Shown here: positions 1 through 37,623 of the stretch, piece by piece | How the letters are laid out: the number at the start of each line of letters is the position of its first letter | Position numbering within the stretch: position 1 is the first letter of the stretch | Position numbers and translations under genes: made by a program | DNA from: a virus | DNA length: 37,623 nucleotides | Reading direction: 5' to 3' (one strand) | IMG/VR virus record: IMGVR_UViG_3300032006_001361 | Span: 1 to 37,623 of that record | Notes under the pieces: model-generated | Database searches by the model: none | The model's input: the letters and a program-made list of their open reading frames with translations, nothing else | Told to the model about the DNA's origin: nothing

Positions 1-379
1 TGGCGTGGACAATTTTTACTTGTCTTTGTATGTCTCTGGCTAGCTGAAGCTTTCTTATTTTAACCGCGTGGTTTCTTACATTCTCCAACTCGATTGGAAA
101 ATTATAGACACCACGAAGATGTTCTACTGCCTCTTTATCTTTAAAGTTTTCACTAAATCCTAAGTCGTTTGCTGCGGCAAGTATAGATGAGATGTCTATT
201 ACTGAAGACTCTTCAAACACCTTCTTTAGGCATTTGTAGATTATCTGATTTTCTTCTATAACAAAACTATCTGACTCTACTATGCCGTCTACATCTACAA
301 AGGCATCTATACCATGGGAACATACCCCGGACAGAACCGCCCTTTCTGCCGCTGGGTTATGTAACAAGCTCTGCGACAT
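1..379 (-). CDS. dnaB: Replicative DNA helicase, DnaB-type N-terminal domain (partial)
   Basis: The frame opens with ATG at 379 and runs off the left edge of the window, giving 126 residues. The start MSQSLLHNPAAERAVLSGV and the later stretch ENQIIYKCLKKVFEE follow the helical N-terminal domain of DnaB helicases ("PhNxEAExavLGail... HrxIyxam"). The segment around residues 95-115 (NVRNHAVKIRKLQLARDI) fits its last helices before the linker. The ATPase domain lies outside the window. The start overlaps the upstream stop (TAATG). The codons are AUA-rich (8 of 12 Ile codons) and AGA-rich (4 of 6 Arg codons), matching the two phage tRNAs. DnaB family membership is inferred from the N-terminal pattern only. 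Confidence 0.75.
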   Translation of the reverse strand, partial: MSQSLLHNPAAERAVLSGVCSHGIDAFVDVDGIVESDSFVIEENQIIYKCLKKVFEESSVIDISSILAAANDLGFSENFKDKEAVEHLRGVYNFPIELENVRNHAVKIRKLQLARDIQRQVKIVHA

Positions 380-843
380 TAACCAACACACCTTTCACAT
401 ACGTAAAAATCCCTTTTAAGGGCTGGACTAACTTTATAAATTCTTGTACACTTACTACACGTTACATCTACTTTAGTTGACTTCCTTCTGGTTCTAGGAA
501 CCGGTGGCTTGGCAGAGTCATCTATAAGATTGTTTTCATCTTCTGATGTAATAGACCCATCATCGCTCCATTCGTTCTGTCTCTCTCCTCTATAGATTGG
601 TTCAGACCTAGTTCTTCCTCCTGTAGAAGACTGAACCTGTTCTTCGCTTCGAGTCGGAGCTATAAAGTCTTCTTTGTAAGATGAGGCAACTTCGTTTGCG
701 AGGGGATGTTTTTCCAATTTGGTTTCAGCTTCATCAGCGCCGTGTCCTACGCTCTCTCCTGTTAGATTTTTGAATCCCTCTGCCACGACACTCATGTCAT
801 TTTTTTGAATGCCTTCCCTTATTAGGTCAATGGGACTGCTCAT
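379..843 (-). CDS. Unknown protein with C-terminal zinc ribbon
   Basis: This 154-residue protein has an acidic, low-complexity centre and a lysine/arginine stretch near residues 115-122. Its last 30 residues form a compact two-knuckle zinc site, CSKC followed about 18 residues later by CERC. The N-terminus (SPIDLIREGIQKNDMSVVAEGF) looks like two short helices. The zinc ribbon at the end, and the position between recombination genes and the helicase, suggest a nucleic-acid-binding partner of the replication machinery. I do not recognise the family. It overlaps the upstream gene by 4 bases (ATGA) and the DnaB start by one base. Confidence 0.7.
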   Translation of the reverse strand: MSSPIDLIREGIQKNDMSVVAEGFKNLTGESVGHGADEAETKLEKHPLANEVASSYKEDFIAPTRSEEQVQSSTGGRTRSEPIYRGERQNEWSDDGSITSEDENNLIDDSAKPPVPRTRRKSTKVDVTCSKCTRIYKVSPALKRDFYVCERCVG

Positions 844-1328
844 GAGTATGCCTTCCTCTTGCTTAGTTCTGTTAAAACGTCTGCCATTTTTCTAACATCT
901 CTTATTTTTTCCTGAAGCCTATCAACCCTTGCTTGAGCGTGCTTTCTAATTGTTTCTAGTTTTTCTGCAAATGGATTTTGATTAATAATTTGCTGTTGTT
1001 TTATGTCATGCTTAGTATACTTGCCGTACTGGTCTATCTCTACAGATACTATTCTTCTTATATTGTCCAAGGCAAAGCTTAGCTTTACTACATTCTGATT
1101 GTGCTCATCTTGAAGATAGTTGGCGTAGCCATGAAGAACATATGACTTATGCAAGCACTCTTCAGACGTTAGTTTAGAAAGAGCTTCTGTATTAAGATTC
1201 AAAGCCTCTGCCGCCTCTAGGTTAAAACCTATGACGTTTAGAGACTTTGAGTTTATATAATTGTCTACAGCCTGTTCGAACTTAGCCAGACGTTCCGATG
1301 GCGTTAAGGATTGATTTTCTCCACTCAT
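840..1328 (-). CDS. Helical coiled-coil protein, possibly a UvsY-like recombination mediator
   Basis: This 162-residue protein is almost wholly helical. The first half is a Leu-rich helical segment. The second half (about residues 100-160) is a charged coiled coil rich in Lys/Arg (YGKYTKHDIKQQQ, then IRDVRKMADVLTELSKRK). Length, helical content, a basic C-terminal half and a position two genes downstream of the UvsX-like recombinase resemble the recombination mediator UvsY of T4-type phages. This is an inference from context and architecture, not a recognised signature. Its start lies inside the 3' end of the endonuclease-like gene (47-base overlap). Confidence 0.6.
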   Translation of the reverse strand: MSGENQSLTPSERLAKFEQAVDNYINSKSLNVIGFNLEAAEALNLNTEALSKLTSEECLHKSYVLHGYANYLQDEHNQNVVKLSFALDNIRRIVSVEIDQYGKYTKHDIKQQQIINQNPFAEKLETIRKHAQARVDRLQEKIRDVRKMADVLTELSKRKAYS

Positions 1329-1716
1329 CTGTGCCTTCTCTGTAATCTAGTACCGCCATGTAAATGTTATTAATTCTACACCATTCTTCTTTGTCTCTAT
1401 CTCTAACCTTTGACTGATAAAAGTCCCTCTTGTTCTTATGGTAAAATTCATTATACGAATAGTGCTGTTCTCCATGAACCTCTACTATTAGTGGTCTATC
1501 TGGGATGAAGAAGTCTGCATATAATATAGAATTTCTGGTCGTAGTCCTTGTACCGGGAAGAGAAACCTCCTCAAGTATTATAGACCGTGGAAACAGGTCA
1601 CGCAAGGTCAATCTGGCCAATTTGTGAGGACCGGAAACCTTGCGGGAACGGCGGCGTTTGGAGTCCTTAGAGAAGTTCCACACGCTCTCCCTCCCATCAA
1701 GCCCAGTCACCCTCAC
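1282..1716 (-). CDS. Endonuclease-like protein of the PD-(D/E)XK / Vsr / DUF559 type
   Basis: The core from about residue 64 to 125 reads LYADFFIPDRPLIVEVHGEQHY and ends with a hydrophobic strand NIYMAVLDYRE. An Asp in a beta strand, followed by a hydrophobic strand ending ExHGxxHY, is the usual metal-binding arrangement of very-short-patch-repair and DUF559-type nucleases. A basic N-terminus (residues 17-27, KDSKRRRSRK) could bind DNA. The start is GTG at 1716, overlapping the uvsX stop (GTGA). It may be a replication/repair nuclease or a free-standing homing-type nuclease, and the sequence does not distinguish these. The tight fit inside the recombination operon favours a resident function. 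Confidence 0.6.
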   Translation of the reverse strand: MRVTGLDGRESVWNFSKDSKRRRSRKVSGPHKLARLTLRDLFPRSIILEEVSLPGTRTTTRNSILYADFFIPDRPLIVEVHGEQHYSYNEFYHKNKRDFYQSKVRDRDKEEWCRINNIYMAVLDYREGTDEWRKSILNAIGTSG

Positions 1717-2807
1717 AACATCTCCCTGATATCATTCTCCAGAATTTCCATAAGGAAGAAGTTCTCTTCTAAGAAGTTGTATAGACGCTCCTGTCCTTGA
1801 AATTTAAAGAACTTAGTTACTGATTCTATATTTGATGAGTCAACTTCATTATCAGAAAGAAGCTTGGAAACAGACGGGGTGGTAAGATTCTTCTCTTCTT
1901 CTAAAACAAAATCACACTTGTACCAAGCACCAGCTTTTGAAACCAGACCAAACTCAAGGGCCATGTTTATTATTTCTTGAGTTCTGTCTATTCCTATTCC
2001 GTATTTAATCCAGCTTTGGGCCTCGCCTCCGGGGAACCCACCGGCAGAGGAACAGAGAACTCGCCAGTTGACCATCTGGCCAATCTGCTTTCCCCCAGCT
2101 TCCCAAGGTCTTGTATTCTTTATCTCCAAGTGAGTGTCAACTTGATACCTAATCTTTACGCCACTGTCAGCTATCTTGGTTTTTCCATATCCAGTCGTGT
2201 TAGCAATAAAGTGAGTTATCATTATGATAATACTTTTTTGTCTAGGCACAACATTGCCAAGGCGTTTAGTAAAGTTACTTAATATCTTAGGTAGTCCTGC
2301 TCTAAACTGACCACTCACTTCGTCCATTAGCTCTCTGGACGGAATTAAAGAAGACACGGAGTCTATAATCACAACACAATTAGGCTCGGCTCTGACATAC
2401 TTCTCGACTATGTCAAGATAGTCTTCAGCACTAATTGGTTCATCTTCAGACTCAACGATTTTTATTTTTTCTTTTTCAAGACCCTTGATACCGCCAAGGT
2501 TCATGGACTTAAGTCTTCCCTCGGCATTGATATATACTATTGGTCTCTCACCATATTCCTTACTTTGGCAAGTTGCAGCAAACTGCAAAGCGGTTGTTGT
2601 CTTTCCGCTCTTTGGGTCTCCTGTAAGTATTACCCAGCTACCTTCCTTTACACCTCCACCTAAAGCCAAATCAAGCGCTGGTGTGACAGGTATAACCTCT
2701 AGATTTTCGCTTTCATCAAATACGGTATTGCCACTTCTAACTACTTTGCCGTATTTCTTCATAACCTCTAGAGTAGTCTGGTCGTTAAAATCCGATGCCT
2801 TAGCCAT
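1713..2807 (-). CDS. uvsX: UvsX/RecA-family recombinase
   Basis: This 364-residue RecA-fold ATPase would form filaments on single-stranded DNA and drive strand exchange in recombination-dependent replication. The Walker A motif is GDPKSGKT at residues 63-70 and Walker B is CVVIID at about 144-149, followed by SVSSL as in RecA/UvsX. The segment GQFRAGLPKILSNFTKRL and the ITHFIANTTGYGKTKI loop match the L1/L2 region. Length is close to T4 UvsX rather than to the longer bacterial RecA. The ATG at 2807 overlaps the previous stop by 8 bases. RecA-family membership is secure; the UvsX assignment rests on the T4-like context. Confidence 0.9.
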   Translation of the reverse strand: MAKASDFNDQTTLEVMKKYGKVVRSGNTVFDESENLEVIPVTPALDLALGGGVKEGSWVILTGDPKSGKTTTALQFAATCQSKEYGERPIVYINAEGRLKSMNLGGIKGLEKEKIKIVESEDEPISAEDYLDIVEKYVRAEPNCVVIIDSVSSLIPSRELMDEVSGQFRAGLPKILSNFTKRLGNVVPRQKSIIIMITHFIANTTGYGKTKIADSGVKIRYQVDTHLEIKNTRPWEAGGKQIGQMVNWRVLCSSAGGFPGGEAQSWIKYGIGIDRTQEIINMALEFGLVSKAGAWYKCDFVLEEEKNLTTPSVSKLLSDNEVDSSNIESVTKFFKFQGQERLYNFLEENFFLMEILENDIREML

Positions 2808-3231
2808 CTAGTTCCCTCAGTTTTCCTAGCTTTGTTTGTTTTCCGTATGGTTTCCTTGGCTGAGATTCAGTAGAGTCTTTGTAGTCTTTAGCAGATGAAG
2901 ACTCATTTAGCAACCGGGACTCCTCCACCTTAATAAGGTCTTCTAGTCCGGGGAATCTCAGTGAATATATTTTTTTTCCACGAGATGTATTGAGAGCAGC
3001 TACCACGGCTCTGTCGTCGTACTTATTTGTAAGACGGTTTGCTTCTATGACCTGAAGCTGGTAAGTTTTTTTCCACTTGGAAGTGTTCCAGAACTTGTAC
3101 GCCAGAGAACCTTCATTAGATTTCTCGGCCATCCTCTGACACATAAGCTCTGCCACATATTGAGCAGACGTGCAATAATCCCCCGTGGAGGGAGACTTGT
3201 ACCGACTGCTGTCGCTTTTATTCTTTGCCAT
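2800..3231 (-). CDS. Unknown protein upstream of uvsX
   Basis: This 143-residue soluble protein has a folded core from about residue 15 to 110, including SLAYKFWNTSKWKKTYQLQV, and a disordered, Ser/Lys-rich tail. I recognise no domain. It overlaps both neighbours by 8-14 bases, so it is cotranslated with the recombinase. The Trp/Tyr/Lys-rich core is compatible with nucleic-acid binding, but that is speculation. Confidence 0.7.
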   Translation of the reverse strand: MAKNKSDSSRYKSPSTGDYCTSAQYVAELMCQRMAEKSNEGSLAYKFWNTSKWKKTYQLQVIEANRLTNKYDDRAVVAALNTSRGKKIYSLRFPGLEDLIKVEESRLLNESSSAKDYKDSTESQPRKPYGKQTKLGKLRELDG

Positions 3232-3658
3232 GTCTTGATATTAAACAATCACCTGCAATACTTGCGTTTCTAAGTTCGGTCCCCTCTTTTATAAGCTCGG
3301 GAACTTTCCATTTTTCAACACGAAGAACTCCATCATTAAGGGTTCCAACTATGTATAATTCATTTGTTATATTTGATGTCATAAAAGCAGAGGCTCCCTT
3401 ACAGAAATAGAACCCGTCCGCTTCTTCTCCGACATCTACTTCATGAGAACGAAAGGCAACCTTCATACTCTTTATATAGAGACCTGTTTCTTTACAGTAC
3501 TGCTTAAGCCTTACCCAAGCGCTCTCTGGATAGACCTCTGGCCTATAGTCGTCCTGAAAAACTGTAGTGCCATCAGAAAGAACGACGGACCATATAGCAT
3601 TTTTATCGCAACACTGTCCTAGATATACGTCAGGCTCTGTACATATGCTAGCTGTCAT
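3218..3658 (-). CDS. Unknown protein
   Basis: This protein of about 146 residues reads as an alpha/beta fold (DVYLGQCCDKNAIWSVVLSDG, later NELYIVGTLNDGVLRVEKW). The frame is open further upstream to 3736, but that extension would overlap the previous gene by about 90 bases. The ATG at 3658 leaves only an 11-base overlap and is preferred. Neither start has a clear Shine-Dalgarno sequence, so the start is uncertain. No family is recognised. Confidence 0.65.
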   Translation of the reverse strand: MTASICTEPDVYLGQCCDKNAIWSVVLSDGTTVFQDDYRPEVYPESAWVRLKQYCKETGLYIKSMKVAFRSHEVDVGEEADGFYFCKGASAFMTSNITNELYIVGTLNDGVLRVEKWKVPELIKEGTELRNASIAGDCLISRHGKE

Positions 3659-4001
3659 TGTCTGGCTTAATCTTATGAATCGATTGGCTGTATCTATTGT
3701 ACTGTCTGTTCTTGCGGTATTCAGACCGCTTTTCATCAGAAAGCGCTGAGGCTTGAGGGGTCATGGTAGTAACGCCACGGTCCTCTTTTCTTGCCATTAG
3801 ATTCCCAACCTTCATACTGTTGTCTTCTTGTGTTTCTTCGGGAGAATCTTCAGAAGAAACTTCGGACTGGGTTCCGATACGATTTTTGACAATCTTTTCG
3901 CTTCTGTTCAGTTCTTCTGCAAGTTCCTTTACTGGCGTATCTAGATGGTTATCTATATAAAATTTTTCTGCCTTGGTCAGTGGTCCTTTTCTCTTAGACA
4001 T
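3648..4001 (-). CDS. Small helix-turn-helix-like protein
   Basis: Residues 5-42 (GPLTKAEKFYIDNHLDTPV, KELAEELNRSEKIVKNRI) form three predicted helices with a helix-turn-helix spacing typical of small phage DNA-binding proteins. The rest is an acidic Ser/Glu linker followed by a basic tail (SEYRKNRQYNRY). It could regulate transcription or tether another protein to DNA. The ATG at 4001 has AAAGGTG upstream and overlaps the previous stop by 8 bases. Confidence 0.65.
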   Translation of the reverse strand: MSKRKGPLTKAEKFYIDNHLDTPVKELAEELNRSEKIVKNRIGTQSEVSSEDSPEETQEDNSMKVGNLMARKEDRGVTTMTPQASALSDEKRSEYRKNRQYNRYSQSIHKIKPDNDS

Positions 4002-4329
4002 CAAACATACACCTTTCTGCTGTGGTTAAAAATCTTCCGTTTCTTGTTTCCAGATACTTCATATAGTTTCTGTATACGGTTTCTGAAACTTTCTTGAGGG
4101 GAAATTCTATAGAGTTTGTCTTGGTTGCATATGTTCCCCAAGGGTCGAATAGTCGACCTCTTCCAGTCTTAACAAAGAATGTAGAGTTTCCAGTTTTCTC
4201 GTTCACTACTTGTTTTGCATAAGCAAACTTGCTTTTTTCTGAGACTATTTCTCCCTTGATAGAATAACATGTGGTCGTTGTCGTTTTTGGAGAGTCTGTT
4301 TCAAAAGACTTCAGGGTATCTTCATCCAT
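3994..4329 (-). CDS. Unknown protein
   Basis: This 111-residue protein is unrecognised. The central part (KSKFAYAKQVVNEKTGNSTF, then VKTGRGRLFDPWGTY) suggests a small beta-rich domain, and the last 40 residues are helical and basic. It overlaps both neighbours by 8 bases, consistent with coupled translation. Confidence 0.65.
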   Translation of the reverse strand: MDEDTLKSFETDSPKTTTTTCYSIKGEIVSEKSKFAYAKQVVNEKTGNSTFFVKTGRGRLFDPWGTYATKTNSIEFPLKKVSETVYRNYMKYLETRNGRFLTTAERCMFDV

Positions 4330-4546
4330 CTTCTTTCCCCATAAACTTTCTTACCTGATTGACAGTGTTCTTAATACAATCATACTTGTCGACCCCATCA
4401 ACCCAGAGAACAAAGGTTTCATCCAACCCAGACTTCTGTAACTCCTCTAGGTCTATCGTGTCACCACTGCATTCTCCTGTTTTCATAATCTCATGCACGC
4501 CAAGCTTACAGTAAAGTATAGCCCTGTGTGGAGCAGAGTTTCCCAT
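4322..4546 (-). CDS. Unknown small acidic protein
   Basis: This 74-residue protein has no recognised motif. It holds three Cys residues too far apart for a simple zinc knuckle. Its start ATG at 4546 overlaps the stop of the FmdB-like gene by one base (TAATG). It sits in the run of small genes between PhoH and UvsX. Confidence 0.6.
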   Translation of the reverse strand: MGNSAPHRAILYCKLGVHEIMKTGECSGDTIDLEELQKSGLDETFVLWVDGVDKYDCIKNTVNQVRKFMGKEDG

Positions 4547-4881
4547 TATTTTTTTCCCTTCTCTATATATCTTTTTCTTTGTTCTTCAGTCATACCCCTA
4601 AGCTCTCTGTGCAGCTTCTTTTTCCCCGGCTTCTTTTCATCTACCTTGTCTCTTTCTTTTCTATCGTCCAGTTCATATCTTCCAAGCTTCTTGGTATTTC
4701 TTTCAGCCAAGTGTCCAAGAGTCTGAGGTTCTCCTCTCACGAAGATGTGAGGACTTCCGAGAACTCTTTCTAGTTTATGCTTTCCGCATTCCGGGCATTT
4801 CTTTTTCTTAGAATCTTTCATGCTTTGTGTAATTGTAAATCTGTATTCACACCCAGAGCATAGATATTCATATAAAGGCAT
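4546..4881 (-). CDS. FmdB-type zinc-ribbon protein
   Basis: The N-terminus MPLYEYLCSGCEYRFTITQS and the later CPECGK make the classic FmdB/CxxC regulatory-protein zinc ribbon, with Cys at about residues 8, 11, 29 and 32. Residues 40-60 continue the family pattern (ERVLGSPHIFVRG). A long, highly charged Lys/Glu helix of about 55 residues is added at the C-terminus, making the protein longer than usual bacterial FmdB proteins. The family has no firmly established function; a nucleic-acid-binding or regulatory role is usual speculation. Confidence 0.8.
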   Translation of the reverse strand: MPLYEYLCSGCEYRFTITQSMKDSKKKKCPECGKHKLERVLGSPHIFVRGEPQTLGHLAERNTKKLGRYELDDRKERDKVDEKKPGKKKLHRELRGMTEEQRKRYIEKGKK

Positions 4882-4882
4882 C

Positions 4883-5080
4883 TTACCTCCCGACAGCCTC
4901 TTTTATATCCTCTATTACAGACGCGCTTTCTTCAGGACTATCTAGAAGCTCCTCACATTTATTTATTAAGAAGAGCAAGTCCTCTGAAAGTATCTTAACA
5001 ACATTTCCAGTAAAGACAGAGTGCTTACCTGTGAGTTCTATGATTTCCTCTAGATTTTTTTTAGGCTGAACCTTGCGCAT
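4883..5080 (-). CDS. Unknown small helical protein
   Basis: This 65-residue, mostly helical protein has a Leu-heptad-like segment (LSEDLLFLINKCEELL). It overlaps the 3' end of the PhoH gene by 20 bases, so it is probably translated with it. No family is recognised. Confidence 0.6.
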   Translation of the reverse strand: MRKVQPKKNLEEIIELTGKHSVFTGNVVKILSEDLLFLINKCEELLDSPEESASVIEDIKEAVGR

Positions 5081-5744
5081 CTTCTAGTCTATATAGGATT
5101 GCAGATATAATTCCATGCCTGATAACATCGTCATCGTCAAGCTCCACTATACCAACCCCGTGCAGACCACGTAAACATGATATACACGTAGACAACCCTC
5201 CTCGCACACGGTTTGGAAGGTCGGTCTGGTTTACGTCTCCATTCACCACCGCTTTTGACTTTCTTCCCAGACGAGTAATAAACATTTTTATCTGTTCTAT
5301 CGTCGCGTTCTGAGCCTCATCTAATATGATAAATGAGTTGTGAAAGTTTCTTCCTCTCATGTATTCCAGAGGACAAACCTCAAGGATATTATTTTTCTTT
5401 ATATAGTCTATGCCACTACTAGATATGTATTTAGACATCTCATCCATGACAGGGACTAGGTATGGATGTATCTTATCATGAAAAGAGCCGGGAAGATATC
5501 CTAATCCGCCACCAGATTCAACTACTGGCCGCGTAATTATTATTTTTTCTATCTTTCCAGCTAGCAAATGTTCACAAGCTAGTCCAACACATATAGTCGT
5601 TTTACCACTGCCTGCTGGACCTGAACATATTGTAACGTCGTTTTCTACTATTGCCCTTATGTAACCGGCTTGATTAGAAGTTTTAGGAGATAGGCTGTGC
5701 CTATTGTGAACATGTTTATTAAGTTCTGACTTTTGTTTTTTCAT
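5061..5744 (-). CDS. phoH: PhoH-family ATPase
   Basis: This 227-residue protein carries Walker A SGPAGSGKT (residues 41-49) and Walker B FIILDEAQNA (138-147). It also has the PhoH-specific blocks TRPVVESGGGLGYLPG (71-86) and GDVNQTDLP. These are the defining motifs of PhoH, a superfamily 1-like ATPase common in marine and T4-type phages. Cellular homologues act in RNA metabolism; the phage role is unknown. It lies directly after the dUTPase gene with about 10 bases between them. Family assignment is secure. Confidence 0.92.
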   Translation of the reverse strand: MKKQKSELNKHVHNRHSLSPKTSNQAGYIRAIVENDVTICSGPAGSGKTTICVGLACEHLLAGKIEKIIITRPVVESGGGLGYLPGSFHDKIHPYLVPVMDEMSKYISSSGIDYIKKNNILEVCPLEYMRGRNFHNSFIILDEAQNATIEQIKMFITRLGRKSKAVVNGDVNQTDLPNRVRGGLSTCISCLRGLHGVGIVELDDDDVIRHGIISAILYRLEDAQGSA

Positions 5745-5754
5745 TTTACCTCTT

Positions 5755-6210
5755 TTATTTGCCAGAACTACCGAAACCTCCTTCTCCTCTGTCAGTACTA
5801 TCCAAATCGTTAACTTCCTCTATCCGAAAGTTTGGTACTTCTTGTATTAAAATTTGAGCTATTTTATCACCGCTGCTAATAAAATAAGATTTATTATCGA
5901 ACGGCCACTCTGTTCTTCCGTAGCCTATATTAGAAATACAGACCTTTACTTCTCCCCTGTATCCACTGTCAACCACTCCAGCGAATCGGTGTAGCCCCTT
6001 TACACCCATGGAAGAACGGTCCCATATCAATCCAGCGTGACCATCAGGAATTGCCATAGAGATTCCTGTAGAGACTAACACGGTACTTCCCGGTTTAATC
6101 TCCAAGTCCTCGTCAGAATATAAGTCTATTCCGGCGTCTGTGTCGTGAGCTTTTGTGGGCAGTTTGGCTGTTTCAGTCAGCCTCTTTGCTCTCAGTGGTT
6201 GGTTTGTCAT
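5755..6210 (-). CDS. dut: dUTP pyrophosphatase (dUTPase)
   Basis: The trimeric dUTPase hydrolyses dUTP to dUMP and pyrophosphate, keeping uracil out of DNA and feeding dTMP synthesis. All five motifs are visible in order: AGIDLYS, RSSMGVKG, GVVDSGYRGEV, GDKIAQILI and the C-terminal glycine-rich arm RGEGGFGSSGK. The frame is open upstream to 6372, but that extension would overlap the preceding gene deeply. The ATG at 6210 has GAGGA about 8 bases upstream and gives the normal 151-residue length. It lies with RNR, dCMP deaminase and PhoH. Confidence 0.93.
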   Translation of the reverse strand: MTNQPLRAKRLTETAKLPTKAHDTDAGIDLYSDEDLEIKPGSTVLVSTGISMAIPDGHAGLIWDRSSMGVKGLHRFAGVVDSGYRGEVKVCISNIGYGRTEWPFDNKSYFISSGDKIAQILIQEVPNFRIEEVNDLDSTDRGEGGFGSSGK

Positions 6211-6478
6211 TAGACATTTCCTCGCCGTCTTTTTCCTGCTCCTCTGTAATAAACTGTCCAAAGCTTGAAGCGCACATGGGCATATCAGCAGAAGGAAAAT
6301 TGTATCGCCCATTAAAATGGAAGACTTTCCCCTCGTGGGAATATGAGATATGCACCATGAATCCTTTCCCAACGTCTATAGCTTCATTGAGTCGCAATAC
6401 CGTTGCCTGTAGGACTTTGTCTCCCTCTGGCGTTCTTTGCATGAAGGGTGGCGTTTTTATTTTTTTAGTGCTCGACAT
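6173..6478 (-). CDS. Unknown protein between RNR and dUTPase
   Basis: This 101-residue protein has a small beta-rich centre (GFMVHISYSHEGKVFHFNGR) and an acidic disordered tail. The position between two nucleotide-metabolism genes, with a 38-base overlap into dut, suggests coexpression. No family is recognised. Confidence 0.65.
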   Translation of the reverse strand: MSSTKKIKTPPFMQRTPEGDKVLQATVLRLNEAIDVGKGFMVHISYSHEGKVFHFNGRYNFPSADMPMCASSFGQFITEEQEKDGEEMSNDKPTTESKEAD

Positions 6479-6486
6479 TCTGCTTC

Positions 6487-8679
6487 CTAGATAATTTCAC
6501 ATGCTCCACCAGCACAGGCAATCTCTTGTTCTGGCGTAGTGTTGTCATGCTCCTCTATGCAATCAGTATACTCTACTGCGGTATACTCTCTCTTCATGTC
6601 TACCCACTCTTTCCAATTGTACACATCTTTCATGCAGTATGTGAGCCTTTTGATGTCTCCGTCCATGTACTTTTTAGTAAACTTTTTGCATCGCTCAACC
6701 CATTCTCTTTTTCCGTTGCCTTTAATTCTAGTTCCCACCCCCAACAGTCCATCACAAGCTGCCCATAGGTTATCTTCCCAGAGGTTAAGCGCAACTTCAA
6801 TCAACCCACTAACAAACATCGCGCCGTCGCCGTAGTGCGATACCATTTCGCTGGGAAGATACACCGTCGTGAACGGTGCTTGCGGATAGTCCTTATCTCC
6901 ACTCAACGGAAGCAGAGAGACGCCACAAAAATACTTTCTGTTTTTGTAGATAAATTTCTCTACGTCTTCCCATTCTTCTGGCTTCACGTTGATTGTGTTA
7001 GACACGTTGTGTTGCAGAAACGGTTTGACACAGAGAGAATCGTTTCTTCCTGTCATGACCCAGTTCTGCTGTGTACTTTTTACATACTCCAAGAGGCCAA
7101 TAGCCCCAATCTGGTTCTTTAATTTAGAACCGGCAGGAACTTCTATGCAAAAACAGATTACATCGTCACTGTCGTTTGCGGACCAGACCGACTCTTCGCA
7201 TGCTCTCGGATTTGTTTTCTTAAAGTGTTGATATATATCCTCCATCTTATTAGCCTGTACACGTCTAATATAGCGCTTGGCATGATGAGGATGAATGCCA
7301 GAACTAGTACCGAGAATACAACTAGCAGTCCCTTCAGGCTTGACACAAGTAGTCCTAGCTGCTGTATTAATTCCGATTTTCTTAGCAAGGTCTTTATTCG
7401 TTTTCTTAACAACCCTAGCGCCTTCCTTTTGGATATCGGGGTCCAGACAGATATCGTGACGTTCCATGATACCCGTCATGGAAACTCCGAGAAGAGCCTC
7501 TCTTCTAAGGATTCTTTCAGTGACCTCTCCCAAGTAGGCCATCTTTGAGAATCCAGCTTGGAGAGTTCCGATGATGGATGCCGCTCTACAAGACTCAAAG
7601 AACTCTTCTTTGGTTTTGATTTTGGCACAGTTGACCGTGCTAAGATTACACGCTTGCCACCCCGTCTCTCCCGTCTCCTCGTCTACGGGATAGAGTCCAA
7701 TCTCAACACAGGGGTTTACAATAAGCTCGGTAGAATCTGACCAGACAAAGCCCGGCTCTCCAAACTCCTTTACGGAATTCATCAACTGCGAAAACTGCTC
7801 GCTGGTAGTGGAGCCACGAACAAGTAGAGCAGAATTATTGCTACGACCACGCTGAGGATTATCATGAAACCAATTGCCAGTCTTTGCCAGTGCCATTTCT
7901 TCGTCGTCTGCGCTAAAAAGACAAATCGTAGCGCTTCGACGTACACCACCACTAATAACAGCGTCAGCAGCGTGCATAACAACGTCATAGACATCTATCG
8001 GTCTCAGCTTCTTTGTTGCGCTGAACTCAGCTTCCTTGAGAGCCTTGTCCAAAACCTTTTTGATACTTGACAAAGCCTTCTTAAGAGGCTCTGGTCCGGG
8101 CGCCTTCCCTGAGCTTGAGCTTAGATATGAACCAGCGGGCCTGATTTCAGAGTAGTCAAACGATACTGTTTTGCCTACATACTCTGGGAAGAGTTCATCC
8201 TGTTCTAGATAGCTGCTGACTAATACTCCAACGGCATCAGACCAGCCTTCTATTGTGTCTGGTATGGTAAACTTTTTTGTTCCATTGGCTTTGTATTTTT
8301 GAACTAGCTCTGGAAGTTTTTCTACATGATGCTTTTGAACAGAGAACCCGGTCCCACAACCACACAGTAAAAGATACATACACTCCTGAAAAAACCTCGG
8401 CCTATCTATATAGGAGGCTATGCAGTTGTATATTCTGGCGTTGTGTTTCAGCACTGGGGAGCCTCCGAATTGGAGGGCGCGTTGAGAACCCAGAACGCGC
8501 TTTCTATTCATCATGTCATAAGCCCATTCAATCTCCTCCGTAACAGAGGGATAGGACTCCAACATCATGCCTTTAACACGTTCTACGCTTTCCTTCCATG
8601 TTTCTCTTCTCTTCTTTTCGGGAATCCATCTGGCATATTTGCCAACAAAAGTATAATTCTGTAGCTCCGCTACTGACAT
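6487..8679 (-). CDS. nrdJ: Class II (adenosylcobalamin-dependent) ribonucleoside-triphosphate reductase
   Basis: This 730-residue enzyme reduces NTPs to dNTPs using coenzyme B12. It resembles the monomeric Lactobacillus leichmannii enzyme: IYNC at 83-86 supplies the first redox Cys, NPCVE at 322-326 the thiyl-radical Cys and Glu, and ACNLSTVN at 343-350 the second redox Cys. The C-terminal pair C722/C727 in CAGGACEII is the swinging reductant. SGGVRRSA near 243-250 is also family-typical. A class II enzyme needs no oxygen and no second subunit but depends on host or environmental cobalamin. The start has AGGAAG upstream and overlaps the nuclease stop by one base. Confidence 0.93.
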   Translation of the reverse strand: MSVAELQNYTFVGKYARWIPEKKRRETWKESVERVKGMMLESYPSVTEEIEWAYDMMNRKRVLGSQRALQFGGSPVLKHNARIYNCIASYIDRPRFFQECMYLLLCGCGTGFSVQKHHVEKLPELVQKYKANGTKKFTIPDTIEGWSDAVGVLVSSYLEQDELFPEYVGKTVSFDYSEIRPAGSYLSSSSGKAPGPEPLKKALSSIKKVLDKALKEAEFSATKKLRPIDVYDVVMHAADAVISGGVRRSATICLFSADDEEMALAKTGNWFHDNPQRGRSNNSALLVRGSTTSEQFSQLMNSVKEFGEPGFVWSDSTELIVNPCVEIGLYPVDEETGETGWQACNLSTVNCAKIKTKEEFFESCRAASIIGTLQAGFSKMAYLGEVTERILRREALLGVSMTGIMERHDICLDPDIQKEGARVVKKTNKDLAKKIGINTAARTTCVKPEGTASCILGTSSGIHPHHAKRYIRRVQANKMEDIYQHFKKTNPRACEESVWSANDSDDVICFCIEVPAGSKLKNQIGAIGLLEYVKSTQQNWVMTGRNDSLCVKPFLQHNVSNTINVKPEEWEDVEKFIYKNRKYFCGVSLLPLSGDKDYPQAPFTTVYLPSEMVSHYGDGAMFVSGLIEVALNLWEDNLWAACDGLLGVGTRIKGNGKREWVERCKKFTKKYMDGDIKRLTYCMKDVYNWKEWVDMKREYTAVEYTDCIEEHDNTTPEQEIACAGGACEII

Positions 8680-9122
8680 CAGTTCTTCCTGCCTTTTTCT
8701 TTTGTCGCATGTCCAGACTCTACCATGATTTCTGACACGTCTTTGCCATCTATGAAGATGTGTCCCAGAACCCTTCCGAAAGTAAACACGTCCTTAAGCT
8801 CTGCGTCTTCATCAGCGGGTATGTGGAGGACAGCTTTTGTGTATTCCAGTTTTCCAGTGGCTTCGTTTTTCTCTTCTAATAAAATTTCTCTTAAATGATT
8901 TCTAGCCGCGATTCCTTTTTTCTTTTCGTCTTTATCTCTAGTTCTAATTTCTGAACACCAGCAATCTTTTAATCTAACTGTTAGGGTTCTGTGTACGTCT
9001 ACTATAAGAGTGTCTCCATCGTACACTCTTTTTACTTCTACTTCTGTGGTCCAGCCATTAGGAGGTTGCTTCATTTTTCTTAAATGCTTGGGTGGCCCAT
9101 TGTGAATTATTCTAGTTGCCAT
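8679..9122 (-). CDS. Staphylococcal-nuclease-like (thermonuclease) domain protein
   Basis: The 147-residue protein has the SNase OB-fold landmarks: VKRVYDGDTLIVDV near residues 30-43, TVRLKDCWCSEIRTRD at about 48-63, and FGRVLGHIFIDGKDVSEIMV near 114-133. The DGDT aspartate and the two arginines usual in the active site are present. It has no signal peptide, unlike many secreted SNases, so it probably acts in the cytoplasm. It could degrade host nucleic acid to feed the adjacent nucleotide-salvage genes; that role is inferred. Confidence 0.8.
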   Translation of the reverse strand: MATRIIHNGPPKHLRKMKQPPNGWTTEVEVKRVYDGDTLIVDVHRTLTVRLKDCWCSEIRTRDKDEKKKGIAARNHLREILLEEKNEATGKLEYTKAVLHIPADEDAELKDVFTFGRVLGHIFIDGKDVSEIMVESGHATKEKGRKN

Positions 9123-9428
9123 TTAAAAATCAAAGAAGGCAATACATTGCTCTCCGTCTTCTGTAAACCGCATGCTGCTTGATTTATTCATAAACTTAAG
9201 TAGCTCATCGGGTTTTAGTCCAAAGACAATATGCTCATCGTCTGTGTATCTTTTTTCAAAACTTGTTACTTGTAATGGTCCAGCTTTTGGATGGAAAGCA
9301 GTTGCCCTGACTGTCCTTGGTTCTGTTACAGAGTCTATGTAGTGCTCCCAATCAATAGAGACTGTTACTTCGTTATTGAATTTTATTTCAAAGTCGTGGT
9401 CGACAGAGTATTGAAATATTGGAAACAT
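9123..9428 (-). CDS. Unknown protein
   Basis: This 101-residue soluble protein looks beta-rich with alternating hydrophobic stretches (FEIKFNNEVTVSIDWEHYID). It sits 4 bases downstream of the dCMP deaminase gene and directly before the nuclease gene. No family is recognised. Confidence 0.65.
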   Translation of the reverse strand: MFPIFQYSVDHDFEIKFNNEVTVSIDWEHYIDSVTEPRTVRATAFHPKAGPLQVTSFEKRYTDDEHIVFGLKPDELLKFMNKSSSMRFTEDGEQCIAFFDF

Positions 9429-9432
9429 ACTG

Positions 9433-9897
9433 CTAGTAGTATAAGCCTTTCCAAGCTTTTGATGTATTTAGATACGTGATTTCTAATCCATTATCTATAA
9501 GATGTTCATAGACAATGTTGTCTTCTTCTGTTTCTCCGTGAGCCTTAGACCCTTTCGGAACATACCACTCGTGAACACCGCTTTGCCACAACAGCTTTGC
9601 ACAATTAGCACAGGGTAAATGTGTAATGTAAGCCTTGTAGTAATCAATCTGCTTGACAACTAGATTGCTTATCGCATTAGCTTCTGCGTGTACAATAAAT
9701 GGATATTTGTCAGGTCTGGTTGTGGGAAGTCCTTCTTCTTTAACATTAGAACAGAAGCCGTTATACCCAACTCCAACAACCACATTAGGACTACCTACTA
9801 TAACGCAACCAACTTTAGTTTGAGAGTCATGACTTCTTATGGAGGCGTAGTGAGCCATTCCCATGAAGTACTCATCCCATGACGGCCTCTTTGTCAT
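9433..9897 (-). CDS. dcd: dCMP deaminase
   Basis: This zinc enzyme converts dCMP to dUMP for thymidylate synthesis. The zinc ligands and catalytic Glu are visible as HAE at residues 70-72 and PCANC at 95-99. The substrate-binding pattern near residues 40-60 (VVVGVGYNGFCSNV) matches T4-type and eukaryotic dCMP deaminases. The 154-residue length is usual for the family. The pathway continues with the dUTPase in this window. The symbol dcd is used in the phage sense (dCMP deaminase). Confidence 0.93.
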   Translation of the reverse strand: MTKRPSWDEYFMGMAHYASIRSHDSQTKVGCVIVGSPNVVVGVGYNGFCSNVKEEGLPTTRPDKYPFIVHAEANAISNLVVKQIDYYKAYITHLPCANCAKLLWQSGVHEWYVPKGSKAHGETEEDNIVYEHLIDNGLEITYLNTSKAWKGLYY

Positions 9898-9982
9898 TGC
9901 TTCTCTTATTCTTTCGGCTACGATTTTCTCTTTTCAATCGCTTTTTATCGCGCTTGCTTTTCTTTCTTACAGTTTTTCCCAT
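9872..9982 (-). CDS. Tiny very basic peptide (36 aa)
   Basis: An ATG one base after the previous stop opens a 36-codon frame that starts MGKTVRKKSKRDKKR and is nearly half Lys/Arg. It ends inside the dCMP deaminase gene with a 26-base overlap in another frame. It fills an otherwise unexplained 86-base gap and resembles the other short basic protein at 27804-27986. There is no strong ribosome-binding site, so this call is tentative. Confidence 0.4.
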   Translation of the reverse strand: MGKTVRKKSKRDKKRLKRENRSRKNKRSNDKEAVMG

Positions 9983-9983
9983 T

Positions 9984-10325
9984 TTACTTTTTTAGTATGT
10001 GCTTGGCTACAATACTGCCTTTCTGTTTTGACTTAAGGTTTTTAGGAATAAGACAGAGGTCGTATTCCTGTTTAAGCTGTGAAGCTTCGGAGACTATATC
10101 ATAGTCCCCCCGAAAGCCAAGACACTTTGCAGCCGCTGCAAAATGGGAATCGTCCACATTTTTGCACACTTCTGCGATGGAGTCAAGGTTTGAAATGGTG
10201 ACCCCTGACTCATCGTGCAGGCTTTTAAATAGCTCTGCACAAGACAGTGTCTTCTTTCGGCTTTCAGGTGGAACTAGATAATTAACTATCCTTGTTAGGG
10301 GTTCTCCCCAATTTCCTAAAGACAT
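9984..10325 (-). CDS. Unknown protein
   Basis: This 113-residue, mostly helical protein has a basic C-terminus (KNLKSKQKGSIVAKHILKK). I recognise no motif. It lies between the holin-like gene and the nucleotide-metabolism block. Confidence 0.65.
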   Translation of the reverse strand: MSLGNWGEPLTRIVNYLVPPESRKKTLSCAELFKSLHDESGVTISNLDSIAEVCKNVDDSHFAAAAKCLGFRGDYDIVSEASQLKQEYDLCLIPKNLKSKQKGSIVAKHILKK

Positions 10326-10334
10326 TTTTTTCCT

Positions 10335-10508
10335 TTAAGAGCTTCTTAGACTGTCACCAACAATCCAAGCACCGCCGATAAGGACGATGTTGTGAACCTG
10401 CTCTGGGTTAAGGTCTAGACCGAAGATGTTTGTGGTGGTGACAACAACGCCACCAACAGCAACCCAAAACCTTCTAGACTTCAGTAGTAGTGCGAGCTTG
10501 TCAGACAT
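10335..10508 (-). CDS. Small two-helix membrane protein, holin-like
   Basis: This 57-residue frame has a strong ribosome-binding site (GAGGAG, 5 bases before ATG). A short basic N-terminus (KSRRF) is followed by a hydrophobic helix (WVAVGGVVVTTTNIFG) and a second one (NIVLIGGAWIVGDS), separated by the turn LDLNPEQV. Size, topology and charge fit small phage holin-like proteins, which permeabilise the inner membrane at lysis. It lies among membrane and exported proteins. Function is inferred from topology only. Confidence 0.7.
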   Translation of the reverse strand: MSDKLALLLKSRRFWVAVGGVVVTTTNIFGLDLNPEQVHNIVLIGGAWIVGDSLRSS

Positions 10509-10544
10509 TTCTTCTCCTCAGTAAAAGGTGATACGAAATCCGTT

Positions 10545-10874
10545 TCATCTAAAATCATCCATGGTGTACCTATTCTCCATATTTTTATTTCTCATTCTGC
10601 AATCGGGACACATAGGTACTTTTTGCCCGTGCATATTGAGTTGGTGCTGAATTCTAAGAACCTGTTGCACCATAACGGTATCTCTATATACAGCTTGCTT
10701 ATTTACGTTCTGTAGAGCAGCGGCTATTGCTGCGACTTCATGTCCAACAGCAGAGACCGGTTTTTGACGTGGTGCTGCTTCTTTGTTTTTTGATTCAAAA
10801 TAATACAAAGACAGCCCAACATTCGCAGCCGTACAAGCAAGAAAAAGAAGCAGGAGATTAGTTGTAGTTTTCAT
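10545..10874 (-). CDS. Membrane-anchored small protein with CPDC motif
   Basis: The 109-residue protein starts with an uncleaved-looking hydrophobic helix (TNLLLLFLACTAANVGLSLYY), followed by a linker and a helical domain (residues 45-85). It ends with MCPDCRMRN, a single CxxC. The topology is that of an inner-membrane protein with an outside domain, as in spanins, but there is no proof. Its start overlaps the stop of the exported protease gene (ATGA), linking the two. Confidence 0.6.
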   Translation of the reverse strand: MKTTTNLLLLFLACTAANVGLSLYYFESKNKEAAPRQKPVSAVGHEVAAIAAALQNVNKQAVYRDTVMVQQVLRIQHQLNMHGQKVPMCPDCRMRNKNMENRYTMDDFR

Positions 10875-11845
10875 CGTAGTGGCTTCTTTGTGTCTGGGAG
10901 TCTGTTGTTATTCGACTCTCTGGTTACAGGAAGAACGGGAAATCTCAAACCGTCCTTTGTGGGTATGCTCTTCTCATTTTTTGGGTTGCGCGTTGGCGAG
11001 CTTCCCTCTGGGTTTAGAGAAGTGACCGCCTGTAGGGAGGGAACTTTTACATCTGTGTCAATAGCCCACAGAACCCCCTCTTTCTTGGCGTACTCCCTCA
11101 TTCTTCTAACTGGAACAATTAGGTTGAAGGTTTCACCAGCACCTCTAACAAGCATGCCCATGTACTGACCAGCCTTTTCTCCAGACCTTTCACTTAGAAA
11201 TACTCCACCGCCACTGGAACCCGGAAATGCGGTAACGGTTGTTTGGTCAAACACAACTCCATCGCCATTACCCAAATCAAGAACTCTACCAACTTGAGAG
11301 CAAATCCCTCGCGTCATCGAGTTACTGCCTACTTGTCCTAGTAAGGAGCCTACATGATATAACTCAGTACCAATAGCCACTGGCTTGCCTTCGTTCTTAT
11401 AGAAAGTAACAGTCTTATCGATAAAGCCTTTCTTTCTAACCATCAAGAGAGCCAAGTCTTCTCCGTTTTCAGCATCGGAGTACTTAATGACCTTGGCTTC
11501 CATCTTGATTTCTCCAACACGGCGTCCATCCTCAACCAATTCTTTAACAATCTGAGCATCTTTAAACTCAACGACTGTCTGTGGTTTGCCATTCTTGATT
11601 TCTACCCTGACAGACCTTAGCCCGTCTACTACGTGTGCAGCGGTCCATACAAAGTTAACCTTCTGCTTAACGTTGGGCGCCACTTCAACCTCTCGCGTAA
11701 CAATAACGCCAGAGCCTTCACCGAACCCAGATTTAACCGTAACTGAAACATCTTGTAGATGCTGATACAGTTGGTTGTCCTGAGCGAGGACGCTGGTAGC
11801 AAACACAAAAATAGATAGCAATGCTGTCCCAAAAACCTTCTTCAT
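10871..11845 (-). CDS. Exported trypsin-like serine protease
   Basis: A Sec signal peptide spans residues 1-21 (KKVFGTALLSIFVFATSVLA, ending before QDN). The trypsin fold follows with a complete triad: His71 in TAAHVV, Asp130 in NGEDLALL and Ser211 in FPGSSGGGVF. The 324-residue length leaves a roughly 60-residue Pro/Asn/Arg-rich tail without a PDZ domain, unlike DegP. It would act outside the cytoplasm. Exported proteases are unusual for phages; it may process an envelope or secreted target during lysis, or shield the infected cell. It is followed by a membrane-anchored small protein. Confidence 0.85.
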   Translation of the reverse strand: MKKVFGTALLSIFVFATSVLAQDNQLYQHLQDVSVTVKSGFGEGSGVIVTREVEVAPNVKQKVNFVWTAAHVVDGLRSVRVEIKNGKPQTVVEFKDAQIVKELVEDGRRVGEIKMEAKVIKYSDAENGEDLALLMVRKKGFIDKTVTFYKNEGKPVAIGTELYHVGSLLGQVGSNSMTRGICSQVGRVLDLGNGDGVVFDQTTVTAFPGSSGGGVFLSERSGEKAGQYMGMLVRGAGETFNLIVPVRRMREYAKKEGVLWAIDTDVKVPSLQAVTSLNPEGSSPTRNPKNEKSIPTKDGLRFPVLPVTRESNNNRLPDTKKPLR

Positions 11846-11884
11846 CGGAATCCTTCCTTTGTATCTTTTAATTAAGAACGGGTT

Positions 11885-11907
11885 GAAGTTACTTAGTCAA
11901 TAACTTC
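11885..11907 (-). other. Hairpin over the stop codon
   Basis: GAAGTTA and TAACTTC form a perfect 7-bp stem around a 9-base loop containing the TAA stop of the upstream gene. No U-run follows, so this is not a clear terminator; it could protect the 3' end of the message. The loop also begins TTGACT, but no convincing -10 box follows at 16-18 bases. Confidence 0.35.
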
Positions 11908-12681
11908 ACCACCCTGCATACGTCTTTCCAACTCTCTCTGTGGAGTATTCTTCTCATTCTCAGCAACGCCGGGAGCAACCGGAACGTTAGTCGTTGAGAT
12001 TGGACGAAGTTCGTCTTCGGTAAATTCGCCACCTAGAGCAGGATGCTTAATCCATTCGATTGTTGGAATATGTCCAACATCATAAGTTTCAAAGTGATTC
12101 TTTGTCAAGAAGAATGGAGTGCTGTCGTCAAAAACCTTTTCGGCTTCAATAACAGGCACGTTGAATAGCTCTACACACATCAGGCGATAGCCTTCTCGGA
12201 AAAGCTTCTTCATTTCCTTGCCAGTGGCTTCTGACCAGTCATTTGCCCAAGTGTTTTCTGTTAGTTGGGAAATGTTGCTCATGGCCTGTAGGCAAAGCTC
12301 AATCCATCTACGACAGTAATCATTCTTTACATCGAAGTATCGAACGGGATAAATCTTGAAAGCTCTACGCTCGTGCGTAATGTGATGGGCTTCAAGTCTC
12401 TCCATGTTATCACGTTTGGTGTTTGTATCAATTAGGTTGCACAAACGAACAAACATATTGTGATGATGCTTTACAGCGCCTAGCGTCGGGGGACCGGGAA
12501 CGAAGCAATCAGTGCGAACACTGAAAGCCTGAACATGCTCACCAACTTTTTCAAAAAGTCTGGCCATAGCTAGGTTGTGGGTTTCCTTGTTGTCGCCAAC
12601 ATTGGGAATCGCCCACTTCACGCCTTGGAACATATAGGGGAGAATGGCGTCGTGAACTGGAATTACTAGATTATCAGACAT
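11893..12681 (-). CDS. Unknown, probably abundant protein
   Basis: This 262-residue cytoplasmic protein has no recognised domain. It carries His-rich helices (VKHHHNMFVRLCNLID, HHITHERRAFKIY) and an acidic, proline-containing C-terminus. All 14 or so Ile codons are ATT or ATC, with no ATA. The same is true of the probable virion protein at 15804, whereas many other genes here use ATA freely. That bias suggests high expression. It has a good ribosome-binding site (AAGGAGG upstream). Its place in the late-type block supports a structural or assembly role, but this is inference. Confidence 0.75.
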   Translation of the reverse strand: MSDNLVIPVHDAILPYMFQGVKWAIPNVGDNKETHNLAMARLFEKVGEHVQAFSVRTDCFVPGPPTLGAVKHHHNMFVRLCNLIDTNTKRDNMERLEAHHITHERRAFKIYPVRYFDVKNDYCRRWIELCLQAMSNISQLTENTWANDWSEATGKEMKKLFREGYRLMCVELFNVPVIEAEKVFDDSTPFFLTKNHFETYDVGHIPTIEWIKHPALGGEFTEDELRPISTTNVPVAPGVAENEKNTPQRELERRMQGGEVID

Positions 12682-12703
12682 GTTTAATACCCTCCTTATG
12701 GGA

Positions 12704-14737
12704 TTACTCGACGTTAAATTTTTCTTTCAATCTCTGTCTAAGTAGCGTGTTAATTTGATTAACAGTCATGGTTTGGTCATCACTATATTCGTTGACTAAT
12801 TCTCCGATTACAGTCATGATTTGCTCAGCACTAACTTTCTTTCTAGTAGCGAAAGGAATATTAATGAACTGAGGCGGAAGACCATGTGCAGCTACTGGCT
12901 GTTGATAGTATGGCGCAGAAACTGGAAGACCGTAGGGAACAAAGCCCGGATTAAGACCGCTGTCCCCTTCTACTTGATGCTTCAAGTTTTCATCTATCTC
13001 GTAGGTAGTTTGAGGATTTGGAAGTTCGTCTGGCGTCATAACAAACCCGCCATCGGGATGCTCATATTTGTGATAGTGTTCATGAACATGCTTATGTTCC
13101 TTGGATTCACAGTCACAGTCACAGTCACCATCACTATTATACCCCAATCCCTCTGTCTCGTTGCCGAAATTTCCTTCATTTTCTTCTTCTTCTTCTTCTT
13201 CTTTTCTTCGGCGTCTTCTTCCAATTCTTCCTAGCACAAGAGGCACTCCATATTTAAGCGCCAACGCACCAAGGCTCATGCCACCCAGAGTTAGACTAAC
13301 GTTTTCTACGGTATTACCGTTTCCACCAGTCATGTCATCAAGGTAGTGTCCTGAGCCTTCGAGTAGTTTGTCCTTATTGCCAATTAGAACAAGAAGATTT
13401 TCTATCCTAGAAGAGAGCGAACTCTTTTCGCCTTCGACTCTTCCTAGAAGGTCTTTCAATCCGTTGATTTCGTTTTGAGAGCTTGACAGGTTCCCAGATA
13501 CTCCAGATAGTTCAGCCTGTAGGCTTTGATGCAGAGCTTCTAAATTTGTTAGCTTCTCTTTAAGCTCTGCAATCTTATCAAGATATTCTTGACGTTCCTT
13601 ATCGAAGTCTGGACCCGGCTCTACAGGACCACCGGGGTCTGGCCTTCCCGGCCAGCTATTAAACCCGCCCCCGCCATCTGGGGGGTTGTCTGGACCGCCT
13701 CCGGGCGGCTGTGGGTTTGGTGGTGGTGGACATGGATTATTGAATGGACACCAAGGGAAAAGACCTTCTCCGTTGTATAGTTCTTTAACCTTTATACCTT
13801 TAAAGAAATCTAAGCTCTTGGCCGTTCTGCCATCTTCAAGCGTTAGGATGGGACAATATATGAATTCGCCATTGCTGGTTTTTCTTAGACCGCCCTCTTC
13901 TGGAATTATGATGTGTTCACCAATCGCTTGTTTGCAGTGAGGACAAGCCTTTTTCATTCGCTCTGGTTGAGGCTTAGAAATTTTTTCTTTTGGATGGTCA
14001 TGGCCCTCGTGGACAACTCTGTAAGAAGTTTCGATTGGATGTCCATGACCGTTGCCTTCAATAATTTCATAGATTTGTTTAAGAGATAGGCCAGCACCGT
14101 AGTCGTTTGGACCATCGTCTGTCCAAGCGCCATCTCCAACTCGCCAAGCAAGTAAAACACCTATGCGGGTTTGAAGCTCTCCCTTTTCGTCTTTAATCAG
14201 TACCAGAACACCACTTCCAGATTGACCACCTATTGGGGCGGCGTTAAAGCTTACGACAGCGCCAGTGTTTCTTATAATTCTACCGTACCAAGCCATGGCC
14301 CACTGTCCGCTCGGACAGCCGCCAGCCATAATATAATCATTTGGCTTAATTTCTGTACCCTTTGGAGCAAGGGGAATAATTCTAGGTGGATATCTACCAA
14401 AATATTTCTTTTTTACAGAAATTATAGCTAGGTCAAGAGCAGTACCGTCTTTGTATGCAACATACTCAGTCTTAAACGGCAGTCGGGCAGACTTGTAGCC
14501 ACTCTGAAAAAATTCTACGTGGCCTTTTCTGGCGCGTTCTATAACGTGACCGTTGGTTAGAATAAAATATTTATCTTTATCTTCTCCAAATACCGTACCG
14601 CTTCCTCTAGCTCCACTGGTGCTGATTCTACAAACAGCTTCAAGGGCTTGGTCCATCGTTAGGGGTTTTGCTTCCGCGATGTTGGAAAGCAACACACCCA
14701 ATCCAAAAATGATTGAGAATATTAGCTTATTCATCAT
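12704..14737 (-). CDS. Membrane-anchored trypsin-like protease with coiled coil and metal-binding-like tail
   Basis: This 677-residue multidomain protein begins with a signal peptide (1-23) and a trypsin-like domain (about 25-230) with His64 in TNGHVI, Asp102 in TALDLAI and Ser173 in GGQSGSGV. A Cys-containing linker (CPHC near 265) and a Pro/Gly-rich hinge follow, then a coiled coil (about 380-455) and one membrane helix (about 483-505). A stop-transfer cluster GRRRRRK, a Glu run and a Cys/His-rich stretch (DCDCDCESKEHKHVHEHYHK) come next. The protease should face the periplasm or exterior and the tail the cytoplasm. No known phage protein with this layout comes to mind. Confidence 0.85.
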   Translation of the reverse strand: MMNKLIFSIIFGLGVLLSNIAEAKPLTMDQALEAVCRISTSGARGSGTVFGEDKDKYFILTNGHVIERARKGHVEFFQSGYKSARLPFKTEYVAYKDGTALDLAIISVKKKYFGRYPPRIIPLAPKGTEIKPNDYIMAGGCPSGQWAMAWYGRIIRNTGAVVSFNAAPIGGQSGSGVLVLIKDEKGELQTRIGVLLAWRVGDGAWTDDGPNDYGAGLSLKQIYEIIEGNGHGHPIETSYRVVHEGHDHPKEKISKPQPERMKKACPHCKQAIGEHIIIPEEGGLRKTSNGEFIYCPILTLEDGRTAKSLDFFKGIKVKELYNGEGLFPWCPFNNPCPPPPNPQPPGGGPDNPPDGGGGFNSWPGRPDPGGPVEPGPDFDKERQEYLDKIAELKEKLTNLEALHQSLQAELSGVSGNLSSSQNEINGLKDLLGRVEGEKSSLSSRIENLLVLIGNKDKLLEGSGHYLDDMTGGNGNTVENVSLTLGGMSLGALALKYGVPLVLGRIGRRRRRKEEEEEEENEGNFGNETEGLGYNSDGDCDCDCESKEHKHVHEHYHKYEHPDGGFVMTPDELPNPQTTYEIDENLKHQVEGDSGLNPGFVPYGLPVSAPYYQQPVAAHGLPPQFINIPFATRKKVSAEQIMTVIGELVNEYSDDQTMTVNQINTLLRQRLKEKFNVE

Positions 14738-14740
14738 AGC

Positions 14741-15397
14741 TTACCAATCTTTTTTGAGTGTGAACTGATACTTAAACAAAGGAGAGCGAGCCAAATCGGC
14801 TGGCGTTGTGGCCGCATCTGCCAAAAAGGGACATGGGTCTAAGTAATTAATTCGGTAAGCATAGGTTACGGCTGTGCTACACACAAAAACCTCGTTGGGT
14901 TCATCATCTTTGATATTTTGTGGTGCGAGCCTGCAAAAAGGAAGATAGTGTTTTCCAAGCTTTACAAAGTTCTTCCAGCCATAAGGAAGACCAGTAAGCT
15001 TTAACATCGTATCCGTAACGTTTTTCGCAACTCCCGCATCAAATTTATATTCGAGTTGCTTATTTTCGTACTCAACTTTTACGGAACGATTCTCATTGTT
15101 TTGAGGCCAAGATGAAAATTGATTAGATGATATGAGATTTAGTGGCCTAAAAACATCTATGTTATCTGGATGGGTGGCTACTTGTGTTTTAAGAGACACC
15201 GACCTACCTCCGCGAAATTCCCTAAACTCTACGCATTCAATGTTATCCCCATCCCAGTGGGCCATAGCCGCGTGACTATGAACTCCACTCCCATATCTTT
15301 TTATTAGCCAACTTATCAGCCCCCTACCACGAAACAGTAAAACATCAGCTTCTTGAACATGGTTGATTGCTTCGTGGTAGGGCACTAGATTAATCAT
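14741..15397 (-). CDS. Permuted NlpC/P60 (YiiX-like) papain-fold hydrolase
   Basis: The 218-residue protein starts like YiiX/LRAT-type permuted papain-fold enzymes: EADVLLFRGRGLISWLIKRY, then SGVHSHAAM with the catalytic His near 42. FVCSTAVTYAY later places the nucleophile Cys at about 173. In this family the His precedes the Cys, unlike classical NlpC/P60. Members cleave peptide or acyl bonds, often in cell-wall peptides. No signal peptide is seen. Beside a membrane protein and two exported proteases, a role in lysis or wall entry is plausible. The ATG overlaps the previous stop by one base. Confidence 0.75.
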   Translation of the reverse strand: MINLVPYHEAINHVQEADVLLFRGRGLISWLIKRYGSGVHSHAAMAHWDGDNIECVEFREFRGGRSVSLKTQVATHPDNIDVFRPLNLISSNQFSSWPQNNENRSVKVEYENKQLEYKFDAGVAKNVTDTMLKLTGLPYGWKNFVKLGKHYLPFCRLAPQNIKDDEPNEVFVCSTAVTYAYRINYLDPCPFLADAATTPADLARSPLFKYQFTLKKDW

Positions 15398-15717
15398 TAC
15401 TTTGGCTCTTCTAATTTTTTGTCAATCCTGTCTAATATATCCGCTATTCTTCTTTGGTCACTGACCAATTTTGTCATCACCTGCTGCATATCCTTCTGAA
15501 TCTCTGCCCAGCTTCTGGGAACATAAACTAATGGAGTTCCATCTACATCACATTTTGACATGACTTCATGCATATCTTTCAACCAATCTCTTTCTTCGTC
15601 CACTAGGACTGACTGTTTTGGAATTGATTTAGTGACAAGAATTTCAATAATCTTTCCGAGTCCTACAACCACCACAACAATAGCCGCTAAGGCTGGAACG
15701 GAAAAAATGGATTCCAT
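15397..15717 (-). CDS. Single-pass membrane protein with coiled-coil domain
   Basis: An N-terminal membrane helix (about residues 7-28, PALAAIVVVVVGLGKIIEIL) precedes a cytoplasmic or periplasmic part with a short folded stretch (CDVDGTPLVYVPRSW). A helical tail suited to coiled-coil pairing follows (VSDQRRIADILDRIDKKLEE). It lies immediately before the papain-fold hydrolase gene, in an arrangement like holin/lysin pairs, but the single helix and coiled coil also fit other membrane scaffolds. Confidence 0.65.
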   Translation of the reverse strand: MESIFSVPALAAIVVVVVGLGKIIEILVTKSIPKQSVLVDEERDWLKDMHEVMSKCDVDGTPLVYVPRSWAEIQKDMQQVMTKLVSDQRRIADILDRIDKKLEEPK

Positions 15718-15734
15718 GATAGGCTTTCTCTTGA

Positions 15735-15776
15735 AAGAAAGAAAAGAGGGGGCCGGTCTAAGCGGCCAGCCCCCTC
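15735..15776 (-). terminator. Rho-independent terminator after the virion protein gene
   Basis: On the minus strand an 11-bp stem (GAGGGGGCTGG pairing with CCGGCCCCCTC, one G-U) closes a 9-base loop and is followed by TTTTCTTTCTTTC. It lies just after the gene at 15804-16469 and before the membrane-protein gene. With the promoter at 16535-16564 it defines a one-gene transcription unit. Confidence 0.88.
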
Positions 15777-15803
15777 CTTGGACATGCTAGACTGCTAATA
15801 AAA

Positions 15804-16469
15804 TTAGCCGTTCTTTGCCGGGTAGTCTGCCTGAGTAGGCGTCTTGCCCGTTTCGAGGTAAACCAGTTCACCGGGAATGGCTAGGGTCGGGTATTCTGCT
15901 AGAGCAGAAAGCGCTCCCCCACCAGAAGAGTCTCGGTAAACTTCGTTGGCGGCAGAGGGATATGTGGACCAGTTGCCACGCTCCCCAGAAATGCCAACTG
16001 GGTTCCAGTATCTAGCGCGGATGGCGGTAGCAGTTGCTGCGCCATGCTGTCTAAACGTAGTGTTGAGAGCCTTGCGTGTGCCATCGTCGGATGACTGGAA
16101 GTAGATGGCTGTGTTACTTACATTGTTAATGTAGTTTGCCCAGCCTCTAATAATCCAGCCATTACCATTCTCGATGGTATGACCAGCAACACCGGGGTCA
16201 AATGCGATGGTTCCACTGCCCTTGGCAGTCTGAACACCTGTTACACCAACTGGAGTCGCTTGAGTTCCGCCGTTGATGGCAACAACTCTTGAGCGCTTAA
16301 CAGCACCGTCGTTAGCGTTGTCACGAAGATTAAAAGTCTTCGTAATGGGACTGCCAGTAGTGACTGTGCTGGCATCAGTGATGCCAATCGCGGTTCCACC
16401 TTCTTTTTGCACTGGAGCAGTGTCTGTGTTGTCTGTGGTGGAAACAAGGTCTGCTTTTGGATGTGCCAT
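15804..16469 (-). CDS. Probable virion or decoration protein
   Basis: This 221-residue protein is Gly/Ala/Thr-rich and lacks Cys. It reads as a beta-rich protein (GTIAFDPGVAGHTIENGNGW, later NVSNTAIYFQSSDDG), as in phage surface proteins. It has its own candidate promoter at 16535-16564, a ribosome-binding site (GAAAGGTG) and a strong terminator. None of its 13 Ile codons is ATA, a bias shared with other probably abundant proteins here. These facts suggest high, monocistronic expression. No family is recognised; a head or tail surface protein is the best guess. Confidence 0.7.
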   Translation of the reverse strand: MAHPKADLVSTTDNTDTAPVQKEGGTAIGITDASTVTTGSPITKTFNLRDNANDGAVKRSRVVAINGGTQATPVGVTGVQTAKGSGTIAFDPGVAGHTIENGNGWIIRGWANYINNVSNTAIYFQSSDDGTRKALNTTFRQHGAATATAIRARYWNPVGISGERGNWSTYPSAANEVYRDSSGGGALSALAEYPTLAIPGELVYLETGKTPTQADYPAKNG

Positions 16470-16534
16470 GATAAAACACCTTTCATAGGGCGTTTTACTT
16501 GTCCTTTTTTTCCTATAATATAGAATCCGGTCCT

Positions 16535-16564
16535 AGTATATTATACACCAATTGCACTAGTCAA
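16535..16564 (-). promoter_or_regulatory. Candidate promoter overlapping the sigma-factor stop codon
   Basis: On the minus strand TTGACT (16564-16559) is followed after 18 bases by TATACT (16540-16535); an overlapping TATAAT (16545-16540) is also present. The -35 box includes the TAG stop of the sigma gene. The promoter points at the probable virion protein, which ends at a strong terminator. It resembles host sigma70 promoters; the specificity of the phage sigma factor is unknown. Confidence 0.6.
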
Positions 16565-17045
16565 TGATTCTATTTCTATGGGATTGTAATTGTTCCATGG
16601 CTTCCTTAAGGTATCTTCTTGCGGTTTCTCTGCTGTAATCATTGGCATCTCCAATCTCTTCCATAGTGAGATTGTCAAAAAACCTCTGTTTTACCACCTT
16701 TTTTAGACGTGGGCTTAGAGAATCCACTATATCTAAAAGCTCAACAAGCTCATAGTTGCCGCTATCCCCTAGAAAAGTATCGCAGGTAAGGTATCTTCTA
16801 CGATTTCTTCTTAAGTAGAGCTTACACTCCCAGTCTATACTGACGTACAGAAAGTTTGAGAATTTTCTCTTCTTTGCGCTGTCGTATTTTTTAAGGGCTT
16901 TCCAAAGTCCTATTAGCTGGCACGACTCTATCTCATCGATAGGCATGCTTCTGTAATATTTCTTTGCCAAAAACCCGAAGACTCTCTTGGTGTCTTCTTT
17001 ATTAAGCGCTACTTCAAAATCTTCCGATGATATTTCCGTGTCCAC
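16557..17045 (-). CDS. Phage RNA polymerase sigma factor (sigma70 family, small)
   Basis: This 162-residue protein shows sigma region 2 (about 22-76, including LIGLWKALKKYD and FSNFLYVSIDWECKLYLRR) and region 4 (about 105-155). Region 4 ends in an HTH, LTMEEIGDANDYSRETARRYLKEAMEQL. Regions 1 and 3 are missing, as in compact phage late sigma factors such as T4 gp55 and in ECF sigmas. It would redirect host RNA polymerase to phage promoters. Translation starts at GTG 17045 with AAGGA upstream. It lies directly before the virion protein unit, consistent with late-gene control. Confidence 0.85.
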   Translation of the reverse strand: MDTEISSEDFEVALNKEDTKRVFGFLAKKYYRSMPIDEIESCQLIGLWKALKKYDSAKKRKFSNFLYVSIDWECKLYLRRNRRRYLTCDTFLGDSGNYELVELLDIVDSLSPRLKKVVKQRFFDNLTMEEIGDANDYSRETARRYLKEAMEQLQSHRNRIID

Positions 17046-17054
17046 TTTAAATCC

Positions 17055-17666
17055 TTAGTCATTTGTTAGTAAGATTCCTCCAGACAAACTCTTTGCGTGG
17101 ATGTATATAGACAACTTTTGCATGTAATTTTCATCATCCTGAGTGTCTGCACTTACTGAGCTAATTTCTCCATTTGGAAAAATAAATATTGCCCAGTGAT
17201 TCTTTTTTGCTAGCTCTAGCTTTAGCTTTTTAATCTCAAAAAGAACATCGTTATCCAAATCTAAGCCATCTTCTTCATCTTCATGTTTTCCTAAAATCTC
17301 TTTCTCTATTTCAAGTCTTATCTTTTTGAAATCAAATAGATTTCCTACCCCCAAAAAGAATTTATATCTCGTTATTGCCTTTAGGGCTTCAACGCCTTCT
17401 ATTTCTTCTATTAATCCTATAATTGATGGAGTTATGTCAAAATTAGTATGACCAACCCAGCAATCGAATTGTTTAGATGGGCTTAGCTTATCATGAAGCT
17501 TGTACATACCCATAGGTGTGACTACAAGATTTGGAATTCTTTCAGCCAAGCCCATAGCTTCAATAATTTCTTCTTCGTCTAAACCTTCTAGGTTATAGTT
17601 GGAAGCTGCTTCCTGTTCAATTATGTCGTCGTCCCATTTTTCCCACGCTATTATATTTTCTGACAT
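17055..17666 (-). CDS. Unknown protein
   Basis: This 203-residue acidic protein has an N-terminal helical part and a core from about 45 to 115 (NLVVTPMGMYKLHDKLSPSK, CWVGHTNFDI). A strand-rich end follows (WAIFIFPNGEISSVSADTQ). It ends 9 bases before the sigma-factor start, so the two are probably cotranscribed. I recognise no family. Confidence 0.7.
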   Translation of the reverse strand: MSENIIAWEKWDDDIIEQEAASNYNLEGLDEEEIIEAMGLAERIPNLVVTPMGMYKLHDKLSPSKQFDCWVGHTNFDITPSIIGLIEEIEGVEALKAITRYKFFLGVGNLFDFKKIRLEIEKEILGKHEDEEDGLDLDNDVLFEIKKLKLELAKKNHWAIFIFPNGEISSVSADTQDDENYMQKLSIYIHAKSLSGGILLTND

Positions 17667-17676
17667 GGTCGTACTC

Positions 17677-18084
17677 CTATAGGGAGTTTGGGAAGATATC
17701 TGAGTTAGGATTTAGAGCATCAGTCGGTTTAACTACAGCAGTATTTTCCCCTTCTCTAAGGGCGGATACTATCATAAGGTAAACAGCAAGGCGCTCTTGT
17801 TCTACACAGGTTTCTAGTATAATCTTTAAAGTGTCTTCCAGTAATAAGCCAGTGTTAACTTGAGTTAGAAGGTCGGTAAATGTCGCTATGTCTTCTTGCT
17901 CATCACCAAAAGAACAGGCAACATATGTATAACCATCTCTTAAGACTTGAAACTCTAGCGAGGCGGCAATCTGGTCTTCACTTATCTCGATTTTTTCAGA
18001 GGGTTCGGAGGTTGCTTCTTCAGGAGGTTCGGGAATCTCCTCTTTTTTAAATAATTTTAGAAATGTTTGCCAAAATTTCTTCAT
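17677..18084 (-). CDS. Unknown protein with basic N-terminus
   Basis: The first 14 residues (KKFWQTFLKLFKKE) form an amphipathic basic helix that might touch the membrane. A Pro/Glu linker and a helical domain (about 35-125) follow. It overlaps the upstream gene by 38 bases. No family is recognised. Confidence 0.65.
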   Translation of the reverse strand: MKKFWQTFLKLFKKEEIPEPPEEATSEPSEKIEISEDQIAASLEFQVLRDGYTYVACSFGDEQEDIATFTDLLTQVNTGLLLEDTLKIILETCVEQERLAVYLMIVSALREGENTAVVKPTDALNPNSDIFPNSL

Positions 18085-18421
18085 ATCCTTGATACTTTCC
18101 TTCAGTATTCTGATAAATTGTTACATAGTTCTCCCATCTTCCTTTCTTTATGGCGGATTCTGGTGGAACCATGCAGCAATAGTTTATATAAAGCTCTTCC
18201 CCCGTTTTGTTTACAGACAAAAGAACTAGTGTTAACCAGTCAAAAGAATATCCTAGGTATTGTCTAGAAATTTTTTCCAAAGAGTGGTCTATATCGGAAT
18301 TTGCAAACATCCTGATTGATGGAATTTCGTTATCTTCTGGAACCAAAAGTTTGAACTGTCCTTTTCCAGAAGTGGAGTAGGACGTTATTCCTAGTCTCGC
18401 ATAGACTTTAAACGTACTCAT
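18047..18421 (-). CDS. Unknown protein
   Basis: This 124-residue alpha/beta protein has strand-like segments (FKVYARLGITSYSTSGKGQF) and a Trp-containing core (FDWLTLVLLSVNKTGEELYI). Its start ATG at 18421 overlaps the previous stop by one base. No family is recognised. Confidence 0.65.
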   Translation of the reverse strand: MSTFKVYARLGITSYSTSGKGQFKLLVPEDNEIPSIRMFANSDIDHSLEKISRQYLGYSFDWLTLVLLSVNKTGEELYINYCCMVPPESAIKKGRWENYVTIYQNTEGKYQGYEEILANISKII

Positions 18422-18690
18422 TACCGAGACTCGTCGGGATGGGGCTGTGGTCCTGCTGGAGTTGGGGGAACTGCTGACTGTTGTTGATTCGGCTCAGTTA
18501 TCTGTTCAAGCATAGAAATACAACTGTCTGCATGTTCACAATCTTCAACAGCCTTTATAGCTTCTCCCACAATATCGGGATGCTCCCCAACACCAACGGG
18601 GTTTCTTACATAGACATTTAATCTAGCAATTGCCTCTGCTTTCTTTGCAGCAAAATGTAGATTTATAGCTTCTAAAATTGGATTATCCAT
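18421..18690 (-). CDS. Unknown small protein
   Basis: This 89-residue protein has a helical core (residues 1-65, including LNVYVRNPVGVGEHPDIVGE) with two Cys residues, and a Pro/Gln-rich tail. The GVGEHPDIV pattern feels conserved, but I cannot name the family. Confidence 0.65.
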   Translation of the reverse strand: MDNPILEAINLHFAAKKAEAIARLNVYVRNPVGVGEHPDIVGEAIKAVEDCEHADSCISMLEQITEPNQQQSAVPPTPAGPQPHPDESR

Positions 18691-18719
18691 CTTTGTGTTC
18701 CTCGATTTATCTTTGATTA

Positions 18720-18932
18720 CTAATTGTGAGCGGCACAGCAGGGACAGTTATCGTCGGTGCAAGCCTCGACGCAATCACAAGCGCCACAACAAGTTTCACA
18801 TTGACAAACCTTCTCTCCATTTAGAAACGGACATGTGTGGCCCATGTGAAAAATTGGACAGAACTGAAGTCCCCAGCCCATACCGATACCTACTAATAGA
18901 CACATCCAGTGATTCTTAATAACGTCTAACAT
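18720..18932 (-). CDS. Cys-rich small membrane protein
   Basis: The 70-residue protein has one hydrophobic helix (about residues 8-26, WMCLLVGIGMGWGLQFCPIF) followed by a tail dense in Cys (CQCETCCGACDC, then CTDDNCPCC). Counting all residues there are 14 Cys. Such spacing can bind zinc or copper, as metallothioneins do, or form disulfides if the tail faces the periplasm. A good ribosome-binding site (AAGGGAG) precedes the ATG. Function is unknown. Confidence 0.65.
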   Translation of the reverse strand: MLDVIKNHWMCLLVGIGMGWGLQFCPIFHMGHTCPFLNGEKVCQCETCCGACDCVEACTDDNCPCCAAHN

Positions 18933-18943
18933 TGTTGACTCCC

Positions 18944-19234
18944 TTAATTTTTTTTCTTTTTGTTCTTTTTGTATTCAGTCCATTCGGCTTCGTTCATAGG
19001 AACGCATTTTCCATTCTTCTCAACGTATCCTTCGTTGCAATTTGGTGGATATCCAGCCTTTTCATCGGCATAGAGTTTAGCGGCCTTGTTTAGAATATGT
19101 TCATTGGCCATTGTATCTCTCCTAATAAATACTAAGTTAACGCCATCTCTTATGTAAGCGCCTCGCCTATCAAAGTAGTGAAGCTCATTTGTTTTTGGAT
19201 TTTTATAAACATATACAGTTATTGGTGAGGGCAT
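18944..19234 (-). CDS. Unknown basic protein with two possible starts
   Basis: The full 96-residue frame starts at 19234 and overlaps the glycosyltransferase stop by 32 bases. An internal ATG at 19111 has a near-perfect site (AGGAG, 7 bases upstream) and would give 55 residues. The extra N-terminal part (YVYKNPKTNELHYFDRRGAY) still looks protein-like, so both forms may be made. The C-terminal part has a short Cys loop (CNEGYVEKNGKC) and ends in a Lys/Asn run. Confidence 0.55.
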   Translation of the reverse strand: MPSPITVYVYKNPKTNELHYFDRRGAYIRDGVNLVFIRRDTMANEHILNKAAKLYADEKAGYPPNCNEGYVEKNGKCVPMNEAEWTEYKKNKKKKN

Positions 19235-20297
19235 CTCTAATTTTCTCCGCTGTATTTTCCCATGAAAATTGATTGGCTGTTTTTATTCCCTCTTCGTTCA
19301 TGGGGAGGCTGCCAGATTGTTTTGTTCTATGCACAGATTTCATCAATGAAGCAACGTGTCCAGTTTCTTTATCTGTAAGTCTGGCCCATCGGCCTTGACC
19401 GTGAAACCACTTGCCGTCAAAGGCTTCTTCTGTGTCATTCACGTTGAGGAGAAGGGTGTTTTTATGGTTGCAAAACTCAGTGTGTCCAGAATAATCTGTG
19501 GCTATTATATGTTTACCACAAGAGAGCATCTCAAGCAACTCCAAGTTCCAACCTTCTGCACGAGCAGGAAAAACCCCACAATCTGTCTCTCTCATTATAT
19601 TATACACCTCTTTTTGCGTGGGCTGTCTGGAAATTATTTTTACCTTTGAGCCAAGGGGAGATTTCAGATATAGCTGTTCCCATTCATCGTTCTCCTCGTC
19701 GCTAAAGAAGGGATTTCCACACATCATCCACAGTTCTACGTCGTCTTCCTGCGTGAAAGCCTGATTGAACGCATCTACTATTAAATCATGTCCCTTTCTT
19801 ATCTCCCACTTTCCACAATTAAAAAACACGGTTGTTTTTCTGGTCGACAAGTGTGGTTTGAATACTTGCCTGTCAACTCCGAGTGGGGCAACGCTAATCA
19901 CTGGCCGGGAGTTGTCCCCGACTACTCCATTTTCTAGACACACCTTTCTTGCCCAATCAGAGCAAACAATTAGCCTATCTAGTTGCGAAAGATGTGCTTT
20001 CTCTAGCTCAGTAAATGTGTCTAGTTCAAATATAGGAAACCCTGCCCTTGTCCCATTGCCAACAAACTGACTCATATCATTTTGATGCCATATTCTTAAG
20101 CAGGGGGCACTAAAGTTTGGCAGTTGGTTGTTTTTGATTAACTGTATAATACTTTCCGCATCTTCCTGTGGACAATCTACGTTTCCTAGTGGCCAAAGAG
20201 CAACCTTGCCTAATTTAGAAAGGCTTTTTGCAACATTAAGGCCAGTAACACCATATCCAAGCTGGTTTATGGGGGTTATTAGATTAAAGTGTTCCAT
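19203..20297 (-). CDS. GT4-like (GT-B fold) glycosyltransferase
   Basis: This 364-residue protein has a GT-B layout: an N-terminal acceptor domain (NQLGYGVTGLNVAKSL), and a C-terminal donor domain beginning near VFFNCGKWEIRKGHDLIVDA. The diagnostic nucleotide-sugar site is EGWNLELLEMLSCGKHIIAT at about 243-262, equivalent to the EGxGxxxxEAmacG motif. It would transfer a sugar from a nucleotide-sugar to a phage or host acceptor such as DNA, surface polysaccharide or a protein. A terminator lies just upstream, so it starts a new transcription unit. The UDP-sugar dehydrogenase gene lies about 1.5 kb upstream and could supply its donor; that link is inferred. Confidence 0.85.
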   Translation of the reverse strand: MEHFNLITPINQLGYGVTGLNVAKSLSKLGKVALWPLGNVDCPQEDAESIIQLIKNNQLPNFSAPCLRIWHQNDMSQFVGNGTRAGFPIFELDTFTELEKAHLSQLDRLIVCSDWARKVCLENGVVGDNSRPVISVAPLGVDRQVFKPHLSTRKTTVFFNCGKWEIRKGHDLIVDAFNQAFTQEDDVELWMMCGNPFFSDEENDEWEQLYLKSPLGSKVKIISRQPTQKEVYNIMRETDCGVFPARAEGWNLELLEMLSCGKHIIATDYSGHTEFCNHKNTLLLNVNDTEEAFDGKWFHGQGRWARLTDKETGHVASLMKSVHRTKQSGSLPMNEEGIKTANQFSWENTAEKIRDALTNNCICL

Positions 20298-20308
20298 TTT
20301 GTCTCCAT

Positions 20309-20350
20309 ATAAAACTAGCCCGAAGCTACAATGGATAGCTCCGGGCTAGT
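20309..20350 (-). terminator. Rho-independent terminator upstream of the glycosyltransferase
   Basis: On the minus strand ACTAGCCCG pairs with CGGGCTAGT, and AGCTA with TAGCT, separated by single mismatched bases and a 7-base loop. TTTTA follows. It closes the unit that contains the metabolic operon and the Tat-signal protein. Confidence 0.85.
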
Positions 20351-20367
20351 CAAATAGTTTAAGAGGA

Positions 20368-20580
20368 TTAAGAGCAGTGAAGCTCTATAAAATCCCAATC
20401 AATGTTGTTTACAACTTCAATTACACAGCTTCCAATAAAAGGATGCTTCTTACCGGATTCTATCGACAGCATTTTTATATGCTGTTTAAGTTCTTCAATG
20501 TTTCCTTTTATGAGATTGTTTTTGAGGTAATTATATGCAATGCTTGTTTGTCTGTTTGGAAATAAATCGTTAGGTATCAT
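20368..20580 (-). CDS. Unknown small protein
   Basis: This 70-residue, mostly helical protein (YNYLKNNLIKGNIEELKQHI) ends just before a terminator, so it is the last gene of its unit. Its start overlaps the stop of the Tat-signal protein gene by 4 bases. No family is recognised. Confidence 0.6.
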   Translation of the reverse strand: MIPNDLFPNRQTSIAYNYLKNNLIKGNIEELKQHIKMLSIESGKKHPFIGSCVIEVVNNIDWDFIELHCS

Positions 20581-21053
20581 TTTCCTGTTCTGTTTCTATA
20601 GTGAGAATCAACCATTCGTAAACCAGCAGCGTAGCTTGGAACATCAGAGGAGAAAGTTATTCCTTTCTCTCTTCTGTCATAAATTTTAATACTGTCATTT
20701 TCTAAAATATAGATACAGTCTGCGTCATTAATATTTATCTGCTTTACATTCTCTTTTCTTTGTGTTAACTGGTGGTAGCCATAAAGAGAACTTCTAAAAG
20801 ACATGGTGTGGGGAACATAAGCAGGACACGCCTGAATAGTCCATCCATGCGGAGTCCACACCCAACACATTTGGTTTGGTTGGTAGAAATGGTTGAAATA
20901 AAGCTGAGAGTTGCTCAAGCGATTCGTTTGTACAGATTCTTCTACATTTCTAATAAAAATCTGAACATCCGCTGCTTGAGTATCTCCAATCGAGAGAAAG
21001 GGGACAGTTGCAACAGCTAAAACTCCGGTTTTCAGAAAGCTTCTTCTGTCCAT
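20577..21053 (-). CDS. Exported protein with twin-arginine-type signal
   Basis: The N-terminus MDRRSFLKTGVLAVATVPFL closely follows the Tat consensus (S/T)RRxFLK, with a hydrophobic stretch and a likely cleavage site after about residue 28 (TQAA). The remaining 130 residues hold aromatic strands (QLYFNHFYQPNQMCWVWTP) and no recognised domain. Tat export carries folded, often cofactor-bearing proteins across the inner membrane. Such a signal on a phage gene is rare and suggests acquisition from a host. Confidence 0.7.
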   Translation of the reverse strand: MDRRSFLKTGVLAVATVPFLSIGDTQAADVQIFIRNVEESVQTNRLSNSQLYFNHFYQPNQMCWVWTPHGWTIQACPAYVPHTMSFRSSLYGYHQLTQRKENVKQININDADCIYILENDSIKIYDRREKGITFSSDVPSYAAGLRMVDSHYRNRTGK

Positions 21054-21062
21054 TGTCTACTC

Positions 21063-21308
21063 CTATTTTTTATAGAAAGACAGGCGGGAAAGTTCATATC
21101 TTTTAGGGTCGGCAAGCCCGTTGTCTAAATTTTTTCTGCTAGTAGTATAGTACCCGTGTTCGTCCTTCAGGACAACTAAATTTTTATCAGAAAGCTCCTC
21201 GGTTTTTTCCTCATCAATCATTGAAGAATGACTGCCGTATCTTGTTGGGTGAGGGTACTTCTCTGCTTTTTGTGGTACTACTCTTCGTCTAGTTTGTCTA
21301 GGCGGCAT
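21063..21308 (-). CDS. Unknown basic protein
   Basis: This 81-residue protein has a strongly basic N-terminus (PPRQTRRRVVPQKAEKYPHP) and an acidic middle. It overlaps the membrane-protein gene upstream by 11 bases. No family is recognised. Confidence 0.55.
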   Translation of the reverse strand: MPPRQTRRRVVPQKAEKYPHPTRYGSHSSMIDEEKTEELSDKNLVVLKDEHGYYTTSRKNLDNGLADPKRYELSRLSFYKK

Positions 21309-21765
21309 TCTTAATCGCCCTCTTAACGGGTTTTATAAAATAGTGACCGATAAATCCTCCAATGCGAGACATCCCAAGTGACGTTCTGAGATAGTTTTCA
21401 AGTCTCGTAAGAGGACAAACCTCTCTTGTGAATGTAACGGTAAGAATAAAGCTGTTAACTGGAACCCACATCCATAAGGGGTACATAAAGGGAAGAATGA
21501 AGAAGGCCATTATATTTACTATCACAATAAACATATGAAATGATATGATTGAATATAGTATCGCCTTCTTGAAAAGATTTTCTCTCTTAGGCTTTCTCTC
21601 ATACAAAGCCTTAAGCATTTCAAGGCTTACTTTAAGAGAATCGTTGTCGGTTTTTTGTCCTATCTCTTGTTCTAGTCGTGCTGTTAGCTCTCGTGCCTGT
21701 TCTTCATCTAAATATTCATCAAGTATCTCAACTATATTAAGAGCTTCGTTGTTACTGGTAGGCAT
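21298..21765 (-). CDS. Membrane protein, weakly DUF2784-like
   Basis: The 155-residue protein has a cytoplasmic helical N-terminus (about 1-65) with a Glu-rich segment (EILDEYLDEEQARELTARLE). Two membrane helices follow (about 68-90 and 92-110), then FTREVCPLTRLENYLRT and GGFIGHYFIKPVKRA. The CPLTxLExxLR and GGFIxHY blocks resemble DUF2784-type membrane proteins of unknown function, from memory only. It starts 15 bases after the UDP-sugar dehydrogenase gene and may belong to the same transcript. Confidence 0.6.
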   Translation of the reverse strand: MPTSNNEALNIVEILDEYLDEEQARELTARLEQEIGQKTDNDSLKVSLEMLKALYERKPKRENLFKKAILYSIISFHMFIVIVNIMAFFILPFMYPLWMWVPVNSFILTVTFTREVCPLTRLENYLRTSLGMSRIGGFIGHYFIKPVKRAIKNAA

Positions 21766-21780
21766 TATTGTATCCCTATA

Positions 21781-22641
21781 CTAGGTGTCGTTTTCAGGAC
21801 TGTCTACAACAGCCCTTCCCTTTAGACTCTCCCAGTCCTTCTCTGGCCTAACCATAAGGTTGGTGTTCCACGCCCCGCTTATTGTGTTGGCCTGAATACA
21901 TAGAGAGTGAGTCAGGTGCATTAAAGCATTCAAATCCTTGGGGAAGCAGCTTCCTCCGAATCCATAGTGCCCATCTGGACCCGGAACTGACCAGTGAGAA
22001 CGTCCAAGCCTCTCGTCATAGAGAGAATATTCTAGCACCTTATCGTAATCTATACCTAAACTTTCACAAATTGCATAAATTTCATTAGCAAAAGATACTT
22101 TAACTGCTAAGAATGTATTAGTTAGATACTTAATCATTTCAGCAATTGTTGAATCAGTTTTTACTATATCTGCACCGGGAAATATTCTTGAATAGAATTG
22201 TTTTAATATCGTCGTCGCTGGCCTTGGGCCGCCAAGTATAACACGAGTAGTGTTCTTAAAGTCTTCCTCTGCATTTCTCTCCAATAAGAATTCAGGATTG
22301 AAAACTATATGGGAGTCTTGACATAAATCTTGCAGGGACTTTGTGGTGTTGGGAGGTACTGTAGACTTAATTGCTATTATATTTTTTCTTCCAGTACTGC
22401 AAGCCGCTTTGACAACATCTGTAACTATTGATATATCACAAGAGCCATCTTTATTCATCGGAGTGGGGACGCATATAAAGATAATTTCACAGGCTCTGGA
22501 TAATGCTTGAATAGTTTTGTGGGTAGATTTGTTTGCTTGAAATTTATCATAAGTGTATACATTATAATAATTTTCAAACGTACTTCTCAAAGCGCTTCCA
22601 ACAAAGCCCTGACCTATTATCCCTACGCTTTGTATTTTCAT
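21781..22641 (-). CDS. UDP-glucose/GDP-mannose 6-dehydrogenase family protein lacking the C-terminal domain
   Basis: The N-terminal Rossmann domain starts GIIGQGFVGSAL (7-18). CVPTPMNKDG (57-66), the STVPP turn (93-97) and EFLLERNAEEDF (117-128) follow. FGGSCFPKD at 228-236 holds the catalytic Cys232, which forms the thiohemiacetal during oxidation of the sugar C6 to a carboxylate. The protein stops at 286 residues, where normal enzymes (about 390-450) continue into a UDP-binding domain. It may act with a shortened donor site or on another substrate. It overlaps the aminotransferase stop by 4 bases and ends the seven-gene operon. Confidence 0.85.
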   Translation of the reverse strand: MKIQSVGIIGQGFVGSALRSTFENYYNVYTYDKFQANKSTHKTIQALSRACEIIFICVPTPMNKDGSCDISIVTDVVKAACSTGRKNIIAIKSTVPPNTTKSLQDLCQDSHIVFNPEFLLERNAEEDFKNTTRVILGGPRPATTILKQFYSRIFPGADIVKTDSTIAEMIKYLTNTFLAVKVSFANEIYAICESLGIDYDKVLEYSLYDERLGRSHWSVPGPDGHYGFGGSCFPKDLNALMHLTHSLCIQANTISGAWNTNLMVRPEKDWESLKGRAVVDSPENDT

Positions 22642-23840
22642 AGCTTGTTTGCCGCTCTGCTTATAAAGGTTACTGCTGAGTCCGCATCCTGTTTTGAAAA
22701 TGTCAGTGCTGGTCTAAGTCGGATTGAGTGAGTCCCAGACTTAAGCACAATCATGTCTTCTTGGAGCAAAGAAACCATTCGGTCTCTTAGGTCGGGTGTG
22801 TCTAAATCAAAAGCAATCATTAGACCCATGCCCCTGACATTAGAAATAACATCCAGATTGTTTAGGGCATTTTCAAGATGGCTACCAACCTCGTGGGCAT
22901 TATCAATGAGCTTTTCTTCTTCAATAGCATCCATTATATGACTGAATCTAACCATATCAACAATATTCCCACCCCAAGTAGAATTAATCCTACCACTATC
23001 ATTGAACACATTGTGTTCCACCTCGTCTATCCTATCAGTTGAACAGAATCCACAGACTTGCGTCTTTTTACCAAAGCACATCATGTCGGGAACTATTCCA
23101 AAATGTTCATAGCACCACATTTTACCTGTCAGTCCAACGCCAGTCTGGACCTCATCAAATATTAGAATAGCATCGTTGTCGTCTGCCCACTTTCTCATTA
23201 GGGGGAAAAGTTCTGGAACAAAGTGATTGTCTCCACCTTCGCCCTGAATAGGCTCTACGACCATTGCGGCCACTCTGTCGTGCATCAATTCCTCTGCGTC
23301 CTCGATGCTCCATATTCTATTCCACTGAAACTTCGGAAACAAGGCTGTTTTTTCCGGCGTAGTGTTTGTCAGTGAAAGAGTGTATCCGGTTCTTCCATGA
23401 AAAGCATTCCCCAAATGGAACACATCAAGAGTGTTGATGTCTTCATCGCTAGTTAACCCTAGCTTTTTTGCTTTCCAGTCGAATGCTGCCTTAAGCGCAT
23501 TTTCTACAGCTAAAGCACCGCCGTCAATGAAAAAATAATGACTAAAGTCTGGAGTGATACCAGAAAACTTTTCTACGAATGAGGCATACTGTTCCGTATA
23601 CATATCGCTGTTGGCAATTTTATGCATAGCTACTTCTCCAAGCTCTTGCTTTGCATTTACCAACACTTTATGATTCCAACCTAGCGGCTGGCTGGCGAAT
23701 TGTGAATAACAATCTAGATACTTGTTTCCATCTAGGTCTACTATCCAAGAACCTAAACTTTTCTTTTGGTTAACAGCGATGTGAAAACCGTCGACTAGTA
23801 TATGCTTTGATAACTTGTCTATAACTGAAGTGTTAGACAT
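22638..23840 (-). CDS. lat: L-lysine 6-aminotransferase (class III PLP aminotransferase)
   Basis: The enzyme moves the epsilon-amino group of lysine to 2-oxoglutarate, giving glutamate and 2-aminoadipate 6-semialdehyde. The sequence follows mycobacterial/actinomycete LAT closely: FFIDGGALAVENALKAAFDW (103-122), FHGRTGYTLSLTNT (148-160), EPIQGEGGD (196-204), IFDEVQTG (227-234), and FGKKTQVCG (256-264) with the PLP Lys258. NSTWGGN comes later. Ornithine aminotransferases differ at the GGALAVENALKAAFDWK block, so lysine is the likelier substrate. The 400 residues are near full length. It sits between the guanidino-hydrolase and UDP-sugar dehydrogenase genes. LAT is known mainly from beta-lactam biosynthesis and mycobacterial persistence; in a phage it is striking. 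Confidence 0.9.
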   Translation of the reverse strand: MSNTSVIDKLSKHILVDGFHIAVNQKKSLGSWIVDLDGNKYLDCYSQFASQPLGWNHKVLVNAKQELGEVAMHKIANSDMYTEQYASFVEKFSGITPDFSHYFFIDGGALAVENALKAAFDWKAKKLGLTSDEDINTLDVFHLGNAFHGRTGYTLSLTNTTPEKTALFPKFQWNRIWSIEDAEELMHDRVAAMVVEPIQGEGGDNHFVPELFPLMRKWADDNDAILIFDEVQTGVGLTGKMWCYEHFGIVPDMMCFGKKTQVCGFCSTDRIDEVEHNVFNDSGRINSTWGGNIVDMVRFSHIMDAIEEEKLIDNAHEVGSHLENALNNLDVISNVRGMGLMIAFDLDTPDLRDRMVSLLQEDMIVLKSGTHSIRLRPALTFSKQDADSAVTFISRAANKL

Positions 23841-24622
23841 TTTGCTGCTCCTCCTGCTTTTATAAACTCCGACATATCGCAGTAGTTTATCATGCTATCA
23901 TAAAATACTGAGGCGCAATCTTTAGAGGGAGTTATTATATTTTCGCCTATACAAACGCTGTTACAAACAAATTGTTTTGCAAGACCTTCGCACACATTGA
24001 CTACATCAAGATACTCTTTATTTCTCTGTGATTCATTTAAAAGAGTATCTAACATATCGTCTACAGAACTGATAGAAAATGCTTTTCTGTGATACACTAC
24101 CCTGTTTTTCGTAGGCAAGAAACACGTATCCAAGTGATAGAATCTAGGGTCTACTAATTCACAGGATACATAGTCAACATTAAGCGCAGTAGCAACCAGT
24201 TTATGAGAAGCTAGGTCAGTTCTAAACCCGTAACCCATGAACAATATATCGTTAAAAAATAAAGCATCCCCAGCACCTTCAAACTTAAGATGCTCGGGGA
24301 TTTCAATGACCTTGTAATTGTTTTTTAGAAACCAGTCTTTGTAGTACTGTTTTTCTTTTTGTCTCTCCGGGTGTTTAAAATTAGACAGAACAACAGTGTT
24401 GCCTCTGACTACTCCAGCATTGGCAACGAAAACCATATCTGGAACTTCTGGCTCAGAGTTTATGTATACAAGCTCTGCCCCGCATCTTGAAAGAGTATCG
24501 TGAAGTAGGTTCCACTGTTTTTCAGAGACTAGTTGGTCTGGCTTATTGCTTGTATCCATCCAAGGATTTATTTCATACTCTAAAGAGTAGAATGACGGAT
24601 TACATACAAGTATTTTACTCAT
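23819..24622 (-). CDS. Arginine dihydrolase/DDAH-like guanidino hydrolase
   Basis: The pentein (amidinotransferase) fold is shown by PDMVFVANAG (Asp62), FEGAGDALF (Glu115), LVDPRFYHLDTCFLP (His163) and the C-terminal AGGAAKCLTLQL (Cys262). Together these form the full catalytic set of DDAH and the arginine-dihydrolase relatives. Such enzymes convert arginine to ornithine or citrulline with release of ammonia and CO2, or methylated arginine to citrulline. Substrate choice cannot be read here. Related genes in bacteria are commonly found near ornithine aminotransferases, from general knowledge. The gene overlaps SET by 4 bases and the aminotransferase by 22, so it is cotranslated with both. Confidence 0.82.
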   Translation of the reverse strand: MSKILVCNPSFYSLEYEINPWMDTSNKPDQLVSEKQWNLLHDTLSRCGAELVYINSEPEVPDMVFVANAGVVRGNTVVLSNFKHPERQKEKQYYKDWFLKNNYKVIEIPEHLKFEGAGDALFFNDILFMGYGFRTDLASHKLVATALNVDYVSCELVDPRFYHLDTCFLPTKNRVVYHRKAFSISSVDDMLDTLLNESQRNKEYLDVVNVCEGLAKQFVCNSVCIGENIITPSKDCASVFYDSMINYCDMSEFIKAGGAAKCLTLQL

Positions 24623-24984
24623 GTCTTCCAGCCGGGTTCGGGTTGCTCTAATTCTAAATCTTTTGTGTAGTCTACTAGTAACTCCTCTCCTGCAATTATA
24701 TTCCTTAAAGTTACTAAGCCTTTAGTAAGGCCGTCCGTAACTATTTTACAGTTTTCTCTTTCCTTGGAGTGGTTGTATTGATTGTTCGGAGTTAGATTAA
24801 TCCAACTAGATGAGATTCCTGTGTAGTCCACTAGTTCTTTATGCACGTGTGTTACATGGAGCGTGGTATTTTTTTCAATATCTGAGACGGCAAAAAGTCC
24901 TTTACCGTGAACTTTGCTATTGTTGACTACAACTTTTTCATGAGGAACGCTGGTGATAAAATCTTTTTCTTCCATAAAAAACAT
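24619..24984 (-). CDS. Small SET-domain protein (putative lysine methyltransferase)
   Basis: The 121 residues are a minimal SET fold: NNSKVHGKGLFAVSDIEKNT (21-40), then NNQYNHSKERENC (67-79) and GEELLVDYTKDL (99-110). NHS and the following Cys region correspond to the NHxxxPN motif, and VDY ends with the active-site Tyr106. SET enzymes move methyl groups from S-adenosylmethionine to protein lysines. The size is that of the chlorella-virus vSET. The Pro-Asn of the canonical motif is replaced, so activity is not certain. It sits between two amino-acid-converting enzymes. Confidence 0.78.
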   Translation of the reverse strand: MFFMEEKDFITSVPHEKVVVNNSKVHGKGLFAVSDIEKNTTLHVTHVHKELVDYTGISSSWINLTPNNQYNHSKERENCKIVTDGLTKGLVTLRNIIAGEELLVDYTKDLELEQPEPGWKT

Positions 24985-26480
24985 TACTCGGTCCCAGCTT
25001 TCATCCCCTGTGGAAAGTTGAGTGAGTCACCGTGATTAACGGTCCACGCAACCTCGTGAGTAACTGCCCTAAATGTTCTGGCTGCGCTAGGCTGTCCGTT
25101 TCCAGACTTCTTTACTCCTCCGAATCCCAAATGGCTCTCAGCCGCAATACTGCCACCGTTCCAATAACCAAGACCAAAATCACATTCGTTGCGGATACGT
25201 CTGGCAATTTTAAAATCCTCCGTTACGACTCCTAGAGCAAGTCCATAATCAGTGTCGTTGTAAATCCTAATAGCATCACCAACTGTATCGTAAGGAATGA
25301 TTGATACATGAGGTCCGAACACTTCTTGCTTGAGATATGGAACATCTCTCCACTCCGTTTGATATACAGTAGGTGTCAAGAACAGGCTGTCTTCTACCTG
25401 CTCTCCCATAAGTAGAACGTCTGCTTCTGGGTCTGCGGCAACCATCTTATTGAACCAAACAACTCTGTCAAGTTGTTTCTTATTGATTAGAGGGCCGTAA
25501 AAAGTATCTTCTGAAAATGGGTTGCCAGTTTCAAGGTCTCCACTCCTGTTAGCAAACTCGTCTGCAAATTTATTATATAAACTTCTGTGGACAATTATTC
25601 TGCTGGCAGATACACATCGCTGACCGGATAATTTATAAGCACTGGCTAAGCAAGCCGCCATAGCCATGTCATAATTAGCGTCTTCATGAACAATTACTGC
25701 CGACTTGCTCCCCATTTCGCATGAACAGGTCTTGTGCCAACTTTCGGCGCAGGTTTTTCTGACGTGCATTCCAACATCAGCGCTTCCCGTGAAGCATACA
25801 TGGTCTACGTCCTGTCTAATTAGACCATTTCCAACCTTACCGTCACCCTGTACCATGTTAAAAACGCCGGGAGGAAATCCTGCATCATGATATAGCTGCG
25901 CTGTTATTTGACCAACCCAAGGGGCATCTTCACTGGGTTTTAGAACAACGGTATTACCCTCAACAAGAGCAGGAGCAGCGCACCAAAAACCACCAATCGC
26001 AAAAGGAAAATTAAAAGGCGCAATAATTGCAACGACCCCTTTTGGTTTTCTAAGCATGTACGCATCTTTTTCTGGTAGCTCCGAAGCGATTGCTTCACCA
26101 TAAGGCATTCTCCCTGTACTGAAAGCGTATTGTGCCATGTGAAGAGCTTCGTTTACCTCGGCAATTGATTCGTTATAGACCTTTCCAGTCTCAAGAGTTA
26201 TCGCTTCGGCAATTTCTTCACGTCTTTGTTCAACTAAATTGGCTAGAGTAAGAAAGTATTCGGCCCTTTTTACCCTGCTGTATTCCTTCCATCCGTGAAA
26301 AGAGTCTCTTGCAAACTGGTATGCAGATTCCACCTCTGGAACGCTGGCCTCGGGAAAAGACCCAACAATTTCTCCAGTTGCAGGGTTTCTACTATCAAAG
26401 TAATCCGTAGACAGTGGGTCTGGAGAAAAAAACTGGCCGTTAATATAGTGATTTCCCTGTACGATTAAATATGTAGTCAT
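24984..26480 (-). CDS. NAD(P)-dependent aldehyde dehydrogenase (candidate aminoadipate-semialdehyde dehydrogenase)
   Basis: This 498-residue ALDH has the APFNFPF block with Asn157, LKPSE with Lys181, general-base Glu255 in CEMGSK and nucleophile Cys289 in SGQRCVSASR. EVFGPHVSI and FGGVKKSGNG follow later. Its C-terminal end (VAWTVNHGDSLNFPQGMK) is complete. Beside a lysine 6-aminotransferase, the obvious substrate is 2-aminoadipate 6-semialdehyde, made into 2-aminoadipate; glutamate semialdehyde is the alternative. The general-base context EMGSK departs from the usual ELGGK. Unlike many other genes here, its early Ile codons are mostly ATT/ATC. It overlaps VOC by 4 bases (ATGA) and SET by 1 base (TAATG). 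Confidence 0.88.
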   Translation of the reverse strand: MTTYLIVQGNHYINGQFFSPDPLSTDYFDSRNPATGEIVGSFPEASVPEVESAYQFARDSFHGWKEYSRVKRAEYFLTLANLVEQRREEIAEAITLETGKVYNESIAEVNEALHMAQYAFSTGRMPYGEAIASELPEKDAYMLRKPKGVVAIIAPFNFPFAIGGFWCAAPALVEGNTVVLKPSEDAPWVGQITAQLYHDAGFPPGVFNMVQGDGKVGNGLIRQDVDHVCFTGSADVGMHVRKTCAESWHKTCSCEMGSKSAVIVHEDANYDMAMAACLASAYKLSGQRCVSASRIIVHRSLYNKFADEFANRSGDLETGNPFSEDTFYGPLINKKQLDRVVWFNKMVAADPEADVLLMGEQVEDSLFLTPTVYQTEWRDVPYLKQEVFGPHVSIIPYDTVGDAIRIYNDTDYGLALGVVTEDFKIARRIRNECDFGLGYWNGGSIAAESHLGFGGVKKSGNGQPSAARTFRAVTHEVAWTVNHGDSLNFPQGMKAGTE

Positions 26481-27001
26481 TTGCAGTCCTTGCTTGATTC
26501 CATAAGATTCTTAACAGAATTCTGGCAGAAGCCCTTGTCGCCTCTTTCAATCAGTTCGATAATAATTCCGCCTAGATTTTTAAGTGGCTTAGTAAAAATT
26601 TGTCTCAGGTTGTCTTCTGGACAATCTATAACATCATCAGTAAGAAATTCTACCCCTGCCTCTTTCCACTGCTTAACCCTGCTGTCAATTTCCACAACTT
26701 GATACGCCATATGATGAACCCCGCCAACCCCGTCTCTCGCTGCAACCCACTGTCCGACTATTGAGTTCTCATCACCGTCAGAGATAAATATTTCTGGAGC
26801 AACGTGTCTAAGACCTCCCGGTTCTATGTTAACAACATTAAACATTTTCTCCGGGGGAAGCATAGCAATACATTTAGCAGTAGAATTATCGTCAAAGACA
26901 ATTTCAAACTCGGTCCCAACTTTATATCCTAATATAGCGGACAAAAAGCTAGCAGATTCTTCTCTAGATTTCACTCTGTATGCTATGTGGTCTAATCTCA
27001 T
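26477..27001 (-). CDS. VOC-superfamily protein resembling the HPPD catalytic half
   Basis: The 174-residue VOC protein has two beta-alpha-beta-beta-beta repeats. Metal ligands are His5 (DHIAYRV), His96 or His97 (GGVHHMAYQV) and Glu149 (GGIIIELIER). The ending QIFTKPLKNLGG, then ELIERGDKGFCQNSVKNLME, strongly resembles the C-terminal domain of 4-hydroxyphenylpyruvate dioxygenase, which uses 2-oxo acids and iron. Methylmalonyl-CoA epimerase is the other close alternative. In this operon it could act on the 2-oxo acid made from aminoadipate or arginine carbon; that is inference. It shares one base with HAD (TAATG) and four with ALDH. Confidence 0.75.
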   Translation of the reverse strand: MRLDHIAYRVKSREESASFLSAILGYKVGTEFEIVFDDNSTAKCIAMLPPEKMFNVVNIEPGGLRHVAPEIFISDGDENSIVGQWVAARDGVGGVHHMAYQVVEIDSRVKQWKEAGVEFLTDDVIDCPEDNLRQIFTKPLKNLGGIIIELIERGDKGFCQNSVKNLMESSKDCK

Positions 27002-27453
27002 TACGGACCCTTGATATTGTAAGCAATTCCCTTGCCGTCAGTGTCTAGTTCCTCTATTATAGGATTTCCATATTTATCCTTATCCTTCAGCGCATCAACC
27101 TCTTTCCATACTTCTTCCCAGCCAGACTCATCGTCCCCCCTGACTCTGGCCGCTTTGTCATCAATGTAAATAGCACCGGCTGGCTTTCCCATCCAAGCAT
27201 AGGTATATTTCACACCATTTTTTTCTAGCCAGTCGGTCCATTCTCTATAGCCTCGTTCATACATACGATGTATGTTTCCGTTTTCTCTATCGCCATACCT
27301 TGCAGTATACAGGACAATTTCATATCCCATATCATGTAGTTTGTTTACTTGTTCTATGCCATGCTTTAGGGGTCCAGCTTTTGCATAACTTCCCCCATTA
27401 TTTTTGTCAGCAATAACCCCGTCGCAATCTACTATAAGTCTCTTGGTAGTCAT
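27001..27453 (-). CDS. HAD-superfamily hydrolase, polynucleotide/capsule phosphatase-like
   Basis: The 150-residue protein has HAD motif I VDCDGVIAD (Asp9 nucleophile, Asp11), motif II LYTAR (Thr49), motif III MGKPAGA (Lys89) and motif IV IYIDDKA (Asp97/Asp98). No large cap domain is present, so it probably acts on a phosphorylated small molecule or nucleic-acid end. Similar short HADs appear in capsule and nucleotide-sugar loci. It is the first gene of the operon and lies directly downstream of tRNA-Arg. Its exact substrate cannot be read. Confidence 0.78.
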   Translation of the reverse strand: MTTKRLIVDCDGVIADKNNGGSYAKAGPLKHGIEQVNKLHDMGYEIVLYTARYGDRENGNIHRMYERGYREWTDWLEKNGVKYTYAWMGKPAGAIYIDDKAARVRGDDESGWEEVWKEVDALKDKDKYGNPIIEELDTDGKGIAYNIKGP

Positions 27454-27467
27454 ATAAAACCTCTCAG

Positions 27468-27541
27468 TACCCTCGGCAGGACTCGAACCTGCAACCTACG
27501 GTTTAGAAGACCGTTGCTCTGTCCTGTTGAGCTACGAGGGC
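27468..27541 (-). tRNA. tRNA-Arg (UCU)
   Basis: A 74-base cloverleaf runs from GCCCTCG to CGAGGGTA. The 7-bp acceptor stem has one G-U, the anticodon stem is ACGGT/ACCGT with loop CTTCTAA (anticodon TCT), and the T-arm is GCAGGTTCGAGTCCTGC. The CCA end is not encoded. It decodes AGA, a favoured Arg codon in many genes here (4 of 6 Arg codons in the DnaB fragment). Confidence 0.93.
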
Positions 27542-27547
27542 GCAATT

Positions 27548-27811
27548 CTAAGCGTTCCCTCTGCCTAAAGACTTCATAACGGTCTCAGTTTTAAAAATAT
27601 GTTCTCCACTATGTATTGAATACGGAATCCTTTCAGAAGGAAATCCCGTTTCATTAACCATAAAAGTATCGCTAAGATTAACAGTCTTATTTATACTGTC
27701 ATCAGCAAATTGTGCCGATGTAATTTTTATTGCTTTTACACAAGCTCCAAAAGGAGTCTTGGATTCCGTTACAATCTTAATGTCACCGGATTCAATATAA
27801 AATTTAGCCAT
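27548..27811 (-). CDS. Unknown small protein
   Basis: This 87-residue protein starts MAKFYIESGDIKIVTESKTP and reads as a beta-rich domain. It overlaps the basic protein upstream by 8 bases and ends 7 bases before tRNA-Arg. No family is recognised. Confidence 0.65.
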   Translation of the reverse strand: MAKFYIESGDIKIVTESKTPFGACVKAIKITSAQFADDSINKTVNLSDTFMVNETGFPSERIPYSIHSGEHIFKTETVMKSLGRGNA

Positions 27812-27986
27812 CTTTATCCTTGTCGGTATTCCTTATGGGAGTAAGCCGCTCTCTATTTTCCCACTGGATTTTCTCTATCTCCCTTTGAAGTTTCTTTTCC
27901 TCTCTATTGAGGGTTCTTCTTCTAAGGAGCTTCTGTTTAACCCGCTTCTCTCTGGCTTTCTTTTTTTGGTCTCTTTTTTTTGGCAT
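27804..27986 (-). CDS. Short highly basic helical protein
   Basis: The 60-residue protein is a single charged helix (KKRDQKKKAREKRVKQKLL, later EEKKLQREIEKIQ). It may bind nucleic acid. It overlaps both neighbours (50 and 8 bases), which supports coupled expression. It is similar in style to the 36-residue basic frame at 9872-9982. Confidence 0.55.
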   Translation of the reverse strand: MPKKRDQKKKAREKRVKQKLLRRRTLNREEKKLQREIEKIQWENRERLTPIRNTDKDKDG

Positions 27987-28251
27987 TTGGCAGTTCTTCC
28001 GCTGTAATTGTTACCTTGTATTTTGTTTCTCCGAACAAATCGCAACCGATTGCGTGCATTACATCTTCAATAGTTGCAAAGTTTGTTCCTAGCACACAAC
28101 CTGTGCCACCTTCTTTGCCAAAAATTTTACTTTGTGTTCTAGGTGTAATCTCGGTAAACATAAGGTTGCTTCTAGATAGGCTGTCTATCTTGCAATCAAA
28201 GTGAATCTTTTTGAGCTTTTTTCTCTGATTCTGCGAAACGTAGTTAGTCAT
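27937..28251 (-). CDS. Unknown protein downstream of tmRNA
   Basis: The 104-residue frame starts at ATG 28251, with AAGGA about 8 bases before. An upstream extension in the same frame would run into the tmRNA 3' end and is rejected. The core (GKEGGTGCVLGTNFATIEDV, then HAIGCDLFG) precedes a Lys-rich tail. It begins 45 bases after the tmRNA. No family is recognised. Confidence 0.65.
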   Translation of the reverse strand: MTNYVSQNQRKKLKKIHFDCKIDSLSRSNLMFTEITPRTQSKIFGKEGGTGCVLGTNFATIEDVMHAIGCDLFGETKYKVTITAEELPNAKKKRPKKESQREAG

Positions 28252-28295
28252 CCAGATGTCCTTCCAAAATTTCCAAACAGAAAAGTTAATTAAAG

Positions 28296-28634
<339 letters not shown>

Positions 28635-28636
28635 AT

Positions 28637-28780
28637 TTATTCTGAATCTCTCCACAGAAGATAGTTTACTATACCCCAAAGTGCAAAATAATTAGCCTGT
28701 TGTACATCTTCAAGAAAGAAAGATACAACGGCCATGCTCCAACATAAGATGTAAGCGACGTGTAGACCAGTCTTTAACAT
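28637..28780 (-). CDS. Small membrane protein between tRNA-Ile and tmRNA
   Basis: The ATG at 28780 opens a 47-codon frame ending TAA 2 bases before the mature tmRNA 5' end. It has a hydrophobic helix (HVAYILCWSMAVVSFFL) and a second aromatic one (ANYFALWGIVNYLLW). The only purine-rich site is GGGGG, which is the 3' acceptor arm of tRNA-Ile. If translated, it must be read from the tRNA-tmRNA precursor before processing. Real coding is plausible but unproven. Confidence 0.5.
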   Translation of the reverse strand: MLKTGLHVAYILCWSMAVVSFFLEDVQQANYFALWGIVNYLLWRDSE

Positions 28781-28786
28781 TATAAG

Positions 28787-28858
28787 TACCCCCGGTGAGA
28801 GTCGAACTCACGTTACCGCTTTATAAGAACGGCGTTCTAACCGTTGAACTACGGGGGC
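28787..28858 (-). tRNA. tRNA-Ile (UAU)
   Basis: A 72-base cloverleaf runs from GCCCCCG to CGGGGGTA. The acceptor has 7 pairs including G-U at the first, the anticodon stem is CCGTT/AGCGG with loop CTTATAA (anticodon TAT), and the T-arm is GTGAGTTCGACTCTCAC. CCA is not encoded. It reads AUA, used for 8 of 12 Ile codons in the DnaB fragment but absent from the first 12 Ile codons of rIIA. Confidence 0.93.
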
Positions 28859-28864
28859 AGTTGT

Positions 28865-29050
28865 CTATACCTTGCGTGCTATTTCTATAAGTTCATCAGT
28901 AAGAAGAACTACTGTTTGTTTAGAAATAGTCTCGGTCCCATCAAACCAAGTTTGAATTATAGAGACTTCTTTTTTCCCCGTAGAAGTATAGGCTTTAGTT
29001 TCCCAATGAAAATCACCCATACTCTCGTCACATTTGTAAATAAGACTCAC
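28865..29050 (-). CDS. Unknown small protein
   Basis: This 61-residue protein starts with GTG overlapping the aldolase stop (GTGA), with GGGGTG upstream. The middle (DFHWETKAYTSTGKKEVSII) looks like a beta sheet. It ends 6 bases before tRNA-Ile. No family is recognised. Confidence 0.6.
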   Translation of the reverse strand: MSLIYKCDESMGDFHWETKAYTSTGKKEVSIIQTWFDGTETISKQTVVLLTDELIEIARKV

Positions 29051-30015
29051 AGTTCACCCCATGTGGCGTTACTGCAATCTTTTGCCTTCTTTAAAAGTTG
29101 TTTTTGTGCTTCGTCTTTATGACCAAGCGACCATTGTTTTAGAGCGCTTTTCTGTAGTTCTCTACCGAACGAAAATGTTAAATACCAAGGGTGAAACAGG
29201 TCAGGAGACTCCTGATTCATGGCATTGAGATTTTCTACAGACTCTTGCTTTGGTTGTCCACCGCTAAGAAAAGCAATAACAGGAACAGCAGAAGGAACTG
29301 TTCTTTTAAAGCAAGCTATCGTTAGTTCGGCAACAATATCCGGCCCGATTCTTTTATCATTCTTGTAACCAGACATTACCATGTTCGGCTTGAGTATAAT
29401 ACTCTCAAGTTCGACCCTCTCCTTCCATAGCTCGTCAAAAACACAGTGAAGACAGTGTTCAGTGACATTAAAAGACTTAAGAGCGCCGTGGTTTCCGTCC
29501 ATTAGAATTTCTGGTTCTACTATGGGGACGATACCCTCTTTCTGACACTTTTTTGCATAAATAGCAAGAGCGCGAGCGTTTGCTCTTAGGCAATTTACAG
29601 TTGTCTTTGGAGCCAGAACGGCTCGCCACTTGGCAAACTCTGCCCCCAGCCTTTTGTAGCCTCTGAGACGCTCTGAGAGGCCGTCAAGACCCTCTGTGAG
29701 CCTCTCGCCCTGTAGATGGGAGTTGTACGGCTTCGCCCCGGTGTCGACTTTAACTCCAAGCACTATTTTAGAGTCAATTAAAGGTTTAATCGTCTCTTCG
29801 TTCTTAATAGTCTCATCAAAAAGGATAACCCCACTTATAAACTCTTGCAGACCCTTTGCTGAGAAGATTGTATGACGATAATCGTGCCTTGTCTCTGGCG
29901 TAGAAGTTATACTGACTGACTCGAACCGACTTTTTATAGTCGGCGTGCTTTCGTCTGCTGCAAGTATTCCCTTTCCAAGAATATCCAGCTTAAGTATAGT
30001 ATCATTCATCGACAT
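29047..30015 (-). CDS. fba: Class I fructose-bisphosphate aldolase
   Basis: The enzyme cleaves fructose 1,6-bisphosphate to dihydroxyacetone phosphate and glyceraldehyde 3-phosphate. The class I (Schiff-base) type is shown by GKGILAADES, FAKWRAVLAP, PIVEPEIL and the imine Lys in ILKPNMV (about residue 209), then AFLSGGQ. The frame extends a little upstream, but ATG at 30015 has AGGGG about 10 bases before it and gives 322 residues. It overlaps the deaminase end by 14 bases. Aldolase would steer host carbon during infection; it is not a usual phage gene, and class I is the metal-free form. Confidence 0.92.
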   Translation of the reverse strand: MSMNDTILKLDILGKGILAADESTPTIKSRFESVSITSTPETRHDYRHTIFSAKGLQEFISGVILFDETIKNEETIKPLIDSKIVLGVKVDTGAKPYNSHLQGERLTEGLDGLSERLRGYKRLGAEFAKWRAVLAPKTTVNCLRANARALAIYAKKCQKEGIVPIVEPEILMDGNHGALKSFNVTEHCLHCVFDELWKERVELESIILKPNMVMSGYKNDKRIGPDIVAELTIACFKRTVPSAVPVIAFLSGGQPKQESVENLNAMNQESPDLFHPWYLTFSFGRELQKSALKQWSLGHKDEAQKQLLKKAKDCSNATWGEL

Positions 30016-30454
30016 TGGTATAAATCCCCTGTTCATGCAAAGAAGCTATATTTCCATTCGAGTCTGACCACCAAACCTTGTCAATCCCAAGAACGGAAAT
30101 CATATTCATACACGACTTGCATGGTTTACTATTCTGCAATTCTCCCCTACTGTTTATTCTTAATACTACAACTTTGACAGAATTATCAACATAAATCTTT
30201 CCCCATAGCTTACTAACTAGGTCTACTTCGGCGTGAAGAAAAGGATATGAGATTTGTTTTTTGTTGTTAAACCTCTTCGCAAACCACAACGCTTTGGCGC
30301 TCTCGTTGTAGGTATCGTTCTGGCCTATGGCCAACAGCCTCCTCTTCTTCCAACCGAAAGCAAAATGGAACGCTCGATAACCTTTCTTTTTTTCATACGC
30401 TGTTGGAAACAACTGGTATGCAATTTCAATAGAACGGTCTATGATTTTCGTCAT
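30002..30454 (-). CDS. Cytidine/nucleotide-deaminase-like protein
   Basis: This 150-residue protein has the zinc-deaminase signature: HAEVD (His74, Glu76) and KPCKSCM (Cys112, Cys115). It differs from the dCMP deaminase at 9433 in having a basic N-terminal half and no dCMP-type loop. It could deaminate a free nucleotide, a nucleoside or tRNA. It starts directly after the noncoding structured region. Confidence 0.78.
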   Translation of the reverse strand: MTKIIDRSIEIAYQLFPTAYEKKKGYRAFHFAFGWKKRRLLAIGQNDTYNESAKALWFAKRFNNKKQISYPFLHAEVDLVSKLWGKIYVDNSVKVVVLRINSRGELQNSKPCKSCMNMISVLGIDKVWWSDSNGNIASLHEQGIYTNVDE

Positions 30455-30861
30455 TGCGTAACCACCCTCTTAGGTGCGTTCCCAAAGGGACGGGAAGCAA
30501 CGACAAGAGGCGAGTTGGATGAGATTCAGGACCGGTTTACGCCGGTTAAGAAGTATTTTGGCTAAGTATAGCCACGCACTCACTTCTTAAGCATAAACCT
30601 GTGGCACAGTCCGGTGGTAGAGACTGCGTGCGCACCCCGACAGGGAGTAATGACCAAGTCCTTCGGTAATTATTATTACCTACCTTGTCCTCGTAGTTCT
30701 GCTGTGGAAAACGGTCAAACCTGAGATAGTGACTCAAAGTATATCCCTGAACCCGTTTTTTAGCCGGAAACTACAACAACCATCTAACTTAGGCGTCCTG
30801 TGATGACTCGAACATCTCTGGGCGAACCCAGCGACCCAACCGTCCAGAACGCTCCGCGAGG
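30455..30861 (-). ncRNA. Candidate structured noncoding RNA with tRNA-like 5' domain
   Basis: No convincing gene fills this 407-base stretch. Minus-strand order: a tRNA-like fold (30852-30793); GGTAAT/ATTACC with a 4-base loop (30680-30665); a bulged hairpin capped by CAGTC/GACTG (30626-30607); a 9-bp stem TTAAGAAGT/ACTTCTTAA with inner TGGCTA/TAGCCA (30590-30546); ACCGG/CCGGT next to it. No U-run ends it. The regular hairpins argue for a functional RNA, either a leader of the deaminase/aldolase operon or an independent RNA. Phage GOLLD-type RNA is one alternative I cannot test. RNase P RNA is unlikely because its conserved core blocks are missing. Confidence 0.6.
30793..30852 (-). ncRNA. Anticodon-less tRNA-like element
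   Basis: In 60 bases the strand folds as: acceptor GCGTTCTG/CAGGACGC (8 pairs, one G-U); D-arm GAC-GGTTGG-GTC; middle arm CTGGG-TTCG-CCCAG; T-arm GATG-TTCGAGT-CATC with a canonical T-loop. The middle arm carries a stable UUCG tetraloop where the anticodon loop should be. It cannot decode, so it is a mimic or remnant. CCA is not encoded. Confidence 0.65.
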
Positions 30862-31221
30862 TTAGTCGCGGAACAGACGAATCCTACCGATGATAGGAAT
30901 ACGCCTTAAAGCAGGAGGATTAAACAGTCCCTTCCTTCTGTGCTGTGGACACAGACAGAAGTTATCATGAAGTGCTTTCCCTGCTTTTTTAAATCCTCTA
31001 TTAACTCCTTTGCCAACCTTTTTGATTAGGCAAAAGCCGTCAATAGTTACTAGACTCACTCTTCCCTTCCTCCAAGTGAGCGTACAATCACAATCATTGC
31101 TTCTCACCAGAAGTGGGGAAGAAACTAACTTCCATTCTCCGTAACATTCATCACAGGCATTTGCCTGACCAATAACAGAGAGTGACAAAATAGCTACACA
31201 AACACCAACAAACTTATTCAT
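30862..31221 (-). CDS. Secreted small Cys-rich protein
   Basis: The ATG at 31221 has AGGAG 7 bases upstream; two earlier in-frame starts are too near that site. A signal peptide (MNKFVGVCVAILSLSVIGQA, cleavage after ANA) is followed by a mature part of about 95 residues with Cys in pairs (CDECYG, CDC, CLC). A basic C-terminus follows (residues RRKGLF to RIRLFRD). Exported disulfide or metal-binding protein of unknown function. It ends where the structured RNA region begins. Confidence 0.7.
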   Translation of the reverse strand: MNKFVGVCVAILSLSVIGQANACDECYGEWKLVSSPLLVRSNDCDCTLTWRKGRVSLVTIDGFCLIKKVGKGVNRGFKKAGKALHDNFCLCPQHRRKGLFNPPALRRIPIIGRIRLFRD

Positions 31222-31239
31222 CAACATTCTCCTAAACAA

Positions 31240-31623
31240 TTAAAAAGGAGCCACAGCTTCCGTTGCTGTCTCTGCCGTAGTCTCTACGGGTGTCTCAGAG
31301 TTATTGCCTGATGCGTTGGGTCCGAATTGAACATCGTCTGCAACAACTGATACTGACTGACGACGAATATCGTCTTTGTCAGTATATTCTTCCATCTTCA
31401 ATCTTCCCTTGACTGCAATATTACGACCCTTCTTAAGATACCTCTCACAGATTTCTGCTTGTGGACCCCAAACAGTTACATCCATAAACAAGGTTTCCTC
31501 ATTCTTACCTCGCTTATGATTTGTAGCCATTCTCATTCCACAAACCTTCGTACCTGTCTTGGTTTCTCTTAGGTCTGGGTCTTTAGTAAGATTTCCAGCC
31601 AAGACTACACTGTTAATGTTCAT
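31240..31623 (-). CDS. ssb: Single-stranded DNA-binding protein
   Basis: The OB-fold SSB signature is clear: MNINSVVLAGNLTKDPDLRE, then MRMATNHKRGKNEETLFMDV and AEICERYLKKGRNIAVKGRL. The C-terminal tail ends AVAPF, a reduced form of the acidic DDDIPF tip that recruits partner proteins. At 127 residues it is shorter than E. coli SSB. It protects single-stranded DNA at phage forks. All Ile codons are ATT or ATC. The start overlaps the small acidic frame upstream (ATGA). Confidence 0.92.
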   Translation of the reverse strand: MNINSVVLAGNLTKDPDLRETKTGTKVCGMRMATNHKRGKNEETLFMDVTVWGPQAEICERYLKKGRNIAVKGRLKMEEYTDKDDIRRQSVSVVADDVQFGPNASGNNSETPVETTAETATEAVAPF

Positions 31624-31703
31624 TCTTCTTCCTCGCTTTCCTTAGTTTCCTCGTTAGACTCTCCTGAGTCTTCTTCATCAAACAGTAACAATTGTTTGAC
31701 CAC
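31620..31703 (-). CDS. Possible short acidic peptide upstream of ssb
   Basis: A GTG at 31703 has GGAG 7 bases before it and opens 27 codons (VKQLLLFDEEDSGE and an acidic rest). It ends at TGA overlapping the ssb ATG (ATGA). The overlap suggests coupled translation. A longer version with TTG at 31721 is possible. It is the only coding candidate in this 120-base gap. Confidence 0.4.
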   Translation of the reverse strand: MVKQLLLFDEEDSGESNEETKESEEEE

Positions 31704-31743
31704 CCTTTTTCTCCATCTCAAAATTAGAACACTGGCCTCCGTA

Positions 31744-32061
31744 TCATAGACCCAAGACCTGCTTAATCTTACCTCTCAAAACCTGAGAGTTTCCTCGGTT
31801 CGAGGTTGCTTGGGTTGCGTTTGAGACATTCTTGGTAAGTGTCGGTGTCATTCCCAACTGCTTACCCGCCTTGGTAGTCCCTCGCTTAGTAGATGGGTTT
31901 GTTCCCTTCCCAGCGTATCTACATACTGCTGTGATGGGAGCATACTTCTTGCCGCGAGCCTTTCCATTCTTGGCTACACCAACGATAGTCTTTCCTTCGG
32001 TAGACCAGTTGTAAGCCTTTCTAGTTTGGGCCAGCGTGATTAGAAATTGAGTCTCGGTCAT
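31744..32061 (-). CDS. Unknown basic protein behind a strong promoter
   Basis: This 105-residue protein is basic, with a Thr/Gly/Lys-rich second half (GTNPSTKRGTTKAGKQLGMT). It has the best expression signals in the window: a sigma70-type promoter about 40 bases upstream and AGGAGG 8 bases before ATG. Ile codons are ATT/ATC only. It probably acts early; DNA-binding or host-takeover roles are possible but not shown. Confidence 0.7.
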   Translation of the reverse strand: MTETQFLITLAQTRKAYNWSTEGKTIVGVAKNGKARGKKYAPITAVCRYAGKGTNPSTKRGTTKAGKQLGMTPTLTKNVSNATQATSNRGNSQVLRGKIKQVLGL

Positions 32062-32101
32062 CCTTTGTTCCTCCTAGTGAGAACCTGTGGTAATACTTTA
32101 T

Positions 32102-32130
32102 TATATAGCAGATTTTCGGGCCGATGTCAA
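32102..32130 (-). promoter_or_regulatory. Strong sigma70-type promoter
   Basis: On the minus strand TTGACA (32130-32125) is followed by 17 bases and TATATA (32107-32102), running into TATAAT. Transcription should start near 32093, leaving a leader of about 30 bases with AGGAGG. It would drive the gene at 31744 and probably ssb and beyond. The perfect -35 suggests recognition by the host housekeeping sigma, as for early genes. Confidence 0.82.
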
Positions 32131-32151
32131 CCAAAATTCCAGAAAAATTTT

Positions 32152-32466
32152 TTATGCTAGGACTAGATAAAGTATCAGCAAAACCTGCCCAGCAGACAAT
32201 GTGTACGATATAACCCACGCCCAATTTCTTTTTAAGTGGTACAGAAGTATTAGAACCCCCAGCGCCGTCACCGTACCGGCCATTTTCAGGCCCATGAATA
32301 GCCCTATCCCGCCGTCGTCGAGGTCTATGAGCCATGTCCCAACAGGATTTTGTTCGATATCTTTTAGTTCGTGACAATTAGCAACGGCTAAGTATAAATC
32401 GAAAGATGAGGCCATTCCTATAAATAGCCATAATAACCCATATATGACCGCTTGCCTACTGAACAT
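32152..32466 (-). CDS. Small three-helix membrane protein
   Basis: This 104-residue protein has membrane segments near 5-28 (QAVIYGLLWLFIGMASSFDL), 52-74 (GGIGLFMGLKMAGTVTALGV) and 83-103 (WVISYTLSAGQVLLILYLVL). No family is recognised. It overlaps the upstream gene by 11 bases. Confidence 0.65.
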   Translation of the reverse strand: MFSRQAVIYGLLWLFIGMASSFDLYLAVANCHELKDIEQNPVGTWLIDLDDGGIGLFMGLKMAGTVTALGVLILLYHLKRNWAWVISYTLSAGQVLLILYLVLA

Positions 32467-32683
32467 TGTATTTCTTGTAGAAATCTTTTAATCTTGCATG
32501 ACTCGCTATAGATATGATTTTATCCAGTTGTTCGATAGTAATATCTACCTGAGAGCAAGATAATACTTCTTGGTCTCTGAATAGATACTGATTAACTGAT
32601 ACGAGTCCGCTTTCTTCAAGGTAGAACGCTCTTGTTTGAACGTCTAATCTACCACTCGTTGTTTCGGACTCGTATATAAACAT
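32456..32683 (-). CDS. Unknown small protein
   Basis: This 75-residue protein has a helical C-terminal half (TIEQLDKIISIASHARLKDF). It has a weak ribosome-binding site. No family is recognised. Confidence 0.6.
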   Translation of the reverse strand: MFIYESETTSGRLDVQTRAFYLEESGLVSVNQYLFRDQEVLSCSQVDITIEQLDKIISIASHARLKDFYKKYNVQ

Positions 32684-32685
32684 TA

Positions 32686-32760
32686 CTACCTATTCCATAG
32701 CAACCAACCCAAACCCAGACCGGCAGAGAAAATAAGAATTTCAAATATAGAAATTAACAT
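32686..32760 (-). CDS. Possible 24-residue membrane peptide
   Basis: An ATG overlapping the preceding stop (TGATG) opens 24 codons forming one hydrophobic helix (LISIFEILIFSAGLGLGW, then LLWNR). The overlap supports coupled translation, and the frame fills a 76-base gap. There is no other support. Confidence 0.35.
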   Translation of the reverse strand: MLISIFEILIFSAGLGLGWLLWNR

Positions 32761-32951
32761 CAGGTCAATGATGTCGTACCTTCTTGGATTCTTGTTTCTG
32801 CACATTTCTGATTCTTTGTTGGTTTCATTACCCACTTATATCCTCTTTTGTATAGTAGTATCTGTTTTTGCAATTTTTCACTCGGTCTCAGTATTTTCCC
32901 GACTACTCGAAAGTCGAAGCTGGACGATTTAGGTAAGACTCCCCGTTCCAT
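32760..32951 (-). CDS. Unknown small basic protein
   Basis: About 63 residues, Lys/Arg-rich (EKLQKQILLYKRGYKWVMKP). ATG 32951 is preferred over an upstream TTG because it shortens the overlap with the previous gene to 23 bases. AAGG lies just upstream. No family is recognised. Confidence 0.5.
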   Translation of the reverse strand: MERGVLPKSSSFDFRVVGKILRPSEKLQKQILLYKRGYKWVMKPTKNQKCAETRIQEGTTSLT

Positions 32952-33489
32952 ATACCTTATCGAAGTCGAAAAACCTCCATCTGTTATAATGTTCAACTAC
33001 TTCGTCATTATTTACATGATGCAGGTAATCCATTAACTGAAACCAGTTAGCAAACACCATTTCGTGTGGAAGAACTCCAAACATCCAGTTTGGCAACTTC
33101 TCTTTTCCTCCTACACATCTTATTAAGACTGGCTTTTTCTGTCCTAGAGCTACAAACATTTCATGGTACGACCCACACATATGAACATCTAAGTCAAGAT
33201 TAACAACTAGGAAGTGTGCTATGTCAACCATTCTAAGGTCAACTGCACATATAGGTTTCATTATAGTTGATATAGAATCAAAGTTTCCGTTTTCTTTACA
33301 GTAGTCAATTATCTGCCTAGTGTCACTATCTTCTGTTGCATAGTTACTTGGCTTGTCGCATGGGTCTAATACACCAACCCCAAGGTCTTTCAGTTGCGGG
33401 GTTATGTCCTGTCTCCACTTCACTCCTCCATCGCTAACCCTATCCATAGGTCCGCACAAATAACAGGTCATTCCCTTTAGTCTATTCAT
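32929..33489 (-). CDS. Nucleoside 2-deoxyribosyltransferase-like protein
   Basis: The 186 residues begin with a strand and GPMDRVSDGG, then VLDPCDKPS, VDLRMVDIAHFLVVNLD and MCGSYHEMFVALGQKKPV. This order (YLCGPM..., D...D, GSxxE, kPV) is that of the deoxyribosyltransferase-like fold, with the Glu in SYHEM as the usual nucleophile. Such enzymes swap nucleobases or hydrolyse nucleotides. The start at 33489 follows the terminator at 33503-33540; an upstream extension of the frame reads through the hairpin and is rejected. Confidence 0.7.
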   Translation of the reverse strand: MNRLKGMTCYLCGPMDRVSDGGVKWRQDITPQLKDLGVGVLDPCDKPSNYATEDSDTRQIIDYCKENGNFDSISTIMKPICAVDLRMVDIAHFLVVNLDLDVHMCGSYHEMFVALGQKKPVLIRCVGGKEKLPNWMFGVLPHEMVFANWFQLMDYLHHVNNDEVVEHYNRWRFFDFDKVYGTGSLT

Positions 33490-33502
33490 TTTCTTACTTT
33501 CT

Positions 33503-33540
33503 AAAAAAGGGGCGCGAAAGTACAATGACCCTCGCGCCCC
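33503..33540 (-). terminator. Rho-independent terminator
   Basis: On the minus strand GGGGCGCGA pairs with TCGCGCCCC (9 bp) and is followed by TTTTTT. It separates the membrane protein with a RuvA-like end from the deoxyribosyltransferase-like gene. Confidence 0.9.
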
Positions 33541-33548
33541 AAGTAGAA

Positions 33549-34079
33549 TTATTTCTTGTGAACGAATACTAACAGGTCTTCCACTGATTTGTATTCTTTT
33601 GCACAAGCAGCCTCCTTAACTGTTTTAGTGGCATCTCTCTTTTTCCATCCTAAAGATACCAATCCTTCAATAGCTTCGGAGACTATAGTTGCATCAGTTT
33701 TTAATTCTTCTGCAACTAACTTCTCACATTCCTTTTCTATAATGTTCTTAGTTACCCAATTGCGCGCACTAGCATTTCCCTGTTTGGCTTGTTCAACTGC
33801 TTGAGCGCATATTATATCCCAATCACTTTCAGATAGAACCTCATCCTTTTCTGGCTTAACCTCTTTAGGAGGTTCAAATTTTAGTTCTAATTCTACTTCT
33901 TCTTTGGTATCAGACCTATCTGACATAAAGTATTCTAGTGGTGATAGAATCCACACTAGTGGATATAGTATCCAGTTCATGCCTGACCCGCTAGCAAGTA
34001 GTTGAGCTACAAACCCAAACCCTATTGCTAGCATGGCATAGATAGGCCATAGACCCAAGTCCATGCCAGCATTTTCCAC
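33549..34079 (-). CDS. Membrane protein with RuvA C-terminal/UBA-like domain
   Basis: Two membrane helices (about residues 8-28 and 34-50) precede an acidic linker and a cytoplasmic helical region. The last 50 residues (TIVSEAIEGLVSLGWKKRDA, TKTVKEA) match the three-helix fold of RuvA domain III and UBA-like domains, which in RuvA contacts RuvB. Here it may tether a host protein or DNA complex to the membrane. It follows rIIB directly (TAATG-type overlap). Confidence 0.65.
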   Translation of the reverse strand: MENAGMDLGLWPIYAMLAIGFGFVAQLLASGSGMNWILYPLVWILSPLEYFMSDRSDTKEEVELELKFEPPKEVKPEKDEVLSESDWDIICAQAVEQAKQGNASARNWVTKNIIEKECEKLVAEELKTDATIVSEAIEGLVSLGWKKRDATKTVKEAACAKEYKSVEDLLVFVHKK

Positions 34080-34906
34080 TAGTTACCTTCCTCCTCCCAT
34101 TCCTCTCCTTCGTCTCCTTCGGTCATGAGAGTGTTCATAAAGTCCTCAAACTGTTCTGGGGACCATTCCTCACCGTTCTCTGCGTGATGCAGAAGACTCT
34201 TGAGTGGACCTTCGTAGTCTGCAATTACCTGATACTCACAGGTGCGGACCTTCTGGCACTCACAGTCAGTTGGAACTGAAACAACGTCTTTGGGATTAAC
34301 CTTAACGATTACTACACGGTCACCAGCATATTCAGCCCGATAGCTTTCGACATACTCCAATGCGCCACAGTGAAGCCCATCAGAGCAACCAACACCACAG
34401 TCGTCGTTAACCTTACGTCGCTGCATACTAACAGTCTCGCCAACACTGTTATCAATCGTGCGAGACCACTTATCCTTATAATCACTAGTCACAGCCTTAT
34501 AAGCAAGGAAGCAACCATCTTCTGTGATAGGAAGGTTCTTATGCTCAAGAAACGTATACAGTTCTTGAACAGCACGATTACTATGGTTCTCCAAGACGTT
34601 AGCCAAGAACTTAACCATAGGCTCGAAGGGGAAACCGTTACGCATCATTCCCATAATGCGCTCAGTAAGACTGTTGTGGATTTCCTCACCATCATAGCGA
34701 AGAACACCATCAATAACAGTAACCTTACCTTCTGCGTAATCTTCGATAGCAGAGGGAATGTCAATTAGTTCAATAATGTTTTCTGCATCGTTGTTAACGA
34801 TACATTCTTTGATAGCCATGTAGTTAGGATGGTCGTAACCAACCGTAAAACTCTGGTTATCAATAACAACCGTAATCGTTCCGTTTCCGCTGACAATATA
34901 ATTCAT
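34079..34906 (-). CDS. rIIB: rIIB-like protein
   Basis: The 275 residues follow T4-type rIIB proteins: an N-terminal beta domain (FTVGYDHPNYMAIKECIV), then FLEHKNLPITEDGCFLAYKA and TIDNSVGETVSMQRRKV, and a CGVGCSDGLHCG region. The tail is very acidic. rIIB and rIIA together affect lysis timing and exclusion of other phages in T4. Gene order rIIA then rIIB is as in T4, with two small genes between them here. A terminator lies upstream. Confidence 0.85.
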   Translation of the reverse strand: MNYIVSGNGTITVVIDNQSFTVGYDHPNYMAIKECIVNNDAENIIELIDIPSAIEDYAEGKVTVIDGVLRYDGEEIHNSLTERIMGMMRNGFPFEPMVKFLANVLENHSNRAVQELYTFLEHKNLPITEDGCFLAYKAVTSDYKDKWSRTIDNSVGETVSMQRRKVNDDCGVGCSDGLHCGALEYVESYRAEYAGDRVVIVKVNPKDVVSVPTDCECQKVRTCEYQVIADYEGPLKSLLHHAENGEEWSPEQFEDFMNTLMTEGDEGEEWEEEGN

Positions 34907-34926
34907 CTCAAACCTTTCTTAGATTT

Positions 34927-34967
34927 AGAAAAGGAAACCCTACCAGATACATTCCAGTAGGGTTTCC
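34927..34967 (-). terminator. Rho-independent terminator upstream of rIIB
   Basis: On the minus strand GGAAACCCTAC pairs perfectly with GTAGGGTTTCC (11 bp) around a 13-base loop, followed by TTTTCT. It separates rIIB from the genes downstream of rIIA. No clear promoter is visible between it and rIIB, so partial read-through is likely. Confidence 0.87.
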
Positions 34968-34983
34968 AATTCCACCCTACTTA

Positions 34984-35427
34984 CTATTCACCACCAGCAT
35001 CTTGAGCCTTCTCAATCTTCTTATCGAAGTCAGGCTTTTTGATAACATTAGGCTTAACCGGCATTGGCTTATCGGTAGGGAACAACTCTCCCTTTTCCAT
35101 CTTAGCCATCTCTTCGCTTTGGTTAAGACCGTGCTGGTAACCTTCATGCCAAACGGAATGATATTCCTTCGGGTTGGTAAGGTATTCAACAATACCTTCC
35201 ATCCTACCTTGGTTTCTCATTCCCTCTTCGTTCTCAGAACTCAGCTTATTAAGCATAATGTGAGTAACTTCGTCTGCCCACTCTTGGTTAATACCACTTC
35301 GGGCATCAGACATCTGAACCATGTGTTCAAGTCTTGATACCTTAGATTGCAGGTAAACATTATAGTTTACCAGAGTTGCAATAACAGCGGCGAGTACGAT
35401 TGTTGCCTTGGTGTACTTAACGGTCAT
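34984..35427 (-). CDS. Single-pass membrane protein
   Basis: The ATG at 35427 overlaps the previous stop (TGATG). A membrane helix (TIVLAAVIATLVNYNVYL) precedes a coiled-coil segment, a helical domain and a Lys/Pro-rich tail, 147 residues in all. Its place beside rIIA/rIIB, themselves membrane-associated in T4, suggests a related role, by context only. Confidence 0.7.
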   Translation of the reverse strand: MTVKYTKATIVLAAVIATLVNYNVYLQSKVSRLEHMVQMSDARSGINQEWADEVTHIMLNKLSSENEEGMRNQGRMEGIVEYLTNPKEYHSVWHEGYQHGLNQSEEMAKMEKGELFPTDKPMPVKPNVIKKPDFDKKIEKAQDAGGE

Positions 35428-35690
35428 CAGATAACATCCTTGCAATTAGAGTTTAATGTCTTCTCTACTTCTTTTTTGATTGCTTGGTCTACAAGCAGTC
35501 CCACTGTAACAAGTTCTTCTACACTCAGTTTTTTAAATGCCTTTTCTAATTTTCTTCTCCTATACTGTCCATGAAGTTTGTCTATTACTTTTTCTACCAC
35601 ACGTCTTTTACTCATGTGGTGAGTTTCAGATATATTGAACATACGCTCTGTATTAGTCGCAAGGTCTTTTCCAGCAACATAATTAGGCAT
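35427..35690 (-). CDS. Unknown small basic protein
   Basis: The ATG at 35690 with GGGAG upstream is preferred to an ATG five codons earlier. The 87 residues are helical and basic in the middle (HGQYRRRKLEKAFKKLSVEE). It overlaps the rIIA stop by 8 bases. Confidence 0.65.
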   Translation of the reverse strand: MPNYVAGKDLATNTERMFNISETHHMSKRRVVEKVIDKLHGQYRRRKLEKAFKKLSVEELVTVGLLVDQAIKKEVEKTLNSNCKDVI

Positions 35691-37623
35691 TACTCTCCCT
35701 TTCAATCAAGTCAACATAACGGGCCAGTTCTTCAACCATATCCTCTTCAATTCCGTAATACCTTTTGGACACAACTTTAATCAGAGGATACTTATCAATA
35801 CACGCTTCAATGTGAGGCTTATGCCTGTTGTCAACCTGCTTAGGAAGGGTTCTATAAATTCTGCACAGATGATAAATATCTTCTGCCTTCTTCTCTTCCT
35901 CTTGCTTATCATAGTAATCTTTAAGAGCAACAATCTGTCTAAGACCATTGGTTTCAGTAGCGGTCTTACGAGCAACTTTCTTAATCTCTTTAACATCTAT
36001 CCCAAGACTACCAAACATATCCCTGACAGACATTCTGTCTTCGATAACTTGCTTATCTTCTTCACTAGCATTGTTAGCCACCTTTTGGGCAAGCTGAGTG
36101 ATATCAACCCACTTACCTTCCGAGTGAACCAACTTCTGGAACTTAGCTCTATTCCAAACGACATTCTTGATACCATAAATCTTATCTTTGTCAATGTCAT
36201 AACCAAGAGCAATAAGATGGTCTACGACTTGACCAAGAGTATCGAGGTCAGGATGCATTCCATGCGTTTGAGTAAGTTCATAGCGGTCAATCCTTACGAA
36301 ATAACCACCATCACTAAGGTCAATATCAACATCAGACCAGTTCTGACCTTTCTTCCAACTATAAGTCCTACCGTTCCACTTAGCAACGCTGGTACGTCTT
36401 TCTGACGAATCGTAATATCTGTTACTAACGGGCTTATCAAGGTCAGAGGTCTTACTGATGTGACTTTCATCACACCCCACCAGTTCGCGGAACTTAGCAA
36501 TAGCCTCATCCGTACCAGTTACCCTATAGACCTTATACTTACTATCACCATGTTCATACCTGCCACTGGAGGTATTCTCCTTAACATGGTTCTTAATGCG
36601 ACTGATTCCACCGCGCTTAAGGTCATCAACAAAGATGGCGGCATTAGGGTCTACCAGCAGTTTACTAACATCGTCTGTTTGGACTGCTTTCTTCCAGCCA
36701 TCCCTGTAGTAAACCTTAACAATAAGACCTTCAATGTCCCCAATAAAAATCTGACTAAAGTTATTATCAAACAGGTCAGTATTGTTCCACTTAATACCAG
36801 CGGCATCAATTGTCTTAGAGAGTCCACCAAGCAAGCCACTGCTTCTGGTAATGTTAACATGGGCAACTCTAGCATCCCATAGGGTCTTTGCCTGTGAGAT
36901 AGATTCTTCAGCTACACGTTGAGCTTTCTCTCTAATCTCAGCACACTTTCTAACGATAGATTCCTTAGTGTGCTTGTTATAACTGAGAGACTCACGAGAC
37001 GGAGTAACACTAAGTTCACCAATATCAAACTGAATAGTGATATTAGTATTCAGGATTTGACGAGCCTCGTCTTCGTCGTTAAAGTTATCTCTGTCAATAG
37101 GATAGGCGACCTGTCCCATAACGGCAACGGCATAGTAGTCAGCGTGTCTGTCAATTTTACGAACAGCCCAACCATCACCTTCGATAAAATAACTTTCCGG
37201 CACAATCTCAATAGACTGACCAGTAATCTTCGGAGCAACCTTGAACCACTTATAGAGGTCTTCGGCCTCGTCCTTAAATTCCTGAATATCGTTATCGTAA
37301 CCTTCACACTTAACAGGGAAGCTAACCTTCAACCCATTAGGCTCAGAGGTAATCTTGGTATTCAGAAGGGCAAAGACGGGTTCGTCTTCTTCATTCTTAT
37401 AAGCGTTGTAAGTACGATGCTCACCATTAAAGAATGATTCGACAGTGAAGCTATCACTGTATGCGAAGGGAGACTTGCTCCCTAGACCCATACATCCAAC
37501 TGCTTCGTTACTATCGGTTCGATTGCTGCGAAAGTATGTTGTATAGAGGTGCATACAGTCGCTATGTGAGAGTCCGGTTCCGTAGTCTCTAACTGAAAAA
37601 GTAGGTTCCATGTTTGAGGGAAG
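35683..37623 (-). CDS. rIIA: rIIA-like protein, GHKL ATPase (5' end missing)
   Basis: The frame is open to the right window edge, so the first visible ATG (37611) is probably not the true start. FSVRDYGTGLSHSDCMHLYT is the first ATP-binding motif (DxGxG) of the GHKL fold, and GCMGLGSKSPFAYSDSF the second. The N-box helix should lie just outside the window. The rest (about 600 residues) fits rIIA-like proteins, with helical and beta segments and a charged C-terminus. In T4 rIIA is membrane-associated and acts with rIIB. The first 12 visible Ile codons are all ATT or ATC. Confidence 0.88.
   Translation of the reverse strand, partial: LPSNMEPTFSVRDYGTGLSHSDCMHLYTTYFRSNRTDSNEAVGCMGLGSKSPFAYSDSFTVESFFNGEHRTYNAYKNEEDEPVFALLNTKITSEPNGLKVSFPVKCEGYDNDIQEFKDEAEDLYKWFKVAPKITGQSIEIVPESYFIEGDGWAVRKIDRHADYYAVAVMGQVAYPIDRDNFNDEDEARQILNTNITIQFDIGELSVTPSRESLSYNKHTKESIVRKCAEIREKAQRVAEESISQAKTLWDARVAHVNITRSSGLLGGLSKTIDAAGIKWNNTDLFDNNFSQIFIGDIEGLIVKVYYRDGWKKAVQTDDVSKLLVDPNAAIFVDDLKRGGISRIKNHVKENTSSGRYEHGDSKYKVYRVTGTDEAIAKFRELVGCDESHISKTSDLDKPVSNRYYDSSERRTSVAKWNGRTYSWKKGQNWSDVDIDLSDGGYFVRIDRYELTQTHGMHPDLDTLGQVVDHLIALGYDIDKDKIYGIKNVVWNRAKFQKLVHSEGKWVDITQLAQKVANNASEEDKQVIEDRMSVRDMFGSLGIDVKEIKKVARKTATETNGLRQIVALKDYYDKQEEEKKAEDIYHLCRIYRTLPKQVDNRHKPHIEACIDKYPLIKVVSKRYYGIEEDMVEELARYVDLIERESNA

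Follow-up and report, generated by a model that had tools for sequence, protein, structure and literature searches.

Phage metabolic genes are usually seen as boosters of photosynthesis, of sugar metabolism through the pentose phosphate pathway and of nucleotide supply. For the genes considered here, the closest described systems are the bacterial route of the lat + pcd/amaB type, in which L-lysine 6-aminotransferase (LAT) lies beside a P6C/aminoadipate semialdehyde dehydrogenase; the cyanobacterial arginine dihydrolases ArgZ/AgrE (Sll1336, Alr4995); and, among VOC-fold enzymes, HglS/FLO7 (DUF1338) and hydroxymandelate synthase/HPPD. The window, that is, the whole 37,623-nucleotide stretch of phage DNA analysed, resembles known auxiliary metabolic loci in placing host-like enzymes on a tailed-phage genome, but differs from them in that a putative basic-amino-acid route is kept as a coupled block; the open-access literature searched yielded no account of a phage module of this kind. 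Seven genes follow each other on the minus strand from 27453 to 21781, with an eighth downstream:

27001..27453, minus strand: HAD-superfamily phosphatase-like protein, EcbF/BcbF-like, 150 aa, first gene of the block (NCBIfam TIGR01689, 3e-14, below cut-off)
26477..27001, minus strand: single-domain VOC protein, MCE/HPPD-like, 174 aa (Pfam Glyoxalase_4)
24984..26480, minus strand: aldehyde dehydrogenase (ALDH), 498 aa, proposed aminoadipate/glutamate semialdehyde dehydrogenase (Pfam Aldedh, 1e-125)
24619..24984, minus strand: small SET-domain protein, 121 aa, accessory (Pfam SET, 6e-7)
23819..24622, minus strand: ArgZ-like putative arginine dihydrolase of the guanidine-modifying superfamily, DDAH/ArgZ-type, 267 aa (NCBIfam Arg_dihydro and PDB profile match)
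22638..23840, minus strand: L-lysine 6-aminotransferase-like class III PLP enzyme (LAT), 400 aa (Aminotran_3, nearest to L-lysine 6-transaminase)
21781..22641, minus strand: shortened UDP-glucose-dehydrogenase-like protein (UGD), 286 aa (Pfam UDPG_MGDP_dh_N and UDPG_MGDP_dh only)
21298..21765, minus strand: DUF2784 membrane-like protein, 155 aa, downstream of UGD (Pfam DUF2784, 5e-9)

The initial annotation had described the first seven as an operon of genes overlapping by 1, 4 or 22 bases, and re-measurement returned the same coordinates and overlaps (HAD to VOC, 1 base; VOC to ALDH, 4; ALDH to SET, 1; SET to ArgZ, 4; ArgZ to LAT, 22; LAT to UGD, 4), while assignment with Pfam, NCBIfam and PHROGs returned the same families. 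A search of other virus contigs for this gene order, which had been suggested as a check, recovered it in about 16 further IMG/VR contigs (50–95% identity), and in none of the 12 relatives measured does the 22-base ArgZ–LAT overlap differ. All seven genes are under purifying selection, with dN/dS of 0.03–0.10 for each in the comparison with one relative (L003). Because the order recurs, the 22-base overlap is kept and dN/dS is low, the operon is not due to chance. The idea of a contiguous, coupled block for lysine and arginine side chains on a phage is well supported. Less well supported is a place for SET in the pathway: its gene occurs in only 2 of 12 relatives (L003 and L007) and was dropped as a core pathway member. 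The core is VOC-ALDH-ArgZ-LAT, mostly accompanied by HAD and UGD, with SET optional. Most LAT operons retain HAD (cluster 4), which also occurs at 18 of the 44 VOC loci examined in other phages.

The genome that carries the module is that of a genuine phage, and other phages conserve the module. Replication genes are present, a sister contig (L015/G004) carries a terminase, and a single well-supported branch sets the phage LATs apart from all sampled cellular LATs. An assembly artefact or a bacterial contig is ruled out by the gene order in many contigs, the sister-contig terminase and the viral LAT group. No close cultured phage was found, the best UvsX-like match being 28%.

LAT and ALDH correspond to the first two proposed reactions of the bacterial lat + pcd/amaB route. 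The best PDB match of the phage LAT is the Mycobacterium tuberculosis enzyme (2cin, 346 bits), and in alignment with it the motifs FGKKTQVCG (FGKKSQVCG in one of 13) and NSTWGGN, together with E201 and R150, are kept in phage LATs; the proposed reaction of the phage enzyme is transamination of the 6-amino group of lysine. Its score against TIGR03251 is 477.3 bits, under the cut-off of 520.8 (a cellular LAT reaches 650), and identity between phage and cellular LATs is about 50% at most. Bacterial LAT genes, too, often adjoin an ALDH gene, and one such ALDH is a curated P6C dehydrogenase (825 bits against a cut-off of 730). The phage ALDH, 28–36% identical to these bacterial neighbours, reaches 267 bits against the same cut-off (NF050084, P6C/aminoadipate semialdehyde dehydrogenase, ALDH7). 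Its catalytic cysteine is C289, and in the alignment with the curated P6C dehydrogenase E111 and R288 occupy invariant columns, positions that we take to be Glu121 and Arg301 of ALDH7A1 and that are common to the phage and bacterial routes. In ALDH7A1, E121 and R301 are ion-pair residues that bind aminoadipate (PMC11362210). Since another LAT-linked ALDH type also keeps E111 and R288, this pair does not single out aminoadipate semialdehyde. Beside the bacterial LATs, no relative of VOC, ArgZ or UGD was found at the threshold used.

The ArgZ-like protein has ArgZ Sll1336 (6jv0) as its best PDB match, with a profile score of 252 bits that spans the N-terminal catalytic domain of ArgZ/AgrE in full. 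It keeps the ANAG asparagine (N68 in the phage protein), the FYHLDTCF motif and the C-terminal catalytic cysteine of the cyanobacterial enzymes, and D62, N68, E115, H163 and C262 are invariant in 12 sequences; chain 6juz has a serine exactly where the ANAG asparagine of ArgZ stands. Unlike ArgZ/AgrE, the phage protein stands alone, lacking the ornithine cyclodeaminase domain, and it scores below the curated cut-off (NF052232, Arg_dihydro, 232.8 bits against 450). That LAT, ArgZ and ALDH all lie under their curated equivalog cut-offs counts against a catabolic reading. Such a reading also leaves HAD, UGD and DUF2784 without an assigned step.

From the families, active-site residues, gene order, coupling, purifying selection and co-occurrence, we infer, with a probability of roughly two in three, that this operon, conserved in a group of uncultured marine phages, would catabolize arginine and lysine side chains in the infected cell as a form of auxiliary metabolism. 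The arginine dihydrolase would convert arginine to ornithine, CO2 and two NH3; the LAT-like enzyme would move the omega-amino group from lysine (and ornithine) onto 2-oxoglutarate, so that glutamate forms and aminoadipate (or glutamate) semialdehyde is left; and ALDH would produce NADH by oxidizing this semialdehyde further, to 2-aminoadipate (or glutamate). The net yield during infection would be glutamate, ammonia and reducing power; of the outcomes put forward in the initial annotation, glutamate and ammonia are thus what the proposed enzymes would be expected to give. No phage-borne class I/II aminotransferase for aminoadipate was found in 21 records (one weak partial match), so the alpha-transamination of aminoadipate would fall to a host enzyme, after which VOC may convert 2-oxoadipate to 2-hydroxyglutarate. 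If this is true, infection would tie into the nitrogen and 2-oxoglutarate balance of the host.

An unlikely alternative is a biosynthetic operon. The semialdehyde or aminoadipate would then not be fuel but would be built, perhaps with UGD, HAD and a nearby glycosyltransferase, into a modified metabolite that sits on DNA, the capsid or the host surface. In favour of this, plain catabolism offers no role for UGD or HAD, and the genomes of this phage group include genes for several glycosyltransferases, for a nucleotide-sugar epimerase and for a sulfotransferase-like protein, with GDP-fucose-synthase-like genes close to VOC in some loci. The catalytic residues of UGD (T94, E117, K171, N175, C232 and D236) are invariant, but the protein consists of the NAD and central domains without the C-terminal UDP-binding domain: its profile ends near residue 261 of enzymes of more than 400 aa, and all 12 homologues are 279–291 aa long, compared with 436 aa in SP-15 and 412 aa in Bellamy. 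Because this domain is missing in every relative, attachment to a sugar, as raised in the initial annotation, is doubtful; oxidation of a UDP-sugar by UGD is likewise not supported. Moreover, UGD was not found beside LAT in two loci (L174 and L176) where ALDH-ArgZ-LAT persists, the block includes no ligase or transferase, and in huge phages LAT, ALDH and VOC lie far apart, with LAT near glutamate dehydrogenase, a catabolic partner.

Arginine could also be the chief substrate, with the LAT-like enzyme acting as an ornithine aminotransferase on the product of ArgZ and ALDH as a glutamate-semialdehyde dehydrogenase, so that arginine would give two glutamate plus ammonia and lysine would be a side substrate. 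The invariant 22-base overlap, which couples ArgZ with LAT, and the joint presence of the two genes in the huge phages G009, G013 and G016 are in keeping with this. The proposal is nevertheless decidedly unlikely: LAT has a lysine enzyme as its closest relative of solved structure, and the composition of other phage loci also counts against it. At half of the other phage VOC loci (22 of 44), a saccharopine-dehydrogenase-family protein (cluster 7) accompanies VOC-ALDH(-HAD); the profile of this protein, built from 27 phage sequences, has PH1688/3abi as its best and only full-length PDB match (134 bits, residues 1–326). We take this structure to be that of an L-lysine 6-dehydrogenase. L-Lysine 6-dehydrogenase and LAT form the same product, and the match supports a role for the dehydrogenase-like gene as a stand-in for LAT in other phages. 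Since VOC+ALDH phages that lack LAT carry this protein, mostly without ArgZ, lysine would be the shared substrate. Where a whole record has both VOC and ALDH (19 cases), LAT alone occurs in six, the lysine-6-dehydrogenase-like protein alone in nine, both in two and neither in two, so the substitution is not strict.

That the enzymes serve host control, depleting free lysine and arginine or neutralizing a defence or stress system, is hardly credible: the one point in its favour is the expected consumption of basic amino acids, or of what is made from them, by three enzymes. Phage proteins themselves need lysine and arginine, and mere depletion would give no purpose to an ALDH downstream or to the glutamate dehydrogenase seen in other loci.

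Besides the conserved gene order, the substitute enzyme, the ALDH residue pair and the bacterial LAT–ALDH adjacency, the wider distribution of the genes supports catabolism of basic amino acids. Parts of the set, at times with the substitute enzyme, occur in other phages, including giants of 200–600 kb, in which the genes co-occur but are dispersed: G009 (381 kb) has LAT, ALDH, VOC and ArgZ; LR756511 (595 kb) has VOC, ALDH and LAT; and G041 (245 kb) has VOC, the lysine-6-dehydrogenase-like gene, ALDH and ArgZ. In many LAT-bearing huge phages ALDH or VOC was not detected, although these records may be incomplete. Of the other phage LAT loci, 41 in all, 13 have glutamate dehydrogenase, which would recycle 2-oxoglutarate, 1.4–3.3 kb downstream of LAT. 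Together with the conserved coupled block, non-homologous entry enzymes across phage lineages and dispersed copies in genomes of 245–595 kb suggest that phages have been selected to target lysine, and often arginine, in the metabolism that they direct.

For the VOC protein, the probable substrate is a later metabolite of the proposed catabolic route. The AF2 model of this protein (pLDDT 87.9), which replaced an earlier one from 10 sequences (pLDDT 59), has methylmalonyl-CoA epimerase and hydroxymandelate synthase/HPPD as its best PDB folds. The candidate metal ligands H5, H97 and E149 are present in all 53 phage homologues and R9 in 52. With HglS/FLO7 and hydroxymandelate synthase/HPPD the protein shares the VOC fold and the His-His-Glu metal set, and R9 stands four residues from H5, the spacing of His70 and Arg74 in HglS, a positional match. 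It differs from these enzymes in being one small domain without PF07063 (Pfam searches matched Glyoxalase families only) and in having an additional invariant glutamate, E70, which could be a fourth metal ligand, by analogy with glyoxalase I. Our best guess for the reaction, again by analogy, is the conversion of 2-oxoadipate to 2-hydroxyglutarate. A near-complete phage route from lysine to 2-oxoglutarate, with VOC as a minimal, virus-specific one-domain counterpart of HglS (a 2-oxoadipate hydroxylase) and with LAT (with or without glutamate dehydrogenase) and lysine 6-dehydrogenase as interchangeable points of entry, is possible, and we offer it tentatively. A fold search of BFVD, a library of predicted viral structures, gave no match to this viral family at E<=0.001. 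Cellular matches are weak: among 27 LAT-bearing genomes, eight gave hits of 30–41 bits that span only a portion of the protein, and 248 genomes of Bacteroidota, the phylum covered by a further search, yielded one match of 51 bits. At the other end of the block, the DUF2784 gene downstream of UGD is found in nine relatives too, at 66–95% identity.

All seven open reading frames proposed in the initial annotation were recovered where it had placed them, on the minus strand of this 37,623-base IMG/VR virus record (27453 to 21781), overlapping by 1, 4, 1, 4, 22 and 4 bases. Family searches bore out the assigned families (HAD, VOC, ALDH, SET, guanidino-group hydrolase, aminotransferase and UDP-glucose-dehydrogenase-like), with the aminotransferase belonging to class III and lying nearest to lysine 6-transaminase; a DUF2784 protein gene is next downstream. 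The operon, proposed to act on lysine and arginine side chains, is real, and its core reading was right in kind: it is a further form of phage auxiliary metabolism, itself a known kind, and its most novel part is the virus-borne VOC enzyme. The order VOC, ALDH, ArgZ (arginine dihydrolase-like), LAT (lysine 6-aminotransferase-like) and UGD (shortened UDP-glucose-dehydrogenase-like) was found again in other IMG/VR contigs, from viral loci L002 and L003 (about 88–95% identity) to L006–L016 at the far end (ArgZ 52–57%, LAT 64–70%); L174–L176 carry all or most of this block. In each of the 12 loci measured, ArgZ and LAT overlap by 22 bases and most other junctions are overlaps too, and dN/dS between the window and L003 is 0.03–0.10 for each operon gene.

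The guanidino hydrolase is nearer to the cyanobacterial arginine dihydrolase ArgZ (252 bits) than to DDAH (43 bits), and has kept the Asn of the ANAG motif, together with the His and the C-terminal Cys. The closest match of the aminotransferase is the lysine-epsilon aminotransferase of M. tuberculosis, and the ALDH falls in a broad semialdehyde group. In an alignment with bacterial ALDHs adjoining LAT, one of them a curated P6C dehydrogenase, its E111 and R288 lie in invariant columns; we equate these with the human ALDH7A1 residues Glu121 and Arg301. These two human residues form ion pairs with bound aminoadipate (PMC11362210). Because none of the three enzymes passes its own curated equivalog cut-off, all are named ‘-like’ here.

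The VOC structure predicted from 53 homologues (pLDDT 87.9) matches methylmalonyl-CoA epimerase best by E-value, whereas query-normalised TM-scores are 0.73–0.76 for hydroxymandelate synthase versus 0.57–0.64 for the epimerase. H5, E70, H97 and E149 are invariant, and R9 is present in 52 of 53 homologues. In HglS, the metal ligands are His70, His226 and Glu294, and the 2-oxoadipate substrate is bound at its distal carboxylate by Arg74, which lies four residues past His70 (PMC7286885). Since the phage enzyme has an Arg at the same spacing from its first His, 2-oxoadipate is a reasoned guess for its substrate, one that fits the lysine route. Because no PF00155-family alpha-aminotransferase was found in these phages save one weak partial match, conversion of aminoadipate to 2-oxoadipate would need a host enzyme. 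Tempering the 2-oxoadipate guess, the invariant E70 may act as a fourth metal ligand, in the manner of glyoxalase I or of the Gln in epimerases, and an isomerase reaction would then be the likelier.

Separate evidence for the pathway comes from a scan that returned 59 viral VOC loci. The 44 outside the main LAT operons carry ALDH (24), HAD (18) and a protein of roughly 370 residues (22) with a saccharopine dehydrogenase C-terminal domain, whose best, and sole full-length, PDB match is PH1688 (3abi), the structure of an L-lysine 6-dehydrogenase. Such an enzyme yields the same product as LAT. Nineteen whole records combine VOC with ALDH: LAT alone accompanies them in six, the lysine-6-dehydrogenase-like (LysDH-like) gene alone in nine, both in two and neither in two. 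HAD accompanies both cassette types, and SET is an optional gene of the operon. UGD keeps all UDP-glucose dehydrogenase catalytic residues and lacks the UDP-binding domain in 12 of 12 homologues; its substrate may instead be a small alcohol or aldehyde.

The 161-kb sister contig L015 carries the operon at about 130 kb and a terminase at 16.6 kb, and the L003 contig codes for DNA polymerase, primase, DnaB, UvsX and thymidylate synthase. In a maximum-likelihood tree, one branch (99/90; present in every bootstrap tree) splits 47 viral from 36 cellular LATs; no sampled cell can therefore be the source of a recent capture of the phage LATs. Where LAT occurs apart from the operon, the loci belong for the most part to large phages, and in 13 of 41 a glutamate dehydrogenase lies 1.4–3.3 kb downstream; the two enzymes amount in sum to lysine 6-dehydrogenation. 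LAT, ALDH, VOC and ArgZ are tens to hundreds of kb apart in viral record G009 (381 kb), VOC (195 kb), ALDH (320 kb) and LAT (504 kb) are scattered over LR756511 (595 kb), and G041 (245 kb) unites VOC, LysDH, ALDH and ArgZ in one record. As the genes co-occur without adjacency, this dispersal argues for joint function over hitch-hiking. All these records were chosen for carrying one or more of the genes, and some may be related, so the counts do not stand for population frequencies.

LR756511.1 (L084) and LR756504.1 are unannotated records of uncultured phage genomes (595–636 kb), with VOC homologues at 48% and 43%.

Other features of the window, all on the minus strand:
6487–8679, B12-dependent (class II) ribonucleotide-reductase-like protein; Pfam domain scores weak
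10871–11845, first of two trypsin-like protein genes
12704–14737, second trypsin-like protein gene; by eye, a long proline/glycine-rich and coiled region
27467–27541, tRNA-Arg (TCT), upstream of HAD and ending 13 bases short of its start
28293–28634, one-piece tmRNA (Rfam RF00023, 129.9 bits), just upstream of the operon
28786–28858, tRNA-Ile (TAT), farther upstream of HAD than tRNA-Arg
29047–30036, class I fructose-bisphosphate aldolase (Pfam Glycolytic, 326 bits)

The tmRNA is genuine, its tag reading by eye AEKQYALAA-stop; ARAGORN called instead a permuted tmRNA at 27846–28387 with an unlikely tag. Stand-alone phage ArgZ-like genes occur in at least 80 virus loci in total, L034 among them; some lie in one locus with a phage aspartate carbamoyltransferase or histidine-phosphatase-like gene (cluster 50 in 10/67; cluster 36 in 13/67), and they perhaps supply ammonia or carbamoyl groups for pyrimidines.
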